Source: Halorussus caseinilyticus
Lineage (GTDB): Archaea; Halobacteriota; Halobacteria; Halobacteriales; Haladaptataceae
Assembly: GCF_029338395.1 (NCBI RefSeq)
Contig: NZ_CP119809.1
Location: 558,001-622,000, forward strand
Direction of reading: 5' to 3'
DNA: 64,000 bases
Shown: positions 1 through 64,000 of the stretch, piece by piece
Numbering within the stretch: position 1 is the first letter of the stretch
Layout of the letters: the number at the start of each line of letters is the position of its first letter
The notes under the pieces: model-generated
What the model was told of the DNA's origin: nothing
Database searches by the model: none
Seen by the model: only the letters and a program-made list of their open reading frames with translations
Position numbers and translations under genes: made by a program

Positions 1-661
1 CGACGCCCGCCGCGAGTTCCACGCCCGCGACTGCCGGGGTGTCCGCGAGACCCGCGAGGAACCCCGCAATCGAACCCTGCTCCTCGCCGGGCGGTGCGGG
101 AATGATGCTCAACTCGACGTTCGCCACGATGGCGCCGACCAACCCGGCCAACAGCGGAACGCTCGTCGTCTCGGGGATGTCGTCGCGCCGCAGGACCGTC
201 GCGGTGAGGTAGGCCAGTCCGCCCGAGACCGGCGGGACGAGCGCCCAGAACGTGGCGATTCGTCGGTAAGTGTCGAACGCGGGCGTGCCGCCCAGCGACA
301 GGCCGACGCCTATCATCGCTCCGGTGGTCGCGAACGCCGCCGGAACCGGATAGCCGGTGTAGACGCCGAACGCCATGAACGCCGTGGCGGTCAGCAGGCC
401 CGCCGTCGCCGCCAGCGAGGTGATGGCCACGCCGTCGATGAGACCCGCGCCCACGGTGTCCGAGATGCTCCCGCCCTGCGTGAGCGCACCCAGCGCGGCC
501 AAAATCCCGATGAGGAACGCCGCCCGCATCGTGGAGATGGCGTTCGCGCCGATGGCCGGAGCGAACGGCGGCGAGTTGCTGTTCGCGCCGAGCGCCCACG
601 CGGTGAACAGTCCCGTCACCGTCGCTAGCACGACCAGCGCCCAGAACAGGAGTCCCGTCAC
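1..661 (-). CDS. PiT-family inorganic phosphate permease, N-terminal part
   Basis: The minus strand reads from a GTG at 661 to the window edge without a stop, giving about 220 residues of a hydrophobic membrane protein. The N-terminus carries the block TAWALGANSNSPPFAPAIGA followed by the small-residue helix AALGALTQGG. These match the GAN(D/S) signature of the PiT/anion permease family, which imports phosphate with Na+ or H+. An upstream in-frame stop at 713-715 limits the start, and 661 is the first plausible initiator after it. The C-terminal half lies outside the window. The family call rests on the signature; the substrate is inferred. Confidence 0.8.
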   Translation of the reverse strand, partial: MTGLLFWALVVLATVTGLFTAWALGANSNSPPFAPAIGANAISTMRAAFLIGILAALGALTQGGSISDTVGAGLIDGVAITSLAATAGLLTATAFMAFGVYTGYPVPAAFATTGAMIGVGLSLGGTPAFDTYRRIATFWALVPPVSGGLAYLTATVLRRDDIPETTSVPLLAGLVGAIVANVELSIIPAPPGEEQGSIAGFLAGLADTPAVAGVELAAGV

Positions 662-763
662 TGTCGCTCCGGTCCTCCGGACCGTGCGTCCGCGACGGGA
701 CCGGTCGTCGCGCTCACGGCCGTTCGAACGCGCTCGGGGCGCGGGAGGGGCGGGGGACTCACG

Positions 764-892
764 TCACCACTCTTCGGGCGGCGGAAGTTCTTCGCCACAG
801 CGCCGACAGTAGCGCATCGGTGCGCTCGACGCTCGCTCGTCGCTGTCCACCGTGGCCTTCCGCCCGCAGTTCTCGCATTCTATTTTCGTCAT
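764..892 (-). CDS. small zinc-ribbon protein (42 aa)
   Basis: A 42-residue protein with two Cys pairs: CENC near the N-terminus and CRRC near the C-terminus, followed by GEELPPPEEW. This is a single treble-clef/zinc-ribbon module, a common class of haloarchaeal microprotein. The ATG at 892 is preceded at normal spacing by GGAGG, a good Shine-Dalgarno match, which picks this start over the longer in-frame reading that begins at 991. It lies between the divergent MFS gene and the phosphate permease. Function is unknown; nucleic-acid or protein binding is a guess from the fold. Confidence 0.7.
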   Translation of the reverse strand: MTKIECENCGRKATVDSDERASSAPMRYCRRCGEELPPPEEW

Positions 893-1026
893 CGTTCCTC
901 CGTGGTCGTCGGCGCTCCGCCGACAGTCGAGGTGTAGAATACCCCACGGTACGACCCCGAATATGATAAACTTACCCACGGCTACTGCCACAACCGTCTT
1001 GGCCGCACGCGCCTTCGTCTCTACGA

Positions 1027-2310
1027 ATGGGACTGTTCGGCACGGACCGGCGAGTGTTGACCCTCGCGTTCGCCCGGATGATAGACGCGGTGGGCAACTC
1101 GTTTCTCATCGTGGTCCTGCCGCAGTTTCTCGACGAGGTGATTCTCGACGCGCCGGGCGGCGGCGGGGAGATTCTCGGTGTCGCCGTCGCCCAGTCGGTC
1201 CTCATCGGGGTCGCGCTCTCGCTGTTCGGCTTCCTCAACAGCTTCGGCCAGCCGTTCACCGGGCGACTCTCCGACCGGACCGGCAAGCGCAAGGCGTTCA
1301 TCCTCGTCGGTCTCGCCCTGCTCGGGGTCGCCAGCGGAGCCTACGTCTTCGCCGACAGCTACGTCGAAATCCTCGTCCTCCGGATGTTGCAGGGCGTCGG
1401 CGCGGCGCTGGCGATTCCCGCGACCGTGGCGCTGGTGAACGAACTGGCGACGGACGCGACCCGCGGGGGCAACTTCGGCGTGTTCAACACCTTCCGGCTA
1501 ATCGGGTTCGGGTTCGGACCGCTCGTGGCGGGGTTCATCCTCGAATTCGGGCCGTACCCGACCCCGGTCGGCACCGTCTCGGGGTTCGTGGCCGCGTTCG
1601 GGGTCGCCCTGCTCGGCGCGGCGACGAGTTTCGCGCTGGTGGCCACCTTCGTCTCGGACCCCGAGCGCGCGGCCGCGAGCGCGGGCGACGAACTCGCCGT
1701 CTCCGTGACCGACCCCGAGGATTCGGGGCTGGACCCGGTGTTCACCCTCGGCGTGGCGACCCTGTTCATGGCAATCGGCATCGGTCTCTTCGCGACCTTG
1801 GAGCCGCAACTTTCGGACCGACTCTCGCAGGGGTCGGTGCTGTTCAGCCTCGAATTCGCCGCGGTGGTCATCGCCAACGTCGTGTTTCAGGTGCCGGTCG
1901 GCCGGGCCAGCGACACCTACGGACGGCGGCCCTTCCTCGTCGCCGGGTTCGCGTTGCTGGTGCCCGCCCTGTTCGCGCAGGGGTTCGTGACGACGCCCGC
2001 GGGGATGGTCGCGGCCCGGTTCGTGCAGGGAATCGCGGTGGCGATGGTGTTCGCGCCGTCGCTCGCGCTGGCGGGCGACTTGGCGAAGGAGGGCGAGTCG
2101 GGAACGAAGCTCTCGATTCTCACGATGGCGTTCGGTCTCGGGACCGCCGTCGGCCCGCTGGCGTCGGGATTCCTCGTGACGTTCGGGTTCGTCTGGCCGT
2201 TCGCGTTCGGCGGGGTGCTGGCGGCGGTGGGGTTGGTGCTGGTGTACACGCAGGTCGAGGAAACGGTGTCGGAGGCCGAGAAAATCGCGTCGGTGAGTCC
2301 GCAGGATTAG
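1027..2310 (+). CDS. MFS transporter
   Basis: A 427-residue polytopic membrane protein with about 12 hydrophobic segments in two halves. The loop between helices 2 and 3 reads GRLSDRTGKRKAF, and the equivalent loop in the second half reads GRASDTYGRRPF. Both fit the G-x3-D-R-x-G-R-R/K signature of the major facilitator superfamily. Residues 215-235 form an acidic cytoplasmic loop between the halves. The substrate cannot be read from sequence; drug or metabolite efflux is typical of this subgroup. The stop at 2310 abuts the stop of the convergent crotonase gene with no spacer, so the two transcripts must overlap or terminate within each other. Confidence 0.88.
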   Translation: MGLFGTDRRVLTLAFARMIDAVGNSFLIVVLPQFLDEVILDAPGGGGEILGVAVAQSVLIGVALSLFGFLNSFGQPFTGRLSDRTGKRKAFILVGLALLGVASGAYVFADSYVEILVLRMLQGVGAALAIPATVALVNELATDATRGGNFGVFNTFRLIGFGFGPLVAGFILEFGPYPTPVGTVSGFVAAFGVALLGAATSFALVATFVSDPERAAASAGDELAVSVTDPEDSGLDPVFTLGVATLFMAIGIGLFATLEPQLSDRLSQGSVLFSLEFAAVVIANVVFQVPVGRASDTYGRRPFLVAGFALLVPALFAQGFVTTPAGMVAARFVQGIAVAMVFAPSLALAGDLAKEGESGTKLSILTMAFGLGTAVGPLASGFLVTFGFVWPFAFGGVLAAVGLVLVYTQVEETVSEAEKIASVSPQD

Positions 2311-3087
2311 CTACTCGAACTCCGGTTCGCGGTCTTCGAGGAACGCCTCCATCCCCTCGCGCTGGTCGTGGGTCCCGAACAGGCCGCTCCAGAGGCGGCG
2401 CTCGTAGCGCAGGCCCGCTTCTTGGCTGGTCTCGTGGGCCTGATTCAGGGCCTCCTTCGCGGCGGCGAGCGCGTAGGTCGGCTTGGCGGCGAGGTCCGCG
2501 GCGAGTTCGGCCACGTGGTCGTCGAGTTGGTCGCCCGCGACGATTTCGCCGACGAGTCCGTGTTCGTTGGCGTCTTGGGCGTCGATGCGCTCGCCGAAGA
2601 AGATGAGACGACGGGCCATCTCGTCGCCGACGAGTCGGGGGAGACGCTGGCTCCCGCCCCATCCGGGGATGATGCCGAGGTCGATTTCGGTCTGGCCGAT
2701 AATCGCGCTCTCGGCGGCGACCCGGAGGTCACAGGCCAGCGCGAGTTCACAGCCACCGCCGAAGGCGTAGCCGTTGATGGCCGCGATGACCGGCGCGGGG
2801 AACTGCTCGATTGCGTCGGCCACGCGGTGGCCCAACTCGGCGTAGGCCTGCGCTTCGGGCGTCGAGAGGTCTTGCATGTAGCTGATGTCCGCGCCAGCGA
2901 CGAAGGCGTCGTCGCCCGCGCCCGTGAGGACCAGCGCGCCGACGCCCTCGTCTTGGGCCTCCGCGAGGGCCTCCTCTATGGCTTCGAGGGTATCGACGTT
3001 GAGCGCGTTGAGACGGTCGGGTCGGTCCACGGTCAGGGTCGCTACGTCTCCGTCGTAGTCGAGTCGGATGGTCTCCCAGTCGGACAT
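2311..3087 (-). CDS. enoyl-CoA hydratase/isomerase (crotonase) family protein
   Basis: A 258-residue crotonase-fold protein, of normal family length. It has the oxyanion-hole and CoA-binding block AFVAGADISYM and the core motif FGGGCELALACDLRVAA, then GQTEIDLGIIPGWGGSQRL. Both acidic positions used by enoyl-CoA hydratases (Glu in GCELA and Glu in QTEIDLG) are present, so hydration of 2-enoyl-CoA in fatty-acid or branched-chain degradation is likely. The ATG at 3087 (MSDWETIRLDYDG) fits the usual N-terminus; in-frame sequence further upstream is low-complexity and unlike the family. The exact substrate is unknown. It ends against the MFS stop. Confidence 0.88.
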   Translation of the reverse strand: MSDWETIRLDYDGDVATLTVDRPDRLNALNVDTLEAIEEALAEAQDEGVGALVLTGAGDDAFVAGADISYMQDLSTPEAQAYAELGHRVADAIEQFPAPVIAAINGYAFGGGCELALACDLRVAAESAIIGQTEIDLGIIPGWGGSQRLPRLVGDEMARRLIFFGERIDAQDANEHGLVGEIVAGDQLDDHVAELAADLAAKPTYALAAAKEALNQAHETSQEAGLRYERRLWSGLFGTHDQREGMEAFLEDREPEFE

Positions 3088-3233
3088 ATCGGCACCGACG
3101 ACGCCGCGCGGAATAATCCTTGCGAGACTCGGGCACGTCGCTGGGCTTCCGGTTCGAGGTGTGTCGGTCTCGGCTTTCCGGTCCAGTGCGTCCCGTCTTC
3201 GTGCGCGTCCCGTCTTCGCTTCGCTTTTGGGTC

Positions 3234-3345
3234 CGGCGCGTGCGGGCGCGGCGCGCGAGCGCCGCTCCCATCCGCGCGAGGGAGGCGTGAGCGACCGCAG
3301 GGAGCGAACGACGAGGCTGGGGAGGTGTGAGGCCCGCGCTCGGCC
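3234..3345 (-). repeat. dispersed intergenic repeat, copy R1 (partial)
   Basis: This GC-rich stretch lies in the 590-base gene-free gap 3088-3679. Read on the minus strand it has the CCTCCCCA block, a GCTCCCTGCGGTCGCTC block, then CGCGCGGATGGGAGCGGCGC with a GC hairpin, in the same order as R2. The head with CTTGAACC is not evident. The rest of the gap holds low-complexity GC-rich sequence and, at about 3545-3600, an abrupt AT-rich tract. No gene is supported in the gap. Confidence 0.6.
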
Positions 3346-3679
3346 GGACGGTCCACGAGGAACCGGCCGACCGAACGAGTCACTGGTCCCAGCGGTCGCC
3401 CGCTCGCGGCCCGTCGTCGGTTGTGGGTCTGTCGTGGCGGTGCTGTGCATTTGCGTGCGGTCGGCGGTACTGTGCAGGACAGTCAGCGGTGCGGAACGGT
3501 CACAGACGCGGAGCGGTCGGCCAAACAGTCGTCTGCTCCCGGAAACAAAAACAATGCCTTGAGCATTATATATCTATATTTGAGGAATATACAATCGTCT
3601 CAAACGTCGAGGAAGACGCTCAACTGGTCGTTTTCTCCTTCCGGAAAGCCGAAATATCACCCCGCCGTAGCGCCGACCG

Positions 3680-4174
3680 ATGACTCTCTCGGAGGAAGCC
3701 CGCGAGCGACTCGCCGACCTCGTGGAGCTACAGCCCACCAAAAACGCGGAACTGCAGGAGCGTTGGGGTCTCGAAAGCGGGAGCGAGGTCCACCAGTACC
3801 TCGAAAACGAACTCAAGGACTACTACTACCGGGACGACAACAGCCTCATCCGCGCGACTTCCGAAGCCGCCGAGATGGTGGACGTGGAACCCGGCGTGGT
3901 GGACGGCGAGGGCGTCCCCGAAGCCATCCGGGTGCCGCGACTCCAGCAACAGGTGTTCGCGGTCGTCGCCGGACCGGACGAGGAATCCGAGAGCGTGGTG
4001 TCGGTCCTCCAGAAGTTGCGCGCGGAGTTCGACGTGGACCCCGCCGCCGAGGACGTTCGGAGCGCGCTACAGGCGCTCAAGCGCAAGGGCGTCGTGGAGG
4101 TCGTCTACCGGACCGTGCCGACGTTCAAGTTGGCCGTCGAGCGCGACGAGGTGGACGTGTCGGTGTCGGAGTAG
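3680..4174 (+). CDS. DUF5797 family protein
   Basis: A 164-residue soluble acidic protein starting MTLSEEARERLADLVELQPT. The first 60 residues look like a winged-helix region (KNAELQERWGLESGSEVHQYLENELKDYYYRDD), followed by a second helical domain ending KRKGVVEVVYRTVPTFKLAV. I recall this as the haloarchaeal DUF5797 family, often described as HTH-like; a regulatory role is inference. A TATA-like GAAATATCAC at about 3650 lies some 28 bases before the ATG, so the transcript is probably leaderless. Confidence 0.75.
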   Translation: MTLSEEARERLADLVELQPTKNAELQERWGLESGSEVHQYLENELKDYYYRDDNSLIRATSEAAEMVDVEPGVVDGEGVPEAIRVPRLQQQVFAVVAGPDEESESVVSVLQKLRAEFDVDPAAEDVRSALQALKRKGVVEVVYRTVPTFKLAVERDEVDVSVSE

Positions 4175-4185
4175 TTGAAATATTT

Positions 4186-4201
4186 AAATATTTATATGGT
4201 T
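4186..4201 (+). promoter_or_regulatory. AT-rich TATA-box region for the 4221 gene
   Basis: The bases AATATTTAAATATTTATATGG stand out sharply in a GC-rich background. The TTTATATG core is about 25-30 bases before the ATG at 4221, the right place for a haloarchaeal TATA box and a leaderless or very short-leader transcript. Confidence 0.6.
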
Positions 4202-4220
4202 CGTACCCGATAGTAACTCG

Positions 4221-4565
4221 ATGGCAGAGTCGAGTATTCTGAGCGAGAGCGAACGAGCGGAGGTTCGAAAGTTGATTCGGCGACTCCGCCCCGGCGACGA
4301 AATATCGTACCGGACCTCTCAACGAGATGGACCGATAGAAGCGACCGTCACGGCGGTTACCACGACGGACGGATATTACGAGGTTATCATCGAGGGGACA
4401 CGAGGCGGAACGTACTCACTCGTTCCCGACACCCCAGCGGGGATGGGCGACCACCCGAATCCCGAGAACTTTCACGTGTCGCCGAACCCCGACGACGTGA
4501 AAAACGCCAAGAAAACGCGGGGGACCGTTCTCGAACTCTCGATAACTGCGGGACGAGGGCAGTAG
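4221..4565 (+). CDS. hypothetical protein, small beta-rich
   Basis: A 114-residue soluble protein I do not recognise. Residues 1-25 are a charged helix (LSESERAEVRKLIRRLRPG). Residues 26-70 alternate hydrophobic residues as beta strands (DEISYRTSQRDGPIEATVTA, then GYYEVIIEG and GTYSLV), like a small barrel. The C-terminus is Asn/Pro/Lys-rich. It has a strong AT-rich promoter, and its end lies 3 bases from the stop of the convergent neighbour. No function assigned. Confidence 0.6.
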   Translation: MAESSILSESERAEVRKLIRRLRPGDEISYRTSQRDGPIEATVTAVTTTDGYYEVIIEGTRGGTYSLVPDTPAGMGDHPNPENFHVSPNPDDVKNAKKTRGTVLELSITAGRGQ

Positions 4566-4568
4566 TCG

Positions 4569-5678
4569 TTACGAATCGGAACTGGGCCGCTCTCGCTCCC
4601 GCCGCTCTTCCAACAACTTCCGTATCCCCTTCCCCGGCCCGCCCGCTATCGGCCAGCCCTTCGTCCGCCACTGGGGAGGCTCCGGCGAGAATGCCGGGCA
4701 CGACCCCGAACACTCCGAACTCGTCTGGTGGCACTCCTTCGACGCACACCACGGCAGGAGCGTCCGGCCCTCGCGTCGAAGCTGAAACTCCCGACAGTCC
4801 GGGCGCATCGTCTCGGCGAACGACCGCCACCCCTTCTCGTAGGCGCGCTCGGCGATTTCGAGGCGTTTGGCCCGCTTCCACTCGGGGTCGGCGTACTCGA
4901 AGCGCGCCGCCGACTGGTCGTACTCGCCGCCGTCGCCTGCACGCTCCAAAATCCGGGTACCGGGCGCGTCGGCGTCGAGGCTCCGGGGGAACCACTCCAC
5001 CGTCGCTCGCGGGTCGTCCCTCCGCGCTCGCGTTGCCGAGGCGCTCCGCGCCTCGCCGTCCAGCGTCAGGATTCCGGCCTCGACGGGGACGCTCTCCAAC
5101 AGGGCGGGTTCGACGCGCTCGCCGGTCGCGCGCGTGGCGACCCACACCTCGTCGGCCAGCGAGAGCGCAACGTCGTACTCCAGTTGTTCGGCGAGGTTGC
5201 GGGCGGCGCTGGCGTCCAAGTCGGGCTTGTTCTCCACCGCGACGACGCGGCGCACCCAGTCGGGGTACGCCCACTTCCGGCGGATTTCGATGCGGTTGCT
5301 CCGCTTTCGCACATCTAGAATCCCGCGGTCGTCGGCGCGGTGGATGGTCTCGCGGACGTAGCGCCACGGATAGCCGGGGTCGGGGAGCGCCTCGCGGTAG
5401 AACTCCCAGTCGCGCGGCGCGTGGGGAACCACGTCCAGCAGGTCCGAGTCGAGTCGCCGCCGACCGAAGTTCGCCCGCCGACGGAAGGCGTCGGGATTCA
5501 CCTCCACGACGATGGTGTCCCACCGTCTGCGTTCGGTGCCGAGTTGCCGGGCGACGATGGCGGGTCGGGGGTCGGTGTCACCCTCGTCCGCACCGGGCGG
5601 CCACTCGCGTTCGGCCCACCGGCAGGTCCGCAACTCGAAGACGAACTCGGGGTCGGTCTCGGCGTCCGCGTTGGTCAC
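4569..5678 (-). CDS. DUF5787-like protein
   Basis: From the GTG at 5678 this is about 369 residues: an N-terminal FVFELRTCRWAE segment, a middle with YPDWVRRVVAVENKPDL and LADEVWVAT, and a C-terminal Cys region (LLPWCASKECHQTSSECSGSC). The ENKPDL stretch with flanking strands resembles a restriction-endonuclease-like core, and the Cys cluster could bind metal. I recall this arrangement as haloarchaeal DUF5787, possibly nuclease-related; function is unproven. A longer reading to an ATG at 5777 would add 33 residues translated from a T-rich terminator-like tract, so the GTG, which has CTTAGG about 27 bases upstream, is preferred. Confidence 0.6.
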   Translation of the reverse strand: MTNADAETDPEFVFELRTCRWAEREWPPGADEGDTDPRPAIVARQLGTERRRWDTIVVEVNPDAFRRRANFGRRRLDSDLLDVVPHAPRDWEFYREALPDPGYPWRYVRETIHRADDRGILDVRKRSNRIEIRRKWAYPDWVRRVVAVENKPDLDASAARNLAEQLEYDVALSLADEVWVATRATGERVEPALLESVPVEAGILTLDGEARSASATRARRDDPRATVEWFPRSLDADAPGTRILERAGDGGEYDQSAARFEYADPEWKRAKRLEIAERAYEKGWRSFAETMRPDCREFQLRREGRTLLPWCASKECHQTSSECSGSCPAFSPEPPQWRTKGWPIAGGPGKGIRKLLEERRERERPSSDS

Positions 5679-5786
5679 GCCCGGTGGTGGGTCCGCGGTC
5701 GGCCTAAGTGGTTCGGAAGCGAACGGTGACGCCGTAGAGCAGTCGCTCGCCGGTCGAAAAAAGAAAACCGTCGTCACGGCGCGTGA

Positions 5787-6224
5787 CTACACGTCGCCGT
5801 TTTCTTCCTTTTCGTTCAGGAACTCGTGGGCGTCTTCGAGGATTTCGCGCGGACCGTCCTGCGTGATGGTGTTGATGGCCTGTTCGTAGTCGCGCCACTG
5901 GTGGTCGCGGTGTTCGTGGGAGAGTTCCGCACTCGCCTCGTAGGACTTGGCCACGAACAGGTGGACCGTCTTGTGGATGGTGTTGCCGTTGGCCTCAAAG
6001 ACGTAATCGTAGTCGTCGCGGAAGCCGTCCAAGAGGCGGAAGTCCTTGATGCCCGCCTCTTCTTTCACTTCCCGTATGGCCGTTTGCTGTAGCTCTTCGT
6101 CCCCCTCCACGCCGCCTTTGGGGAACTCCCAGTCGCCCGGACGGGACTTGAGGAGGAGGTATTCCCGGCGACCGCGGGTATCCCGGTAGAGGATAGCACC
6201 CGCGCTCGTAGCTTCAACCGTCAT
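5787..6224 (-). CDS. Nudix hydrolase, Ap4A-hydrolase type
   Basis: A 145-residue protein with a complete Nudix box, GGVEGDEELQQTAIREVKEE then AG (residues about 37-58), matching GX5EX7REUXEEXGU. The N-terminus SAGAILYR and the block LLLKSRPGDWEFPKG are typical of the bis(5'-nucleosyl)-tetraphosphatase subgroup, which cleaves Ap4A-like dinucleotides. The substrate assignment follows that resemblance. The start ATG at 6224 gives the standard N-terminal strand. The T-rich tract after its stop may act as a terminator. Confidence 0.85.
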   Translation of the reverse strand: MTVEATSAGAILYRDTRGRREYLLLKSRPGDWEFPKGGVEGDEELQQTAIREVKEEAGIKDFRLLDGFRDDYDYVFEANGNTIHKTVHLFVAKSYEASAELSHEHRDHQWRDYEQAINTITQDGPREILEDAHEFLNEKEENGDV

Positions 6225-6477
6225 TTACTGGAGTGTATACGGCGGTGCGTTAAGAGAATGTCGGAGGATAGATTTCCGGAAACGGCTCAAAACACGTTAG
6301 AAATTTTGAAGACGCATGCTGGCACTTGTCACGCTCGCCGTCGGTTGACGAGGACGCGTAAGCAAAAGTGTCGTGTAAAATATATAAATGCGGCGTTTCC
6401 CGGCACGTCGTCCGCGCGAAGAACAGACGTTTTACGTACCTCGATACTGAACACGTTCGACACCGAACACCCCAGCC

Positions 6478-6804
6478 ATGACCTTCGTAACCAAAATCCG
6501 ACTTCAGAGCGGGAACCGACCCGCGCTGGAGAACGTCGTAGACGAGATTCGCTCGACGGCAGAACGAAAGGGCGCGGAACTCCGCGGGCCGCACTCGGCA
6601 CCGCCGGAGCGACTCAGCGTCCCGCAGTACAAATCGACGGCGGGCGACGAGACCCGGCAGTTCCGGTCGTGGGACTACACGGTGTACACCCGCCAGATGG
6701 AAATCGTCGGCCACAACGAGTTGGCCCGGCGAGTCGCCCAGTTCGACTTCCCCGACGGCGTCCACGTCGAAGTCGAGTTGGAGCAAATCGAGCAGATGGC
6801 CTGA
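6478..6804 (+). CDS. uS10-like ribosomal-protein paralogue
   Basis: A 108-residue protein with the S10 fold signature: an N-terminal strand (TFVTKIRLQSGNRPALENVV), then GPHSAPPERLSVPQYKS, and RSWDYTVYTRQMEIVGHNEL before a C-terminal strand GVHVEVELEQ. The Pro-rich loop and the KS/RSWDYTVYTR region mirror the loop of ribosomal uS10, but it is more divergent than a core ribosomal protein would be. I recall haloarchaeal proteins of this kind annotated as the uS10/mL48 family. It stands alone, not next to EF-1A as the canonical rps10 does, so it is likely a paralogue with a separate role. AT-rich sequence at 6366-6392 and TTTTACG near 6430 could hold the promoter. Confidence 0.7.
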   Translation: MTFVTKIRLQSGNRPALENVVDEIRSTAERKGAELRGPHSAPPERLSVPQYKSTAGDETRQFRSWDYTVYTRQMEIVGHNELARRVAQFDFPDGVHVEVELEQIEQMA

Positions 6805-6974
6805 TTCTGCGGACGCACGCTCTGCGCGGCGCTCGTGCTATTCCATCTCGAACTCCGAGACGAGACACCGAGTAGCGACGGTGAGACGGCCGAGAGAGTC
6901 TGGAGACGATTACGGACGGCGGAGGAGTCTGGAGAGACAACTACGGGACGGCGGAGAGAAACTGAAGAGGGTAG

Positions 6975-7103
6975 CTACAGGTTCGGACCGCAACCGCACC
7001 CAACGACCACGCCCTCCCCAACCGACTCGCTCGCTCCCTGCGGTCGCTCACTCACCCTTGCGCGGATGGGCGCGGCGCGAACGCGCCGCGCCCGAACGCG
7101 CCG
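6975..7103 (+). repeat. dispersed intergenic repeat, copy R2
   Basis: This lies in the gene-free gap 6805-7192 between two convergent genes. In order it has TAGCTACAGGTTCGGACCGC, ACCGCACC, the CCTCCCCAACCGACT block, GCTCCCTGCGGTCGCTC, and a terminal GC hairpin GGCGCGGCGCG / CGCGCCGCGCC at about 7069-7092. The order is the same as in R3, R6 and R8. An AT-rich tract follows (about 7110-7165). No gene is supported in the gap. Confidence 0.75.
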
Positions 7104-7192
7104 ACGAGAATGTTACATATCGCTCAAACACTTCTCTATATTTCTAAAAGAACGAAAAATATTGCTCCAGACCCGAGCGACCGACGCCCCGG

Positions 7193-7459
7193 TCAGAACG
7201 CCGACCCGCCGACCGTCTCCAGATACGTCGCGGTCCCGTGGTGGTCGTTGCCGTCGAACTCCTCGACGCGGAGTTTGACGCGGGTGTCGAGGGCGTCGTC
7301 CGGTGCGTCTTCGACTCGGAGAATCGTGTCGCCGATGCGCGCGACCGGCGTGTCGCCGTCGTAGCCCGTCACGAACGCCGAAATCTCCTCGCCCGGTTCG
7401 AACTCGGGCTTGTTCGTCCGGAAGGTCAGGCCAGCGAGGTACTTCTCGCGGAGGCTCAT
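7193..7459 (-). CDS. small haloarchaeal protein, possible TRAM/OB-like domain (DUF7513-like)
   Basis: An 88-residue protein, MSLREKYLAGLTFRTNKPEF, followed by repeated short strands (EISAFVTGYDGDTPVARIG, DTILRVEDAP, TRVKLRVEEFDGNDHHGTAT) that look like a five-stranded barrel. I recall related haloarchaeal proteins under DUF7513; RNA binding would fit a TRAM-like barrel but is inference. Its ATG overlaps the TGA of nhaC in an ATGA junction, so it is co-transcribed and probably translationally coupled to the antiporter. Confidence 0.65.
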   Translation of the reverse strand: MSLREKYLAGLTFRTNKPEFEPGEEISAFVTGYDGDTPVARIGDTILRVEDAPDDALDTRVKLRVEEFDGNDHHGTATYLETVGGSAF

Positions 7460-9039
7460 ACGCGAGCCACCTCCTCGGACTCGCGGTCGGTGGTGTACTC
7501 CAGTCCGAACCCGGTAAGCGCCGAGATGATGAACACGCCGAACAGGAACCACCCGTGGAAGACGAACGGCCAGACTTCCGCGGGGTTGACCAACAGCGAC
7601 CGAGTGAACCAGTCGAAGCCTTCCGCGCCGACGAGTCCCTGCATCTCGGTGTAGCCCACGAGGACGCCGCCCGCCCACGGGAAGATGTAGCCGAGCGCCG
7701 AGGTGTTGGCGTCGAGAATGTTGGCGCGCCGGTAGCCGTTGATGTTGAACCGCTCGCCGATGCGCGCGACGTAGGGCGCGATGGCGATTTCGGCGGCGGT
7801 GTTGATAGTAATCATCGCGTTGACCGACGCCGTACCGAGAACCATCGTGGTCTCGGCCCGCCGGACGTTGGTGGCGACCGTTTCGAGCAACCAGTTCTGG
7901 ATGGCCTCGAATCCGCCGCCCTGAATCATGATTCGCGCCCCCGCCACGATGAGCAGGGTCAGGACGATGAGCGGGAAGAACCCGACAGCGCCCGAGTAGA
8001 TGGTGCCCGAGACGCCGATTTGCTCCGAGGCGGCCGGTGCCGTCGTCACGAACGGAAGCGCGTCGAGCGTCCGGGCGAACGCGACGTTCTCGGGTGCCGT
8101 GAACAGGAGCATCTCCGAGACCGACGCCAGACCGAACGCGACGTTCGAGACGGCGGCGACGATGAGGCCCCACGAAATCGCTTCCACGATGTGCCGCCCG
8201 CTGACGGCCGTGACGATGACGACGCCGATGGACGCGAGGTGGACGAGTCCGAGCGCTTCGGACTGTCCGGCCAGCACGTTCGCGCTTCCCGCAACGTCGG
8301 CGTTGGGCATGACCGACCCCGCGACGAGATAGCTGACGAACGCCAACACCGCCGCGACGATGGCGTACTTGAACCGCGAGGCGACCACGCCGCCGATGTC
8401 GGCGTCCTGCGTGACCGCGCTCACGATGGTCGTGTCCGAGACCGGCGCGAGGTTGTCCCCGAAGACCGCTCCGGAGAGAATCGCCCCGAACAGCAGGGTC
8501 GGGTTCGCGCCGACGAGGACGCCCGCCGGGAAGAACAGTCCGGTGAACGCGATTGTGGTGCCGTACCCCGTGCCGATACCGGTGGCGAGCAGGGCCGCGA
8601 GGATGAACGTGATTGCCGGGAACAGCGACGCGCCGACCGAGAGCGCGTCTGCCGCCCAGACGAGACCGCCGACGAACCCGCCGACCTGTATCGTGTCGGC
8701 GAACATGCCCGCCCAGAGCCACGCGACGATGGCAGTCGCGGCCACGCGCTGGGTCATCCCCTCAAAGATGGTGTTGGCGTAGGTCTTCCAGTCTCCCTTG
8801 GCGAAGAACATCCCGACGATGAGCGACACCAGCATCCCGGCGACCAGTCCGGTCGTGTCGCCGATTCGCAGGACGCCGCTCTGGAAGATTGCCCATCCGA
8901 TGAACAGCGCGATGGGGATGGCGCTGGCCGCTGGCCCGCCGTAGAACTCGATTCGCGGCCCGCTTCGAGCCTGTCTAGCGTCGGCCAGTTCCTCTGCAAC
9001 TGACTCTTCGGCTGATTCTTCGTCTCCCGTGTCTACCAT
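7456..9039 (-). CDS. nhaC: NhaC-family Na+/H+ antiporter
   Basis: A 527-residue membrane protein with about 12 hydrophobic segments. The family core is clear: TGIGTGYGTTIAFTGLFFPA, then GAILSGAVFGDNLAPVSDTT, and a conserved Asn/Asp-containing region NAMITINTAAEIAIAP. NhaC proteins exchange Na+ for H+ or act as substrate/Na+ antiporters in the cytoplasmic membrane. The ATG at 9039 (MVDTGDEESAEE) gives the usual acidic tail before helix 1; longer in-frame sequence upstream lacks family character. It overlaps the small gene at 7459 by ATGA. The substrate specificity is not certain. Confidence 0.85.
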   Translation of the reverse strand: MVDTGDEESAEESVAEELADARQARSGPRIEFYGGPAASAIPIALFIGWAIFQSGVLRIGDTTGLVAGMLVSLIVGMFFAKGDWKTYANTIFEGMTQRVAATAIVAWLWAGMFADTIQVGGFVGGLVWAADALSVGASLFPAITFILAALLATGIGTGYGTTIAFTGLFFPAGVLVGANPTLLFGAILSGAVFGDNLAPVSDTTIVSAVTQDADIGGVVASRFKYAIVAAVLAFVSYLVAGSVMPNADVAGSANVLAGQSEALGLVHLASIGVVIVTAVSGRHIVEAISWGLIVAAVSNVAFGLASVSEMLLFTAPENVAFARTLDALPFVTTAPAASEQIGVSGTIYSGAVGFFPLIVLTLLIVAGARIMIQGGGFEAIQNWLLETVATNVRRAETTMVLGTASVNAMITINTAAEIAIAPYVARIGERFNINGYRRANILDANTSALGYIFPWAGGVLVGYTEMQGLVGAEGFDWFTRSLLVNPAEVWPFVFHGWFLFGVFIISALTGFGLEYTTDRESEEVARV

Positions 9040-9171
9040 ACTCTCGGTAAGTCCTACCGAACGTGGGTATAAGAACCCATTTGATGACGCAACCAACAGC
9101 TTTCCGTCAGGACAGGAATCCGAGTCGGCGACTCTCAAGCACTTAAGGTCTCGGCGTTCCTCCGAAGCCAC

Positions 9172-10467
9172 ATGAGCAAACAGGCAGAACGCGACCGACT
9201 CGTGGACCTGCGGCGCGAACTCCACCGCCACCCCGAACCGGCGTGGCGGGAGTTCTACACGACCGCCCGAATCGTCGAGGAACTCGAACGAATCGGCGTG
9301 GACGACCTCTACGTCGGTCCCGACGCAATCGCCGAGGACGAGCGCATGGCGGTCCCCGACGACGACGAACTCGAAGCGTGGTACGAACAGGCCCGCGAGG
9401 AGGGTGCCGACGAGGAAATCCTCCAGCAATTAGCGGGCGGGTACACCGGCGCGGTCGCAGTCGTAGAACAGGGCGAGAACCCCGAAGACGGCCCGACGGT
9501 CGGTCTCCGGGTGGACATCGACGGACTGCTCCGCGAGGAATCAACCGACGACGACCACGAACCCGTCGCGGAGGGCTTCCGGTCCGAACACGAGGGAGCG
9601 ATGCACGCCTGCGGCCACGACGCCCACGCGACCATCGGTCTCGGGGTCATCGAAGCGGTCAAGAACAGCGACTTCGAGGGCACCCTGAAGGTCTTCTTCC
9701 AACCCGGCGAGGAGATGATAGCTGGCGGCAAGTCGATGGCCGAGAGCGACCACCTCGCCGACGTGGACTACCTGTTGGCGGCCCACGTCGGTCTCGACCA
9801 CCCGACCGGCGAAGTCGTCGCGGGGATGGACGGTTTCCTCGCGGTGAGCCACTTCCGCGCCGAGTTCGAAGGCGTTCCGGCCCACGCGGGCGGGCGACCC
9901 AACGAGGGCGAGAACGCGGTGCAGGCGATGGCGACTGCGGTCCAGAACCTCTACGCCATCGCGCGCCACGAGGACGGCGCGACCAGAGTCAACGCGGGCA
10001 AGGTCGGCGGCGGCACCGCGACCAACATCGTTCCCGAAGAAGCCTTCGTAGAGGGCGAGGTCCGCGGCGAGACGACCGAACTCAAAGACTACATGAAAGA
10101 GCGCGCCGAGCGCGTCCTCGAATCCGCCGCCGAGATGCACGGGTGCGAAGTCGAGATAACTACCAACGGCGAGGCCCCGAGCGCAGAGAGCGACGACGCA
10201 CTCGTCGCTATCGTCGGCGACGTGGCCGACGAGAGCGAGGGCGTCGAGGAGGTAATCGAACGCGGCGAACTCGGCGGGAGCGAGGACGCGACCTACCTGA
10301 TGCGGGCGGTCCAGCGCAACGGCGGCAAGGCCGCCTACGTCGGCGTCGGCACCGACCACCCCGGCGGCCACCACACCGCGACGTTCGACGTGGACGAGGA
10401 GACGCTTCCAATCGGCATCGACGTACTCGCCGGAGCGATAGCGGAAATCGCGGCGGAGCGACCCTGA
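9172..10467 (+). CDS. M20-family amidohydrolase
   Basis: A 431-residue zinc amidohydrolase. Residues 1-25 hold the LRRELHRHPEPAWREF start typical of the M20D group. Metal ligands are visible in GLRVDID, HACGHDAHAT, PGEE and the C-terminal GVGTDHPGGHHTATFDVDE. The central dimerisation domain begins near FRAEFEGVPAHAGGRPNEGE. The closest resemblance is to aminobenzoyl-glutamate hydrolase and related N-acyl amino-acid amidohydrolases; the substrate is not determinable. A Glu/Asp-rich insertion at residues 60-85 is a halophilic feature. CTTAAGG about 30 bases before the ATG suggests a leaderless transcript divergent from nhaC. Confidence 0.82.
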   Translation: MSKQAERDRLVDLRRELHRHPEPAWREFYTTARIVEELERIGVDDLYVGPDAIAEDERMAVPDDDELEAWYEQAREEGADEEILQQLAGGYTGAVAVVEQGENPEDGPTVGLRVDIDGLLREESTDDDHEPVAEGFRSEHEGAMHACGHDAHATIGLGVIEAVKNSDFEGTLKVFFQPGEEMIAGGKSMAESDHLADVDYLLAAHVGLDHPTGEVVAGMDGFLAVSHFRAEFEGVPAHAGGRPNEGENAVQAMATAVQNLYAIARHEDGATRVNAGKVGGGTATNIVPEEAFVEGEVRGETTELKDYMKERAERVLESAAEMHGCEVEITTNGEAPSAESDDALVAIVGDVADESEGVEEVIERGELGGSEDATYLMRAVQRNGGKAAYVGVGTDHPGGHHTATFDVDEETLPIGIDVLAGAIAEIAAERP

Positions 10468-10525
10468 GCAGAGCGACCCGCGACCGGAGTAACTGCTTTG
10501 GGGATTGGGACCGATTCGAAACGCT

Positions 10526-11113
10526 ATGGGGGGAGAGAGTTCGACCGCGGTGTCCCGACGGGGGTTCCTCGGCGCGACTGCTGGCACCGTCGCGTCGTCC
10601 TACGCCGCGGGCAAAGCCGAGGCGCGAGCGCAGGGCAACCAGCGAACGATAGACATGACCGACGGACTCGTCTTCGACCCGGAGGAGACGACTGTCGCGC
10701 CCGGAACCACCGTCGTCTGGGAGAACGTCGGGAGCGTCGGTCACTCTGTGACCGCCTACGAGGACGAGATTCCGGACGAGGCCCAGTACTTCGCCTCTGG
10801 CGGGTTCGACAGCGAAGAGGCCGCACGGAGCGCCTATCCGGACGGCGACATCGCTGGCGGCGAGACCTACCAGCACACGCTCGAGGTAGAGGGAACCTAC
10901 GGTTACTTTTGCATCCCACACGAGACGGCCGGGATGGTCGCGGAACTCACCGTCTCCGCGGACGCAGGTGGCGGCGACGGTGACGGCGGGGCCGTACCGG
11001 ACATCCCCGAGAGCGCGCGAGTCGTCGGTATCGTCACGATGGCCGCGATGGTTTCGGTCGTCCTCTTGGCGTACTTCTTCCTGAAGTACGGCGGAGACTA
11101 CGGACTAGAGTAG
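10526..11113 (+). CDS. blue-copper (halocyanin/plastocyanin-like) protein, Tat-exported and membrane-anchored
   Basis: A 195-residue protein. SRRGFLGATAG at residues 9-19 is a twin-arginine signal. The cupredoxin domain shows all type-1 copper ligands: His in SVGHSVTAYED, then Cys, His and Met in GYFCIPHETAGM. A single C-terminal membrane helix (GIVTMAAMVSVVLLAYFFLK) ends in a short charged tail, so the copper domain faces the outside and should shuttle electrons at the membrane. The ATG at 10526 is preferred over a TTG at 10505 because it leaves a compact Tat N-region. The redox partner is unknown. Confidence 0.85.
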   Translation: MGGESSTAVSRRGFLGATAGTVASSYAAGKAEARAQGNQRTIDMTDGLVFDPEETTVAPGTTVVWENVGSVGHSVTAYEDEIPDEAQYFASGGFDSEEAARSAYPDGDIAGGETYQHTLEVEGTYGYFCIPHETAGMVAELTVSADAGGGDGDGGAVPDIPESARVVGIVTMAAMVSVVLLAYFFLKYGGDYGLE

Positions 11114-11221
11114 GCCGAGACGAATTATAGACAAAATAACCGCTTCAATTTGATGCGGTGAGTTTTTATAGATTGCTACGGCAACGTAGAGTATCGCCGT
11201 CCGAATGGAGGCACATGACAA

Positions 11222-11518
11222 ATGAGCGAAAACGTCACCGAGAACCTGAACGAGACCAACGGTATCACCGAGAGTGCGACGTACGACCGGGACGAGCCAC
11301 TCAGCACCGCAGTTATCGACGCAGTTGCTGACGCCGCGGACCTCGACCCCGCCGAAATCGGAACGCCACTCTACGACCAAATCGACCCCGACGCCCTCGA
11401 CAACCTCTTCAGCGACAAGCACAACGGGATGCCTCGCGGGAGCGGGCACGTCGTATTCCATCTTCTCGACTACGAAGTTACCGTCTACAGCGACGGCTAC
11501 GTCGTCGTCCGCGAGTAA
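11222..11518 (+). CDS. HalOD1 output-domain protein (stand-alone)
   Basis: A 98-residue protein. After a disordered acidic N-terminus (NVTENLNETNG) come about 70 residues matching the haloarchaeal HalOD1 domain: STAVIDAVADAADLDPAEIG, TPLYDQIDPDALDNLF, then GHVVFHLLDYEVTVYSDGYV. HalOD1 is a small predicted output or ligand domain found alone or fused to sensor receivers. Here it stands alone with no kinase nearby. The upstream AT tract TTTTTATAGATTG at 11163-11175 could be its TATA region with a leader of some tens of bases. Role unproven. Confidence 0.75.
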   Translation: MSENVTENLNETNGITESATYDRDEPLSTAVIDAVADAADLDPAEIGTPLYDQIDPDALDNLFSDKHNGMPRGSGHVVFHLLDYEVTVYSDGYVVVRE

Positions 11519-11603
11519 GTGACGCCGCGACGACTCGCCGCGCCAGCGCGCGCGAACGGCCCGTTCCGAAAGCTCTAATCCCGAGGGATTCGAATCGCGG
11601 CGT

Positions 11604-11891
11604 ATGGCTGACGACAACGAGGAAGAAGCAGAGCCTGCCGTCGAACTCGGCGAGGGCGAACCCGTCGAGGGCGCGCCGCTGGTGCGCGTGGCCTCGCGGC
11701 TTCACTGGCCGATACAGAAGAGCGAGATTCTCCGGAAAGAGGACGCGACTGTCCGGACTCCCGACGGGCCGCGCGAACTGGCCGACCTGCTGGAGCAGGT
11801 GGACGAGACCTACTTCCAGAGCCGTCAAGAGTTCCTCGAACTGGTCCGAGACGTGATTGGTCCCGGAGCGGTTCCGACGGCCGACGAGTAG
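11604..11891 (+). CDS. DUF5789 family protein
   Basis: A 95-residue acidic protein with a disordered Glu-rich N-terminus (DDNEEEAEPAVELGEGEP) followed by a conserved domain, LVRVASRLHWPIQKSEILRK, EDATVRTPDGPRELADLLEQ and an end helix. I recall this pattern as haloarchaeal DUF5789, of unknown function. Its stop at 11891 is one base before the GTG of the downstream CPBP gene, so the two are probably co-transcribed. Confidence 0.65.
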   Translation: MADDNEEEAEPAVELGEGEPVEGAPLVRVASRLHWPIQKSEILRKEDATVRTPDGPRELADLLEQVDETYFQSRQEFLELVRDVIGPGAVPTADE

Positions 11892-11892
11892 C

Positions 11893-12573
11893 GTGTCGGT
11901 CGCTCGGTCGGTCCGCCGGGGGTTCGCCCGGTTGAGTTGGGTCCAGCGCGCGCTCCTCGCCGGAGCAGTCCTGACCGGCGTCTGGATGGCGTGGGACGTG
12001 CGCGGACTGAACGAGCGACTACTCCGAGATACTGTCGTCTACGTTCTCGCACCGCTCGCGCTCGGCGTCCGGCACGGGCGGCACCTCGGCTACAGGGTGG
12101 ACCGAACCGCGATTCGCAACACCGTCTTGCTCTCGCTGTTCGTCCTGCCGTTCTACGTCGTGGGGTCGTCGCTCCCGACGATTCGGGCCTACTACCCGAT
12201 GTGGGAGACGAGTCCCGCGCTCGGACAGTTTCTGCCCCACGCCGTCATGCAGTTTCTCGTCGCGCTGGCGGCCGAGACGTACTACCGGGGCCTGCTCTGC
12301 GTCGGCGTGCGCGAAATCGGGTTCAAGAGCGTGTTCATCAGTCCGGTCGTCTACGTCTTCCACCACATGTACAAGCCGCCAATCGAACTCGCTCTGTCGG
12401 GACCGACCGACGTGCTGTTCGGCGCGGTAGACTACAAGAGCAACTCGATTCTCCCCTCGGTCGTCGCCCACGGCATCGGACTCGGCCTGTTGGACTGGTT
12501 GGTGCTTCACCCGCCGGTGTTGCCGCCCGAGCAGGTGGTCCGGTGGCTGTCGTGGCTTCCGATTCCGGTGTGA
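11893..12573 (+). CDS. CPBP-family intramembrane protease-like protein
   Basis: A 226-residue membrane protein from the GTG at 11893, with about six helices. The CPBP (CAAX-protease and bacteriocin-processing, or Abi) pattern is present: AAETYYRGLL for the EExxxR motif, FHHMYK for FxxxH, and HGIGLGLLD for the third motif. The first Glu of the EExxxR pair is Ala here, so catalysis may be altered. Family members act as membrane proteases in prenyl-protein or peptide processing; the substrate is unknown. An ATG at 11857 would start inside the upstream gene and is less likely than the GTG just after its stop. Confidence 0.65.
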   Translation: MSVARSVRRGFARLSWVQRALLAGAVLTGVWMAWDVRGLNERLLRDTVVYVLAPLALGVRHGRHLGYRVDRTAIRNTVLLSLFVLPFYVVGSSLPTIRAYYPMWETSPALGQFLPHAVMQFLVALAAETYYRGLLCVGVREIGFKSVFISPVVYVFHHMYKPPIELALSGPTDVLFGAVDYKSNSILPSVVAHGIGLGLLDWLVLHPPVLPPEQVVRWLSWLPIPV

Positions 12574-12636
12574 ACCCCTCTCAGAGACGGCCGGAGGGCG
12601 CGGACTTTTTACCCTCGAACGCGAAGGTAGTCTTGT

Positions 12637-13086
12637 ATGAGTCTTCCAATAGACCCCACTGCGCTCGAAAGTGACGACATCGGCGAGAAGCGCGCGACCC
12701 TCGAAATGGACCACGAGCAAGCGGTCGAACACGTCCGCGAGGCGTTCACCGACGCCGGATTCGGTGTCGCCACCGAGTTCTCGGCTTCCGACATGCTCGC
12801 GGAGAAAATCGGCGCGGACCGCGACCCCTACTACGTGTTGGGCGCGTGCAATCCCAACATGGCGAACCGAGCGCTCGATGCGAGCGACAACCGAATCGGC
12901 GCGCTGTTCCCGTGTAACGTGGTCGTCTGGCAGGAAGAACCCGGCCGACAGACCGTCTACCACGTCAGCATCATGAAGGTCGCGCGACTCGCGGGAATGG
13001 CCCCCGACGACGACGAGTGGGAGCAAATCGTCGAGGACACCGGCGAGTTCGTAGACGAGGCGTGGGCGAACCTCGATACCGCGTAA
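12637..13086 (+). CDS. DUF302 domain-containing protein
   Basis: A 149-residue soluble protein. Residues about 20-120 fit DUF302: MDHEQAVEHVREAFTDAGFG, then DMLAEKIGADRDPYYVLGAC, NPNMANRAL, and IGALFPCNVVVWQE. The family forms a small alpha/beta dimer of unknown function that often occurs near redox or thiol-stress genes. CTTTTTACC about 30 bases before the ATG supports a leaderless start. It converges on the TatA-like gene, whose stop follows its own without a spacer. Confidence 0.82.
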   Translation: MSLPIDPTALESDDIGEKRATLEMDHEQAVEHVREAFTDAGFGVATEFSASDMLAEKIGADRDPYYVLGACNPNMANRALDASDNRIGALFPCNVVVWQEEPGRQTVYHVSIMKVARLAGMAPDDDEWEQIVEDTGEFVDEAWANLDTA

Positions 13087-13308
13087 CTACTCCTCGCTGT
13101 CCGACCCCTCGACTTCCTCGCGGAGGCGTTCTACTTCCCGCCGGAGCGCTTCGATTTCCTCGCTGGCGGGTCGGTCGGACTTCGACTGCCGGTAGAAGTA
13201 GAGTCCGCCAGCGACGAGTGCTATCGGGACGCCGAACAGCAAGATGGCGATGAGGAGGATGATGAGCAACTCCGGGCCGCCGGGGACGCCGACTTGCAGG
13301 GGAACCAT
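13087..13308 (-). CDS. TatA/MttA-like single-helix membrane protein
   Basis: A 73-residue protein. Its N-terminus, GVPGGPELLIILLIAILLFG, closely matches the N-terminus and membrane helix of haloarchaeal TatA, as in the canonical copy at 44222. The amphipathic segment expected after LLFG (GANKIPKLARSTG in the other copy) is replaced by VPIALVAGGLYFYRQSKSD, a continued hydrophobic stretch. A charged coiled-coil helix (EEIEALRREVERLREEVEG) ends the protein. It may be a TatA relative that has lost translocase function, or a separate membrane-anchored coiled-coil protein. The overlap with TatA is visible; the role is inferred. Confidence 0.65.
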   Translation of the reverse strand: MVPLQVGVPGGPELLIILLIAILLFGVPIALVAGGLYFYRQSKSDRPASEEIEALRREVERLREEVEGSDSEE

Positions 13309-13442
13309 GTGTCAGAATGGGTCGAGAAGCGGAATAAATCTTCTCCGCGAACGACGGGCGTCGTTCGGTGTGGTTGGCGCAGGCCGACCAACCGACAGGG
13401 TGCGCTCGGCGGACCAACCGGCAGGGGTGGGATAAAGGGGCC

Positions 13443-13545
13443 GCCCGCTCGCGGGTCGCAGACCCGTGGTCGTCTCTGCGGGCACTATTCGAGCGAGTGA
13501 ACGGAGTGAACGAGCGAGAATATCCCGCAGAGCGACCGCGAGCGG
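13443..13545. repeat. large imperfect inverted repeat
   Basis: The gap 13309-13618 holds no supported gene. Its second half folds on itself: CTCTGCGGG and GAGCGAG-type segments on the left pair with CGAATA-like and CCCGCAGAG segments on the right. Outer arms CCGCTCGCGG and CCGCGAGCGG extend the stem. It lies between two minus-strand genes, about 75 bases from the stop of nreA, and could act as a terminator or be a small mobile-type palindrome. Confidence 0.55.
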
Positions 13546-13618
13546 GCGGGGGCATTCGGGGCCTTCGTCCCGGCGGCTTCTCCAACGTTTCCGACGACGC
13601 AGAGCGACCAATCCACGC

Positions 13619-14878
13619 TCACGAGAAGTCCGCGAGGTTCGCTTGCAGTCCCGAGAGCATGTGGGACTTGCGCCGGAGGGCCGCGAGCGAGACCGGTAGC
13701 TGTGGCGCGATTTCTCGGACCGCGCCGTGGAACGTCTCGGCCTCGCCGTACTCGCCGTCGAAGGCGTTGCGGACGCTCTCGCGTATCTGCCAGACGCCGA
13801 CCGGTGCCCAGTAGTCGTCCGAGACCTCCCGGAGGACGAGGCACTTGGCCTGCCGCCCGACGGATTCGAGGTGTTCGAGGGCCGCGAGTCGGGAGGCGTA
13901 GTAGGCCCCGGCGGTCTCCTCGACGTACCCGGTCCGGCCCTCGTAGCCCTCGTGGGCGCTCGCCATCCACGTCTCGCCGTTGGGGTCCTGATTCCAGACG
14001 CTCCCCGGAGCCTTCATCTCCACGAGTTCGTACTCCCACTGGCCCGGCGTGAGGACGACCCAGTAGCGGTTGCCGAGGTACTCGTTGACCCACACCTGCG
14101 TCTCGTCCACGCTCGGGTTGGTCTGAACCTGTCCCCGGAGATACTGCCCGATAGTGTCGTCTACCGCGGTGATGGACCACCGCGTCGGGACGAGTCGGCG
14201 ATTCTGGCCGCGGCCGAGCGCGCCCGCCGAGAGGATGTCGTTGATTTCGTACACGTCGAACCCGCGACGGTAGAGGTAGGTCATCGCGCCTTGGGCTTGC
14301 CAGTCGTCGTCTTCGAGGGTCTTTTTCACCGGGCGCGGGACGTGTGGGTTCTCGGTCAGGTCCGCGGAGGTGGCGCGCGCCGAGGGACCGGTCGGGGTCG
14401 CAATCGCGTCCACGTCCACGTCGAGGTCCAGCGAGTCCGAGAGACCGATTTCCACGTCCACCGGCCGGTCGGCGATGGCGACCTCGCGCTGGGTGCCGAC
14501 GAACCCGTCCCACACGTCGTCCACGTTGTCCACGTTCGCGGCGTGGTTCGAGTTCAGCAGGCCGGTCCGGTACTGAAGCACGTTGTCGATGTCGAGGCCG
14601 CGCTCGTACCAGTCGCTACTCGTGGTGAACTCCGAGGCGCGGTCCTCCTCGCCGACGGGCGAGAGGATGCCCGTCGAGACGTTCGGGTAGTTCGACCGCC
14701 CGACGAACACCGACGGCGAGGTGCTACCGACCAGCGAGTCGCCCTGCGCGACCTCCGAGAAGCGGTCTTGGAAGTCGTCCACGTAGTCGAGAATCTCGTA
14801 GGACTTCTCCTCGGCGAGACGGCGCTTGCGGTCGGTCTCGTCCGGGCCGAGGCCCTCGATGTACTCGTCGAGACGCAT
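13619..14878 (-). CDS. nreA: DNA repair protein NreA
   Basis: A 419-residue protein, MRLDEYIEGLGPDETDRKRR, followed by blocks typical of the archaeal Nre family: GSTSPSVFVGRSNYPNVSTG, SDWYERGLDIDNVLQYRTGL and ARATSADLTENPHVPRPVKK. The last residues, QANLADFS, resemble a PCNA-interacting PIP box, as known for NreA. NreA acts in repair of DNA-damaging (mitomycin-type) lesions in haloarchaea. Its stop lies at the end of the minus strand, 310 bases from the TatA-like gene. A TTCAAAG box about 30 bases before the ATG is a likely own promoter. Confidence 0.85.
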   Translation of the reverse strand: MRLDEYIEGLGPDETDRKRRLAEEKSYEILDYVDDFQDRFSEVAQGDSLVGSTSPSVFVGRSNYPNVSTGILSPVGEEDRASEFTTSSDWYERGLDIDNVLQYRTGLLNSNHAANVDNVDDVWDGFVGTQREVAIADRPVDVEIGLSDSLDLDVDVDAIATPTGPSARATSADLTENPHVPRPVKKTLEDDDWQAQGAMTYLYRRGFDVYEINDILSAGALGRGQNRRLVPTRWSITAVDDTIGQYLRGQVQTNPSVDETQVWVNEYLGNRYWVVLTPGQWEYELVEMKAPGSVWNQDPNGETWMASAHEGYEGRTGYVEETAGAYYASRLAALEHLESVGRQAKCLVLREVSDDYWAPVGVWQIRESVRNAFDGEYGEAETFHGAVREIAPQLPVSLAALRRKSHMLSGLQANLADFS

Positions 14879-15022
14879 TCGTCGCTGTTTGGGACCCGAA
14901 CGCTTTGAACCTTACTCGCGCGACGTGCCAGCGGCTATCGGCGTGGCGTACAGGTGGTGCTGTCCCTCGCGGAGCGGTTGCACCGCCGATTTCGCTCGGC
15001 CGCCCCGCGGCAACTCTCAGTG

Positions 15023-15059
15023 CATGGGCCGGGTTCGTCCCGTCCTCGGATTTAAACTC
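15023..15059 (-). promoter_or_regulatory. orphan copy of the pilus-operon promoter element
   Basis: Read on the minus strand, TTTAAA is followed by GAGGACGGGACGAACC and ends at an ATG exactly 25 bases after TTTAAA. This is the arrangement found before the genes at 20699 and 30714. Here the ATG opens only a two-codon frame (ATG CAC TGA). It lies 145 bases upstream of nreA in the same direction. The gap 14879-15509 also holds the R9 repeat; no gene is supported in it. Confidence 0.6.
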
Positions 15060-15300
15060 TCGCATGGGGGTCCGGCGTGGAACTGGTTCGCGGAAGGCTC
15101 TAGCCTCCCCGGCGCGCGCTGGCGCGCGGTTCTGCGCGCGCCGACTCGTATCACGGAGTGGAGCGACTGAAGGCTCGGAAGTCGCCCGCCCGCATGGTTC
15201 GAGAGCAACGCCCTCGTCATCCCGAAAATCCCCTATTTTCGGAGACAGCGAAGCGAGCAGGACCGTCTTCCGGCGGACGGCGGCCGCGTCCGCGGTCGCC

Positions 15301-15380
15301 GAGGATGGGAGGCGTGAAACCCGCGGTGGCGTGGGGGTGCGGTGGCGTGCGGTCCCGGACCTGATTGGTTCGAGTCTGTC
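15301..15380 (-). repeat. dispersed intergenic repeat, copy R9 (head only)
   Basis: On the minus strand this reads CTCGAACCAATCAGGTCCG, then ACCGCACGCCACCGC, then CACGCCTCCCATCC. It aligns with the head and start of the middle of R3 (CTTGAACCAATCAGGACCG). The hairpin end is absent or scrambled, although a GC-rich inverted stretch at about 15108-15150 is similar in style. Confidence 0.55.
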
Positions 15381-15509
15381 GCCCCGCTCTCGCCACGTCG
15401 TTCCCCATCCCACTTCGGTCTCGGTCACGCCCCCGGCCCAATACCCACGCACGTCCGGATATTGCCCGAACCGGCGAAACTTAGGTCCGAGGCGAGTGTT
15501 CGTTCGCAC

Positions 15510-16712
15510 ATGGACGACGAACCGACTGCCGAGACTGCCGAGGACCGCCGCTACGACGCCATCGTCGTGGGCGTCGGCGGGATGGGAAGCGCCGCGGCGT
15601 ACCACCTCGCGGACCGCGGCGCGGACGTACTGGGTCTCGAACGCTACGACGTGCCCCACACGCGGGGGTCCTCGCACGGCTACACCCGAATCATCCGGTT
15701 GGCGTACTACGAGCATCCGTCGTACGTCCCGCTCCTGCGGTCGGCCTACGAACAGTGGGCGTCGCTCGGCGACGAGTACGGCCAGCGACTCGTCCACGAG
15801 ACCGGGTCGGTCGCGGTCGGTCCCGCGGACAGCGACATCTTCGAGGGCGCGCGCCGGGCCTGCCGGGAACACGAACTCGACCACGACGTGCTGTCGGGCG
15901 CGGAACTCAACGACCGATTCCCCGGCTACGACGTGCCCGAGGAGTTCCGCGCCGTGTTCCAGCCCCGCGGGGGGTACCTCGTCCCCGAGGAGTGCATCGT
16001 CGCGCACGTCGAGGGCGCGCAGGCCCGCGGTGCCGAGATTCGCGCCCGGACGCAGGTCGCAGACTGGCGGCCGCTCGACGACGGCGGCGTCGAAGTCGAG
16101 GCGGAGTCGGCGCTCCCCGGGGCCGACGGAACCACGACCTACGAGGCCGACTCGCTGGTGGTCGCGGCGGGCGCGTGGACCGGGAAGCTCCTGCCGGACC
16201 TCGCGCCGGTGTTGGAACCCGAGCGGCAGGTCCTCGGGTGGTTCCAACCCGACTCGCCCGACCGATTCGCGCCCGAGGAGTTCCCGGTGTTCTCGATGCG
16301 GTGTAACGAGGGGTACTTCTACGGCTTCCCGATTCACGGCGTCCCCGGATTCAAAGTCGGCAAGTACAACCACCGCCGCGAGGCGGTGGACCCCGACGAG
16401 ATGGACCGGGAACCGAACGCCACCGACGAGCGGATTCTCCGGGAGTACGCCGACGACTACTTCGCGGACGCCGCGGGACCGACGATGCGCCTCTCGACCT
16501 GCATGTTCACGAACACGCCCGACGAGCGATTCGTCATCGACACTCACCCCGACCACCCGCAGGTGACGGTCGCGGCCGGGTTCTCGGGCCACGGCTTCAA
16601 GTTCTCCAGCGTGGTGGGGTCGGTCGTCGCGGACTTGGTGGCGGACGGCGAGACAGACCACCCCATCGACCAGTTCGGCATCGACCGTTTTAGCAACCTA
16701 GATATTGTTTAG
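15510..16712 (+). CDS. solA: N-methyl amino-acid oxidase (sarcosine / N-methyltryptophan oxidase type)
   Basis: A 400-residue flavoprotein. The N-terminal dinucleotide-binding motif is VVGVGGMGSAAAYHLADRG, followed by LERYDVPHTRGSSHGYTRII, the signature of monomeric sarcosine oxidase and MTOX. FSMRCNEGYFYGFP holds the Cys that links FAD covalently in these enzymes. The C-terminal FAD loop is AGFSGHGFKFSSVVG. It oxidatively demethylates N-methyl amino acids, giving formaldehyde and H2O2. The ATG at 15510 is the first fitting start; CTTAGG lies about 30 bases upstream. The exact substrate is not settled, so solA is tentative. Confidence 0.85.
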   Translation: MDDEPTAETAEDRRYDAIVVGVGGMGSAAAYHLADRGADVLGLERYDVPHTRGSSHGYTRIIRLAYYEHPSYVPLLRSAYEQWASLGDEYGQRLVHETGSVAVGPADSDIFEGARRACREHELDHDVLSGAELNDRFPGYDVPEEFRAVFQPRGGYLVPEECIVAHVEGAQARGAEIRARTQVADWRPLDDGGVEVEAESALPGADGTTTYEADSLVVAAGAWTGKLLPDLAPVLEPERQVLGWFQPDSPDRFAPEEFPVFSMRCNEGYFYGFPIHGVPGFKVGKYNHRREAVDPDEMDREPNATDERILREYADDYFADAAGPTMRLSTCMFTNTPDERFVIDTHPDHPQVTVAAGFSGHGFKFSSVVGSVVADLVADGETDHPIDQFGIDRFSNLDIV

Positions 16713-16823
16713 AAAAGCCTTTTTCTTTCTTTAAGGTGAATTTTTATTTCTCCATCGCGCTCGCGTTCGAGCGACGCGAGGTCGGAGACGGTTCGAGGAA
16801 GGTGACTGGTCGAGGAAGCGGGG

Positions 16824-17006
16824 GACAGGCTTGAACCAATCAGGACCGCACGGCACCGCCACCGCCCCGCACGGCACCGCGACGGCCTCACACCTCCCCA
16901 ACCGACTGCGCGTCTCGGTCGTCGCTCCCTCCGGTCGCTTCTCCCTGCGATGCTCGCCCCCTCGCGCGACGATGGCGCGGCACGGAGGCCGCGCCAGCGC
17001 GCGCCG
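16824..17006 (+). repeat. dispersed intergenic repeat, copy R3 (full)
   Basis: A full copy in the gap 16713-17043 between convergent genes. Order: ACAGGCTTGAACCAATCAGG, runs of CACGGCACCGC, CCTCCCCAACCGACTGCGCG, GCTCCCTCCGGTCGCT, then CTCGCGCGACGATGGCGCGG with the hairpin GGCGCGGC / GCCGCGCC. A T-rich terminator-like tract (about 16717-16745) follows the upstream stop. No gene is supported in the gap. Confidence 0.8.
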
Positions 17007-17043
17007 GGATGGAAGAGTCACGCTGAGCGCTCCAAAGCCGTCC

Positions 17044-18780
17044 TCACGCCGCGAACCCTACCCCGACGAACCCCGCGAAGAACGACCCGACGGCCGACAG
17101 GAGCGCCACCCCGACCCGGTAGCCGACCAGCGCGCGGTCGAATCCTCGTTCCAGTCCGGTCGCCAGCGCGGTCAGAATCGCGGCCAACAGCAGGACGTAC
17201 CCGCCGACGGCGAGACCGAGCGCCGCAGTCGGAAGCGGTTCTCCGAGCGTCCCCCGAGCCATCCCGTCGGCGAGCGCAATCGTGGCCCCGCCGACCAGCG
17301 GACCGAACACCGCGGCGGTGTTCCGGAGCGTCCCGGTCACGCTTGCGAGTTCGCGCCGGGCCTCGCGCTCGACCCGCTGGAGGTCGTCCACGTGGTCGGC
17401 CATCGAGACCACCGCGCGTCCCGCCGGTCTCCCCTCGCGGGCGGCGACAGCGAGCAGTGCGGCCGCGCTCCGGGCCTGCTGACTCGGCACGTCGGCGAGC
17501 GCGCCGTGGTCGCCGAGAAACGCCTCCCGGACGCCGACCCGAAGCCGTCGCTGGACGCCCGCGGCCGCCGCCAGCGTCTCGCCGGTCCGACCCGCCACCT
17601 CGGGCGCGGCGTCCTCGACTGCGGCCTCTACCGACGCGCCGTCGCTCACCCGCCTGCCGACCAGATAGAGCGCGTCGGTCAGGTGGTTCTCCACTGCGCG
17701 GGCGTCGTCCCGGACCCGCTTGACCGGCCGAAATCGCACGACGAGACCGGCCCCCACCGCTCCGCCGACCACCGCGGGCCAGCGCGTCCATCCCGGAAAC
17801 GGCGCGGTGGCGACGACGGCGAGGACGCCCGCGCCAGCACCCGCAACGACGGTCGGCCAACGTCGGTCGGGCACCTCGGGATGCTCCCGAGACACCTCCG
17901 GCGGCGGGAACGCCGCGGGTCGCCGGACCAGCAACCACGCGCCGCCAGCGACCAGCACCGCGGGCAGACCGAGGTCGTAGAGCGCCACCAGCGCGGGAAC
18001 CGAGAGCGCGACGCCCGCAACCCGCGCCGCGGGCAGGACCGCGACCAGCGCGAGCGGAAGCAGGACGCCGAAGGCGTAGAGCGCCGTCGCGGGTCCCCGG
18101 ACCTCCTCGGCGAACTCGGCCATCCGGTCGCGCGTCCCGTCCAGCATCGCCGTCATCGCCCGGTCCAGCGTGGTCTCGCGCTCGCCCGCCGGGGCGTCGG
18201 CCGCCGACTCCACGAGCAGGACGGCCCGGCGGAGCGGCGGGTTCCACTCGGCCCACGCCGCGCCGAACGACGCCAGACCCGACTGCGGAGTCCCGGCGGC
18301 CCGCCGGACGTGTTCCCGGAGGTCGGCCGCGAGTCGTTCCTCCCCGCTGGCCGCGAACGCCGCCGCGCGCTCGCTCGCGGGTTCGACGCGCATCCGCAGG
18401 ACCGCCCGCGCGACGAGCGCGGGCGCGGCCCCGAGCGCGGCGGTCCGACGCGCAGTCGCCAGCGCGACCGGCCCACGGCGGGCGGCGTGGGAGACACCGC
18501 CCGCCAGCGCGAGGGCCGCAGTTGCGACCAGAAATCGGAGTCTGCCGGGCGCAATCGCCACCGCGAGAACTCCGGCGACTCCGACGACCCCGGCGGTCCC
18601 GTACCCCGCCCGAACCGTCGTCTCGGCGTCCACGTCGGCGTCGAGGTACGCGAGCGCCCGCCGGAGGTCGTCGCCGGTCTCGACCGACCGCGGCCAAAGT
18701 CGCGCGAGGCGGACGAGGAGTCCGGCGAGGAGACGGGGGAGCAGACCGGCGGCGCGACCGGACACCGGACTCGCCGTCAC
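17044..18780 (-). CDS. type II/IV secretion system F-type platform protein (TadC-like)
   Basis: A 578-residue protein from the GTG at 18780. It has two repeats of the T2SSF layout: a helical cytoplasmic part (SVETGDDLRRALAYLDADVD and, later, HLTDALYLVGRRVSDGASVE) followed by paired membrane helices, for example ALYAFGVLLPLALVAVLPAA and the C-terminal GGYVLLLAAILTALATGL. Platform proteins of this kind sit in the membrane and couple the ATPase to pilin assembly. The GTG overlaps the TGA of the ATPase (GTGA), giving tight coupling. The architecture resembles archaeal Tad/pilus systems. Confidence 0.8.
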   Translation of the reverse strand: MTASPVSGRAAGLLPRLLAGLLVRLARLWPRSVETGDDLRRALAYLDADVDAETTVRAGYGTAGVVGVAGVLAVAIAPGRLRFLVATAALALAGGVSHAARRGPVALATARRTAALGAAPALVARAVLRMRVEPASERAAAFAASGEERLAADLREHVRRAAGTPQSGLASFGAAWAEWNPPLRRAVLLVESAADAPAGERETTLDRAMTAMLDGTRDRMAEFAEEVRGPATALYAFGVLLPLALVAVLPAARVAGVALSVPALVALYDLGLPAVLVAGGAWLLVRRPAAFPPPEVSREHPEVPDRRWPTVVAGAGAGVLAVVATAPFPGWTRWPAVVGGAVGAGLVVRFRPVKRVRDDARAVENHLTDALYLVGRRVSDGASVEAAVEDAAPEVAGRTGETLAAAAGVQRRLRVGVREAFLGDHGALADVPSQQARSAAALLAVAAREGRPAGRAVVSMADHVDDLQRVEREARRELASVTGTLRNTAAVFGPLVGGATIALADGMARGTLGEPLPTAALGLAVGGYVLLLAAILTALATGLERGFDRALVGYRVGVALLSAVGSFFAGFVGVGFAA

Positions 18781-20699
18781 GCTTCCCTCCGGTCGGCGTA
18801 GGCCGACACCACCGCGTCCGGACTCGTCCGGCCCTCGCCTGCGAGGTCCGCGAGCAGGGTCTCGCGCTCCCGGAGGGCCGCGCGCACGTCGGCGTAGGAG
18901 TCGCCGGACTCTCCGAGTCCGGCGACGAGCGCGCTGTTCCCGCGGTCGATGCGGCCCGTGGCCGCGAGTCCGTCGTCTCGGAGGCGAAATAGGCTCTCGA
19001 ACCGGTCGCCGTCCACGATTTCCTCGACCGACTTCACCCGGCGGCGCTTGCCCGCGGGCGTCGAGACGGCTTCGAGCGTCACCACGAGGTCGGTCGCGGC
19101 GAACGACGAGGCGGGGACCCCGAGGTCCGAGACGACCCGCTCGCGGACGCCCGCGCCGCCGTCGCCGTGGATGGTGCCGAGAACCGCGTCGCCGCTCGCG
19201 CCGACGCGCATCGCCTCGTAGAGGACCGCGGCCTCCTCGCCGCGGACTTCGCCGACGACGAGTGCGCCTTCCCCCAGTCGGAGCGCGGTCCGGAGCGCGT
19301 CGGCGGGGTCGAGACCCGGCCCGTCGCCGGTCGTCGTCCGGAGCGGTTGCACGTCCCGACCGCCGGACTGGAGCGCCGAGACCGGGAGTTCGGGTGTGTC
19401 CTCGATGACGACGGTTCGGGTCGCCGCGGGGAGTTCCCAGCAGAGCGCGCTCAGCAGGGTGGTCTTGCCCGCGCCGCGGGGTCCTGCGACGAGTCCGGCC
19501 GCGGCGCGTTCGGCGGCGAGCGAGAGCAGGGCCGCCGCGGACGCCGGAAGGGTCCGGTTGGCGACGAGCGCCGGAAGGGTCCACGGCGTGGTGTCGTGTG
19601 CGCGGAACGCGAATCCCGGCCCGTCGCTCACGGGGTCGGTGACGCCCGCGACCCGGACTTCGCCTGCTCTCGTCTTCGCGGTCGCGTCGAGCGTCGGGGA
19701 CGCCCGTGAGAAGGCCCGGCCGCTGGAGCGCCGGAAGCGCGAGGCGAGGGCTTGCGCGCCCGAGTCGGTGAGGCGGACGTTGGTCCGCATGCGCTCGCCG
19801 TCGGCCGTCACGCGAATCGGGTTCTCGCCGACCGGCGCGGTGGCGAACACGTCCGAGACCGAAGAGTCGGCGAAGAAGTCCGCGAGGACGCCGTGGCCGC
19901 GGGTGTGCTTGCGGAGCGCCGCGGCGAGCGCTTCGACCGGTTCGTCGAGGGTGGGGCCGGAATCGGGGGCGAAGTCGGGGGCGGAATCGGCGTTCGCGTC
20001 CGCGACCCGCCGGACTGCCCTGCCGGGCGCGCGCTCGCCGGGGTCGATTTCACCGCGGGCGAGGAGTCGGTAGGCGTCGGCGAGAAGCGCGAGCGCCGAC
20101 TCCGAGAAGGTGTGTTCGACGGGTTCGAGGTGGTAGGTCCGGAGCGCGCGCTCGGTTTCGTAAACCCTGACCGTCGCGCCCGTGTCGAGTCGGCGCGTCT
20201 CGGCGAGGGTCGCGTCCGGCGGGGGTTCGGCGGCGACGCGGGCCTTCGCAATCGGCGGGCCGACGAAGGGGCGGAGCGCGTCGTCGTAGTCCTCGACGCG
20301 GCGAGCGCACTCGGCGAGTCCGGTCTCGGCCGCGATGTCGCCGACCGGTCCCGCGCGTCCGACCGCGGCGCGTGCGGCCCCGAGCGGGTCGCGTTCGGCG
20401 CGCCGGGCGAGCGTCCGGTCGTAGAACGCCGCGCGCTCGGCAAAGCGCCCGGCCGCGACGAGAAGCGCGGCCGACTCGCCCTCGTAGGCGCGTTCGAGGT
20501 GGTGGGTCCGGGTCACGACCGCTCGGGTCTCCCGGTCGGCCAAGGCGCTGACGGCCGTCCGACGGCAGGCCGGTTCGGTCGCCAAGTCGCCCGCGCCGGG
20601 GCAGTTTCCGGCGTCGAGCAGGAGGCGGTCGGCCTCGAAGGTGGGTTCGCAGGCGCAGTCGGGGTCCGAGTCGCGCAAGCGCGCCAGTGGATTTCGCAT
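18777..20699 (-). CDS. type II/IV secretion ATPase (VirB11/TadA-like)
   Basis: A 640-residue ATPase. Walker A is GPRGAGKTT (406-414), the Asp box is VIEDTPEL (431-438), Walker B is VVGEVRGEEA (481-490) and the His box is LGTIHGDGGAG (508-518). The first 400 residues form a large N-terminal domain with clustered Cys (CACEP, then GNCPG, then PACRR) that could bind metal. It should power assembly of pilin-like fibres at the cytoplasmic face. Its ATG is preceded by the shared leaderless element at 20700-20733, separating it from the two upstream genes. It overlaps the platform gene by four bases. Confidence 0.85.
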   Translation of the reverse strand: MRNPLARLRDSDPDCACEPTFEADRLLLDAGNCPGAGDLATEPACRRTAVSALADRETRAVVTRTHHLERAYEGESAALLVAAGRFAERAAFYDRTLARRAERDPLGAARAAVGRAGPVGDIAAETGLAECARRVEDYDDALRPFVGPPIAKARVAAEPPPDATLAETRRLDTGATVRVYETERALRTYHLEPVEHTFSESALALLADAYRLLARGEIDPGERAPGRAVRRVADANADSAPDFAPDSGPTLDEPVEALAAALRKHTRGHGVLADFFADSSVSDVFATAPVGENPIRVTADGERMRTNVRLTDSGAQALASRFRRSSGRAFSRASPTLDATAKTRAGEVRVAGVTDPVSDGPGFAFRAHDTTPWTLPALVANRTLPASAAALLSLAAERAAAGLVAGPRGAGKTTLLSALCWELPAATRTVVIEDTPELPVSALQSGGRDVQPLRTTTGDGPGLDPADALRTALRLGEGALVVGEVRGEEAAVLYEAMRVGASGDAVLGTIHGDGGAGVRERVVSDLGVPASSFAATDLVVTLEAVSTPAGKRRRVKSVEEIVDGDRFESLFRLRDDGLAATGRIDRGNSALVAGLGESGDSYADVRAALRERETLLADLAGEGRTSPDAVVSAYADRREA

Positions 20700-20733
20700 G
20701 GGCAGGGTTCGTTCCGTCCTCGGGTTTAAACCC
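20700..20733 (-). promoter_or_regulatory. leaderless promoter with conserved downstream block (pilus ATPase operon)
   Basis: On the minus strand TTTAAA (20725-20730) is followed by GAGGACGGAACGAACCC and the ATG at 20699, with 25 bases between TTTAAA and ATG. This spacing suits a TATA box of a leaderless gene. The block between box and start is nearly identical to those at 15.0 and 30.7 kb, which is more conserved than a plain core promoter needs. The rest of 20734-20884 is a GC-rich then AT-rich gap with no gene. Confidence 0.65.
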
Positions 20734-20884
20734 TCGCGCGAGAGGTCGCGGTCGGGGCCGTGTCGTCGCGCGGAGGGTTGCTGTGGCGCGCTCGCGCTCG
20801 TGGCCCGAGCGGTCAGTCACGATGAGACAAGAATTCCAACCATCAAGAATATCTATATATGGCTCAAAGATAGCAAGATATTGT

Positions 20885-21361
20885 CTAGATGGACACGATT
20901 ACTGTCCGACGCCCGCCCCGGCGGACCAGTCGGAGCGTCACCGTATAGCTCTCGCCGCCGCCGAGGACGAGCGCCCGGTCGTCGGTCGTGACTCGTCCGT
21001 CGCGGACGACGCGCAGGTCGGTCTCGGCGCGGCGGACGCGTCGGGGGTCGCCAGCGACCCGGAAGGCGAACACGTCGCTGACGGCGGTGTCGGCCGCGGT
21101 CGATTCGTTCCCCGGCAGTCCGCCGAGCGAGACGAACGCCAGCGGAGTCGCCGTCGGCGACTCCGCGGGAAACGACAGCGCGAGCGTCCGGCGCGCGCCG
21201 GGGGACTCCTCGTTGGCGAGCGTGGCCGCGGCCCTTTCGAGGCGGCCGAGTTCGCGCTCCGTGAGGCGCTCGGTCCGGGTCGCTCGCGCGTCTTCGAGCG
21301 CGGGCGTGACGGCCGCGACCAGCGCCGCCGCTAGCGCGACGGCGATGACCACCCGCAACAC
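20885..21361 (-). CDS. DUF7311-like protein, single N-terminal membrane helix
   Basis: A 158-residue protein, LRVVIAVALAAALVAAVTPA at the N-terminus (a pilin-like or anchor helix) and an outer domain with strands (ARRTLALSFPAESP, VSDVFAFRVAGDP, ESYTVTLRLVRRGGRRTVI). I recall this as DUF7311, a usual neighbour of the pilus ATPase in haloarchaea. The GTG start at 21361 overlaps the TAG of the upstream coiled-coil gene by one base. It may be a minor pilin or assembly factor; the fold resemblance is weak. Confidence 0.65.
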   Translation of the reverse strand: MLRVVIAVALAAALVAAVTPALEDARATRTERLTERELGRLERAAATLANEESPGARRTLALSFPAESPTATPLAFVSLGGLPGNESTAADTAVSDVFAFRVAGDPRRVRRAETDLRVVRDGRVTTDDRALVLGGGESYTVTLRLVRRGGRRTVIVSI

Positions 21362-21861
21362 TACAGCGACTCCGCGATGCGGGCGAGCAGGCCGGTGTCG
21401 GAATCGGCATCGGTGTCGGCCTCCGAATCGTCGGCGTCACCTTCGAAACCACCGTCGCCAGCGCGGAGGTCGCCGACTCCGGAATCGGTCTCCGGTCGGT
21501 CCGAGCGGAGTCGCCAGTCGCCGGAGTCGGTCGTTCGACTCGCTCGCTCGTCGGCGTCGTCCCGTCGCTCGCCCGAGTCGAGTTCCGCTTCGAGCGCCTC
21601 GGCCTTCGCAAGCGCGGCGTCGGCGCGACGCTCGACGGTCTCGTTGACCCCTCTGACGTTGCCGACGTAGCCCCGGAGCGCCTGTGTCGCGGCGTCGAGT
21701 TCGTCGAGGCGGTCCTCTACGTCGTCGAGTCGTGCGGTCAGTCGTTGGACTTCGCGGGTCAGTTCCGCGGCGTCCGAGAGGTCGGTCAGGTCGCTGTCGC
21801 CGTCGGTCAGTGCGCGCTCCACGGCGCGGAGTCGCTGGTCGAATCCATCTGGGCGGGACAT
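21361..21861 (-). CDS. DUF7310-like coiled-coil protein
   Basis: A 166-residue acidic protein from the ATG at 21861. Residues 1-95 form a long heptad-rich coiled coil (LTREVQRLTARLDDVEDRLD, then NETVERRADAALAKAEALEA). The C-terminal half is Asp/Ser-rich and disordered, ending DTGLLARIAESL. I recall DUF7310 for such proteins, which head the pilus ATPase cluster. ATTATAAAT about 25-33 bases before the ATG is a clear TATA box, so this is the first gene of the operon and is leaderless. Its role in the secretion machine is not known. Confidence 0.65.
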   Translation of the reverse strand: MSRPDGFDQRLRAVERALTDGDSDLTDLSDAAELTREVQRLTARLDDVEDRLDELDAATQALRGYVGNVRGVNETVERRADAALAKAEALEAELDSGERRDDADERASRTTDSGDWRLRSDRPETDSGVGDLRAGDGGFEGDADDSEADTDADSDTGLLARIAESL

Positions 21862-21952
21862 AGCACGAGTTGGTCCCGCCCTCACATTTATAATCTAGCC
21901 CGTGAAATGTATATATAAATACAATAAAATTTAATTAATGAAAAACATTATA

Positions 21953-21981
21953 GTGACTGTGGCAGTGCCACACACTGTCAC
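21953..21981 (+). promoter_or_regulatory. palindromic element before the small secreted-protein gene
   Basis: TGTGGCA, one base, TGCCACA is a perfect inverted repeat at 21958-21972, flanked by GTGAC and GTCAC. It lies about 20 bases before the ATG at 22003, just after a very AT-rich tract (21904-21950: ATATATAAATAC, TTTAATTAATG). It could be an operator or a short RNA hairpin. Confidence 0.5.
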
Positions 21982-22002
21982 GTTAAACGAGTTCTCGACC
22001 CC

Positions 22003-22245
22003 ATGAACGCAAAACTACTCGGCCTGCTGTTGGCCGTCGTCGCGGTTGGATTGCTCGCCACTGGTTCGGCTGCTGCGGTTCAGTCGGAGAACCCTGGCTA
22101 CGAGAAGTGTTACATCGAGGTCTGTCCGGATAGCATCGAAGGTATCGACTCTCTGTCGGATTCGACTGCCCAGTTGTCGGCGAGTCCGGAGTACGAGAAG
22201 TGTTACATCGAGGTCTGTCCGGATAGCGAACAGGCTCTCGCCTAA
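22003..22245 (+). CDS. small secreted cysteine protein with two YEKCYIEVCPDS repeats
   Basis: An 80-residue precursor. Residues 1-25 form a clear Sec signal (KLLGLLLAVVAVGLLATGSA then AAV). The remaining roughly 55 residues carry YEKCYIEVCPDS twice (34-45 and 65-76), each with a C-x4-C pair (Cys36/41 and Cys67/72), joined by a Ser/Asp-rich linker. The two repeats are identical at DNA level over 36 bases. I do not recognise the family. The size, export signal and paired Cys fit a secreted peptide or cell-surface factor, possibly disulfide- or metal-bound. The start ATG follows a strongly AT-rich leader. Function is unknown. Confidence 0.7.
   Translation: MNAKLLGLLLAVVAVGLLATGSAAAVQSENPGYEKCYIEVCPDSIEGIDSLSDSTAQLSASPEYEKCYIEVCPDSEQALA
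22099..22227 (+). repeat. two identical 36-base direct repeats inside the small secreted gene
   Basis: 22099-22134 and 22192-22227 are identical, from TACGAGAAGTGTTACATCG onward to GGATAGC. The spacer is 57 bases, so the frame is kept. Codons match exactly, which points to recent duplication or gene conversion rather than protein-level convergence. Confidence 0.85.
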
Positions 22246-22507
22246 GGCGTAACAACGAAGAACGAGGCTGTCAGACCGACTTCCGAATGTCGCGCCGTTG
22301 ACCCGCGCTTGTTACACAACCGGCGCTTTCGACGCGGCCGCGACCACTCCGACGTTCGCCGTCTACACGGAAACGGGCAAAATTCCGCGTCTGTCGCCGG
22401 AGTTCGACGGACGACTTCATTTTTGTCTACCCAGATACACCGACTGGGGGCACGACCGCGATTCCCGCGCCGGAAGGTTGATTAGCCGTCAATTCAACCC
22501 AACGCGC

Positions 22508-23587
22508 ATGAAAGTCGTCCTGATTGGTGTCGGACAGGCCGGGGGGAAACTCACCCAGCGACTGGCCGAGTACGACCAGCAGATGGGATTCGGCGCAGTA
22601 CAGGGAGCCATCGCGGTGAATTCGGCGAAAACCGACCTCCGAGAACTCGACCTCGATACCGTCCTCGTGGGTCAGGACCGCGTGAAGGGCCACGGCGTCG
22701 GCGGTGACAACGAACTCGGCGCTGAAGTGATGCAGAGTGACGCGACCGAGGTGATGGACGCTTTGGACGGTCGCATCACCGCCCAAGCCGAGGCCATCTT
22801 CGTGGTCGCCGGTCTCGGCGGTGGCACGGGGTCGGGCGGTGCGCCGGTCCTCGCGCACGAACTCAACCGCGTCTACGAGATTCCGGTGTACGGACTCGGC
22901 GTCCTGCCGGGCCGGGGCGAAGGCGCGATGTATCAGGCCAACGCCGGGCGCTCGCTCAAGACCCTCGTCCGAGAGGCCGACGCGACCCTCCTCATCGACA
23001 ACGACGCGTGGCACACCTCCGGCGAGAGCATGGGCGAGGCGTTCGACAAAATCAACCAGAACATCGCCCAGCGCGTCGGCCTACTCTTCGCCTCGGGCGA
23101 GGCGGTCGAAGGCGTCGGCGAGAGCGTCGTGGACTCGAGCGAGGTCATCAACACCCTCCGGTCGGGGGGCATCGCCACGCTCGGGTTCGCCAGCGCCGAG
23201 GCCAGCGAGGACGCCGAAGAGAACATCAACACCGTCACTTCCACGACTCGCCGCGCCCTCCTCAGCAACCTCAGCCTCCCGAACGCGGTTGAGGCCGACT
23301 CGGGACTGCTGGTCGTGGCCGGGCAACCCGAGACCATCCCGCGCAAGGGTGTCGAGCGCGCCCGGAAGTGGCTCGAAGAGGAGACGGACAGTCTACAGGT
23401 CCGCGGCGGGGACTTCCCACTGGACAGCGGTCGTCTCGCGTCGCTCGTCCTCCTCGGTGGCGTCGAACGCTCCGAGCGAATCGAGGAGTTCCTCGAACGC
23501 GCCAAGGAAGCGAGCAAGGAGGCCGAGAAACCGGAGCAAGACCCGGCCGAGCAGTTCCGAAGCGACGAACTGGAAGACCTGATTTAG
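22508..23587 (+). CDS. cetZ: CetZ-family tubulin/FtsZ-like protein
   Basis: A 359-residue GTPase of the archaeal CetZ group. The N-terminus is KVVLIGVGQAGGKLTQRL and the tubulin signature is GLGGGTGSGGAP (103-114). Also present are RVKGHGVGGDNELGAEVMQ and QANAGRSLKTLV, typical of CetZ and not of bacterial-type FtsZ. CetZ proteins control cell shape and motility through filament dynamics under the membrane. The last 30 residues are charged and disordered (KEASKEAEKPEQDPAEQF). The ATG at 22508 fits; a longer in-frame reading upstream is not family-like. Which CetZ paralogue this is cannot be told. Confidence 0.88.
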   Translation: MKVVLIGVGQAGGKLTQRLAEYDQQMGFGAVQGAIAVNSAKTDLRELDLDTVLVGQDRVKGHGVGGDNELGAEVMQSDATEVMDALDGRITAQAEAIFVVAGLGGGTGSGGAPVLAHELNRVYEIPVYGLGVLPGRGEGAMYQANAGRSLKTLVREADATLLIDNDAWHTSGESMGEAFDKINQNIAQRVGLLFASGEAVEGVGESVVDSSEVINTLRSGGIATLGFASAEASEDAEENINTVTSTTRRALLSNLSLPNAVEADSGLLVVAGQPETIPRKGVERARKWLEEETDSLQVRGGDFPLDSGRLASLVLLGGVERSERIEEFLERAKEASKEAEKPEQDPAEQFRSDELEDLI

Positions 23588-23611
23588 CGGGACCGACTTC
23601 GCTGGAGTATC

Positions 23612-23661
23612 GTTGGTAGAAACACCAACGCTTATTTTGTTGGCGAGTTTCCCACGCCAAC
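23612..23661 (+). promoter_or_regulatory. paired inverted-repeat operators around the TATA box of the HTH gene
   Basis: GTTGGT-6 bases-ACCAAC at 23612-23629 and GTTGGCG-9 bases-CGCCAAC at 23639-23661 share GTTGG/CCAAC arms. The TATA-like CTTATTTT lies between them, about 30 bases before the ATG at 23665. Binding to either site would block TBP or the start, so this looks like autoregulation by the following HTH protein. Confidence 0.7.
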
Positions 23662-23664
23662 ACT

Positions 23665-24090
23665 ATGGCCGACACAAACACCGACCCCACGACGTTGACG
23701 ATTCGCGTCCAGTCGGCCGAATCGTTCTTCGAGGACGCACTTGCCGACCTCGAACGACTCGAACCCGACGAGGAAGTTGAGGAGAGACACGTGCTCAGTT
23801 TGCCGGACGAGGAAGCACTCGACCGCGTGTTGAACCCCAAGAATTTAGCGTTGCTTCGGACGACACTCAACCAAGACCCTGCGAGCGTCCGCGAACTCGC
23901 TCGTCTCGTCGGCCGAGATGTCAAGAACGTCTCGACGGCTATCAACGAACTCGCCGAACTCGGCGTCGTCGAACTCGTACGTGACGGTCGGGCGAAACGA
24001 CCCGTCGTCTGGTACGACGAAATCGAGGTCAGATACGCACTCCGCGACCCGGATTCGGACTCGACGGGCCGGACGACCGGTCTCTCGTAG
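23665..24090 (+). CDS. HVO_A0114-like winged-helix regulator
   Basis: A 141-residue protein. Residues 10-45 form an acidic helical part (IRVQSAESFFEDALADLERL), and 60-130 form a MarR/ArsR-like wHTH: PKNLALLRTTLNQDPASVRE, then LARLVGRDVKNVSTAINELA, then ELGVVELVRDGRAKRPVVWY as the wing. I recall near relatives as the HVO_A0114 putative DNA-binding family, often an antitoxin-type repressor, but no toxin ORF lies next to it. The paired operators immediately upstream suggest self-repression. The ATG at 23665 is fixed by the operator/TATA layout. Confidence 0.7.
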   Translation: MADTNTDPTTLTIRVQSAESFFEDALADLERLEPDEEVEERHVLSLPDEEALDRVLNPKNLALLRTTLNQDPASVRELARLVGRDVKNVSTAINELAELGVVELVRDGRAKRPVVWYDEIEVRYALRDPDSDSTGRTTGLS

Positions 24091-24151
24091 GGTCACGGTA
24101 ACTACTACGCACTCCGTCGAAAACCGAAAGGTAGGTCGCAGACTGCGCCGA

Positions 24152-25117
24152 TTAGCTGTGGATGCCCATCGCCTCGATTTGTTCCTGATACCGGTTCCGG
24201 ATGGTGACTTCCGTCACCTGTGCGACATCGGCGACTTCGCGCTGGGTCTTCTTCTCGTTGCAGAGCAGGGAGGCCGCGTAGATGGCGGCGGCGGCGTATC
24301 CGGTCGGCGACTTGCCGGAGAGAAGCCCCTCCTCGGCCGTGGTCTCGATAATTTCGTTGGCCTTGGTCTGGACTTCTTCGCTGAGTTCGAGTTCAGAGCA
24401 GAATCGCGGGACGTACTTCTTGGGGTCCACCGGTTTCATCTCCAAGCCGAGTTCTTGGGAGATGTAGCGGTAGGTTCGCCCGATTTCCTTTCGTTCGACG
24501 CGCGATACTTCCGAGATTTCTTCGAGGCTTCGCGGGATGCCCTCCTTTCGACAGGCGGCGTAGAGCGCGGAGGTGGCGACGCCCTCGATGGAGCGTCCCC
24601 GAATCAAGTCCTCCTTGAGCGCGCGCCGATAGATGACGCTCGCCACCTCGCGGACCGACCGCGGGACGCCGAGTGCCGAGGCCATGCGGTCGATTTCACT
24701 GAGTGCGAACTGGAGGTTGCGCTCGCCCGCGTCCTTCGTCCGGATGCGCTCCTGCCACTTGCGCAGACGGTGCATCTGACTGCGCTTCTTCGAGGAGATG
24801 GACCGGCCGTAGGCGTCTTTGTCCTTCCAGTCGATAGTCGTCGTCAGGCCCTTGTCGTGCATCGTCTGGGTGGTCGGGGCACCGACGCGCGACTTCTCTT
24901 GGCGCTCCTGATGGTTGAACGCGCGCCACTCAGGACCGGGGTCTATCTGCTCCTCCTCGACGACGAGTCCGCAGTCTTCACACACGAGTTCCGCCCTGTC
25001 GGAACTCTTAACGAGGTTGTCAGAGTTACATTCGGGGCATTCCCGTACACCCTCTGACTCGTCCTCCGTTTGCTCCGCCTCGGCTTGGCGCTCCCGCTGG
25101 CGAGTGGACCGTGTCAT
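24152..25117 (-). CDS. tfb: transcription initiation factor TFB
   Basis: A 321-residue TFIIB homologue. The zinc ribbon uses CPEC (27-30) and CEDC (46-49). The B-finger/linker follows ([20 protein letters not shown]), then two cyclin repeats beginning about residues 130 and 220, for example [18 protein letters not shown] and [21 protein letters not shown] recruits RNA polymerase to TBP-bound TATA boxes. Haloarchaea carry several TFBs. The gene order tfb, rnhA, DUF7108, RosR-like, ppa looks like that around tfbG in Halobacterium as I recall it. The ATG at 25117 ([11 protein letters not shown]) is preferred over one at 25147. Confidence 0.9.
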
Positions 25118-25256
25118 CGCACTTTTATAGTAGTAGTGTCGAGGCACTTAAATCCTCGGCCGATAATGACTCCTTACTCGAAGGTCAGAAAACGGGACGC
25201 CCGTCCTTCGAACCACCATCGGAAAGCGTTTAAGCAGGTACCGAGGAAGTGACGCC

Positions 25257-25850
25257 ATGCCCGTCATCGAATGCGACGTGGACGCCGCCCGCGAAAAACT
25301 GGCCGACGCAGGTGCCGACGTGTCGGCGGGCAACTCCGAACACGAGCGGTGGCGCGCGGCGTACGGTGACGCCAACGCCGTCGCCTACGACGGCAAAGTC
25401 GTGATTCAGGGAGCGAACCCGCAGGACATCGAGGCACTTTTGCGTGAAGGGGGCGGCCACGCCTACCTCTACTTCGACGGCGCGAGCAGGGGGAATCCGG
25501 GACCGGCGTCGGTGGGTTGGGTCGTCGTCACGAGCGACGGTATCGCCGCCGAGGGGAGTGAGACTATCGGCCGCGCGACGAACAATCAGGCCGAGTACGA
25601 GGCGCTGATTCGCGTCCTCCGGGCGGCCCGCGACTACGGATTCGACTCCGTGGAAGTGAAAGGCGACTCCCAACTCATCGTCAAGCAGGTCACGGGCGCG
25701 TGGAACACCAACGACCCGGAACTGCGCGAACGACGCGTCACCGTCCGGGAACTCCTCGCGGACTTCGACGACTGGGAACTCGGCCACGTTCCGCGGGAGA
25801 TAAACGAACGCGCCGACAAACTGGCGAACGAGGCCCTCGACGATGCCTGA
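25257..25850 (+). CDS. rnhA: ribonuclease HI
   Basis: A 197-residue RNase HI. Catalytic residues are visible: Asp74 in YLYFDGASRGNPGP, Glu113 in ATNNQAEYEAL, Asp137 in VEVKGDSQL and Asp187 in NERADKLANEA. About 65 residues precede the RNase H domain, an N-terminal extension known from the haloarchaeal enzyme. It cuts RNA in RNA-DNA hybrids. GTTTAAGC about 28 bases before the ATG fits a leaderless promoter divergent from tfb. Its last codons overlap the next gene by 8 bases. Confidence 0.9.
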   Translation: MPVIECDVDAAREKLADAGADVSAGNSEHERWRAAYGDANAVAYDGKVVIQGANPQDIEALLREGGGHAYLYFDGASRGNPGPASVGWVVVTSDGIAAEGSETIGRATNNQAEYEALIRVLRAARDYGFDSVEVKGDSQLIVKQVTGAWNTNDPELRERRVTVRELLADFDDWELGHVPREINERADKLANEALDDA

Positions 25851-26418
25851 GACCGATACTTCTGACGACGCTCCGCCGAACGACGAACTCCCCGACGCGA
25901 CCGTCGAACGCGCCGAACGACTGACGCGACTCGCGCGAGACGCGGTGGACGACGCCGAGGCCGACGCCTACCGCGAGGAGCGAGCGGAACTACTCGCCGA
26001 CCACGACTTCACGGCCCGCGTCCGCGAGGAGGACACCGGTTCGACGCTCGTCCTCCACCCCGACGAGTGGGTCGAAGACGGGACGATTCGGACCGACCGC
26101 ATCGAAGACACCGACCGCGCAGTCGAGGTGTCGCTGTCCGGGCCGGGGAATCCCGACGAGTGGGAAGAAGTCGAAGACCACAACCGCGAACTCACCCAGC
26201 GAGTCCGTGAGGCACACGGCGACGTTCACGGCGACAACGCCGACGCGTTCGCCGACTTCATGGGCAACCACTACGCCCGGCCGATGGAGTCTGCCACCAG
26301 CGGCGAAGTCGAGGAATTCCTCGCGGAGTACTTCCCACGAAACGCGTGGCCCACGGAAAAACAGCGTACTGTCGTCGAGGAGTCTATCGACCTCGTCTTC
26401 GAGGTGGCCGACGAGTAG
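25843..26418 (+). CDS. rnhA-operon protein (DUF7108-like)
   Basis: A 191-residue, strongly acidic soluble protein with no membrane segment. It begins with a disordered Asp/Pro-rich tail, then helices (ERAERLTRLARDAVDDAEAD) and a strand-rich middle (RVREEDTGSTLVLHPDEWVE). The end holds FADFMGNHYARPMESATSGE and AEYFPRNAWPTEKQ. I recall this family as the RNase HI operon protein, DUF7108. Overlap with rnhA shows translational coupling, so it probably acts with rnhA or is co-regulated; function unknown. Confidence 0.7.
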   Translation: MPETDTSDDAPPNDELPDATVERAERLTRLARDAVDDAEADAYREERAELLADHDFTARVREEDTGSTLVLHPDEWVEDGTIRTDRIEDTDRAVEVSLSGPGNPDEWEEVEDHNRELTQRVREAHGDVHGDNADAFADFMGNHYARPMESATSGEVEEFLAEYFPRNAWPTEKQRTVVEESIDLVFEVADE

Positions 26419-26445
26419 TCGTCGCTTCGTCCTCGGGAGTCGATA

Positions 26446-26802
26446 CTACTCGTTGTCCGCGACGATTTCTCGGACCTGCTCGCCGCGTTCCTCGTCGTTT
26501 ACGAACTTCGAGAGCGTCCACTGGAGGGCGTCTACGACCACCGCGAGACCCTCGTCGGTCAGTTCGTACTGGTTAGTTCGCTTGTCGAGTTCGCTCTTCT
26601 CGACGTATCCCTTCTCGACCAGCGTGTCGAGGTTGGGATACAGACGCCCGTGGTTGACCTCTTCCCCGTAGTAGTCCTCGAGTTCCCGCTTGATAGCGAG
26701 ACCGTACATCGGTTCCTCGGAGAGGATGGTCAAGATGTTCTTCTGGAAGGCGGTAAGATTGCGCGCGGTACTCGTCTCTGTGAGTGTCTGTGCCTCTGAC
26801 AT
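26446..26802 (-). CDS. rosR: PadR-family regulator, RosR-like
   Basis: A 118-residue winged-helix protein from the ATG at 26802. It has the PadR core, ARNLTAFQKNILTILSEEPM, YGLAIKRELEDYYGEEVNHG and RLYPNLDTLVEKGYVEKSEL, then a C-terminal dimer helix. The sequence and the place (between rnhA-operon and ppa genes) match the redox regulator RosR of Halobacterium as I recall it, which controls oxidative and other stress genes. The name is thus likely but not proven. It is divergent from ppa, with about 226 bases between them. Confidence 0.8.
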   Translation of the reverse strand: MSEAQTLTETSTARNLTAFQKNILTILSEEPMYGLAIKRELEDYYGEEVNHGRLYPNLDTLVEKGYVEKSELDKRTNQYELTDEGLAVVVDALQWTLSKFVNDEERGEQVREIVADNE

Positions 26803-27028
26803 AGACTCTGACACCCTGCGATTTGTCACGATGGTATTTAATCCTTCCTCACTCGGTCGGAGGTTCCACGGTTTACCCGGCAGTTGTACCACCACTTGTT
26901 ATGAAACTTAACGTCTCGGCCGAAAATTGCTTTCAGGTGTCGCGTGAATTGCCTCTTCTTTCGGGTAGAATCCGTGACCCGATGCCGAAAGGACTTTCCG
27001 GACTTCGGAACGATTCTCGGACTGCACC

Positions 27029-27562
27029 ATGGCTAACCTCTGGGAAGACTTAGAGACGGGACCGAACCCGCCCGAGGAAATCTACGCAGTCGTAGAGTGT
27101 CTCAAAGGCGAGCGCAACAAGTACGAGTACGACAAGGACATTCCGGGCGTCGTCCTCGACCGCGTTCTCCACAGCAACGTCCACTATCCGAGCGACTACG
27201 GGTTCATCCCGCAGTCGTACTACGACGACGAGGACCCCTTCGACGTGCTGGTTCTCGTGGAAGACCAGACGTTCCCCGGATGCGTCATCGAGGCCCGTCC
27301 GGTCGCCTTGATGAAGATGGACGACGACGGCGAACAGGACGACAAGGTAATCGCCGTCCCCTCGGAGGACCCCCGGTACGACAACGTGCAGGACGTTGAG
27401 GACCTCAGCGACCAGCAGAAAGACGAGATTTCGGAGTTCTTCGAGACCTACAAGAACCTCGAAGCGGGCAAGCAGACCGAGACCCTCGGTTGGGAGGACA
27501 AAGCGTCCGCCCAAGACGCCATCGAACACGCGATGGACCTCTACGAGGAGAACTTCGCCTAA
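27029..27562 (+). CDS. ppa: inorganic pyrophosphatase
   Basis: A 177-residue family I pyrophosphatase of normal length. The signature DEDPFDVLVLVEDQ holds the metal-binding Asps, and NVHYPSDYGFIPQSYYDD and EIYAVVECLKGERNKYEYDK are conserved blocks. It hydrolyses PPi to drive biosynthetic reactions, needing Mg2+. The ATG at 27029 (MANLWEDLETGPNPP) is standard for haloarchaeal Ppa. It runs away from the RosR-like gene. Confidence 0.92.
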   Translation: MANLWEDLETGPNPPEEIYAVVECLKGERNKYEYDKDIPGVVLDRVLHSNVHYPSDYGFIPQSYYDDEDPFDVLVLVEDQTFPGCVIEARPVALMKMDDDGEQDDKVIAVPSEDPRYDNVQDVEDLSDQQKDEISEFFETYKNLEAGKQTETLGWEDKASAQDAIEHAMDLYEENFA

Positions 27563-27646
27563 CCTCGACTCACCGTTTTCTGACACTCTCAGCGGGCGGA
27601 TACCTGCCCGAAACTATTTGACGTTGGCCTGAACAAAGCCGAACCG

Positions 27647-28762
27647 ATGGCTTTCGGGTCCGCGTTCAGCAGTGCCGAGATGGTCGTCGTAGCCGCGACG
27701 CTCTTGCTCTCCGGTGGATTGGTCTTCTACGCCGTCCAGTCGGTCAACGACTGGCGGCGCGACGACGGCGAGGAACCGGTCGATGCGCTCAAAAGCACGG
27801 TCGCGGGACAGAACCGCGTCGCCCTCGTCGTCCCGGAGGGACCGAGCATCGACGCGCTAGCCGCCGCAATCGGTCTCCAGACGCTCTGTACCGAGTGGGG
27901 CGTCACGGCCCAACTGTTCGCGGAGGGTCCCGTCACCGGCGAGGACAGCAAGACGTTCTGCAACATCTTCGACCTCGAACTCGCAGTCGTCGGCGAGGGA
28001 ACCGAGAAACTGACCGACGCCGACGCCGCAGTCGCGGTGGGCGGCGGCGGCGGCGTCCCCCAACTCTCGAACAACCCGCCGGTGGTCGCGGTGGTCCGTC
28101 ATCGACCGACCGCCGAGGAGAACATCCTCACCGTGACCCCCACCGACGACGGTGCGACTTCGACCACGGTCACGCGCCTGTTGGAGGCCGAGGGCGTGGT
28201 CCCCGACCAGCGAGTTGCCACGGCGCTCCTCCACGGCGTCCGCGCGGGGACCCGCGAGTTCCGCCGCGCGAACGGCCAACACGACTACGAGGCCGCCGGG
28301 TTCCTCCACGCCTACGCCGACCTCGGGCGCATCGAGGACCTCCGGTCGCCGGGCATGAGCGGCGACACCTTCGACGTAATCAGCGACGCCATCGCCAACC
28401 GCGAGCGCCGGGCGAGTTTCGCCGTCACCAACGTCGGGTCGGTGCCCTCGGTGTCGGCGCTGGAGGAGGCCGCGGACACGATGCTCCGACTCGAAGGCGT
28501 CTCGACCGCCGCGGTGTTCGGCATCCACGAGGAGACTATCGTCGTCTCCTGTCGCGCGGAGGACGTGCGAACCAACGCCTTCGACATCTTGGACTCCGCG
28601 TTCGGCACCAGCGAGACGACCGGCGGCAACACCGACGCCGCGACTGCTCGGGTCCCCCTCGGCCTGTTCGCGCAGGTGGACGGCGACCACGAGGAGACGC
28701 TAGACATGCTCATCGACGCCAGCACCCGGAAGGCGCTGTTCGAGGCGTTCGAGAGTTCGTAG
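27647..28762 (+). CDS. membrane-anchored degenerate DHH-superfamily protein
   Basis: A 371-residue protein with one N-terminal helix (MVVVAATLLLSGGLVFYAVQ), a RecJ-like Rossmann part (RVALVVPEGPSIDALAAAIG), and a C-terminal DHHA1-like part. It parallels the DHH protein at 37514 in layout, but the metal-binding motifs are lost: the HPNPDPDA block is PEGPSIDA, and the DHH segment reads VVRHRP. No GGH motif is visible at the end. It is probably a non-catalytic paralogue with a regulatory or scaffold role; that is inference. Confidence 0.65.
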   Translation: MAFGSAFSSAEMVVVAATLLLSGGLVFYAVQSVNDWRRDDGEEPVDALKSTVAGQNRVALVVPEGPSIDALAAAIGLQTLCTEWGVTAQLFAEGPVTGEDSKTFCNIFDLELAVVGEGTEKLTDADAAVAVGGGGGVPQLSNNPPVVAVVRHRPTAEENILTVTPTDDGATSTTVTRLLEAEGVVPDQRVATALLHGVRAGTREFRRANGQHDYEAAGFLHAYADLGRIEDLRSPGMSGDTFDVISDAIANRERRASFAVTNVGSVPSVSALEEAADTMLRLEGVSTAAVFGIHEETIVVSCRAEDVRTNAFDILDSAFGTSETTGGNTDAATARVPLGLFAQVDGDHEETLDMLIDASTRKALFEAFESS

Positions 28763-28944
28763 TCGGCGCGCTGTAGAATCGTTCTCCGTTGTTTTGAAGT
28801 TCTTTTTCGTTGCTAGAGAAATCTATAGATTGCTTTCAGCCCACCCTGTCGTTACTTTCGGGGGGAGCGAATGGGTGGTTGGTCAGACCGCGAGAAGCCC
28901 CGTCAGAGACGGCGAGTAGCTAGCTACTGCTTGAACCAATGACT

Positions 28945-29010
28945 TGTTCCACCGGCCGACCCCCGTGGACTGTTCCACCGGCCGACCCCCGTGGACTGTT
29001 CCACCGGCCG
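28945..29010 (+). repeat. 26-base tandem repeat, 2.5 copies
   Basis: The unit TGTTCCACCGGCCGACCCCC then GTGGAC occurs at 28945-28970 and 28971-28996; the first 14 bases recur at 28997-29010. It lies in the gap 28763-29164, which also holds a T-rich terminator-like tract (about 28790-28815) and a partial head of the dispersed family, TAGCTAGCTACTGCTTGAACC at about 28918-28938. No gene is supported in the gap. Confidence 0.8.
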
Positions 29011-29164
29011 CAATCCGTCCCGCGAGCGACCGGCGATGGCCGGTCGCTCGCTCGCGGTCCGTCCGATTTTCCGGTTCTCACGCCCGAATCCTTCATCATC
29101 GTTCACGTCGAAGACGGAGCCTACGAAAAGAAATTTCTTGTATGTCGTCGTCCTATCGGGGTAC

Positions 29165-30508
29165 ATGGGTCTCTTCGACAAGCTCCGTGGCGACGACAAG
29201 CCGCGCGTTGCTTTCTTCGGAATCGACGGCGTGCCGTATAGTTTTCTCGAGGACCACTTCGACGAGTTCGAGCATCTCGGTGCGCTCGCCGACGAGGGGT
29301 CGTCGGGCGCAATCGACAGCATCGTTCCCCCCGAATCGTCGGCCTGCTGGCCCGCGCTCACGACCGGCGTGAACCCCGGCGAGACCGGCGTCTACGGCTT
29401 CCAAGACCGCGAGGTCGGCTCCTACGACACCTACGTCCCGATGGGCCGCGACGTGCAGGCGACCCGGATTTGGGACCGGGTTCACGACGCCGGGCGCGAC
29501 GCGACGGTGATGAACGTCCCCGTCACCTTCCCGCCCCAGCGCAACGTCCAGCGGATGGTCTCTGGATTCCTCTCACCGGGCGTCGATAAGGCGTCGTACC
29601 CCGACGAGATGCGCGAGTACCTCCAGTCTACCGACTACCGCATCGACGCCAACGCCAAGTTGGGCCACGACGAGGACAAGTCGGAGTTCATCGAGAACGC
29701 GCACAAAACCCTCGACGCCCGCTACGAGGCGTTCAAACACTACCTTCAGGAGGACGACTGGGACCTCTTCTTCGGCGTCTTCATGACGACCGACCGGGTG
29801 AACCACTTCCTCTACAAGCACTACGAGGAGGACATGGAGTACAAAGAGGAGTTCCTCGACTTCTACCGGAAGGTGGACCGCTATCTCGGCGAGATTCGGA
29901 AGAACCTGCCCGACGACGTGACGATGATGGTCGCCTCCGACCACGGGTTCACCTCGCTGGACTACGAGGTCCACTTCAACCAGTGGCTCGCCGACGAGGG
30001 CTGGCTTTCCTACGAGGACGACGACCACGAGGAACTGGGCGACATCAGCGACGACACCGAGGCTTACTCGCTCATCCCCGGTCGGTTCTACATCAACCTC
30101 GAAGGCCGCGAACCCCGCGGGAGCGTCCCCGAGAGCGAGTACGAACAGAAGCGCGCCCAACTCAAGGAGGCGCTCGAAGACCTCGAAGGTCCCGAGGGCC
30201 GGAAGGTGTGCGACCGCGTGGTCGAGAAGGAGGACGCCTTCCACGGCGACCACGACGACATCGCCCCGGACCTCGTTGCCATCCCGAACTACGGCTTCGA
30301 CCTCAAGGCCGGGTTCAAGGGCCACGACGACGTGTTCGGTCACGGTCCCCGAAACGGGATGCACAGCTTCGACAACGCCTCGCTGTTCGTAGACGACCCC
30401 GACGCGACCATCCGCGACGTGAACCTCTACGACATCGCGCCCACCATCCTCGACCTGATGGAGATGGACTACGACGCGGGCGAGTTCGACGGCAAGAGTC
30501 TGGTGTAA
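29165..30508 (+). CDS. alkaline-phosphatase superfamily hydrolase (type I phosphodiesterase-like)
   Basis: A 447-residue soluble protein. The core of the superfamily is clear: VAFFGIDGVPYSFLEDHF, then PPESSACWPALTTGVNPGET with the nucleophile in the SSACWPALTT block, MTTDRVNHFLYKHY, and ASDHGFTS, with GHGPRNGMHSFDN at the end. These carry the usual two-metal ligands of phosphodiesterases, phosphonate hydrolases and related enzymes. The natural substrate is not determinable; haloarchaeal homologues are often listed as nucleotide pyrophosphatase-like. The ATG at 29165 is the natural start; a longer reading upstream is not family-like. Confidence 0.82.
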   Translation: MGLFDKLRGDDKPRVAFFGIDGVPYSFLEDHFDEFEHLGALADEGSSGAIDSIVPPESSACWPALTTGVNPGETGVYGFQDREVGSYDTYVPMGRDVQATRIWDRVHDAGRDATVMNVPVTFPPQRNVQRMVSGFLSPGVDKASYPDEMREYLQSTDYRIDANAKLGHDEDKSEFIENAHKTLDARYEAFKHYLQEDDWDLFFGVFMTTDRVNHFLYKHYEEDMEYKEEFLDFYRKVDRYLGEIRKNLPDDVTMMVASDHGFTSLDYEVHFNQWLADEGWLSYEDDDHEELGDISDDTEAYSLIPGRFYINLEGREPRGSVPESEYEQKRAQLKEALEDLEGPEGRKVCDRVVEKEDAFHGDHDDIAPDLVAIPNYGFDLKAGFKGHDDVFGHGPRNGMHSFDNASLFVDDPDATIRDVNLYDIAPTILDLMEMDYDAGEFDGKSLV

Positions 30509-30576
30509 CCGGTCGCGGTACCGATTTACCGATTCGGCACCCGTTTTTTACGTGGTAGTCGCCGGGCGAGCGTTAG

Positions 30577-30660
30577 CTACGGTTCGCAGACTGCACCGCA
30601 CAGCACCGCAACCGCGAGCGCGGACCGCACGCCTCCCCACCCTCGTGGCCGTCTGAACGC
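30577..30660 (+). repeat. dispersed intergenic repeat, copy R4 (partial)
   Basis: This lies between two plus-strand genes. It has ACGGTTCGCAGACTGCACCG, CACAGCACCGCAACCGC, then CACGCCTCCCCACCCTCG; the hairpin end is missing. The order of the head and middle matches R2 and R3. Confidence 0.65.
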
Positions 30661-30680
30661 GACCCCGAACCCCCCACGAA

Positions 30681-30713
30681 GGTTTAAATCCCGAGACGGG
30701 ACGAACCCGGTCC
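30681..30713 (+). promoter_or_regulatory. leaderless promoter with conserved downstream block (second pilus operon)
   Basis: TTTAAA at 30683-30688, then CGAGACGGGACGAACCC, then the ATG at 30714, with 25 bases between TTTAAA and ATG. It is nearly identical to the element at 20700-20733 on the other strand, at the same distance from the start. Confidence 0.65.
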
Positions 30714-31178
30714 ATGTTCGACGCACCAGTCGAGACGTGGTATCTCTGGGTCGGCCTCGCCGTCGTCAGCACCGCCGCGGTGGGTCTCGCGGCGACCCTC
30801 CCGCGCGCACCCCCGCCGGACGCCGCGAGCGCCGCCGGAACCGTCGATTCCGTCGCGGCGAGCGCTCACCCGACGACCGGCGTCCACCCGCTGTCGGCCG
30901 ACGCCGCGAGAGTCGGCCCGTACCGAATCTGGCTTCGGGACGACGGCGCGACAGGCCACGCGACGTTGGCCTACGGTCCCGTCACCCCGGTCCGGCGCGA
31001 CACCGCGCTCTGGGACGTTCTCCGGGGAACGCCGCCCGAACGCGCCTTCGGAACCCCCGCGGACTTCCGGCGGGTCGCGGCCGACGCGCGCGACCGGACT
31101 CCAGCGTGGCGCTCGCGCGAGGCGCTGACCGTCCGGCGGGTGGTGTGGGAGGGCGTCGATGTCACGCTGGTCGGATAG
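30714..31178 (+). CDS. DUF7283-like membrane-anchored protein of the pilus locus
   Basis: A 154-residue protein. One N-terminal membrane helix (WYLWVGLAVVSTAAVGLAAT) is followed by a Pro-rich linker and an outside domain (VGPYRIWLRDDGATGHATLA). I recall this as DUF7283, first gene of a four-gene haloarchaeal set linked to the Tad-like ATPase. The N-terminal helix would fit a pilin-like or minor subunit. It starts just after the shared promoter element and overlaps the next gene by 20 bases. Function inferred from context. Confidence 0.6.
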   Translation: MFDAPVETWYLWVGLAVVSTAAVGLAATLPRAPPPDAASAAGTVDSVAASAHPTTGVHPLSADAARVGPYRIWLRDDGATGHATLAYGPVTPVRRDTALWDVLRGTPPERAFGTPADFRRVAADARDRTPAWRSREALTVRRVVWEGVDVTLVG

Positions 31179-31551
31179 CCCGAGAGCGCAGGTCGAACCG
31201 GTGGCGGCACTGGTCGCCGTCTTCGCGGTCGGGGTCGCCCTCACGACCTACGCTGGCGTCCTCGACGCCACCATCCCGACGCCCGACCGGAATCTCGCGG
31301 ACCCGACCGTCGAACGCGCCGAGCGCACCCTCGGCGACCCCGGAGTCGCAGACCCCCAAGCACTCGCCGCCGGTCTGCGCGCCGGACCCGACGGTTACGA
31401 CCTGAACCTCACGCTCGAAGCGACCGGCCGGACGTGGCACGCCGGACCCACTCCGCCGCCGAACGCCGATACTGCCGCACTCGCGGTGAGCGTCCGCCTC
31501 GGTCCGGGTCGGATGCGACCCGGCCGACTCCGCGCGGAGGTGTGGGCGTGA
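31159..31551 (+). CDS. DUF7285-like pilin-type membrane protein
   Basis: A 130-residue protein. The start, SPRAQVEPVAALVAVFAVGV, looks like a class III (archaeal pilin/Tad) processing region: charged head, then a hydrophobic helix LTTYAGVL. The rest is a strand-rich outside domain (YDLNLTLEATGRTWHAGPT). I recall it as DUF7285. It overlaps the 30714 gene by 20 bases and the next by four (GTGA), so it belongs in one translation-coupled operon. It is likely a minor pilin; no biochemical evidence is visible. Confidence 0.6.
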   Translation: MSRWSDSPRAQVEPVAALVAVFAVGVALTTYAGVLDATIPTPDRNLADPTVERAERTLGDPGVADPQALAAGLRAGPDGYDLNLTLEATGRTWHAGPTPPPNADTAALAVSVRLGPGRMRPGRLRAEVWA

Positions 31552-32105
31552 GAGCCATCAGCACCGTCCTCGACGTTTCGCTCTGTCTCCTGCTGGTCTC
31601 GGCGAGCGCCGTCACCCTCGCTACTACGCCGTCCGCTACCGCGCCGTCCGCCATCGCGACACTCGCCGACGAGTCGAGCGCGACTGTCGGCCCGGACACC
31701 GCCGACGAGATTTCGGAACTGCTGGTGACGAGTACCGCCCGCGTGACCTACGACGGCGGGACGCGGACCGTCCACGACACTCTCGCGGGACTGCTCGCCA
31801 GCGCCGCACTCGCGGACGCTCGGCCGACCCCCCGAACCGACTTCGTTCGGGCGGTCACGACCAGCGTCGGCCGGGCCGTCCGACGCCCGGCGGTTCGACG
31901 CGTTGCTTCCGGGGGTGCCGCGCCCGGACGCGCCGCGGTCGGCGTGCAGGTCGTCGCGCGCCGAACTCCGACGAACTCGACTCCCACCGCCGACTCCGAC
32001 GGCCGGGTCGTCGCGGGCGACACCCCGCCGCCGGACGCCGACGTTCACGCGGCCACCCTCGAAGTCCGTCGGGTCAGACTCACCGTCAGGACGTGGGTGG
32101 CGTGA
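31548..32105 (+). CDS. DUF7284-like pilin-type membrane protein
   Basis: A 185-residue protein from the GTG at 31548. It starts RAISTVLDVSLCLLLVSASA, again a charged residue before a hydrophobic helix as in pilin-like secretion substrates. The outside part is Ala/Thr-rich with a Pro loop (TPTADSDGRVVAGDTPPPDA) and ends RRVRLTVRTWVA. I recall DUF7284. Overlaps of four bases with both neighbours (GTGA) show tight coupling. It is probably a structural subunit of the pilus-like machine. Confidence 0.6.
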   Translation: MRAISTVLDVSLCLLLVSASAVTLATTPSATAPSAIATLADESSATVGPDTADEISELLVTSTARVTYDGGTRTVHDTLAGLLASAALADARPTPRTDFVRAVTTSVGRAVRRPAVRRVASGGAAPGRAAVGVQVVARRTPTNSTPTADSDGRVVAGDTPPPDADVHAATLEVRRVRLTVRTWVA

Positions 32106-35100
32106 ACTTCGCGGAAGACCGCCGGGCGCGGGTCCCCTTCGCCCTCGTCGGCGTCCTCCTGTTGGTCGGGAGCGCGGGCCTCAGCGCAACCCTCGCTGGC
32201 GGTCCGGCCCCCACGACCGACGAGTCGGTCGGGGTCGCCGTGGACCGGGCCACCGCCGCCACGGACACCGCACTCCGCGGTGCAGTCGCTCGCGCCGGAC
32301 GACGGGCCGCCGCCGCGCCAGTCACCGACCCCGCGAACACCACCGCGGGACGCGTCCTGAACGACTCGACTCCCTTCCGGGACTCGCTCCGCGTCCGAAT
32401 CTATCTCGCGGCCCGGAGCGCCCTCGGCGAGGTGAGCGTCCGGTCCGGGAGTAACCCCGGACCGGACGCGGGCAGTCCGAAAGCGCCCGGTCCGGCGGCG
32501 TCCGGGCCTCGGTCTCGCTCCCGCCGGTTCGGAACGCCTCGGACCTCCGGGCGGCCAAGCGCCGGGTCGAAGTCGAACCCGCGGGCGAGGGCGACGGAAC
32601 CGAAGCGAGCGCGGGTCTCCGGGTCCGAATCGAGAACGTCACGCTCACCGCGACCCGAGGGGGCCGCGTCGTCGAGCGCGAGCGATTCTCGCCCGAACTG
32701 GTCGTGGCGACCCCCGCGCTTGCGCTCCACGAGCGAGTCTCCGGGTTCGAGTCGCGCCTGAACCGCGACCCTCTCGCGCCGGGTCTGGGCCGCCGACTCA
32801 CTGCCCGCCTCTACGCCGTGGCGTGGGCGCGGGGAGTCGCCCAGTACGGCGGCGCACCGGTCCAGAACGTGGTGGCGAACCGCCACGTCGAACTCGCTAC
32901 CAACGGCGCACTCCTGCGCGAACAGCGGGCCGCCTTCGGCCGGAGCGACCTCCGCGGTCGGCGCGCGCTCAGGTGGGCGACCGCCAGAGTCGGCGCGACG
33001 GACCTGCTCACGGCGGCGAACGCCCGCCACGGGACGGCCCGGACCGACCAACTGCTGGCCGCCGCGAAGCAGTACCAGCGCGAGCATCCGATGCCCGGCG
33101 GCGTGGCGAGCGACCGCGACCCTCGCCGCCTCCTCCGGGTCGGCGTCGAGCGGACCGCGGACCGCGCCTTCGCCGATGTCGTCGCTGGCGAGAACGGGAC
33201 CGGTCTCGCCGAACTCCTGCGCTCGGCCTACACCGCCAACGCGCGCCTCGTGGCCGCGGTCCGGAGAGTCGGCCGGGAGAGCGACCCCCGTCCCGCGCCG
33301 GAGTCGCCCGGCCCGAACTGGACCCTTCAGTCGAGCGAGGTCCGGACGACGACTGCGGTCGAATCCGGGACCGGACCGTCGCCGGGGACGCCGGAGAAAT
33401 GGCACCTGCTCGGTGCCGAGTCGCGCCGAGTCGTCCAGACCCACGCGCTGGTCGCCGAATGGACTCGGAGGGGAGAGGTCGGCGACGGCGAGACTCGGAG
33501 CAACGAGACTCGCCGGACCGTCCGGCGGTGGACCGAGACGTTCGCGGTGGGCGTCGGGGTCGCGGGCGACCACGACTCGACGCCGGGTCTCGCCCCTCCT
33601 CGACCGGTCTCGCGAATCCACGAGCGCGGCGGGGCGCTCGGTGGGCCGAACCTGCGGGACCTGCCCGAGCGAGCGACCGAGCAGTTGGTCGAGTCGCGCG
33701 GCGGGTTCGACGCGCTGGCCCGGCGAGCGGTCACCGGGACGCTGGACGCCCGGCCCGAGCGAGTCGCGGGTCGGCGGCCCGCGGACCTCCGGTCGTGGGT
33801 CTACCGGGACCTCGCGGGTCTCCGGGAACGCGTCCGGAACGTCTCGATGACGGTCACTCGTCGCCGGGCGGTCGGCGGTGAACCGCCGACCGCCGAACTC
33901 GCGCGGACGCTTCGGCGTCGGCACGCGGAACTGGTCGGCGCGCCTTCTCGGTACGATGGGGTCGCCGACCGCGCTCGGGTCGCGGCGCGGGCGGCGTACC
34001 TCGACCGCGTGGCGACTCGGTTGGCGGCGCGGGCCGACCGCGCGAACGCGACCCGAACCGGCCTCCGCCGGGCGCTGGCCGACGCTGGCGGGTCGCTCGA
34101 CCGAACGCGCCGGATTCTGCGCGCTCGGACGACGCCCGAGACCCCGCCGCCGCGACCGATGCCCGCCGACGGACCCGGCCGCGCGGTCAACCTGAGCGTG
34201 GCGGGCGCGCCGCCCTACCTCACGCTGGCGGCGCTGGACCACGAGCAGGTGGCCGCGATACCCGAGGGAAACGAGAGCTACCCCCTCGCGGCCCGGAACC
34301 GGAACGTCTTCGCGCTTCCGTACGGTGACGCCGCGGAGACGGTCGCGTCGGCCGTGGTCGGGGGCGGACCATCGGAGCGGACCGACCTCCGGACCGCGGC
34401 GCTGGCTCTCCGGGCCGCGAATCGGACGCTGGCCGAGTCGGGGAACCGGACGCTCACCGAGTCGGGGAACCGGACGCTCGCGGGGTCCGAGCGCCGAGAC
34501 CTCGCCCGGCGTCGTGACGCCCTTCAGTCTGCGCTCGCGGGGTCCGAGCGCCGAGACCTCGCCCGGCGTCGTGACGCCCTTCAGTCTGCGCTCGCGGGGT
34601 CGATGCGCGAGGCCCGAGAGCGACTGGTCGCGGAGTTGGCGACAGCGGGGTTCGACCGGACCGAGGCAGAGCGCCGGGCGGCAGTCACGTCGGGACTCGC
34701 GCGGTGGAACACGACCGCCGGGCGCGCGCTGGCGGTGGCGAACGGGTCGGCGGCGAAAGTTGTCGCCGCGGCGGTGGTCCGCGGTCGGCCCGCGCTCGGG
34801 CGACCGGTCTCGCGCGACTGGGTGCGACTCCGGACCGAGTTGGCCGTCGAGTCGGTGCGCCAGCGCGTTGCCGGTCCGCCGCGGCCGGTGGTGAATCGGA
34901 CGGCGACTGCGACCCGAAGCGTGGCGGAGACCGCGCTCAAGCAGGCGGTCACGTCGGGTCTCGGCAACGCGACGGAGGCGGCGAACCGGCGGTGGTTCGG
35001 CGAGGCACTCGGCGCGATTCCGGCGGGTCTGCCGGTCGCGCCGGTTCCGGGGTACTGGTACGCGACGGTCAACGTCTGGACGGTCGAGGTCCGCGGGCAG

Positions 35101-35346
35101 TACGCCCGGTTCGCGGTCGGCGCACCTCGGGGACCGCCCGACGAGTCGATTTCCTACGTCCGGGAGGAGGCGACGGTGCGACTGGACTGGGACGGCGACG
35201 GCGACCGGGAGCGGATTGGACGCACGACCCCGGTCTCGTTCGAGACGGAGACGGCCATCGCGGTGGTCGTCCCGCCCGGTCCGCCGGGCGTCGGCGACCG
35301 GGACGGGAACCGCGACGAGTCCTCGCCGGGATGGTCGGCGGGGTGA
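32102..35346 (+). pseudogene. DUF7286-like large surface protein, frameshifted
   Basis: Read as one gene from the GTG at 32102, this is a protein of about 1080 residues with an N-terminal membrane helix (VPFALVGVLLLVGSAGLSAT) and a long outside region rich in Arg, Ala and Thr, ending in a beta-rich domain and a disordered tail. The frame breaks near 32452-32462. Upstream frame codons run to GEVSVRSGSNP; downstream frame codons resume at TGRGQSESARSGGVRASVSL, and both sides read as real protein. A single-base loss, most likely in the CCCC run near 32455, explains it. It could be a true mutation, an assembly error or, less likely, programmed slippage. I recall DUF7286. It closes the four-gene operon. 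Confidence 0.6.
34477..34590 (+). repeat. perfect 57-base tandem duplication in the DUF7286-like gene
   Basis: 34477-34533 and 34534-34590 are identical and encode LAGSERRDLARRRDALQSA twice in frame. Just upstream a shorter in-frame repeat of GNRTL-ESGNRTL type occurs. Identity at every base points to a recent slippage event. Confidence 0.85.
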
Positions 35347-35447
35347 GGGTGTTCGGCAGGGTGAGGGTGTTCGGTCGGGGTCGGCGTTTCGGGCGCGCTG
35401 ACGGTGACTCACTCGCCACGGCGTGCGCTACTGGCAACTCTCCAATC

Positions 35448-35615
35448 CGGCGCGCGCTGGCGCGGCTTCGTGCCGCGCCATCGGCGCGCGAGGGACGAGG
35501 ACCGCAGGGAGGAAGCGACCGGGAGGAGCGACGACCGAGGACCGCAGTCGGTTGGGGAGGCATGTGGCCCGCGGTTGCAGTGCGGTATGATTGGCTCGAG
35601 CCTGAAGCTAGCTCC
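35448..35615 (-). repeat. dispersed intergenic repeat, copy R5 (full, reverse)
   Basis: In the gap 35347-35768. On the minus strand it reads GGAGCTAGCTTCAGGCTCGA, then ACCGCAACCGC, CCTCCCCAACCGACTGCGG, GCTCCTCCCGGTCGC, and the hairpin end CGCGCCGATGGCGCGGCACG with GAAGCCGCGCC. This is the full module order in reverse orientation. No gene is supported in the gap. Confidence 0.8.
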
Positions 35616-35768
35616 GACTCAATCCCGACGACTGCGAGACGGACAGACTCCGAGAACTCCCAGACGGACCGACTCCAAGACGCTTCGAGATAGACCCTGA
35701 GACGCCCCCACCGAACACCCCCACATCGAAGTGAAACCCCTTTCAATCGCGCGGCCCACGGTGCGAGT

Positions 35769-36206
35769 ATGCTCTACGACGACATCGAGGACCCCGATTC
35801 GACCTCCCCGGCAGAGCTTCGGGCCGACTACGTGGCCGAACTCGCCGGAATTGTCGAGACTCGTGGGGTCGATGCGGTCGCCGACGAAACCGGCGTGGAC
35901 CGCGAGACGATTGGGGCGCTGGCCGACGCGAACGGCGACGTGGCCGACGAGATTACGCTGGAGGAGGCGGCCGCTGTCGCGGCGCTGGCCGAGGACGCGC
36001 CCGACGCCGACGCCATCGTCGCGGAGGTCCGGGACACCCTCCTGATGGGGATGACGACGGCGGTCCTCGACGTGGACACCATCGCAGTCGAGAGCGACGC
36101 CGAGATGGACGGCAAGCAGGTCCACCAGAAGGTTGAGGGTCGCGCGCCAATGACGCTCGCCGAGTACGCGACGCTCCACCACTTCATCGCCAGTCGCCAG
36201 CGGTAA
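35769..36206 (+). CDS. DUF5791 family protein
   Basis: A 145-residue acidic helical protein, MLYDDIEDPDSTSPAELRAD, with EETGVDRETIGALADAN-like helices and an end domain MDGKQVHQKVEGRAPMTLAE then YATLHHFIASRQR. I recall this as haloarchaeal DUF5791, function unknown. It stands between two repeat copies (R5 and R6) and has TTTCAATCG about 25 bases before the ATG as a possible TATA region. Confidence 0.75.
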   Translation: MLYDDIEDPDSTSPAELRADYVAELAGIVETRGVDAVADETGVDRETIGALADANGDVADEITLEEAAAVAALAEDAPDADAIVAEVRDTLLMGMTTAVLDVDTIAVESDAEMDGKQVHQKVEGRAPMTLAEYATLHHFIASRQR

Positions 36207-36300
36207 GACTCGCCGTCGGTCGTGGTGTTCCGTTCGACTCCTGTTTGCGGTTCCGTGACGGCGGACCGCGACGAGAAGCGAGCGACTGCCGACTCCTCTC

Positions 36301-36441
36301 AGACCGCAACCGCACCGCACGGCACCGCGACCGCGGTCCACGTCCTCCCCAACCGACTGCGCGTCTCGCTCCCTCCGGTCGCTCGATGCTCGTCCCTCGC
36401 GCGACGATGGCGCGGCATGAAGCCGCGCCAGCGCGCGCCAG
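36301..36441 (+). repeat. dispersed intergenic repeat, copy R6 (near full)
   Basis: In the gap 36207-36555. Order: CAGACCGCAACCGCACCGCA, CGGCACCGCGACCGC, CCTCCCCAACCGACTGCGCG, TCTCGCTCCCTCCGGTCGCT, CTCGCGCGACGATGGCGCGG, and hairpin GGCGCGGC / GCCGCGCC. The head with CTTGAACC is missing. It ends at an abrupt AT-rich tract (36447-36500), as several other copies do. No gene is supported. Confidence 0.8.
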
Positions 36442-36555
36442 TGTGGAAATATATACCTATCTCAAACAAATAAAAACACATCTAAAGCAAACAAATACCT
36501 GTCTCTAACATCCGTCGTCGCGGGAGTTATCCCGGCCACGGCCCAACCTCCGGGC

Positions 36556-37452
36556 ATGAACGTGGCGATACTCGGATGCGGGTACGTCGGACTCGAACTC
36601 GGTCGCCAGTTGACCGAGGCAGGCCACCGCGCGGTCGGCGTCCGGCGCTCGGACGACGGTCTCGCGGCAGTCGAAGCGGCCGGTTTCGAGGCAGTACAGG
36701 CCGACGTGACCGACGCCGACTCGCTCGACGCGGTGCCGGACGCGGACGCGCTGGTCTTCGCGGCGAGTTCCGGCGGCAGGGACGCCGCGGCCGCCCGCGA
36801 GGTGTACGTCGAGGGCCTGCGGACCGCCATCGACCACTTCGGAGCGCGCGAGGATTCGCCGGAGCGATTGGTCTACACCTCCAGCACGGGCGTCTACGGC
36901 GACCACGGCGGCGACTGGGTGGACGAGGAGACCCCGCTCGAACCCACTACCGAGAAGACCGAGGTGCTGGCCGAGGCCGAGCGCGTGGCGCTCGAACGCG
37001 CGACCGACCGCGGCATCGACGGCACCGTCGCGCGCCTCGCCGGAATCTACGGTCCCGACAGGACCCGACTGGAGCGGTACGTGACCGGTCCAGTCACCGA
37101 GGGGTATCTGAACATGATTCACCGCGACGACGCCGCTGGCGCGGTTCGGTTCCTGTTGGAGGGGGACCTCGCGCGCGGCGAAGTCGTCCTCGTCGTGGAC
37201 GACGAACCCGTCTCGAAGTGGGACTTCGCCGACTGGCTAGCCGACGAGTGCGACGAACCCCGCCCGCCCAAACAGACCACCGAGGAGCGACTCGCGGACG
37301 ACGACCTCTCCGAGCGAGTCCGTCGTCGTCTGCTGACTACCAAGCGATGCTCGAACGAGAAGCTACGGAGCCTCGGTTACGAGTTCAACTATCCGACGTA
37401 TCGAGAAGGTTATCGGAGCGAAATCGAGGCGTTCCGAAACCAATCGGAGTGA
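36556..37452 (+). CDS. NAD(P)-dependent epimerase/SDR family protein
   Basis: A 298-residue Rossmann-fold protein. The nucleotide motif is VAILGCGYVGLELGRQLTEA at the N-terminus. ERLVYTSSTGVYGDHGGDW holds the Ser of the extended-SDR site, but the Tyr-x3-Lys pair is not in its usual form. RLAGIYGPDRTRLE and INMIHRDDAAGAV-like blocks (here LNMIHRDDAAGAVRFLLEG) fit the NAD-dependent epimerase/YeeZ group. The substrate cannot be named; a role in sugar-nucleotide or stress metabolism is inferred. The start ATG is 14 bases after a GC-rich stretch; no clear SD. Confidence 0.75.
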   Translation: MNVAILGCGYVGLELGRQLTEAGHRAVGVRRSDDGLAAVEAAGFEAVQADVTDADSLDAVPDADALVFAASSGGRDAAAAREVYVEGLRTAIDHFGAREDSPERLVYTSSTGVYGDHGGDWVDEETPLEPTTEKTEVLAEAERVALERATDRGIDGTVARLAGIYGPDRTRLERYVTGPVTEGYLNMIHRDDAAGAVRFLLEGDLARGEVVLVVDDEPVSKWDFADWLADECDEPRPPKQTTEERLADDDLSERVRRRLLTTKRCSNEKLRSLGYEFNYPTYREGYRSEIEAFRNQSE

Positions 37453-37513
37453 AGCCCTCAATTTTTCACGTATCGGGAAAATTTCTTGTTCGTCCGGGTA
37501 GTCAGGGGTTGTC

Positions 37514-38698
37514 ATGCAACTGCCGGGCATACCGGACCCGCGGGTTCGAGAGGTAGTTCAGGTCGCCGAGTCCTACGGCCTGAGTTCCCCCGAACTCGCC
37601 GGGGCCGTCGTCCTCGGGGCGATTGCACTGGTGGCGTCGCTGTGGCTGGTCGTCCGGTGGATTCGGCGGCCGATGGGCGCGCGACTCAAGCGCGCGCTTG
37701 CCAAGCGCGACGAGGTGGCAATCTTGATGCATCCGAACCCCGACCCCGACGCGATGGCGTGCGCCATCGGTGTCGCCCACCTCGCCAGCGAAGTCGGAAC
37801 CGACGCCGCCCTCCAGTTCGCGGGCCAGATTCGCCATCAGGAGAACCGCGCGTTCAGGACGGTTCTCGACCTCGAACTCGACCGAATCGACCACGTGAGC
37901 CAACTCGCCGCCGAGGACGTGATTCTGGTGGACCACAACACTCCGCGCGGATTCGAGGGGGCCGAGCGACTCGAACCCTACGCGGTGGTAGACCACCACC
38001 CCGGCAACGGCACCGGCGAGCAGTTCACCGACCAGCGCACCGACTACGGGGCCTGCGCCACCATCGTCGCCGAGTATCTGGAGGACGTGGGCGGTACTCC
38101 GGTCGGCCCCGACGACGAGAGCGCCGACGGGTTCGTGATTCCGGCGGCGGTATCGACCGGCCTGCTCTACGGCATCCAGTGCGACACTAACCATCTCACC
38201 ACCGGGTGTACCGGGGCCGAGTTTCAGGCGGCGGCCTACCTCTACGAGGGCGTGGACGAGGACCTGCTAGACCGCGTGGCCAACCCGCAGGTCAGCGCCG
38301 AAGTGCTGGAAGTGAAGTCGCGGGCCATCTCCGGTCGGGACGTGCGCGGGTCGTTCGCGGTCAGCGACGTGGGCCGCATCGACAACGCCGACGCCGTGCC
38401 CCAAGCCGCCGACGAACTCGTCCAGTTGGAGGGGGTGACCGCAGTCGTCGTCTACGGCCGACGCGACGAGACGGTCCACCTCTCGGGACGCTCGCGCGAC
38501 GACCGAGTTCACATGGGCAAGGCGCTCGAAGCCGTCGCCGACGGCATCCCCGGCGCGAGCGCGGGCGGCCACGCTCGCATGGGCGGCGGACAGGTCCCGG
38601 TCGAGGGCGCGGCCTACGCCAGCGGTGCAGAGACCGCGATGTGGTCGCAGGCCGAACTCGGCGACGACATCTTCGCGGCGCTCAACGGCGACGTGTAG
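37514..38698 (+). CDS. membrane-anchored DHH/DHHA1 phosphoesterase
   Basis: A 394-residue protein. A hydrophobic N-terminal helix (LAGAVVLGAIALVASLWLVV) precedes the DHH domain: LMHPNPDPDAMACAIG, LVDHNTPRG and VVDHHPGNG hold the metal Asp/His set, and GGHARMGGGQVPVEG is the DHHA1 glycine/His loop. The family includes RecJ-like nucleases, nanoRNases and c-di-AMP phosphodiesterases. Archaeal membrane forms may act on cyclic or short oligonucleotides; the substrate is not provable here. It is the catalytic counterpart of the degenerate copy at 27647. Confidence 0.85.
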   Translation: MQLPGIPDPRVREVVQVAESYGLSSPELAGAVVLGAIALVASLWLVVRWIRRPMGARLKRALAKRDEVAILMHPNPDPDAMACAIGVAHLASEVGTDAALQFAGQIRHQENRAFRTVLDLELDRIDHVSQLAAEDVILVDHNTPRGFEGAERLEPYAVVDHHPGNGTGEQFTDQRTDYGACATIVAEYLEDVGGTPVGPDDESADGFVIPAAVSTGLLYGIQCDTNHLTTGCTGAEFQAAAYLYEGVDEDLLDRVANPQVSAEVLEVKSRAISGRDVRGSFAVSDVGRIDNADAVPQAADELVQLEGVTAVVVYGRRDETVHLSGRSRDDRVHMGKALEAVADGIPGASAGGHARMGGGQVPVEGAAYASGAETAMWSQAELGDDIFAALNGDV

Positions 38699-38764
38699 CG
38701 ACCGACGCCCCGAAACCCGCCAGAATCCTGCGGGCTTATCCCGATAGAACTGCTACGCTCGGGC

Positions 38765-39853
38765 ATGGCCACCGATGATGGAACCTACGAGTACAAACTC
38801 CAGCACGGCGACGACTTCGGCCGGACCTACTTCCGACTGTTCGACGGACTCGCCGTCTCGTCGCTCGGGGTCGGAACCTACCTCGGGGACCCGACCGACG
38901 AGGTGGACGCCCGGTACCGAGACGCCATCGCCACGGCGCTCGAAAGCGGCGTCAACGTCGTTGACACCGCCATCAACTACCGGTGCCAGCGAAGCGAGCG
39001 CGCGGTCGGTCGGGCAATCGAGGACGCCGACGTGTCCCGAGACGCGGTGTTCGTCTCCACGAAAGGCGGGTTTCTCCCCTTCGACGGCGAACGCCCGGAG
39101 AACCCCGGCGAGTACGTCAAGCGCGAGTTCGTGGACGCGGGACTCGTCGAGCGCGAGGACTTGGCGCGGGGGAGCCACTGCATCGCGCCCGACTTCATCG
39201 ACGCCCAGTTGGACCGGTCGCTCGACAATCTGGGAGTAGACGAAATCGACCTCTACTACGTCCACAACCCCGAGGCGCAACTCCACGCCCGGCCGCGCGA
39301 GGACGTGTACGAACAACTGGAAGCGACGTTCACCCGCCTCGAAGAGCGCGCCGCCGCGGGCGACATCTCGAAGTACGGCGTGGCGACGTGGAACGCCTTC
39401 CGGGTTCCCGAGAGCGACGACCAGTACCTCTCGCTATCCGAAATCGTCTCGCGCGCACGGAAGGCCGCCAAGGCCGCCGAGAACACCGCGACCCACCTCC
39501 GGGCGATTCAGTTGCCCTTCAACGTCCGCATGGCCGACGCCTTCACCGTCGAGTCACAGCAGGGACCGGAGGGTGCCCAGAGCGCGCTCTGGTTCGCTCA
39601 CGAGGCGGGCCTGAACGTCTTCACCAGCGCCAGCATCGCGCAGGGCGAGTTGGCCGCCGAGATTCCCGACGAGGTGAGCGACCGACTGGAGGGCGACACC
39701 ACGGTCCAGCGCGCCATCAACTTCGCCCGGAGCGCCCCCGGCGTGACGAGTTCGCTGGTCGGGATGAGCAGTCCGGAACACGTAGAGGAGAACGTCGAGG
39801 CGGGCCGGTTCGACCCGATGGGTGCCGACGCGTTCGACCAAGTGTTCGAGTAG
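38765..39853 (+). CDS. aldo/keto reductase
   Basis: A 362-residue TIM-barrel protein. The catalytic tetrad is seen: Asp and Tyr in NVVDTAINYRCQRSERAVG, Lys in FVSTKGGFLPFDG, and His in LYYVHNPEAQLHARP. Substrate-side sequence RPREDVYEQLEATFTRLEE follows. It should reduce an aldehyde or ketone with NAD(P)H. A C-terminal part, FNVRMADAFTVESQQGPEG, fits the AKR11/12-type. The substrate is unknown. The ATG at 38765 lies 66 bases after the DHH stop, so they may be co-transcribed. Confidence 0.83.
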   Translation: MATDDGTYEYKLQHGDDFGRTYFRLFDGLAVSSLGVGTYLGDPTDEVDARYRDAIATALESGVNVVDTAINYRCQRSERAVGRAIEDADVSRDAVFVSTKGGFLPFDGERPENPGEYVKREFVDAGLVEREDLARGSHCIAPDFIDAQLDRSLDNLGVDEIDLYYVHNPEAQLHARPREDVYEQLEATFTRLEERAAAGDISKYGVATWNAFRVPESDDQYLSLSEIVSRARKAAKAAENTATHLRAIQLPFNVRMADAFTVESQQGPEGAQSALWFAHEAGLNVFTSASIAQGELAAEIPDEVSDRLEGDTTVQRAINFARSAPGVTSSLVGMSSPEHVEENVEAGRFDPMGADAFDQVFE

Positions 39854-39981
39854 ACGGGAATCCGTGTTCACCTGTCGCCCGTCGAGAGCGTCGTCGGGTT
39901 CGCTCTCGTCGCCCTGCTGTCGCGTTGGGTCGCCGAGTCCGAGACGCCGACCAGCGCGCGTCCGGCGACGACGACCGGCCG

Positions 39982-40173
39982 TCACCCGGTGAAAGTGGTC
40001 GGTTTCGACGCCCGCGAGCGCCACGCCCGCCCGCAGTCGGGACACGACCGCTCGACACCCTTTTCGTCGTCCGCCTGCGCCACGAGCGACTGCCGACAGA
40101 TGCGACACGAGAACCTGCCGCGGGAGTCTTTCTCGACCTCCATGTCCCAGAGACCCCGCCGGATTGATTTCAT
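39982..40173 (-). CDS. HVO_0758-like zinc finger protein
   Basis: A 63-residue protein from the ATG at 40173. After MKSIRRGLWDMEVEKDSRGR it has FSCRICRQ and ERSCPDCGRAW, two CXXC pairs spaced as in a zinc ribbon. I recall it as the HVO_0758 zinc-finger family. It is antisense to nothing large, and converges on the AKR gene. Function unknown, nucleic-acid binding likely. The alternative GTG at 40179 would add two residues. Confidence 0.7.
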   Translation of the reverse strand: MKSIRRGLWDMEVEKDSRGRFSCRICRQSLVAQADDEKGVERSCPDCGRAWRSRASKPTTFTG

Positions 40174-40447
40174 ACCCACACCCGTACGACGGAGGCGAAC
40201 GAAAAGTTTGGGGCCGCGGACGCTCGGCCGACCAACCGACAGGACGCGCCGCGTCTGCCCCTCGGACGAGAGACTTCTCTACAATCGTTAAAGAAAGGGG
40301 AGGGTTGTCGAAAGAAACCTAGAGATTGCCGATTCGACCGGCAGAGCCGCCGACGCGGAAGCGACTGCACGGGCAGTGCCACTCCGCTGAAAGGTTCGCT
40401 TCGCCGGATTCGGAAGGTTTGACTGTCCCCTCGGAGTAGCCTCGAAC

Positions 40448-41644
40448 GTGTCTCGTGGTCGGGTCTTCGCTTCGATGTGTTCGGTCGTATTTCTGGTCAA
40501 CCTCGCTCGCGTGGTGTTCGCGCCACTGCTCGAACCGCTGTCTGCCGCGTTCGGACTCACCGAGTCCACCGCCGGGTTGATAGCCACGTTGGCGTGGTTG
40601 GGGAGCGCCACGCCTCGCATCCCGACCGGATACCTGTTGACGCGGGTGGACCGCCACAAGGTCGTCCTCGCCACCGGCGCGGTGCTGACCGGCGCGGCGG
40701 CGTTCATGACCGTCGCCGACTCGGTGGTGATGCTCGGTGCCGGGGCGTTCCTCATGGGGGTCGCCAGCGGCGCGTACTTCATCGCCGCCAACCCCCTCGT
40801 CACGGAACTCTTTCCCGAGCGAGTCGGTCGCGCAATCGGGATTCACGGCACCGCGAGTCAGTTGGCCGCCGTCGCCGCGCCGGTGTTCGTCGGCGCGGTA
40901 CTGGTGGCCGCGACGTGGCGCGAGGTGTTCACCGTCATCGCAGTCGTGGCCGCCGGAGCGACCGCAGTCTTCTACTGGACCGCCCGCCGGACCGAGATGC
41001 CCGACGCCGGGACCGAGGACCGGGACTTGCTCACCGCGGCGCGCAGGCAGTGGCCCATCATCCTCGCCGGTATCGCCATCCTCGGGGCGACCGGGTTCGT
41101 CTGGAACGGCCTGTTCAACTTTTACGTGAAGTACGTCACCGCGACGAAGGGCGTGAACGCCGGAACCGCGCGTAACCTCCTGACGGTGGTCTTCGCGGCC
41201 GGGGTGCCCGCGTTCTGGGTCACGGGGCGACTCGCCGACCGCCTGCCCCACGTTCCGCTGATGCTCGCCATCCTCGGCGGGTTCGTCGCCACCCTGTTCG
41301 CGCTGACCGCGGCGCAGGGTCTCGCCGTCCTCGCGGCGGTGACGGCGGTGATGGGCTACGTCATCCACAGTCTGTTCCCGGCGCTCGACACCTACCTGCT
41401 CGACTCGCTCCCCGACGAGAACCGCGCGAGCGCCTACTCGCTGTACAGCGGTGCGATGATGATAGTGCAGGCGATGGGGAGCGTGGTCATCGGCGCGCTC
41501 CTCGACGCCGGATTCGGTTACGACGCGGTGTTTCGGGCGTTCGGCGGCGGACTCGTGGCGATTCTGGCGGTGCTGGTGGTCCTCTGGTCGGCCGATAGAC
41601 TCCCGACGGGCGGGCAGGACCCGACCGTAGTTCGGGGCGACTGA
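40448..41644 (+). CDS. MFS transporter
   Basis: A 398-residue membrane protein with about 12 helices from the GTG at 40448. Loop 2-3 is TPRIPTGYLLTRVDRHKVVL and the mirror in the second half is VTGRLADRLPHVPLM. It resembles haloarchaeal MFS proteins of the nitrate/metabolite or YfkF-like type; the substrate is unknown. The stop at 41644 is 3 bases from the stop of the convergent gene. The region 40180-40447 upstream holds low-GC sequence and no gene. Confidence 0.83.
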   Translation: MSRGRVFASMCSVVFLVNLARVVFAPLLEPLSAAFGLTESTAGLIATLAWLGSATPRIPTGYLLTRVDRHKVVLATGAVLTGAAAFMTVADSVVMLGAGAFLMGVASGAYFIAANPLVTELFPERVGRAIGIHGTASQLAAVAAPVFVGAVLVAATWREVFTVIAVVAAGATAVFYWTARRTEMPDAGTEDRDLLTAARRQWPIILAGIAILGATGFVWNGLFNFYVKYVTATKGVNAGTARNLLTVVFAAGVPAFWVTGRLADRLPHVPLMLAILGGFVATLFALTAAQGLAVLAAVTAVMGYVIHSLFPALDTYLLDSLPDENRASAYSLYSGAMMIVQAMGSVVIGALLDAGFGYDAVFRAFGGGLVAILAVLVVLWSADRLPTGGQDPTVVRGD

Positions 41645-41647
41645 GAA

Positions 41648-42019
41648 CTACAGTTCTTGACGACACACCTCGATGGCCGTCGGAAGGAGTTCCTCGTCGG
41701 GGTCCAGACCGACGAACAGCGCGGTGTCGTCGGTCCACCCGACGAGGTTCATCCCCTGCTCGTAGATGCGCACAGTGTACTCCAACCCGGCCAGCGGCGG
41801 GAAGAGGTCCTCGTTCCGGGCCTCCGCGATGTGTTCGAAGACGATTTCTTGGAGGATGTTCTCGCGCATCTCCTCGGTGTAGAGTTCGTCGATGTCCGGG
41901 CGCATGTAGATGATTTCGTACTCCGGTACGGAGACGTTCCCGACGGCGACGGTCCGCAGTCCGTCACCGAGTGCCCCGGAGAGTGCGTCGGTAAGTGCCT
42001 GCGCAGATGCAGAATCCAT
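41648..42019 (-). CDS. DUF7522-like small haloarchaeal protein
   Basis: A 123-residue protein from the ATG at 42019. A helical start (SASAQALTDALSGALGDGLR) precedes alternating strands (VSVPEYEIIYMRPDIDELYT, AGLEYTVRIYEQGMNLVGWT). I recall DUF7522 for such proteins, which occur in several copies per haloarchaeal genome; function unknown. The ATG is preceded by an AT-rich tract with ATTTACTCTAAAGATAAAG at about 42049-42067. It is divergent from the GpgS-like gene. Confidence 0.6.
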   Translation of the reverse strand: MDSASAQALTDALSGALGDGLRTVAVGNVSVPEYEIIYMRPDIDELYTEEMRENILQEIVFEHIAEARNEDLFPPLAGLEYTVRIYEQGMNLVGWTDDTALFVGLDPDEELLPTAIEVCRQEL

Positions 42020-42155
42020 AGAGTATTCATACGGATAGAGACACATCATATTTACTCTAAAGATAAAGTGTGCAACAAACGTCAGGGTCGAACCGACGAC
42101 GCGCCGCGGGCCGAACGTCCGGAGTTTTTCAACCTCGGACCCCAACCCTCACGCG

Positions 42156-43259
42156 ATGGAGTACGGACAGGAGCGCATCGCTACCCTCCACGACCTGACG
42201 GGCACCGTCCCCGACGCGCCGACGGACCGCGCGGCGGTCGTCGTCCCGATGACCGAACGGGAGTACGCCGGACTCGCCGCCGAGCGAGTTCTCTCGGAGT
42301 TAGAGTCGGTCGCACCCGGCGAGGTGGTCGTCGCCCTGCGCGCGCCGCCCGAGAAAGTCGCGCCGTTTCTGGATTGGCTCGAAGGGTTCGACCTGCCGCT
42401 GTCGGTGGTGTGGTGCAACGGACCGGGCGTCACCGACCTGCTGGCCGACCGGGGACTCAACGGCGAGGCCGGGAAGGGCCGGGACGTGTGGCTGGCGCTC
42501 GGGGTCGCCGCCGCCGACAGCGAGTACGTCGCGGTCCACGACGCCGACGCCAAGACCTACGAGGCCGGAGACGTGGCGCGACTGCTCTACCCGCTCGACC
42601 GGGGCTACGACTTCTCGAAGGGGTACTACGCCCGCGTCGAGAACGGGAAGCTCTACGGGCGGCTCTGTCGGTTGTTCTACGCGCCGCTGGTTCGGGCGCT
42701 CGCCGACGCGACTCCCGGCGCGGAGGTGCTGGAGTACCTCGACTCGTTCCGGTACGCGCTCGCCGGGGAGTTCGCCGCCAGTGCGTCGTTCGTCCGGGCG
42801 CTCCGGGTCGAGCGCCACTGGGGACTGGAGGTCGGCACGCTCGGCGAGGCGTTCGGCTACGCCGGGTTCGACGGGACCGCGCAGGTGGACCTCGGGCGGT
42901 ACGAACACGACCACCGGGCGGTGTCGGGACCGACGGGTCTCTCGGACATGAGTCGCCACGTCGGGCGGGCTCTCCTCCGTGCGGTGCAAGCCCACGGCGT
43001 GACCCCCGAGTACGACACTCTGCCCGACCGCTATCGCCGGGTCGCCGAGACGTTCGTGGAGCAGTACGCCGCCGACGCCGGATTCAACGGACTCGGCTAC
43101 GACCCGAGCGAAGAGCGAGAACAGGTGGACATCTACGCCGAGGCGATTTCTCCGCCCGGCGACGACCGGCGGCTTCCGGCGTGGCGCGAAGTCGAGTTGA
43201 CGCCCGCCGAAGTTCTCTCGGCCTCCCGCGAGGACGTGTCGGCGGTCCGCGGCCGATAG
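42156..43259 (+). CDS. GpgS-like glycosyltransferase (GT81 type)
   Basis: A 367-residue GT-A enzyme. DAD at 129-131 in YVAVHDADAKTYEAGDV is the metal/sugar-nucleotide site. GKGRDVWLALGVAAADSE, YDFSKGYYARVENGKLYGRL, YLDSFRYALAGEFAASASFV and HWGLEVGTLGEAFG fit glucosyl-3-phosphoglycerate synthase and mannosyl-relatives. These make precursors of glucosylglycerate, a compatible solute, so the role is likely osmoadaptation. No phosphatase (GpgP) gene is seen next to it. AGTTTTTC about 30 bases before the ATG suggests a leaderless start. Confidence 0.8.
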   Translation: MEYGQERIATLHDLTGTVPDAPTDRAAVVVPMTEREYAGLAAERVLSELESVAPGEVVVALRAPPEKVAPFLDWLEGFDLPLSVVWCNGPGVTDLLADRGLNGEAGKGRDVWLALGVAAADSEYVAVHDADAKTYEAGDVARLLYPLDRGYDFSKGYYARVENGKLYGRLCRLFYAPLVRALADATPGAEVLEYLDSFRYALAGEFAASASFVRALRVERHWGLEVGTLGEAFGYAGFDGTAQVDLGRYEHDHRAVSGPTGLSDMSRHVGRALLRAVQAHGVTPEYDTLPDRYRRVAETFVEQYAADAGFNGLGYDPSEEREQVDIYAEAISPPGDDRRLPAWREVELTPAEVLSASREDVSAVRGR

Positions 43260-43320
43260 CCTGAATCCGGGGCTACGACGCGCGAGACTGCTACCTTTCG
43301 CGTCTCTCGAATCCTCACAA

Positions 43321-43488
43321 ACCACGGGACGCGCCGCGTCTGCGCTCGCGCCTCGCGGTTCCCCGCGAGCGCAGACGCACGCGGGGAGGTTCGGGGCGCG
43401 GTGCGGTAGCGGTGGGGTCGCGGTGCTGTGCGGTGGGGTCGCGGTGCTGTGCGGTGGGGTCTGATAGGCTCAAGGAGTAGCTAGTCCC
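43321..43488 (-). repeat. dispersed intergenic repeat, copy R7 (reverse, variant end)
   Basis: In the gap 43260-43601 between convergent genes. On the minus strand it has CTAGCTACTCCTTGAGCCTA, three runs of CCCCACCGCACAGCACCGC type, and CCTCCCCGCGTGCG. The end is a 15-base perfect inverted repeat, GCGTCTGCGCTCGCG at 43336-43350 with its partner at 43364-43378, a different hairpin from that in R3/R6/R8. No gene is supported. Confidence 0.7.
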
Positions 43489-43601
43489 GTAGCTCTCACG
43501 TTCACTGTCGCCGACTCTACGTGTCCCCTCGAACGACCATTCCGACGACACCGCCGAGACCGAAAAAGAACGACTGAACGGTCCGAAACTCCGAGAAATC
43601 G

Positions 43602-44078
43602 CTATTCGGCGGCTTCGGCCGCTTCGCGGACTTCCTCGTAGTCGGGTTCGACGCCGGGGTCGTCGCTGACCCACTCGTAGGTGACTTCGCCGTCGCCGTT
43701 GACGACGAAGACCGAGCGCTTGGCGACGCCGTAGTAACCCATGTCCGCGAAGTCCATCTCCACGTCGTAGGCGTCGATAATCTCCTTGTTCGAGTCGCTG
43801 ACGAGACCGAAGCTCAGACCCTCTTGGTCGCGGAACTCGTTGAGCGAGAACGGCGCGTCCACGCTGACGCCGTAGACGTTCGCGCCCGCGTCCTCGAACT
43901 CGTCGAGTTCCTCCTCGAACGTCGCCATCTCCGTGGTACAGACCCCGGTGAACGCCGCGGGGAAGAACGCGAGGACGACGGGCGAGTCGTCGAGGTTCTC
44001 CGAGAGGGTGAAGGGTTCTACGTCGCCGTTTGCGAGCGGTGCAGTGAAATCAGGTGCGTCGTCGCCGACTTCGACCAT
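43602..44078 (-). CDS. peroxiredoxin (Bcp/AhpC-TSA type)
   Basis: A 158-residue protein of family length. The peroxidatic Cys47 sits in VLAFFPAAFTGVCTTEMATF (PxxxTxxC), with DFTAPLANGDVEPFTLSE before it and KRSVFVVNGDGEVTYEWV after. A second Cys is not visible, so it would be a 1-Cys type. It reduces peroxides with a thioredoxin-like donor. The ATG at 44078 is standard. It is divergent from tatA. Confidence 0.88.
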   Translation of the reverse strand: MVEVGDDAPDFTAPLANGDVEPFTLSENLDDSPVVLAFFPAAFTGVCTTEMATFEEELDEFEDAGANVYGVSVDAPFSLNEFRDQEGLSFGLVSDSNKEIIDAYDVEMDFADMGYYGVAKRSVFVVNGDGEVTYEWVSDDPGVEPDYEEVREAAEAAE

Positions 44079-44221
44079 GTACGTTCACGAGTAGAGCAGT
44101 CCGTGAAAAATCAGTTCCGAATCCGACTCGCCACTCCGAACCCCCTCGTGTCCGGTCACGTCTCGGCCGCGGAGAACTAGCAAAAAGCCTATAATCCAGA
44201 ATCGGCTAACTTCGAGTAGAG

Positions 44222-44494
44222 ATGGCACAGATGATTCCACTGTTCGGACCCGTGCCGGGCGGGATGGAGATGATGGTGATTCTCCTCATCGCCGTCCTGC
44301 TGTTCGGCGCGAACAAGATTCCGAAACTCGCCCGCTCGACCGGCGAGGCGATGGGTGAGTTCAAGAAGGGGCGTCAAGAAGTCGAAGACGAACTCCGCGA
44401 GATGCAAGAGAGCGGCGGTAGCGGCGACATCGACGACGAGGACTACGAGACCGAGACGGCGACGGACGCCGGGGCCGACGCTGGCGGCGAGTAA
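44222..44494 (+). CDS. tatA: twin-arginine translocase subunit TatA
   Basis: A 90-residue protein with the full TatA layout: a short outer end (GPVPGGMEM), one membrane helix (MVILLIAVLLFG), a hinge with the amphipathic helix (ANKIPKLARSTGEAMGEFKK), and an acidic cytoplasmic tail. It forms the pore that moves folded Tat substrates, such as the copper protein at 10526. Its stop is only 15 bases before tRNA-Arg, so the two may share a transcript. It closely matches the N-terminus of the TatA-like stub at 13087. Confidence 0.9.
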   Translation: MAQMIPLFGPVPGGMEMMVILLIAVLLFGANKIPKLARSTGEAMGEFKKGRQEVEDELREMQESGGSGDIDDEDYETETATDAGADAGGE

Positions 44495-44509
44495 CCCACC
44501 TCTTTTGCG

Positions 44510-44582
44510 GGGCGTGTGGCCTAGTGGATAGGGCAGGAGGTTCCTAACCTCCTGACCGCGGGTTCGAATCCCGTCACGCCCG
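44510..44582 (+). tRNA. tRNA-Arg (anticodon CCT)
   Basis: A complete cloverleaf of 73 bases. The acceptor stem is GGGCGTG with CACGCCC, the D-arm GGCC/GGGC region contains TAGTGGATA, the anticodon stem is GGAGG/CCTCC with loop TTCCTAA (anticodon CCT), and the T-arm is GCGGGTTCGAATCCCGT. No intron. The CCA is not encoded. Reads AGG codons. It follows tatA by 15 bases. Confidence 0.95.
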
Positions 44583-45121
44583 CTCAACTTCGCTTCGCTC
44601 AGTAGAGCGGGCGTGACGACCCTCGCAAACAAACCGCGTTTGCTCGGTCCCGTCACGCCCGTTTCCGGCCGAGCGAAGCGAGGCGGAAACGGAGGAGGGA
44701 TTCGAACCCTGCAAGTCGCACGCCCGGAACGGCGCGAAGCAACCGAGCGGACCCCTCATCCCGGTTCGACCCCCAGTCAGTTGTTCCGTCCGGGCGGCGC
44801 GGTCGCGCCGCCCGGACGGAACGGCGAACGAAACGCGAAAGACGGCTCTCGAAAACAAAAAACTGTCTTTTAGAATTGTATAGATTGTCGAGAGACAACT
44901 ATATCGTTCCCTGCCGGAAGAACTCCGCCGGACTTCGGTCCGTCGCGGGCCGAGAGCGCCAGCGACGGGGACTCGTGACGTGCGCCACCGCGTCTCATCG
45001 CTAGTTATCGAACCCCTCGACGCCGCCGGGTCGAATGAATATACGGGCCAGCGTTACACCCCTGTCTCCGCTACGATGGAGTGATGACTGCGAACTCTCG
45101 AACGACAGAGGTGGTATCGTG
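44583..45121. repeat. gap with tRNA-end copies and a perfect palindrome
   Basis: This 540-base gap has no supported gene. TCCCGTCACGCCCG from the tRNA 3' end is repeated at 44648-44661, and an inverted 13-base copy (AGCGGGCGTGACG) is at 44606-44618. A tRNA T-arm-like GGGATTCGAACCCTG lies at about 44698-44712. A perfect 19-base-arm palindrome with a 2-base centre spans 44783-44822. A T/A-rich stretch follows (about 44850-44890). This pattern suggests past integration or recombination at the tRNA. Confidence 0.65.
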
Positions 45122-45409
45122 ATGTGGCAAGATTTGGTCTTCCTCGCGGGAAGCGTCTTCTCGGTTCTCTTTCTCGCGCCGACGCTGACGGACCACACCG
45201 CGCGGGTCCCGCTCGGCACGAGCCTGCCGTCGGCGGCGCTCGGCGTCGTCTACGGCGCGAGTTTCTACAGCATGGGGATGGCGTTCTCGGCGTCGGGGTC
45301 GTTCCCGACCGGCGTGCTGTGGGCGGGCATCGCGGCGCTCCGGTCGCCGTCGCTGGCGAGTCTCGTCCCCGACGGCGTGTCGGAGGTCCGCGCGCGACTG
45401 TCGGACTGA
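45122..45409 (+). CDS. conserved small membrane protein
   Basis: A 95-residue protein with three predicted membrane segments (LVFLAGSVFSVLFLAPTL, then SAALGVVYGASFYSMGMAFS, then FPTGVLWAGIAALRS). The ATG at 45122 is preceded by GAGGTGG at normal spacing, an unusual strong SD that picks this start. I recall similar unnamed haloarchaeal membrane proteins; no function is known. Confidence 0.7.
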   Translation: MWQDLVFLAGSVFSVLFLAPTLTDHTARVPLGTSLPSAALGVVYGASFYSMGMAFSASGSFPTGVLWAGIAALRSPSLASLVPDGVSEVRARLSD

Positions 45410-45669
45410 CGACTCGGCGTTTCGACTACTGCTCGAAAAAGCGATTTCGGTCGCGTCTACAGGAACGCGAACTGCGTCTTTCGTCGGTGGGTCTGTCCGT
45501 TCTTCACGTCGGAGGCGGTTCGCCCAGTTCGATACTGAGAGACTGTGTACATTGTAATTTCTATATCGGGGTGGTTGAATATAAACCTACTCGGAGAATC
45601 ATACACACACTCATGCGGGGTTCGTTCACACTCCCCTGCGACTGACTCGACCCGACTTCCACGTCCTGT

Positions 45670-45962
45670 ACGACAACCTTTTGCGGCGCTCACTCCCTTC
45701 GGTCGCTCGCTTGCAAAACGTTGACGAAAAAGAAACGTCTCTTCCGCTATCCGTCGCCGTGTTCGTCCGTGATGACGACTTCCCCGTCTCGAACGTCCAC
45801 GTTGATGAGCGTCTCGCACGACAACCTTTTGCGGCGCTCACTCCCTTCGGTCGCTCGCTTGCAAAACGTTGACGAAAAAGAAACGTCTCTTCCGCTATCC
45901 GTCGCCGTGTTCGTCCGTGATGACGACTTCCCCGTCTCGAACGTCCACGTTGATGAGCGTCT
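45670..45962. repeat. 145-base direct duplication covering the hpt 3' end
   Basis: 45670-45814 and 45818-45962 are identical over 145 bases (period 148). The second copy includes the last 68 bases of hpt and 77 bases after it. The first copy is therefore an hpt tail fragment plus a second copy of the downstream palindrome. It lies in the gene-free gap 45410-45894; the rest of this gap is unremarkable. Confidence 0.9.
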
Positions 45963-46461
45963 TCACGTCGTAGTCGGTGTCGTCCAGTTCGTTCGGGCCT
46001 TCCTTCTTGATGACCGCCAGTACGTCCGCCACGTCCGCGCCGATGTGTTCGAGCGCCTCCGTGATGGCCTTCATCGTCCCGCCCGTGCTGAGAACGTCGT
46101 CGAGCAGGAGAACTCGGTCGCCGTCGCGGACGTTGTTGACGTACATCTCGTTCTCGCTGTATCCGGTCTGCTGGGAGAGCGCGACTTCGCCCTCCAGTCC
46201 GTACTCGCGCTTGCGGATGACCACCAGCGGGATGTCGGTCATCAGCGACACCGCAGTCGAGATGTGGATGCCCATCGCCGCAGGGGTGACGATTTTGTCC
46301 ACGCCTTCGAGTTCCGTCTTTCGGATGATTTGGATGACTATCTCCCGAAGCAGGCCGGGTTCCAGCATCGGAATCCCGTCGCTGATTGGGTGTACGAAGT
46401 AGTGGTAGCCGTTCTTCTCGATAATGGGCGCGTCGAGCAGCGACTGCTTCAGTTTATCCAT
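45895..46461 (-). CDS. hpt: hypoxanthine/guanine phosphoribosyltransferase
   Basis: A 188-residue PRTase. The PRPP-binding loop is [18 protein letters not shown], with an upstream substrate region [20 protein letters not shown] and [16 protein letters not shown]. It is the APRT-like haloarchaeal type that salvages purine bases. The ATG at 46461 ([12 protein letters not shown]) is preferred over an in-frame GTG-type start at 46479. The 3' end and its downstream palindrome are duplicated beyond the stop (see 45670-45962). Confidence 0.85.
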
Positions 46462-46682
46462 GTTGGGGGTACTCGACACGACAATAAAAACTGACGGAAT
46501 CGCGTGGCCGTCGTGTGGCGTTCTAACGAACCTCGCGTACGCACTCCGCGCGCCCGGTTCTGCCCGCGAGCGCGAACGCGGGACGCGAGAGCGCGCACGA
46601 GTGCGCCCGAGTCACATCAGAACGGTCCGAGTGCGACCCTAATTTGAGAACTGTTAAGTCCGGTCCGGGGCGAGAATCGCAC

Positions 46683-49061
46683 GTGCAACCGACACCGGAC
46701 CCGACAGCGTCGGCGGTACTCGCCGTCGTGTTCCTGCCGTTCGTGGCCGCAGGACTGGTGCCCCTCGTCTACCGCGCACTGGGCGAGCGCACCGCCTACT
46801 ATGCGGCCGCGGTCGCACTGGCCTGTTTCGGACTCGTGGCCAGTCAGTACGGCACGCACGGTACGGTCTCGCTCCCGTGGATACGCTCGCTCGGGGTATC
46901 GCTGAGTTTCTACGTCGATGGCCTCTCGTTGCTGGTGGGCTTCCTCGCCAGCGGCGTCGGCGTCCTCATCCTCACGTACTCCGGCGGCTACATGCACGGC
47001 GAACCCGGCCAAGCGAAGTACTACGCCGCGCTGTTAGCGTTCATGGGGTCGATGCTCGGCGTCGCGTTCGCCGCCGACCTCGTGGCACTGTTCGTCTTCT
47101 GGGAGTTGACCAGCCTCTCGTCGTTCGTCCTCATCGGTCACTACCAGCGACAGAAGAGTTCCCAGTACGCCGCCCGCAAGTCGATGCTCATCACCGTCTC
47201 GGGCGGCCTGTTCATGCTCGTGGGCTTCCTCCTGCTCCACGCGGTCACGGGCGAGTTCAGCATCGTCTACATGCTCGAAAACCCCGAACTGGTTCAGGAA
47301 CAGCTCCGCGCGGAAGGGCTGTTCCTGCCGGTCCTCGGACTCGTCGCGGTCGGCGCGGCCGCCAAGTCAGCGCAGGTTCCGCTCCACATCTGGCTTCCGA
47401 ACGCGATGGAAGCCCCCACGCCGGTCTCGGCGTTCCTCCACTCCGCGACGATGGTGAAGGCGGGCGTCTACCTCCTCGGCCGACTCCGCCCGGTGTTCGT
47501 CAGCGACGAGTGGCAACTGCTGTTCGCGGTCCTCGGCCTGACGACGATGACCGTCGCCGCAATCTTGGCGGTCGGCGCGACCGACATCAAGGAACTGCTC
47601 GCGTACTCGACCGCGAGTCACCTCGGACTCATCGTGGCCGGGTTCGGGTTCGCCTCCGAACTCGGCGGCGAGACCGGAGCCTTCCACATCATCAACCACG
47701 CGGCGTTCAAGGCCGCGCTGTTCCTCGTGGCCGGAATCGTCGCCCACGAAGCCGGAACCCGGAAGATAGAGAACTTGGGCGGGCTGAAAGACGACCTGCC
47801 AATCACCGCGGCTATCGCGGCAGTCGCCTCGCTCGGGATGGCGGGCGTCCCGCCGTTCAACGGCTTCTACTCGAAGGAACTCCTATTCGAGGCCGCGTGG
47901 GAGGCCGCGGCGCACGCGGGCGGTCTCGCGTGGGTCTACCCCGCAGTCGCGGTGTTCGGGAGCGTGTTCACGTTCCTCTACTCCATCCGGTTCCTGATGC
48001 TGTTCTTCGGCGACAAGCCCACGGGTCTCCACAAGGTCCACTCCCCGCCGAAGGCGATGCTCGCGCCGCCGCTCCTGCTCGGCGTCGTCGCGGGCCTCAT
48101 CAGCGTCGGCGGCGTCCTCGGCACCTTCGGCGTCCACTTCGAACCGTTCGACCACTTCGTGACCGAGGTGTGGGCCAGCACGCTCCCGCCGGAGGCCGAC
48201 CTCCACGGTGGCTTCAGCTACTACTTCCCCGACCACATCACGCCCGCCGTGGCGATGAGTACGGTGACGCTCGTGGTCGGTGCGGCGGCCTACCCCTTCT
48301 ACGGTCGGCTTCACCGCGGCGTCAACCGCCTGACCGACGTGAACCAACTCCGCGCCAACTGGTACTACGACTCGCTCGTCTTCGGCGCGAACGACTGGAG
48401 TGACACCGCGGCCGCTCGGGTCCAGAACGGACTCCTCCGGACGTACGCGACGTGGGCGATGGCGTCGGTCGCGGCGCTCGCGCTCGCCGGATACGCCGCC
48501 GCGAACGTTTCGCTCCCCGGCTTCGCGCTCTCGAACGTCTCGGTCACGCTCCCCATCGCGCTCGTGTTGGGCGTCGCAATCGTCGGTGCGGTCGCGGTGT
48601 CCATCGCGCCCTCGCACATCTCGGGCGTGCTGACCCTCTCGATTCTGGGCTTCATGGTCGCGGTGTTCTACGTCCTCGCGGACGCGCCCGACCTCGCGCT
48701 GACACAGTTGGTCGTCGAGACGCTGACGCTGGTCATCTTTCTGCTCGTTCTCGACAAACTCCCGGCGTTCTACGGGAACGCGGGCAGGGGGAAGATGATT
48801 CGGGACGGCGCGCTCTCGGTGGTCGTCGGGGCGACCGTGTTCGTGACCGTGCTGGTCTCGACTGCGGCCTCGCCCGCCGACGGTATCGCCCACTACTTCG
48901 TGGAGACTGCCGTCCCCGAGGGCGGCGGCGGCAACGTCGTCAACGTCATCCTCGTGGACTTCCGAGCGTTCGACACGTTGGGCGAGATTTCGGTCGTCGC
49001 CATGGCCGCGCTATCGGTGCTGACGCTCGTCGCAATGCGCGAACGAGGTGAGACTCAATGA
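46683..49061 (+). CDS. mrpA: Mrp-type Na+/H+ antiporter subunit A
   Basis: A 792-residue polytopic protein from the GTG at 46683. The first 500 residues form the complex I ND5-like proton channel: AADLVALFVFWELTSLSSFV, VGAAAKSAQVPLHIWLPNAM, and TDIKELLAYSTASHLGLIVA. The last 200 hold the DUF4040 and MrpB-like end (LILDKLPAFYGN-like region here FLLVLDKLPAFYGN, then NVVNVILVDFRAFDTLGEI). It is the main subunit of the seven-part Mrp antiporter that expels Na+ for H+. The ATGA overlap with mrpB begins a fully overlapping operon. Confidence 0.9.
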   Translation: MQPTPDPTASAVLAVVFLPFVAAGLVPLVYRALGERTAYYAAAVALACFGLVASQYGTHGTVSLPWIRSLGVSLSFYVDGLSLLVGFLASGVGVLILTYSGGYMHGEPGQAKYYAALLAFMGSMLGVAFAADLVALFVFWELTSLSSFVLIGHYQRQKSSQYAARKSMLITVSGGLFMLVGFLLLHAVTGEFSIVYMLENPELVQEQLRAEGLFLPVLGLVAVGAAAKSAQVPLHIWLPNAMEAPTPVSAFLHSATMVKAGVYLLGRLRPVFVSDEWQLLFAVLGLTTMTVAAILAVGATDIKELLAYSTASHLGLIVAGFGFASELGGETGAFHIINHAAFKAALFLVAGIVAHEAGTRKIENLGGLKDDLPITAAIAAVASLGMAGVPPFNGFYSKELLFEAAWEAAAHAGGLAWVYPAVAVFGSVFTFLYSIRFLMLFFGDKPTGLHKVHSPPKAMLAPPLLLGVVAGLISVGGVLGTFGVHFEPFDHFVTEVWASTLPPEADLHGGFSYYFPDHITPAVAMSTVTLVVGAAAYPFYGRLHRGVNRLTDVNQLRANWYYDSLVFGANDWSDTAAARVQNGLLRTYATWAMASVAALALAGYAAANVSLPGFALSNVSVTLPIALVLGVAIVGAVAVSIAPSHISGVLTLSILGFMVAVFYVLADAPDLALTQLVVETLTLVIFLLVLDKLPAFYGNAGRGKMIRDGALSVVVGATVFVTVLVSTAASPADGIAHYFVETAVPEGGGGNVVNVILVDFRAFDTLGEISVVAMAALSVLTLVAMRERGETQ

Positions 49062-49522
49062 GTACAGTCATCGCACGAACCGTCACTCGGACAGTGGTAC
49101 CGATAATCCTCGTGACAGCGGTCGCCCTGCTGTTGCAGGGGCACAACCTCCCCGGCGGCGGCTTCATCGGCGGGGTGTTGACCGTGACCGCGTTCGCCCT
49201 GATTTACATCATCTACGGGCTGGACTACCTCGAAGAGGAGTTGCTACACCAGAACCGCGAGGTACTCATCGAGTCCATCCAGCACGGAATCGTGGGGAAC
49301 TACCAACTCGCCTTCGGACTCGGATTGGCGACTGCCGCGATTGCAGGGCTGGTTCCCGTCCTGTTCGGGTGGAACTTCCTCTACCAGACGTTCTGGGTCC
49401 TCCACCACGTCCCAATCTACGGCGAACTCCACGTCGCGAGTGCCCTCGCCTTCGACCTCGGCGTCTACTTCGTCGTGGTCGGGGCGCTTCTGACGATTCT
49501 CGCGGTGGTGGGAACCGAATGA
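49058..49522 (+). CDS. mrpB: Mrp antiporter subunit B
   Basis: A 154-residue membrane protein, TRTVVPIILVTAVALLLQGH, then NLPGGGFIGGVLTVTAFALI, the MnhB signature. Three or four membrane helices. It overlaps mrpA (ATGA) and mrpC (ATGA). It forms part of the Na+/H+ exchange complex. Confidence 0.88.
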   Translation: MSTVIARTVTRTVVPIILVTAVALLLQGHNLPGGGFIGGVLTVTAFALIYIIYGLDYLEEELLHQNREVLIESIQHGIVGNYQLAFGLGLATAAIAGLVPVLFGWNFLYQTFWVLHHVPIYGELHVASALAFDLGVYFVVVGALLTILAVVGTE

Positions 49523-49863
49523 CCCAGTTCGTCCTCGCCGCCGTCCTCGGCACGCTGTTCGCGCTCGGGACCTTCCTCGTCCTGCGCCGGGACGTGGTTC
49601 GGGTCGTCTGGGGTGTCACCATTATCAGCCAGTCGGCGAACGTCTACCTCGTGACGATGGGCGGTCTCTCCGGCGGCGTTCCCGTCCTCGGACACGGCGG
49701 ACACGGCGGCGGTCACGCCGTCACGGACCCGCTGGTGCAGGCGCTCGTGTTGACCGCCATCGTCATCGGATTCGGGACGACGGCGTTCGCGCTCGTGCTG
49801 ACCTATCGGGTGTATCAGGAACACGGAACCATCGACCTACTCGAACTGGGTGAGAAAGCGTGA
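49519..49863 (+). CDS. mrpC: Mrp antiporter subunit C
   Basis: A 114-residue NuoK/ND4L-like protein with three helices (VLAAVLGTLFALGTFLVLRR, VVWGVTIISQSANVYLVTMG, LVQALVLTAIVIGFGTTAFA). A His/Gly-rich loop (GHGGHGGGHAV) lies between helices 2 and 3. ATG at 49519 in the ATGA overlap. It is complex I NuoK homologue and part of the antiporter's proton path. Confidence 0.88.
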   Translation: MTQFVLAAVLGTLFALGTFLVLRRDVVRVVWGVTIISQSANVYLVTMGGLSGGVPVLGHGGHGGGHAVTDPLVQALVLTAIVIGFGTTAFALVLTYRVYQEHGTIDLLELGEKA

Positions 49864-51461
49864 GCGAACAGTTCGTCGTCGCGCCGCTGTTGGTGGCGCT
49901 CGTCACGGCGATAGCGACCCTGCTGACCCGGCGGTTCGGCCGGGTGCAGGTGACGCTGAGTCTGCTCGGCGGCGTCGGCTACCTCGGCGCGGTCGCGTGG
50001 CTCGTCTCGAAGGTGGACCCCCTCGGAGCGACCGAGGTGTTCAGCTACCAGCTCTCGGGGTGGCAGGCCCCGTTCGGCATCACGCTGGTCGCCGACTCGC
50101 TGTCGGCGTTCATGCTCGCGTTCTCGGCGGTCATCGCGCTCGCCGCGCTGGTGTTCTCGGCGGCGTACGTCGATAGCTTCGGCCAGCGCGTCTCCTACCA
50201 CCCGCTGTATCACTTCATGATGGTCGGGGTCACGGGGTCGTTCCTCACCGGCGACATCTTCAACCTCTTCGTCTGGTTCGAGGTGATGCTGATGTCGAGT
50301 TACGTCCTCGTCGTGTTCTACAGCGGGCCGGAACACACCCGCGCGGCGCTTCAGTACGTCGTGTTGAATCTGGTCGGGAGCGCGGTCATGCTGTTGGCAA
50401 TCGGCGGTCTTTACTCGACCACCGGGACGCTCAACATGGCCGACCTCTCCCGGCGGGTGGCCGACCCCGCGGCCTACGGCGACTTCGCCATCGCGCCGGT
50501 CCTCGGCCTGTCGGCGTTGCTGTTCGCGGTGTTCGCGCTCAAGGCCGGACTCGCGCCGTTCCAGTTCTGGGTGCCCGCGGCCTACCGCGCCGCACCCGCA
50601 CCCGTCTCGGCGATGCTCGCGGGCGTCGTCAAGAAGGTCGGCGTCTACGCCATCATCCGGGTGTACTTCACGGTGTTCAGCGCGGCGGCGCTGGGCGACC
50701 TCTCGTTCCCCGGTCTGTCGGTTCCGGACGGAGGGAGCGCACTGCTGGCGTTCTACGGGCCGATTCTGTTCGCCATGGCCGGAGCGAGCATCATCGTCGG
50801 CGGCGTCGGTGCGGTCGGCCGCGACGACATCGACGGCCTGCTGGCGTACTCCTCCATCGGACAGGTCGGGTTCATTATCCTACCGCTGGCGATTGCCGCG
50901 ACTGCGACCGACGAGTCGGTCCGCGTCCTCGGAGTCGCGGCGGCGCTGGTCTACGCCCTGAACCACGGCTTCGCCAAGGGACTGCTGTTCATGGCCAGCG
51001 GCGCGGTGTACGACGCTGTGGGAACCGAGCAGTTCCCCGACCTCGGCGGTCTCTCCGAGACCGCACCGTGGCTCTCGGGCGGCTTCTTCGTGGGCGCGTT
51101 GGCGCTCATCGGCATCCCGCCGCTGTCGGGCTTCTTCGGCAAGATGCTCGTCTTCGACGTGGCGGGCCGCGTGGAGTCGACCCTCGCGCTGGCGATTGCG
51201 CTGTTCGGCGCAATCCTGACAATCGCGTACTTCTCGCGGGCGTGGAACCGCGGGTTCTGGGGCGAACCCTCGCTACTGGTCGAACACAGCGAGACCAAGT
51301 TCACGCTGGTCGCCGTCGTGGTCGCGCTCGCGCTCTCCATCGCGGTCCTCGGGGTCGGCTTCGACGTAGTGATGCGGGCCGCGGAAGCCGGTGCGCAGGC
51401 CGCGCTGGACCGCCAAGCCTACGTGGAGGCCGTCCTCGGTAGCGGAGGTGGTCACGCGTGA
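49860..51461 (+). CDS. mrpD: Mrp antiporter subunit D
   Basis: A 533-residue ND2/ND4-like proton-channel protein from the GTG at 49860. It holds LFVWFEVMLMSSYVLVVF, KAGLAPFQFWVPAAYRAAPA and DDIDGLLAYSSIGQVGFIIL, with the Lys and Glu typical of the channel. About 14 helices. It overlaps mrpC (GTGA) and mrpE (GTGA). With MrpA it forms the ion-translocating pair. Confidence 0.9.
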   Translation: MSEQFVVAPLLVALVTAIATLLTRRFGRVQVTLSLLGGVGYLGAVAWLVSKVDPLGATEVFSYQLSGWQAPFGITLVADSLSAFMLAFSAVIALAALVFSAAYVDSFGQRVSYHPLYHFMMVGVTGSFLTGDIFNLFVWFEVMLMSSYVLVVFYSGPEHTRAALQYVVLNLVGSAVMLLAIGGLYSTTGTLNMADLSRRVADPAAYGDFAIAPVLGLSALLFAVFALKAGLAPFQFWVPAAYRAAPAPVSAMLAGVVKKVGVYAIIRVYFTVFSAAALGDLSFPGLSVPDGGSALLAFYGPILFAMAGASIIVGGVGAVGRDDIDGLLAYSSIGQVGFIILPLAIAATATDESVRVLGVAAALVYALNHGFAKGLLFMASGAVYDAVGTEQFPDLGGLSETAPWLSGGFFVGALALIGIPPLSGFFGKMLVFDVAGRVESTLALAIALFGAILTIAYFSRAWNRGFWGEPSLLVEHSETKFTLVAVVVALALSIAVLGVGFDVVMRAAEAGAQAALDRQAYVEAVLGSGGGHA

Positions 51462-52093
51462 ACACCCGCAAGTGGCCGGTCGTCGGCGTCCTGCTGGCGG
51501 TGCTGTGGCTGTTCGTCCGCGGGGTCGCGCTGGACCCGGCGGCCATCCTCGGCGAGTTCCTCATCGGACTCGCGTTGGGCCTGCCCGTCGCGTTCGCTTT
51601 CCGGCGGTTCTACACCGAGCAGACCGCGCTCGGGCGGAACCTTCGGGCGCTCCCCTACGCGGTGGTATACGTCGGAGTGTTCCTCAAGGAACTGCTGACC
51701 GCGAACGTGGACGTTGCCTACCGCGTTCTCGCGCCGAGCATGCCTATCGAACCCGACGTGGTGGTCGTTCCGCTCCGCGTCGAGACGGACGCGGCCATCA
51801 CCACGATTGCCAACTCCATCACGCTGACGCCCGGAACGCTCACCATGGACTACGACGACGAGACCAACACGCTGTACGTTCACGGAATCACCGGTCGGAA
51901 CCGCGAGGCCGTAGTCGAACCCATCCGGACGTGGGAGGACTACGCGCTGGTCATCTTCGACGAGGAGCGAAAGCCCGGCGACCCCGTGCCGGAGGTGCCG
52001 GTCCCCGGCCGCGGCGGACGCGCGGACGGCGGCCCGGAAGCCGGGCGCGACGACTCCGAGCGGTCGGCGGGAGGTGAGTCGGATGGCGAGTGA
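51458..52093 (+). CDS. mrpE: Mrp antiporter subunit E
   Basis: A 211-residue protein from the GTG at 51458. Two N-terminal membrane helices (WPVVGVLLAVLWLFVRGVAL, AILGEFLIGLALGLPVAF) precede a cytoplasmic part (NVDVAYRVLAPSMPIEPDVV, then ANSITLTPGTLTMDYDDETN) matching MrpE. It extends with an acidic disordered tail (RADGGPEAGRDDSERS). Overlaps mrpF by 11 bases. Confidence 0.88.
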   Translation: MNTRKWPVVGVLLAVLWLFVRGVALDPAAILGEFLIGLALGLPVAFAFRRFYTEQTALGRNLRALPYAVVYVGVFLKELLTANVDVAYRVLAPSMPIEPDVVVVPLRVETDAAITTIANSITLTPGTLTMDYDDETNTLYVHGITGRNREAVVEPIRTWEDYALVIFDEERKPGDPVPEVPVPGRGGRADGGPEAGRDDSERSAGGESDGE

Positions 52094-52370
52094 CCCCGCG
52101 TTGCTCGGAACGGTCGTGGACGCCGCGTTAGTCCTCGCGGCGGCGCTCACCCTGTTCGCGGGCTACCGGGTCATCGAGGGACCGACGGTCCCCGACAGGG
52201 TGGTGGCGCTCGACACCATCGCCACGAACGTCGTCGCAATGGCGGCGCTGTTCGCGCTCTCGACCGGCGAAGGCCTGTTCGTCACGGTGAGCCTCGTCCT
52301 CGCCATCATCGGGTTCATCAGCACTATCGCGGTCAGTCAGTACGTAATCGAGGGTGACATCATCGAATGA
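52083..52370 (+). CDS. mrpF: Mrp antiporter subunit F
   Basis: A 95-residue protein with three helices: VVDAALVLAAALTLFAGYRV, then EGPTVPDRVVALDTIATNVV as the signature, and VTVSLVLAIIGFISTIAVSQ. ATG at 52083 is chosen over one at 52074 because it is the first Met of the MrpF domain. Overlaps mrpE by 11 bases and mrpG by 4 (ATGA). Confidence 0.88.
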   Translation: MASDPALLGTVVDAALVLAAALTLFAGYRVIEGPTVPDRVVALDTIATNVVAMAALFALSTGEGLFVTVSLVLAIIGFISTIAVSQYVIEGDIIE

Positions 52371-52705
52371 ACGTGATTCAACAGTTCGTCGTCGCGGCGC
52401 TCGTCGTCGTCGGGAGTTTCTTCCTTCTGGTCGGCACGGTCGGCCTGATTCGGTTCCCCGACGTGTACAACCGGATGCACGCAAGCAGTAAGGCGGCCAC
52501 GCTGGGAGCCTCGTCCATCCTCTTGGCGGGGTTCGCCTACTACGGTCCGCAGGGCGCGGGCCTGACCTCGCTGGTCGGCATCGTCTTCCTGTTCCTGACC
52601 GCGCCGACGGGCGCGCACCTCATCTCCCGGTCGGCACAGAAGATGGGCGTGCCGTTCTTCGGACAGGACGCCGACTGGCCCGAGGAGGAGTCGGGGTCGG
52701 ACTGA
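52367..52705 (+). CDS. mrpG: Mrp antiporter subunit G
   Basis: A 112-residue protein, FVVAALVVVGSFFLLVGTVG, then LIRFPDVYNRMHASSKAATL, the PhaG/MnhG signature, and a final helix GLTSLVGIVFLFLTAP. Overlaps mrpF (ATGA). Last gene of the antiporter operon; it completes the A-G set. Confidence 0.9.
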   Translation: MNVIQQFVVAALVVVGSFFLLVGTVGLIRFPDVYNRMHASSKAATLGASSILLAGFAYYGPQGAGLTSLVGIVFLFLTAPTGAHLISRSAQKMGVPFFGQDADWPEEESGSD

Positions 52706-52866
52706 GGCGCGGTCGGATTCCCGATAGCAATCTTCTGGTTGCTTTTGGTGCTATTTTGATTGGGTAGGGAATTATTCGTACTTGTCTCGGAACGGAATTT
52801 GTTGCTCTTCGAGGGTCGTCGGGAGTCACGGATTTCGAGCGTCTGGACGCGAAGAGAGAACGACGA

Positions 52867-53321
52867 CGCTACTTCAGGCTTGAACCGATGAAGACCGCGA
52901 CCGCACAGCACCGCTACCGCATGGCGACTGCGAGCGACGATACTCGGTCGAGAAGAGCTAGCTTCAGGCTTGAACCGATGAGGACCGCGACCGCACAGCA
53001 CCGCGACTACGAGTAACGATACTCGGTCGAGAAGAGCTAGCTTCAGGCTTGAACCGATGAAGACCGCGACCGCACAGCACCGCGACCGCACCGCGACCGC
53101 ACCGCTACCGCACCTCGTCCTCCCCAACCGACTGCGCGTCTCGCTCCCTTCGGTCACTCGATGCTCGTCCACCGTCGGAAGCGAGTTCCGACGAGCCTTC
53201 GGTCGCTCGTTCGCGGTTGCACCGCTCTCAGTCGCGGCGCAGAGCGCCGCGCACCGCTCCCGAAGACCTCGCGCGACGATGGCGCGGCACGGAGGCCGCG
53301 CCAGCGCGCGCCGGGTCGAAC
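52867..53321 (+). repeat. dispersed intergenic repeat, copy R8 (full, head repeated three times)
   Basis: In the gap 52706-53380 between convergent genes. The head unit with TTCAGGCTTGAACCGATGA, CCGCGACCGCACAGCACCGC occurs at about 52874, 52961 and 53041, separated by CGATACTCGGTCGAGAA spacers. The rest follows as in R3: CCTCCCCAACCGACTGCGCG, GCTCCCTTCGGTCACTC, CTCGCGCGACGATGGCGCGG, hairpin GGCGCGGC / GCCGCGCC. No gene is supported. Confidence 0.85.
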
Positions 53322-53380
53322 GACGGTCGGTCAGTCGTTTCGAGACCCCGAAGACCGACGAGCGGGACCGAAAAGCGCCG

Positions 53381-54535
53381 TCACAACTCCGCGGCCAACT
53401 GCTCGGCCACCTGCCACCCCAACTCGGCTTTCGTCCCCTCGTACTCCCGCGCGCTGTTCTCGCGGACGAACAGCGTCCGAGTCCGGTCGTCGCCCATCAC
53501 GCTGGCGTCGTTGGCGACGACGAACGAGAGGGCCGCCCGGCGAAGCGTCTCGCGGGCCTCGGCGACCATCTTCTCGTCGTCGCCGGAAGTCTCAGCCTTG
53601 AACCCGACGACGGGCACGTCGCTGGCGTCCCGAACCGCGTCGATGAGTTTCGGCGTCGGGGTCAGGTCGAGCGTGAGGTCCTGACCCGACCGAATCTTCT
53701 CGTCGGCGGTCTCGACGGTGTAGTCGCTGATGGCCGCCGCGGAGACCAGCGCGTCCGCCGCTCCGCCCTCCACCCGGTCGAGGACCGCTTCGGTCATCTC
53801 CGCGGCCGTTTCGACCTGCGCGACTTCCGCGTAGGGCGCGTCGTCGCCGTCGTGGACCAGCGTCACGTCCGCGCCGAGCGCGTAGCACGCGCGGGCGACC
53901 GCACGGCCGGTCTTGCCCGACGCGCGGTTGGTCAGCACGCGCACCGGGTCGATGGGTTCGCTGGTCGCGCCGCTGGTGACGACGACGTTCGCGCCCTCGA
54001 AGCGGTCGGGCGCGGTGGCGCGCGCGACTTCCAGCGCGATGGCGTCCTCGGTGGCGATTTTCGCCTTCCCCTCCTCGATTCGGGGGTCCACGAACTCGAC
54101 GCCCCACGACTCTACCCTGTCGATGGCCTCCAAGACGCCGGGGTGGTCGTACATCGGCTCGTGCATCGCGGGCGCGACGACGACCGGGACGCCCGCGCCG
54201 AGCGCAGTCGTCGCGCACGTCGTGACCGGCGTGTCGTCGATTGCCCCCGCGATTTTGCCGACCGTGTTCGCGGTGGCCGGTGCAATCAGAAGTACGTCGG
54301 CCCACCCCTCGCGGCCGCACAACTCGACGTGTTCGACCTGCCCGGTAATCTCGGAGACGACCGGGTTGTCGGTGGCGAACTCGACCGCCCACGGGTGGAC
54401 GATACCGCGGGCGCTGTCGGTCGTGACCGCCCGGACCGACGCGCCCCTGCGCCGGAGTTCGTGCGCCAACTCGACTACCTTCACCGCCGCGATGCTACCC
54501 GTAATCCCGAGCGCGACGTTGACACCCGTGAGCAT
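53381..54535 (-). CDS. coaBC: bifunctional phosphopantothenoylcysteine decarboxylase / ligase
   Basis: A 384-residue fusion. The N-terminal CoaC part has NVALGITGSIAAVKVVELAH (FMN binding), LLIAPATANTVGKIAGAIDD and VVVAPAMHEPMYDHPG. The C-terminal CoaB part from about residue 185 has VVVTSGATSEPIDPVRVLTN, RASGKTGRAVA and DALVSAAAISDYTVE. It makes 4'-phosphopantetheine for CoA synthesis. The ATG at 54535 gives the standard N-terminus. Stands alone between R8 and the HTH gene. Confidence 0.9.
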   Translation of the reverse strand: MLTGVNVALGITGSIAAVKVVELAHELRRRGASVRAVTTDSARGIVHPWAVEFATDNPVVSEITGQVEHVELCGREGWADVLLIAPATANTVGKIAGAIDDTPVTTCATTALGAGVPVVVAPAMHEPMYDHPGVLEAIDRVESWGVEFVDPRIEEGKAKIATEDAIALEVARATAPDRFEGANVVVTSGATSEPIDPVRVLTNRASGKTGRAVARACYALGADVTLVHDGDDAPYAEVAQVETAAEMTEAVLDRVEGGAADALVSAAAISDYTVETADEKIRSGQDLTLDLTPTPKLIDAVRDASDVPVVGFKAETSGDDEKMVAEARETLRRAALSFVVANDASVMGDDRTRTLFVRENSAREYEGTKAELGWQVAEQLAAEL

Positions 54536-54744
54536 TCACTCGTCTCTCGGTCCCCGATAGAGTAAAGAGGTACGGGTTACGCTCGGACGAGTTCGGGCGG
54601 TATAGTCCGATGCGGATTCGCCCCACCGCTCTTTAAAAGAAGACAATATGACATTGAAACAGTTGCAACGGTCGGAACGAGTTCGTTGCAATCGTTGGGA
54701 GCGACGGACCGGTTAATGTACCCTTGGCACCACGAGATTGTTGT

Positions 54745-55134
54745 ATGACGTACCAGCCCGAAAACGAGACCGTCGACGACGTAAGTGCGGCTTTCGACCT
54801 CCTACGGGACGCCCGACGCCGCGGCGTACTCTACGCCCTGAAGCGCAACGGCCGAACCTCCGTCGAGGAACTCGCCCGTCGCATCGCCGCGTGGCAGTCC
54901 GAGGACCGCGACGAGGTGAACCCCGAGACCGTCGAACTGTCGTTGATTCACTCACACCTGCCGAAACTCCGCGAGGCCGACGCCGTGGAGTACGACCTCG
55001 AGAGCGCCACGGTGGAACTCGCGGGCCGCGGCGACGAACTCGACCCCCTCTTGGAGTGTACCCGCGAGCGCGAACCCGAGTTGTTCTACGCCGCCCGAAC
55101 CCCGAACGTCCGGCGTCCCGAAGTCAGCCAGTAG
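54745..55134 (+). CDS. DUF7344-like winged-helix protein
   Basis: A 129-residue protein. VSAAFDLLRDARRRGVLYAL, then KRNGRTSVEELARRIAAWQS, VNPETVELSLIHSHLPKLRE form a three-helix wHTH, followed by a wing (ADAVEYDLESATVELAGRG) and a tail. I recall DUF7344, a large haloarchaeal regulator family. Upstream at 54660-54697, two GTTGCAA-type direct repeats 28 bases apart may be its operator. TTAATGTA is a possible TATA box about 30 bases before the ATG at 54745. Confidence 0.75.
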   Translation: MTYQPENETVDDVSAAFDLLRDARRRGVLYALKRNGRTSVEELARRIAAWQSEDRDEVNPETVELSLIHSHLPKLREADAVEYDLESATVELAGRGDELDPLLECTREREPELFYAARTPNVRRPEVSQ

Positions 55135-55276
55135 TCGCTCGTGTCGGTCCGACCCCGCGAGGGTGAGGCGGGACTCGTTTTCTTCGTGCGACTCGCTACC
55201 GACGTGACCGAACCGTCCGCCGAGAGCGATAGCTCCGGCTAGAGACGTAATCGAAAGCAGGAACGAAAGAACCGGG

Positions 55277-55765
55277 TTACGCCGACGCTTCTTCGAGGAG
55301 CGCGTCGTCGTACTCGCCAGCGTCCACCTTCTCCTTGAACTCGCGGGCGTCGTCGCCCTCGATGGTGACGCCGAGCGACGCGCAGGTGCCGACGATTTCC
55401 TTCGCGGCGTTCTTCGTGTCGTAGGCGAGCAGGTCCGGGTGTTTCTGCTCGGCAATCTTCTTCACTTGGTCGATGGAGAGGTCCGCGACGAAATCCTTCT
55501 GGGGTTCGCCGCTTCCGGTCTCGAAACCGGCCTCGTCCTTGATGAGCGCCGCCGTCGGCGGAACGCCCACTTCGATTTCGAAGCTACCGTCGTCTTCGAC
55601 GGTGATGGTGACGGGGACTTCGGTCCCGTCGAAAGCCTCGGTCTGGTCGTTAATCTGGTTGACGACCTCCTGTACGTTCACCGGGGTCGGTCCGAGTTCC
55701 GGACCGAGCGGCGGACCGGGGTCCGCCTGCCCGCCGGGGACGAGTACTTCTATCGTCTCAGCCAT
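55277..55765 (-). CDS. rpl11: ribosomal protein uL11
   Basis: A 162-residue L11. N-terminal domain: EVLVPGGQADPGPPLGPELG, then PTPVNVQEVVNQINDQTEAF. C-terminal rRNA-binding domain: VGVPPTAALIKDEAGFETGS, DLSIDQVKKIAEQKHPDLLA, and KEIVGTCASLGVTIEG. It binds the GTPase-associated region of 23S rRNA. ATG at 55765; CTTAAAAC about 32 bases upstream as TATA box. It is not next to L1/L10 here. Confidence 0.95.
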   Translation of the reverse strand: MAETIEVLVPGGQADPGPPLGPELGPTPVNVQEVVNQINDQTEAFDGTEVPVTITVEDDGSFEIEVGVPPTAALIKDEAGFETGSGEPQKDFVADLSIDQVKKIAEQKHPDLLAYDTKNAAKEIVGTCASLGVTIEGDDAREFKEKVDAGEYDDALLEEASA

Positions 55766-55885
55766 ACCTAAACGAACCCCCGCGTCAGTTTTAAGGCTTG
55801 CTAAGTCAGTTGTCCGGTCCCGGCCGACCCGCGCGACTGCCCAGAAAGAAAGGGTTTTTCGGCGCGCACGGCCGACTCACTGGTA

Positions 55886-56995
55886 ATGGGACTGGAGGAA
55901 GAAATCGAGAACCTCCGCGAGGAAATCGCCGAAACGCCGTACAACAAGTCCACGGAGAGCCACATCGGACGGCTGAAAGCGAAACTCGCGGAGAAGAAAG
56001 AGAAACTCGAAAACCAGTCCTCCGCCGGTGGCGGCGAAGGATACCACGTCGAGAAGCACGGTGACGCCACCGTCGCGTTCGTCGGCTTCCCGAGCGTCGG
56101 GAAATCGACCCTGTTGAACGCGCTGACCGCCGCCGAGAGCGAGACTGGAGACTACGAATTCACGACTCTCGACGTGAACCCCGGCATGCTCCAGTACAAC
56201 GGCGCGAACATCCAACTGCTCGACGTGCCGGGTCTCATCGAGGGCGCGGCCCACGGGCGCGGCGGCGGCCAAGAGGTTCTGTCGGTCGTCCGCGCGGCCG
56301 ACCTCGTGGTGTTCGTCCTCTCGGTGTTCGACATCGACCAGTACGACCGACTCCGGAAGGAACTCTACGAGAACAAGATTCGTCTCGACCGAGAGCCACC
56401 GAGCGTCAAGATTTCCAAGAAGGGCAAGGGCGGCATCCGGGTCACGTCGAGTGTGGACCTCGAACTCTCCGAGGACGTGGTGAAAGAGGTCATCCGGGAA
56501 CACGGCTACGTCAACGCCGACGTGACCATCCGCGAGCAGTTGGACGTTGACCGCCTCGTGGACGGCGTGATGGACAACCGCGAGTACATCCCCTCCATCG
56601 TGACCGTCAACAAGGTAGACCTCATCGAACCCGACTACGTGGAGACGGTCAACCGGAACCTCCGCGAGCGCGACATCGACCCCGACGAGGCAATCTTCAT
56701 CTCGGCGGAGGCCGAGAGGGGACTCGACTCGCTCAAACAGACCATCTGGGAGGAACTCGGCCTGATGCGCATCTACATGGACAAACCCGGCCGCGGCGTG
56801 GACCGCGAGGAACCGCTGGTTCTGGAGCGGGGTTCGACCGTCGGCGACGCCGCCCGGAAACTCGGCGGGGAACTCGAAGACCGCTTCCGGTTCGCCCGCG
56901 TGAGCGGTCCGAGCGCCAAACACGACGAGCAACAGGTCGGCAAGGAACACGAACTCGCCGACGAGGACGTTCTCCGACTCGTCGTCCGGAAGTGA
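55886..56995 (+). CDS. DRG-family GTPase
   Basis: A 369-residue OBG/DRG GTPase. A coiled N-terminus (ENLREEIAETPYNKSTESHI) leads to G1 VAFVGFPSVGKSTLL (63-77), G3 DVPGLIEGA (113-121), NKVD near 240, and a C-terminal TGS domain (IYMDKPGRGVDREEPLVLER to the end). DRG proteins act on ribosomes and mRNA-linked processes. Its end overlaps the next start (TGATG). Confidence 0.9.
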   Translation: MGLEEEIENLREEIAETPYNKSTESHIGRLKAKLAEKKEKLENQSSAGGGEGYHVEKHGDATVAFVGFPSVGKSTLLNALTAAESETGDYEFTTLDVNPGMLQYNGANIQLLDVPGLIEGAAHGRGGGQEVLSVVRAADLVVFVLSVFDIDQYDRLRKELYENKIRLDREPPSVKISKKGKGGIRVTSSVDLELSEDVVKEVIREHGYVNADVTIREQLDVDRLVDGVMDNREYIPSIVTVNKVDLIEPDYVETVNRNLRERDIDPDEAIFISAEAERGLDSLKQTIWEELGLMRIYMDKPGRGVDREEPLVLERGSTVGDAARKLGGELEDRFRFARVSGPSAKHDEQQVGKEHELADEDVLRLVVRK

Positions 56996-57429
56996 TGGAC
57001 CGGCCGACTTCCCCGCGGCGACTGCTCGCACTGCTCGCGCTTTTTCTCGCGCCGTGGACTGTCCTCTCGACCGGCGATTTGGTCTTCGCGTGGGGACTGG
57101 CGACGCTCGACCCGTTTCACGTCACGACGCTGACCGACTACCTCTTCGTCTACACCCGCGGGCTACCGAACCGACTGCTCGCGTGGCCGGTCGCAGTCGT
57201 CCTCTACCTGCTCGCCGTCGGCAACGCCGCCCTCGGGTGGTTCGCTCCCGACTCGGAGGACCGGCGAGTCACCGGGGGTCTGCTCGCGCTGGCGGGTGCG
57301 AGCAACTTCTGGTTCGCGTTCGGGTTGGCACGCCCCGGACTGCTAGCGGTTCCGGTCGGGTCGGTCCTGCTCTGGACCGCGGCGTGGTGGTTCCACTGGC
57401 CGGACCTGCGGCGCGCGCTGTGGCGGTAA
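56995..57429 (+). CDS. small integral membrane protein (TIGR04206-like)
   Basis: A 144-residue protein with about four membrane segments (RRLLALLALFLAPWTVLSTG, then LLAWPVAVVLYLLAVGNAAL, then SEDRRVTGGLLALAGASNFW, then VPVGSVLLWTAAWWFHWPDL). I recall it as TIGR04206, a haloarchaeal membrane family without known function. The ATG overlaps the DRG stop (TGATG), so it is probably translated from the same message. Confidence 0.65.
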   Translation: MDRPTSPRRLLALLALFLAPWTVLSTGDLVFAWGLATLDPFHVTTLTDYLFVYTRGLPNRLLAWPVAVVLYLLAVGNAALGWFAPDSEDRRVTGGLLALAGASNFWFAFGLARPGLLAVPVGSVLLWTAAWWFHWPDLRRALWR

Positions 57430-57561
57430 TTCTTCCCGTGTACGCACGGGCGCGGCGCACTCGTGCACCGCGCCATCGCGGGGCATCGTCGCATCTCGCC
57501 GGGCACGGCGTTTCCGCGAACGGTAGCCTTAACGCGTCGGAAACGCCTACTTCGAACCGTC

Positions 57562-58323
57562 ATGAACGCCACGCTCGACCACGTGATGATGCGCGTAGCG
57601 GACTTGGACGAGAGCCTCGACTGGTACGGAAATCACCTCGGCTACGAGGAGAAGGGTCGCTGGGAGGCCGACACCTTCACGAACGTCTACCTCGGTCCCG
57701 AGGACGTACACGAGGAGGGCGCGGTCCTCGAACTCACCTACAACCACGACGACCGGACCTACGAGATGGGCGACGCGTGGGGCCACATCGCCGTGCGCGT
57801 CGAGGACGTGTACGACGCCTACGACCAGTTGATGGATGAGGGGTGCGAGGACTACCGAGACCCCGATTCCTGCGGCGGTTCCTACGCCTTCGTGAAGGAC
57901 CCCGACGGCCACGAAGTCGAAATCGTGGAGCGAGATTACGGCGCGCGCTGGAGTCTCGACCACACCATGATTCGCGTCGAGGACGCCGACGAAGCCCTCG
58001 GGTGGTACACTCGGAAACTGGAGTACGAACACACCGGCCGGTGGGAGTCCGACACCTTCGCAAACTACTTCGTGAAACCCGAGGGCGCGCCGGACGAGGC
58101 GATGGCCGTCGAACTCACCTACAACTACGACGGCCGGACGTACACGATGGGCGACGCGTGGGGCCACCTCGCGGTCCGCGCCGACGACCTGCAAGACGAC
58201 TGGGAGACGCTGATGGAACGAGACGCGGAAGACTACCGCGACCCCGAGTCCTGTGACAACCGCTACGCCTTCACCAAGGACGTAGACGGCCACGAAATCG
58301 AAGTCATCGAACGCGACGAGTAG
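57562..58323 (+). CDS. VOC-superfamily protein with two glyoxalase domains
   Basis: A 253-residue tandem of two near-identical VOC domains (1-125 and 130-253). Metal sites in each: His in LDHVMMRVADL / LDHTMIRVEDA, Glu in LELTYNHDD / VELTYNYDG, His in WGHIAVRVED / WGHLAVRADD, Glu in HEVEIVERD / HEIEVIERDE. It fits lactoylglutathione lyase-type enzymes, but since haloarchaea lack glutathione the thiol partner would differ. The two domains are more alike than in most fusions, so the duplication may be recent. The ATG at 57562 is the first Met of the domain. Confidence 0.82.
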   Translation: MNATLDHVMMRVADLDESLDWYGNHLGYEEKGRWEADTFTNVYLGPEDVHEEGAVLELTYNHDDRTYEMGDAWGHIAVRVEDVYDAYDQLMDEGCEDYRDPDSCGGSYAFVKDPDGHEVEIVERDYGARWSLDHTMIRVEDADEALGWYTRKLEYEHTGRWESDTFANYFVKPEGAPDEAMAVELTYNYDGRTYTMGDAWGHLAVRADDLQDDWETLMERDAEDYRDPESCDNRYAFTKDVDGHEIEVIERDE

Positions 58324-58333
58324 GGCAAGTCAG

Positions 58334-58393
58334 CGGTTTTTCATCGACGTTTTGCAAGCGAGCGACCAGCGAGCGAGCGCCGGAAAAGGTCGT
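58334..58393 (+). repeat. palindromic 3' element, also found after hpt
   Basis: Starts 11 bases after the stop of the glyoxalase gene: GGTTTTTCATCGACGTTTTG, then CAAGCGAGCGACC and GCGAGCGCCGGAAAAGGTCG. The same sequence in the same orientation relative to the gene lies after hpt (copies at about 45870-45823 and 45722-45675, minus strand). It can fold as an imperfect hairpin. The gap 58324-58762 also holds AT-rich tracts and the S-layer promoter. Confidence 0.7.
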
Positions 58394-58621
58394 GTCGAGT
58401 GCGAGAGCTAAGCGACCGGAAAGAAAATTCCGTTGACTAATTCTTCGCCGAGTAAAGATGTTAGAATGGGCGGGCCGTAGGCGGAACAGACGGCGGAAAC
58501 GCCGCGTTTCTTTATAAGGTATTCTCGGATTACCGAAGCGATTCGACGCCGTAGAACCGGTACTCAGCGGCGCTCGCGGGCGTGTGAAGGGTTGACGAGC
58601 CACGCCACAGACCACAAAGCA

Positions 58622-58628
58622 CTTATAA
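58622..58628 (+). promoter_or_regulatory. TATA box of the S-layer gene
   Basis: CTTATAA in a CACTTATAACC context. Expected start of transcription is about 58650, giving a leader of about 110 bases before the S-layer ATG at 58763. S-layer genes of haloarchaea are known for long leaders. Confidence 0.6.
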
Positions 58629-58661
58629 CCACGGCTTAACCTTTCATCCGTACCCCTACCC

Positions 58662-58751
58662 ATGGTGGCAGTAGCGAGTACCACGGCCCTCACCCGGTTC
58701 GTCCGGGTTCCCCCGACGGGCACAGGAAAGGTGCTGTCGCCGACCGAATAA
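58662..58751 (+). CDS. short leader ORF (29 aa) before the S-layer gene
   Basis: ATG GTG GCA at 58662 opens a 29-codon frame (starting MVAVASTTALTRF, ending KVLSPTE) closed by TAA at 58749-58751, 11 bases before the S-layer ATG. It would lie wholly in the 5' leader predicted from the TATA box. Its translation is unproven; it may be a leader peptide or chance. Confidence 0.35.
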   Translation: MVAVASTTALTRFVRVPPTGTGKVLSPTE

Positions 58752-58762
58752 ACAAACTAAAC

Positions 58763-60826
58763 ATGACAACGACAACAGACAAACTTCGCGGCGTACTCCT
58801 TGCTGCGATGCTGGTAATGTCGGTTTTCGCCGGCACCGTCGCCTTCGCGGGCGCGGCCACAGCGCAGGCAGGAAACGTCGAGATGGGCAAAGCGACTTCG
58901 CTAGACGCGGGCCAGAGTTACTGGGCCGGTCAGACCGTCTTCAACGACTCCGCACTGAGTAGTTCCGCAACTGTGCAGATTATGCATGCCAACGGTGAAC
59001 TGTACGACACCATCACTACCGACAGTGAAGGTGACTTCAAGTTCAGCACCGACGGCATGGAAGGTGGCTTCTACCTCCAAGAGGACGACGGTACGAACCT
59101 CAGTGTTGGTGGAAGCAACCTCTCCTTCACGGTTCGTGACCAGGACCTGAGCGCGTCCTTCGAGGACGGTAGCGTGGACAACGCTCACTCCTCGACGACG
59201 AACTTCACCCTCGGTTCCAAGCGCATCGGCTACAACGTCACGCTTACGGCGAGTGGCCTCAGCTCCGAGGAGCTTCAGGGCGTTCTCAACGTTACGTCCA
59301 ACCGCACCGAGAGCGGCGTTGCCATCGTGAACGTTCAGCAGGAAACGTTCAGCACCAACTTCAACGGCATCTCGGCCGGTAACTACACCTTCGAGGCCGA
59401 AGTGAACGACACCGGCGCAACCGCCTCCGCTGACATCAACGTCACCGAGGGTGGCGACGCCATGTCGTCGTTCCAGAGTGGCTCGGTCGTCACCGACGAG
59501 CGCGGTGACATTGCCACGTACACCATCAACCTCGAAAACAGCAACATGGCCAACGCCTCCATCGGTAGTCAGGATGTCAACTGGAAGGCTAACTTCACCG
59601 TCAACGACAACAACAACGACGGCGAAGTTACCGTTCAGTTCAACAGCTACCAGTCCGGTAGCGCCACTGTCACCGACTTCGTGAGCGCCACGGGCGAAGA
59701 CAGTGTCGACACCAGCGGTGGCCCGCTCCAGGGCGTCCACACCAACTGGGACGACCAGTCCCCCGACTCGGGTCTCGGTAGCCCCATCGCGGCCGGTCAG
59801 TACGAGATGACGACGGGCGTCACGGGTGACGACGACGTTACCCAGCTCGTCCTCAACGAGGGCTCCGTCGACAGCGCCCAGGTCTGGACGCACCCGCGTC
59901 AGACCAGCAACCTGCCCGAAGACGTGAGCGCTCTCGTCAGCGGTGTCGTCGAGGGTGACTCCGTCGCCATGCAGGACCTCGCAGTTGTCGAGTTCAGCGC
60001 GTCCGGTCTCTACGGCGACGCCAGCCTCGACATGCAGAACCTCAGCACTGCCACGAACGGCAGTGACGTTTACTCGATGAACTTCACGGAGACGAACCCC
60101 GGCGCGAACGCCCAGCCCAAGACATTCCAGGGCAACGGCACCCGCGCGGTCTACTTCGACTCCGCGAACAACACCATCTACAGCGTCGTTGACACCAGCA
60201 AGAACGGCATCGCCGCTGGTGACGAGTACCGCGCGACGTTCACTGTCCACCAGAACAGTAACGTCACGGACGAGGCTCGCTCGGCCAACGCGACGTTCGC
60301 CGTCGAGGACCGCGAACTCTCCTTCACTGGCGTGAACGAGAGCGACGTGCTCCCCGTTGGCGGTAACATCACTGGTGACACCAGCATCGCTGCTGGCTCC
60401 GAGTTCCAGGTTCAGGTCAAGTCCGACTCCTTCGTCCGCACCGCGACCGCGACCGTTCAGGACGACGGTACGTTCGTCGCTCCGTTCGACTTCAGCGATG
60501 TCGACACGGGCACGGAAGTCACCGTCTCCGCCAAGTCCGGTGACGCTAGCGACGAGGTTAGCGGCGTGATCGTCGAGTCCGCCGACCAGCCGGACGGCAA
60601 CGAGACGACGACGAACACGACGACGAACGAGACGACCACGACGACTACGACGACCACGACGACCACGACCGAGGAGACCACGACCGAGGAGACCACCGAA
60701 GAGGAAACCACGGAAGAGGAAACCACCACGACCGAAAGTGACGGTGGCATCCCCGGCTTCGGTGTCAGTGTGGCTCTCGTCGCACTCGTCGCCGCCGCGC
60801 TGCTGGCTCTCCGCCGCAGCAACTAA
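58763..60826 (+). CDS. S-layer glycoprotein / BGTF surface protein with PGF-CTERM
   Basis: A 687-residue secreted protein. Residues 1-35 are the haloarchaeal surface-glycoprotein signal (KLRGVLLAAMLVMSVFAGTV then AFAGA). The body is beta-rich with many N-X-S/T glycosylation sites (e.g. NLS, NFT, NVT, NRT, NYT) and acidic loops. Residues about 610-660 form a Thr/Glu-rich O-glycosylation linker. It ends with GGIPGFGVSVALVALVAAAL then LALRRSN: the PGF motif, a membrane helix and a basic tail, the target of archaeosortase A. It forms the cell wall array or a major surface protein. Codon use is less GC-biased than neighbours, as for highly expressed genes. The next gene is artA. Confidence 0.88.
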   Translation: MTTTTDKLRGVLLAAMLVMSVFAGTVAFAGAATAQAGNVEMGKATSLDAGQSYWAGQTVFNDSALSSSATVQIMHANGELYDTITTDSEGDFKFSTDGMEGGFYLQEDDGTNLSVGGSNLSFTVRDQDLSASFEDGSVDNAHSSTTNFTLGSKRIGYNVTLTASGLSSEELQGVLNVTSNRTESGVAIVNVQQETFSTNFNGISAGNYTFEAEVNDTGATASADINVTEGGDAMSSFQSGSVVTDERGDIATYTINLENSNMANASIGSQDVNWKANFTVNDNNNDGEVTVQFNSYQSGSATVTDFVSATGEDSVDTSGGPLQGVHTNWDDQSPDSGLGSPIAAGQYEMTTGVTGDDDVTQLVLNEGSVDSAQVWTHPRQTSNLPEDVSALVSGVVEGDSVAMQDLAVVEFSASGLYGDASLDMQNLSTATNGSDVYSMNFTETNPGANAQPKTFQGNGTRAVYFDSANNTIYSVVDTSKNGIAAGDEYRATFTVHQNSNVTDEARSANATFAVEDRELSFTGVNESDVLPVGGNITGDTSIAAGSEFQVQVKSDSFVRTATATVQDDGTFVAPFDFSDVDTGTEVTVSAKSGDASDEVSGVIVESADQPDGNETTTNTTTNETTTTTTTTTTTTTEETTTEETTEEETTEEETTTTESDGGIPGFGVSVALVALVAAALLALRRSN

Positions 60827-60961
60827 GCGTAGCTGACTAACCACCGGATTTCTCCGGTTTCCGCTGTTTCCATTTTTCGTACGTTCGACCCCGTAGCGAC
60901 AGCCGTCGCGTGGGAGAAACGAGGCATTTCCGTACTCCTAAGCAGTGCTTACCGGGACCGG

Positions 60962-61936
60962 TTGAAGCCGTCAACTCTTTATCTGGGCGGCGCGTTCACT
61001 CTGCTAACAGTGACTACGGCGTTGACAGACGGTCTGGCGTGGCTCGCAGTCGGACTGTTCGCCGCCGCCGCCGCACTCGACTGGTACGACGGCGACCACG
61101 GACGCGGGCGCGCGCGCTACCTCGCGGCGGGCGCGTGGGTCGTGTTCGGCGTCTTCTGGCTCGCGCTGTTTCCCCACTTCGCGTTCGAACAGAAGAGTTT
61201 CATCGAAGGTGCCCTGAGCCTCGTCGCGCTTCCGGCCTGTCTGTACGTCGGCTACCTGCTCTTGCAGGGGCGCGAGACGCTCTTTTTGCTCTCACGGGCC
61301 GTCGCGTTCATGGGACTCATCTACATGCCGTTCACGATGATTCCGCCCGCCAAGGAGTGGCTCATCGAGACGGTGGCATGGCAGGGCGAAATCGTCATGC
61401 AGTCGCTCGGCTACGAGTTTCAGGTGATTCAGCGCGAGGAGACTATCCGGGGCGCGTACTTCTTCGCCACTGAGAACGACGGCGAGTTCACCATCAACGT
61501 CCTGCTGGCCTGCACCGGTCTCGGGAGCATGGCCATCTTCGGCGGACTCATCGCCGCGGTTCGCGCGCCGCTTCGCCGAAAGCTTCGGGCCATCGCCATC
61601 GCCATCCCGGTCATCTGGGCGCTGAACCTCGTCCGGGTCGTGTTCATCACCCTCGCGTTCAGCCAGCAGTGGTTGCAGGTGTTCGTGGACCCGACGATGG
61701 CGCTGGTGGGTTACGAGAACCCCAACATGGTGTCGTACTTCATCTCCGACCGGGTGTTGGCCCAGAGCCTCTCGGTCGTCGCGCTGGTCGGTATCGCGTG
61801 GGCCGTCGCCCGCGAGGTGCCCGAACTCCTGACCGTCGGCGAGGACGTACTCTACATCGTGACCGGCGACGAGTACGACCTCCACGAGGCGGTCGGCACC
61901 GAGCGCCCGATTGCGACCGACGGTAAGGGCGAGTAG
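60962..61936 (+). CDS. artA: archaeosortase A
   Basis: A 324-residue membrane enzyme with about eight helices. Catalytic Cys184 in LLACTGLGSMAIFGGL, Arg225 in LNLVRVVFIT and Arg264 in FISDRVLAQS show the spacing of the archaeosortase active site (41 and 80 residues after the Cys), as reported for Haloferax ArtA. It cuts PGF-CTERM proteins and links them to a lipid. A TTG at 60962 is the best start; no ATG fits the N-terminal helix. Its substrate, the S-layer protein, is directly upstream. Confidence 0.9.
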   Translation: MKPSTLYLGGAFTLLTVTTALTDGLAWLAVGLFAAAAALDWYDGDHGRGRARYLAAGAWVVFGVFWLALFPHFAFEQKSFIEGALSLVALPACLYVGYLLLQGRETLFLLSRAVAFMGLIYMPFTMIPPAKEWLIETVAWQGEIVMQSLGYEFQVIQREETIRGAYFFATENDGEFTINVLLACTGLGSMAIFGGLIAAVRAPLRRKLRAIAIAIPVIWALNLVRVVFITLAFSQQWLQVFVDPTMALVGYENPNMVSYFISDRVLAQSLSVVALVGIAWAVAREVPELLTVGEDVLYIVTGDEYDLHEAVGTERPIATDGKGE

Positions 61937-62027
61937 TTCGGCGGTCGTGAGTCGGTTTTTTGGGGTTCTGAAGTCTGTTCCGAGAGAATAGTTTTGGTCG
62001 TCGCTGTCGAAAACGTCGCCTTCGGGA

Positions 62028-62801
62028 TTACTCCACGTCGAGCAGTTCGTCGGGCGCGTCCGCGAGTTCGGCGAGCGCGTCGGCCTCGACGTGGTGCAGG
62101 TCGCCCGGCACCACGAGCAAGTGAAGCGGGTCGCCGAAGTCGCGGTCGGCGAGTTCCGAGAGTCGGTCGGCAGTCACGAGTGGGTCGGGACTCCCGGCGC
62201 GCGCGACGACGACCGCCAACAGGTCGGGATACTCGTCGGCGAGCAGGTCGGCGGCGTGGTCGGCGGTCATGTACTCGTCGTTCCGGAGCTTGATGTCCAG
62301 ATAGACCAGCGTGTGCAGACCCCGCTCGCGGTTCTCCTCGATTGCGTCGGTGACGCTGGCGGGGATGCCGTCGGCACCGTGGGCGTAGTCGAACGGGAGC
62401 GTCGTCGCCTTGCCGAACCGGTAGTTCTGGAGTCCGGTGAGACCGCTGGCCGCGGACTCGGCGGTCGGGGCGTGGACGACGCGCGTGTCGATGCCCCGCT
62501 GTTCGGCTCGGAGTCGGAGGTCCACGTGCGTGGTCGAAATCATCGTGTCGCCCGCGGTGAGGAAGACGGCATCGCCCTCTTCTCCGGCCCGCAAGATGGT
62601 TTCGGGGTCCTGTTCGACGCCCGCGCGGTCCCGGACTTGGATTTCGGTGTCGTGGTGGGCTTCGAGGTCCGCGACGTTCGCACCGAGGAGTTTGCTGGTG
62701 TAGAACTCGGCGAAGACGCTATCGGCGTCTCGGAGCGCGTCCCGTCCCTCGACGGTTATCGACCGCTCGTCGTAGAGACCGAGACCGACGAATGTGAGCA
62801 T
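62028..62801 (-). CDS. dphB: diphthine synthase
   Basis: A 257-residue SAM methyltransferase of family length. LTFVGLGLYDERSITVEGRD, then VFLTAGDTMISTTHVDLRLR, HAPTAESAASGLTGLQNYRF, and YLDIKLRNDEYMTADHAADL are conserved. It methylates the modified His of EF-2. ATG at 62801; GGCTATAGC about 30 bases upstream is a TATA box. Confidence 0.93.
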   Translation of the reverse strand: MLTFVGLGLYDERSITVEGRDALRDADSVFAEFYTSKLLGANVADLEAHHDTEIQVRDRAGVEQDPETILRAGEEGDAVFLTAGDTMISTTHVDLRLRAEQRGIDTRVVHAPTAESAASGLTGLQNYRFGKATTLPFDYAHGADGIPASVTDAIEENRERGLHTLVYLDIKLRNDEYMTADHAADLLADEYPDLLAVVVARAGSPDPLVTADRLSELADRDFGDPLHLLVVPGDLHHVEADALAELADAPDELLDVE

Positions 62802-62886
62802 ACCCGGTGTAGGCGTCCGAGGTTGCTATAGCCTTTCGAGTGCGACCGACGACGCTCGCCAAAAAAAGCGGTGTCGGAGTCCGGAT

Positions 62887-63498
62887 TCAGTACTGCTGGC
62901 GGCTTCCGCCCTGCTGACCGAACTGTCGAGATTCGGTCTGCTGACCGAACTGCTGACCGGACTGGCCGTGCTGTCCACCCTGTCTCTGGACCGCGTTCAG
63001 ACCTTGGTCGAGCGTCTGAAGCGACTCACGGAGCTGCTGGACGGCCTCTTGGACTTCGGGCTGTTGGGCGTACTGCTGGAGTTCTTGGACGTTCTGCTGG
63101 AACGTCTGTCGCACGGCCTGCCCAATCGGTTGCGCGTACGGTGACTCGCGGACGATGAGTTTCTTCTCGAGGTGTGCGATGTCCTGCATGTCGTCGAGAG
63201 CGCGCACCGCCTCGGGCATCTGGCGTTTCGAGACCTTCGTCTTGGCCCACTCCGCGACCGATTCGATTCGGTCGAGGGTCTCGATGGTCTGTTGGACTTC
63301 CTGCGGGACGGTCTGGTCGAACTGCTGGCCGATTCGCTGGCCGAGCTGAGACCGTTGCATCTGAGGCTGTCGACCAACCTGAGACTGCTGGCCTACTTGC
63401 GACTGCTGGCCCATCTGGTGCTGTTGACCGAACCGCTGTTGGCCGAGTTGCGACTGCTCTTCCTGTCCGTACTGGGGTTGCTGGTACGTTTGTGCCAT
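62887..63498 (-). CDS. Gln-rich protein with a conserved helical core
   Basis: A 203-residue protein. Residues 1-55 and 165-203 are Gln/Gly/Ser-rich tails (QQSQVGQQSQVGRQPQMQ; QFGQQTESRQFGQQGG) that look disordered and prion-like. Residues 60-160 form helices (EVQQTIETLDRIESVAEWAK, RALDDMQDIAHLEKKLIVRE). I do not recognise the family. It stands alone with no operon partner. It may be a phase-separating or surface-sticky protein; unproven. Confidence 0.65.
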   Translation of the reverse strand: MAQTYQQPQYGQEEQSQLGQQRFGQQHQMGQQSQVGQQSQVGRQPQMQRSQLGQRIGQQFDQTVPQEVQQTIETLDRIESVAEWAKTKVSKRQMPEAVRALDDMQDIAHLEKKLIVRESPYAQPIGQAVRQTFQQNVQELQQYAQQPEVQEAVQQLRESLQTLDQGLNAVQRQGGQHGQSGQQFGQQTESRQFGQQGGSRQQY

Positions 63499-63862
63499 AG
63501 GTAGTCACCGACTCCGCCCGTCGCGGAGCCAACTCCGGCTACGACGATTTCCGTATTGAATGGCGACGCTCGTTCAGTGCCGTTCGGATTCGATTCCCGA
63601 TGCTTTCCCGCGATACCGGCGAGGGACTTCTCCCTCGCGGCGAATAGCCCCAGACCGTTCAAAACTGTTCACCCCGAGAACACTGAGCCTGTAGAACGAG
63701 TAACGCTATCACGTCGTACACCCCGAGGCATCGGAAGAGGACGATTGTAGCTGAGTAACGAACGCCCTCCCCGAATACAATCCGGGCAAAACCCGGACTC
63801 CCGGCGGGGAATCGGGACCGCGAAGCGTCACGCTTACCGCCGTACCCCGAAAAGTCGGGGGC
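63499..63862. other. gene-free stretch
   Basis: No gene is supported in these 364 bases. It holds moderate-GC sequence and a CTTACC box near 63831 that could be the promoter of the gene starting at 63863. Confidence 0.5.
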
Positions 63863-64000
63863 ATGGAAGCGCCGTGCGTGCGCGTCGAACGAGAGCGAGG
63901 CGAGGAGACCCGAACGCGGTTGGCCGAGGCAAACCTGCTCGCCGAGGAGTTCGAAATCGAAGTCGCGGAGGGGTACCTCTACCTCCCGGTGACCGACCCC
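63863..64000 (+). CDS. class I SAM methyltransferase, Trm5/TYW2-like (start only)
   Basis: The first 46 codons of a gene cut by the window end. MEAPCVRVERERGEETRTRL, then AEEFEIEVAEGYLYLPVTDP, matches the N-terminal domain of haloarchaeal tRNA methyltransferases of the Trm5b/TYW2 group, which modify G37 of tRNA. The catalytic domain is outside the window. Confidence 0.65.
   Translation, partial: MEAPCVRVERERGEETRTRLAEANLLAEEFEIEVAEGYLYLPVTDP

Follow-up and report, generated by a model that had tools for sequence, protein, structure and literature searches.

Why should two sets of pilus-like genes that lie apart and on opposite strands begin behind nearly the same short sequence, and why should a third copy of it stand before a frame of only two codons? 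The question is raised by a 64-kb window of the Halorussus caseinilyticus genome (the whole stretch of DNA that was analysed, C1:558001-622000); the genome surveyed around it comprises 4.39 Mb in 5 contigs. At three sites in the window TTTAAA is followed, after exactly 25 nt, by ATG: at 20699 and 15025 on the minus strand and at 30714 on the plus strand. The block reads TTTAAACCCGAGGACGGAACGAACCCTGCCCATG at 20699, TTTAAATCCCGAGACGGGACGAACCCGGTCCATG at 30714 and TTTAAATCCGAGGACGGGACGAACCCGGCCCATG at 15025, where the ATG is followed by CAC TGA. This arrangement, pointed out by an earlier sequence-only reading, was confirmed at all three sites: the joint TATA-block-RTG pattern, with up to three mismatches, matched three times in the 64 kb and never in 100 shuffles. 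The 13-mer alone, with three mismatches, was not above chance (75 observed vs. 82.7 expected), so that TATA box, spacing and block have to be taken together.

The pilus-like genes and their order in other genera

The block promoter on the minus strand (20700..20737; BRE, TTTAAA, block and leaderless ATG at 20699; E=7.4e-13 with our sequence model of the block, R1; matrix score 25.7) precedes a TadA/CpaF-like T2SSE secretion ATPase (18777..20699, minus strand; PF00437, 8.4e-18; TIGR03819), whose relatives are the archaeal T2SS ATPase, CpaF and FlaI. Next to it lies a TadC/platform-like membrane protein (17044..18801, minus strand, start approximate), labelled by its position and its conserved adjacency to TadA; it had no Pfam or NCBIfam match, and homologous frames adjoin TadA throughout the order. 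Two genes upstream of the ATPase had been overlooked in the sequence-only reading, namely its partner DUF7311 (20885..21361, minus strand; PF23993, 9.3e-32) and the coiled-coil gene DUF7310 (21361..21861, minus strand; family match), which has a leaderless start at 21861 and a weaker block promoter of its own (21862..21899, minus strand; TTATAAATGTGAGGGCGGGACCAACTCGTGCT-ATG; R1 E=0.059; own-genus matrix 26.1). With the RNA-gene matrix described below, this DUF7310 block is strong at orthologs in other genera and weaker in the window copy.

On the plus strand, the block promoter at 30676..30713 (matrix score 28.3; leaderless ATG at 30714) opens an operon of DUF7283 (30714..31178; PF23954, 8.6e-52), DUF7285 (31159..31551; 5.2e-36), DUF7284 (31434..32105; 4.1e-19) and DUF7286 (32093..35346; family match), all on that strand, the last being one gene in two frames. 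The change of frame near 32450 is a frameshift that belongs either to the organism or to the assembly. In the prepilin class III signal test, this set matched the DUF7283/DUF7285/DUF7284/DUF7286 families only; a Pilin_N domain was found in another block-driven gene (L075). Of the earlier description, a Tad-like ATPase/platform pair and a pilin-like set of four genes, the ATPase is indeed T2SSE/TadA-like, the platform is without a family match and the set is DUF7283-DUF7285-DUF7284-DUF7286.

The two half-operons are inverted in this genome and about 10 kb apart, with a CetZ gene (22298-23587, plus strand) and a TFB gene (24152-25147, minus strand) between them, and TadA and DUF7283 lie on opposite strands also in four other genomes (G003, G006, G014 and G016). 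Such a layout would suit the earlier suggestion that a single rearrangement took the block with it. In a fuller version of this idea, one duplication or rearrangement split an operon, carried its promoter along and left the third copy as a relic. We consider this extremely unlikely, because in 14 of 15 clusters from other genera TadC stands directly before DUF7283, within a contiguous order of CetZ (divergent), DUF7310, (DUF7311), TadA, TadC-like, DUF7283 and DUF7285, and in these clusters DUF7283 is already preceded by a block of its own, as is TadA in most. DUF7283 is also present in Haloferax volcanii. In several Halorussus genomes, too, the halves lie side by side (L101, L105 and L110), the genus having both contiguous and split arrangements, and what the third copy opens is a conserved RNA. 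Since the contiguous clusters have a separate DUF7283 block, the split is secondary and not the source of the second block; in this genome it is a later inversion or move. The divergent CetZ-DUF7310 pair is kept in nearly all the other-genus clusters examined, which indicates that this neighbourhood is ancient.

The third copy starts a pseudoknot RNA gene

The promoter at 15026..15063 (minus strand; R1 E=1.6e-14; matrix 27.5), once regarded as an orphan opening a two-codon frame, is the top-scoring block site of the genome and starts a conserved pseudoknot RNA gene of about 81 nt (14945..15025, minus strand; ATGCACTGAGAG...CACCACCTGTACGCC; covariance model R3, E=3.8e-11), with helices P1 CGCGGGGCGG/CCGCTCCGCG and P2 GGTGC/GCACC. 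The start of the RNA and the start codon of an mRNA are equidistant from the TATA box, which is why the two-codon frame is best read as the 5' end of the RNA. A relic promoter or a short peptide at 15025 was rejected: with the RNA model this RNA is recovered throughout the order, and one copy (L153) has GTGACCTAA in place of the GTGACCTGA with which these RNAs begin (ATGCACTGA in the window copy).

Non-coding block sites fall into two classes, and the window RNA belongs to class 2. Class-2 RNAs are about 80-100 nt long and form an H-type pseudoknot, which a script recovered in 17 of 19 sequences, P1 having about 8-12 bp and P2 about 5-9 bp; in L014 and L146 it picked other helices. RNAalifold did not recover P1 from the class-2 alignment (pseudoknot and misalignment), and we therefore used a strand-swap test, in which the 63 sequences paired better with their own strands than with strands of other RNAs; the observed mean was reached in 0 of 10000 permutations for P1 and 0 of 10000 for P2. 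The family occurs in 123 of 243 genomes and 35 of 77 genera of the order, and a single genome may have as many as 18 copies. When viral contigs were searched by pattern there was one match, unconfirmed by the RNA model.

The second class, class 3, starts with GGACG and ends with CTGAGCC, is essentially confined to Halorussus and reaches 14 copies (examples are L052, L083, L086 and L088, e.g. G000:C1:1794103-1794196). In its helices all 180 pair cells are standard and five pairs are changed on both sides. When copies were located by the RNA models alone, the block was present at 17 of 17 class-2 and 16 of 20 class-3 copies. Both classes resemble Rfam families in being short, conserved, structured RNAs; unlike these, neither has an Rfam match at E<=1, and the class-2 family is apparently undescribed.

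Class-2 genes usually face the 3' end of a neighbour such as gatB in convergent orientation, which argues that they are free-standing RNAs and not leaders. That the RNA could be the leader of a downstream gene was mostly rejected on these grounds, and in the window the downstream NreA-type gene on the same strand (13619..14878, minus) is preceded by a separate TTCAAA, 25 nt from its ATG, and hence need not depend on the block. A class-2 RNA lies beside gatB (a label that rests on inspection of the protein sequence) in seven of the copies examined. In several Halorussus species (L198, L203, L204, L207, L208 and L210) it is convergent at the gatB 3' end; this suggests an orthologous RNA gene, which may overlap the end of the gatB mRNA.

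The number of copies, up to 18 in one genome, might also be taken as a sign that a mobile or repeated element, made up of RNA gene and promoter, spread and seeded the motif. It is very unlikely that this accounts for the block: class-2 copies sit at orthologous places, as at gatB, with differing sequences and preserved pairing, and the starts of pilus genes and of a NucS paralog have the block without any RNA.

Distribution of the block and the genes behind it

The exact form occurs three times in the genome, each time inside the window. In the genome search that the sequence-only reading had proposed, relaxing the form to three mismatches gave 14 sites vs. none for a reversed control, model R1 found 24 sites at E<0.01, and we estimate that this Halorussus genome holds about 20 copies. 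R1 matches were present in 18 of 18 Halorussus genomes, 17 of them at E<=1e-4; at that threshold the other 10 genomes listed for the family had none, and eight further genomes elsewhere in the order had one or two weak matches each. Two weak matches outside the family (G104 and G070) directly precede a NucS paralog. The exact block, scanned for in named genomes, was seen only in Halorussus species and in one Halobacteriales MAG. The Halorussus consensus is roughly CGRRnnCGGGACSAAC and drifts by genus. No description of the motif or of the RNA was found in the literature, our search being confined to open-licence papers.

At the coding sites in Halorussus, ATG or GTG is always at the same distance, or 1 nt off. 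The genes are the TadA-like ATPase, the DUF7283 operon, DUF7310, an archaeal pilin and a second T2SSE ATPase. Further ones are a DUF7382 pilin-like protein and, divergent from it, a HerA-like ATPase (DUF87 match, 5.4e-5), a NucS paralog with a Zn-ribbon, a secreted PLD-domain nuclease-type protein, a Cas4/PD-(D/E)XK-like protein, TctA, DUF7509, DUF7857 and a protein that we take to be DUF6735-like. A pilus ATPase and DNA-processing genes have one promoter signature in common, as would be expected of a competence or DNA-exchange regulon; TctA, the DUF6735-like protein and DUF7509 are not obvious fits to a role in DNA uptake. A block common upstream of unrelated genes had been named as evidence against the sequence-only reading. 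This applies only in part: other genes are indeed preceded by the block, but the set is restricted and recurrent.

In Halorussus, as in most of the other genera looked at, DUF7382 and the HerA-like gene diverge from each other behind separate blocks (L001, G000:C1:89638-89780). Most searched haloarchaeal genomes have two NucS-like genes (L273-L302), and the block stands at the more divergent one, whose Halorussus copy is the one in which the Zn-ribbon was seen.

A matrix from RNA genes finds the starts of protein genes

We built a matrix exclusively from class-2 RNAs of genera other than Halorussus, taking the 38 nt that precede each of 44 such genes and aligning them on the predicted RNA starts; its conserved positions include C at -37, the TATA box and -23..-9. 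Applied to the 64-kb window, it picked exactly the three sites at 30714 (plus strand), 20699 and 15025 (minus strand). In 15 of 15 loci from eight other genera, the DUF7283 start ranked first of about 6770 positions with the full matrix, and with the block part alone, without TATA, it ranked first in 9 of 15 and at most fifth in 13 of 15. In the 6.6-kb stretches upstream, the only matches of 13 or more were the starts of DUF7283, the TadA-like gene and DUF7310. The NucS paralog start ranked first in 9 of 11 scored loci, and the DUF7382 start third or better in 13 of 16, the divergent HerA-like start being matched in most as well. Part of the class-3 RNA copies and a few of the homologs scored low (L195, L196 and L267).

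The obvious objection is that the block is an ordinary haloarchaeal core promoter, shared without meaning. Most haloarchaeal genes are leaderless, with a TATA box near -27, a BRE and a -10 WW element (PMC4983044), and the A at -10 and C at -1 of our matrix overlap these general features. The general promoter, a TATA/BRE leaderless one likewise, nevertheless covers parts of the full matrix only and lacks the -23..-12 block. There are moreover only about 24 R1 sites at E<0.01 in the 4.4-Mb genome; the 55.8 kb around the canonical NucS gene contained no matrix match of 14 or more with a start codon; leaderless promoters from outside the set mostly scored 7.5 or less (about 17 controls, among them one unassigned frame, L077, at 16.2) vs. 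15-34 for genes of the set; and scoring of the block part without TATA still works. The canonical NucS gene is a poor control for start sites, its start falling outside the scanned range in most loci, and these loci therefore served only as background DNA. Taken together, these results make an ordinary core promoter a highly improbable explanation.

In many genera, then, a limited set of transcripts has in common an element at fixed spacing between the TATA box and the start. The matrix tests lend good, order-wide support to the proposal that conservation here exceeds what a core promoter needs, and to a common regulator that would join the two halves.

A proposed regulon

We conclude that the block is very probably the promoter/operator element of a dedicated haloarchaeal regulon, found across the order, of pilus genes, DNA-handling genes and pseudoknot RNAs, for which gene content suggests a possible role in DNA uptake or exchange. 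Acting as an operator or as an extension of the promoter, between about -25 and -7, it would be recognised by a single dedicated factor, which might be an alternative TFB or a regulator bound immediately downstream of TBP/TFB. Transcription would start at the RTG or at the RNA 5' end, and the gene set would be switched together, whether up or down. The predicted output would be leaderless mRNAs of DUF7310-DUF7311, TadA, TadC-like, DUF7283-7286, DUF7382/HerA-like and the NucS paralog, together with multicopy pseudoknot RNA genes transcribed from the same element, the supposed orphan of the window among them.

What such a programme serves can be suggested only tentatively. Its gene content is compatible with DNA uptake or exchange via a pilus-like machine, which we regard as possible rather than probable; natural DNA uptake has been reported in Haloferax mediterranei (PMC6759562). 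That the pseudoknot RNAs act as regulators in the programme is somewhat doubtful, and we would be similarly hesitant to assume that many haloarchaea have a dedicated DNA-uptake or exchange regulon in which a special TFB or regulator governs a pilus, a HerA-like ATPase, a NucS paralog and new regulatory RNAs. The regulon could also serve surface adhesion, phosphate/DNA nutrition or defence, with the RNAs regulating that programme instead, and this alternative, too, we regard as possible rather than probable. The PLD-nuclease, HerA-like and Cas4-like proteins match defence-linked families (DrmC, HerA_antiphage and cas4), but all three matches are far below curated cut-offs, and it is pilus genes and the NucS paralog that recur in the set across genera.

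Returning to the DNA-exchange reading, comparable systems are known. The Ups/Ced system of Sulfolobales combines pili and HerA/VirB4-type ATPases that are induced by DNA damage (PMC11868833). The likeness lies in having pilus genes and a HerA-type ATPase in one set, the latter recognised here by its DUF87 match; in contrast to Ups/Ced, our block is downstream of TATA and small RNAs belong to the set. Bacterial competence regulons similarly place a ComGA/TadA-related secretion/pilus ATPase and nucleases under one promoter signature, whereas the present set has archaeal promoters and pseudoknot RNAs, and neither ComEC nor DprA was seen in it. In Haloferax volcanii, CsmR binds TATCA(N4)TGATA adjoining the TATA box of archaellum and chemotaxis genes (PMC13286277). 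A regulator site next to TATA is the shared trait; the motif and the targets differ, and on inspection the CsmR site was absent from all three blocks.

For the control of DNA uptake in haloarchaea, and of most of their pilus clusters, a promoter signature that is found in several families and links pilus genes, DNA handling and an apparently uncatalogued RNA offers a direct way to look for the regulator and for the condition that induces the set. The position of the element, at fixed spacing between TATA and start, is also relevant to the question of how archaeal promoters are made gene-specific in the absence of upstream operators. As a lead, the TFB gene between the two half-operons is a candidate reader of the block.
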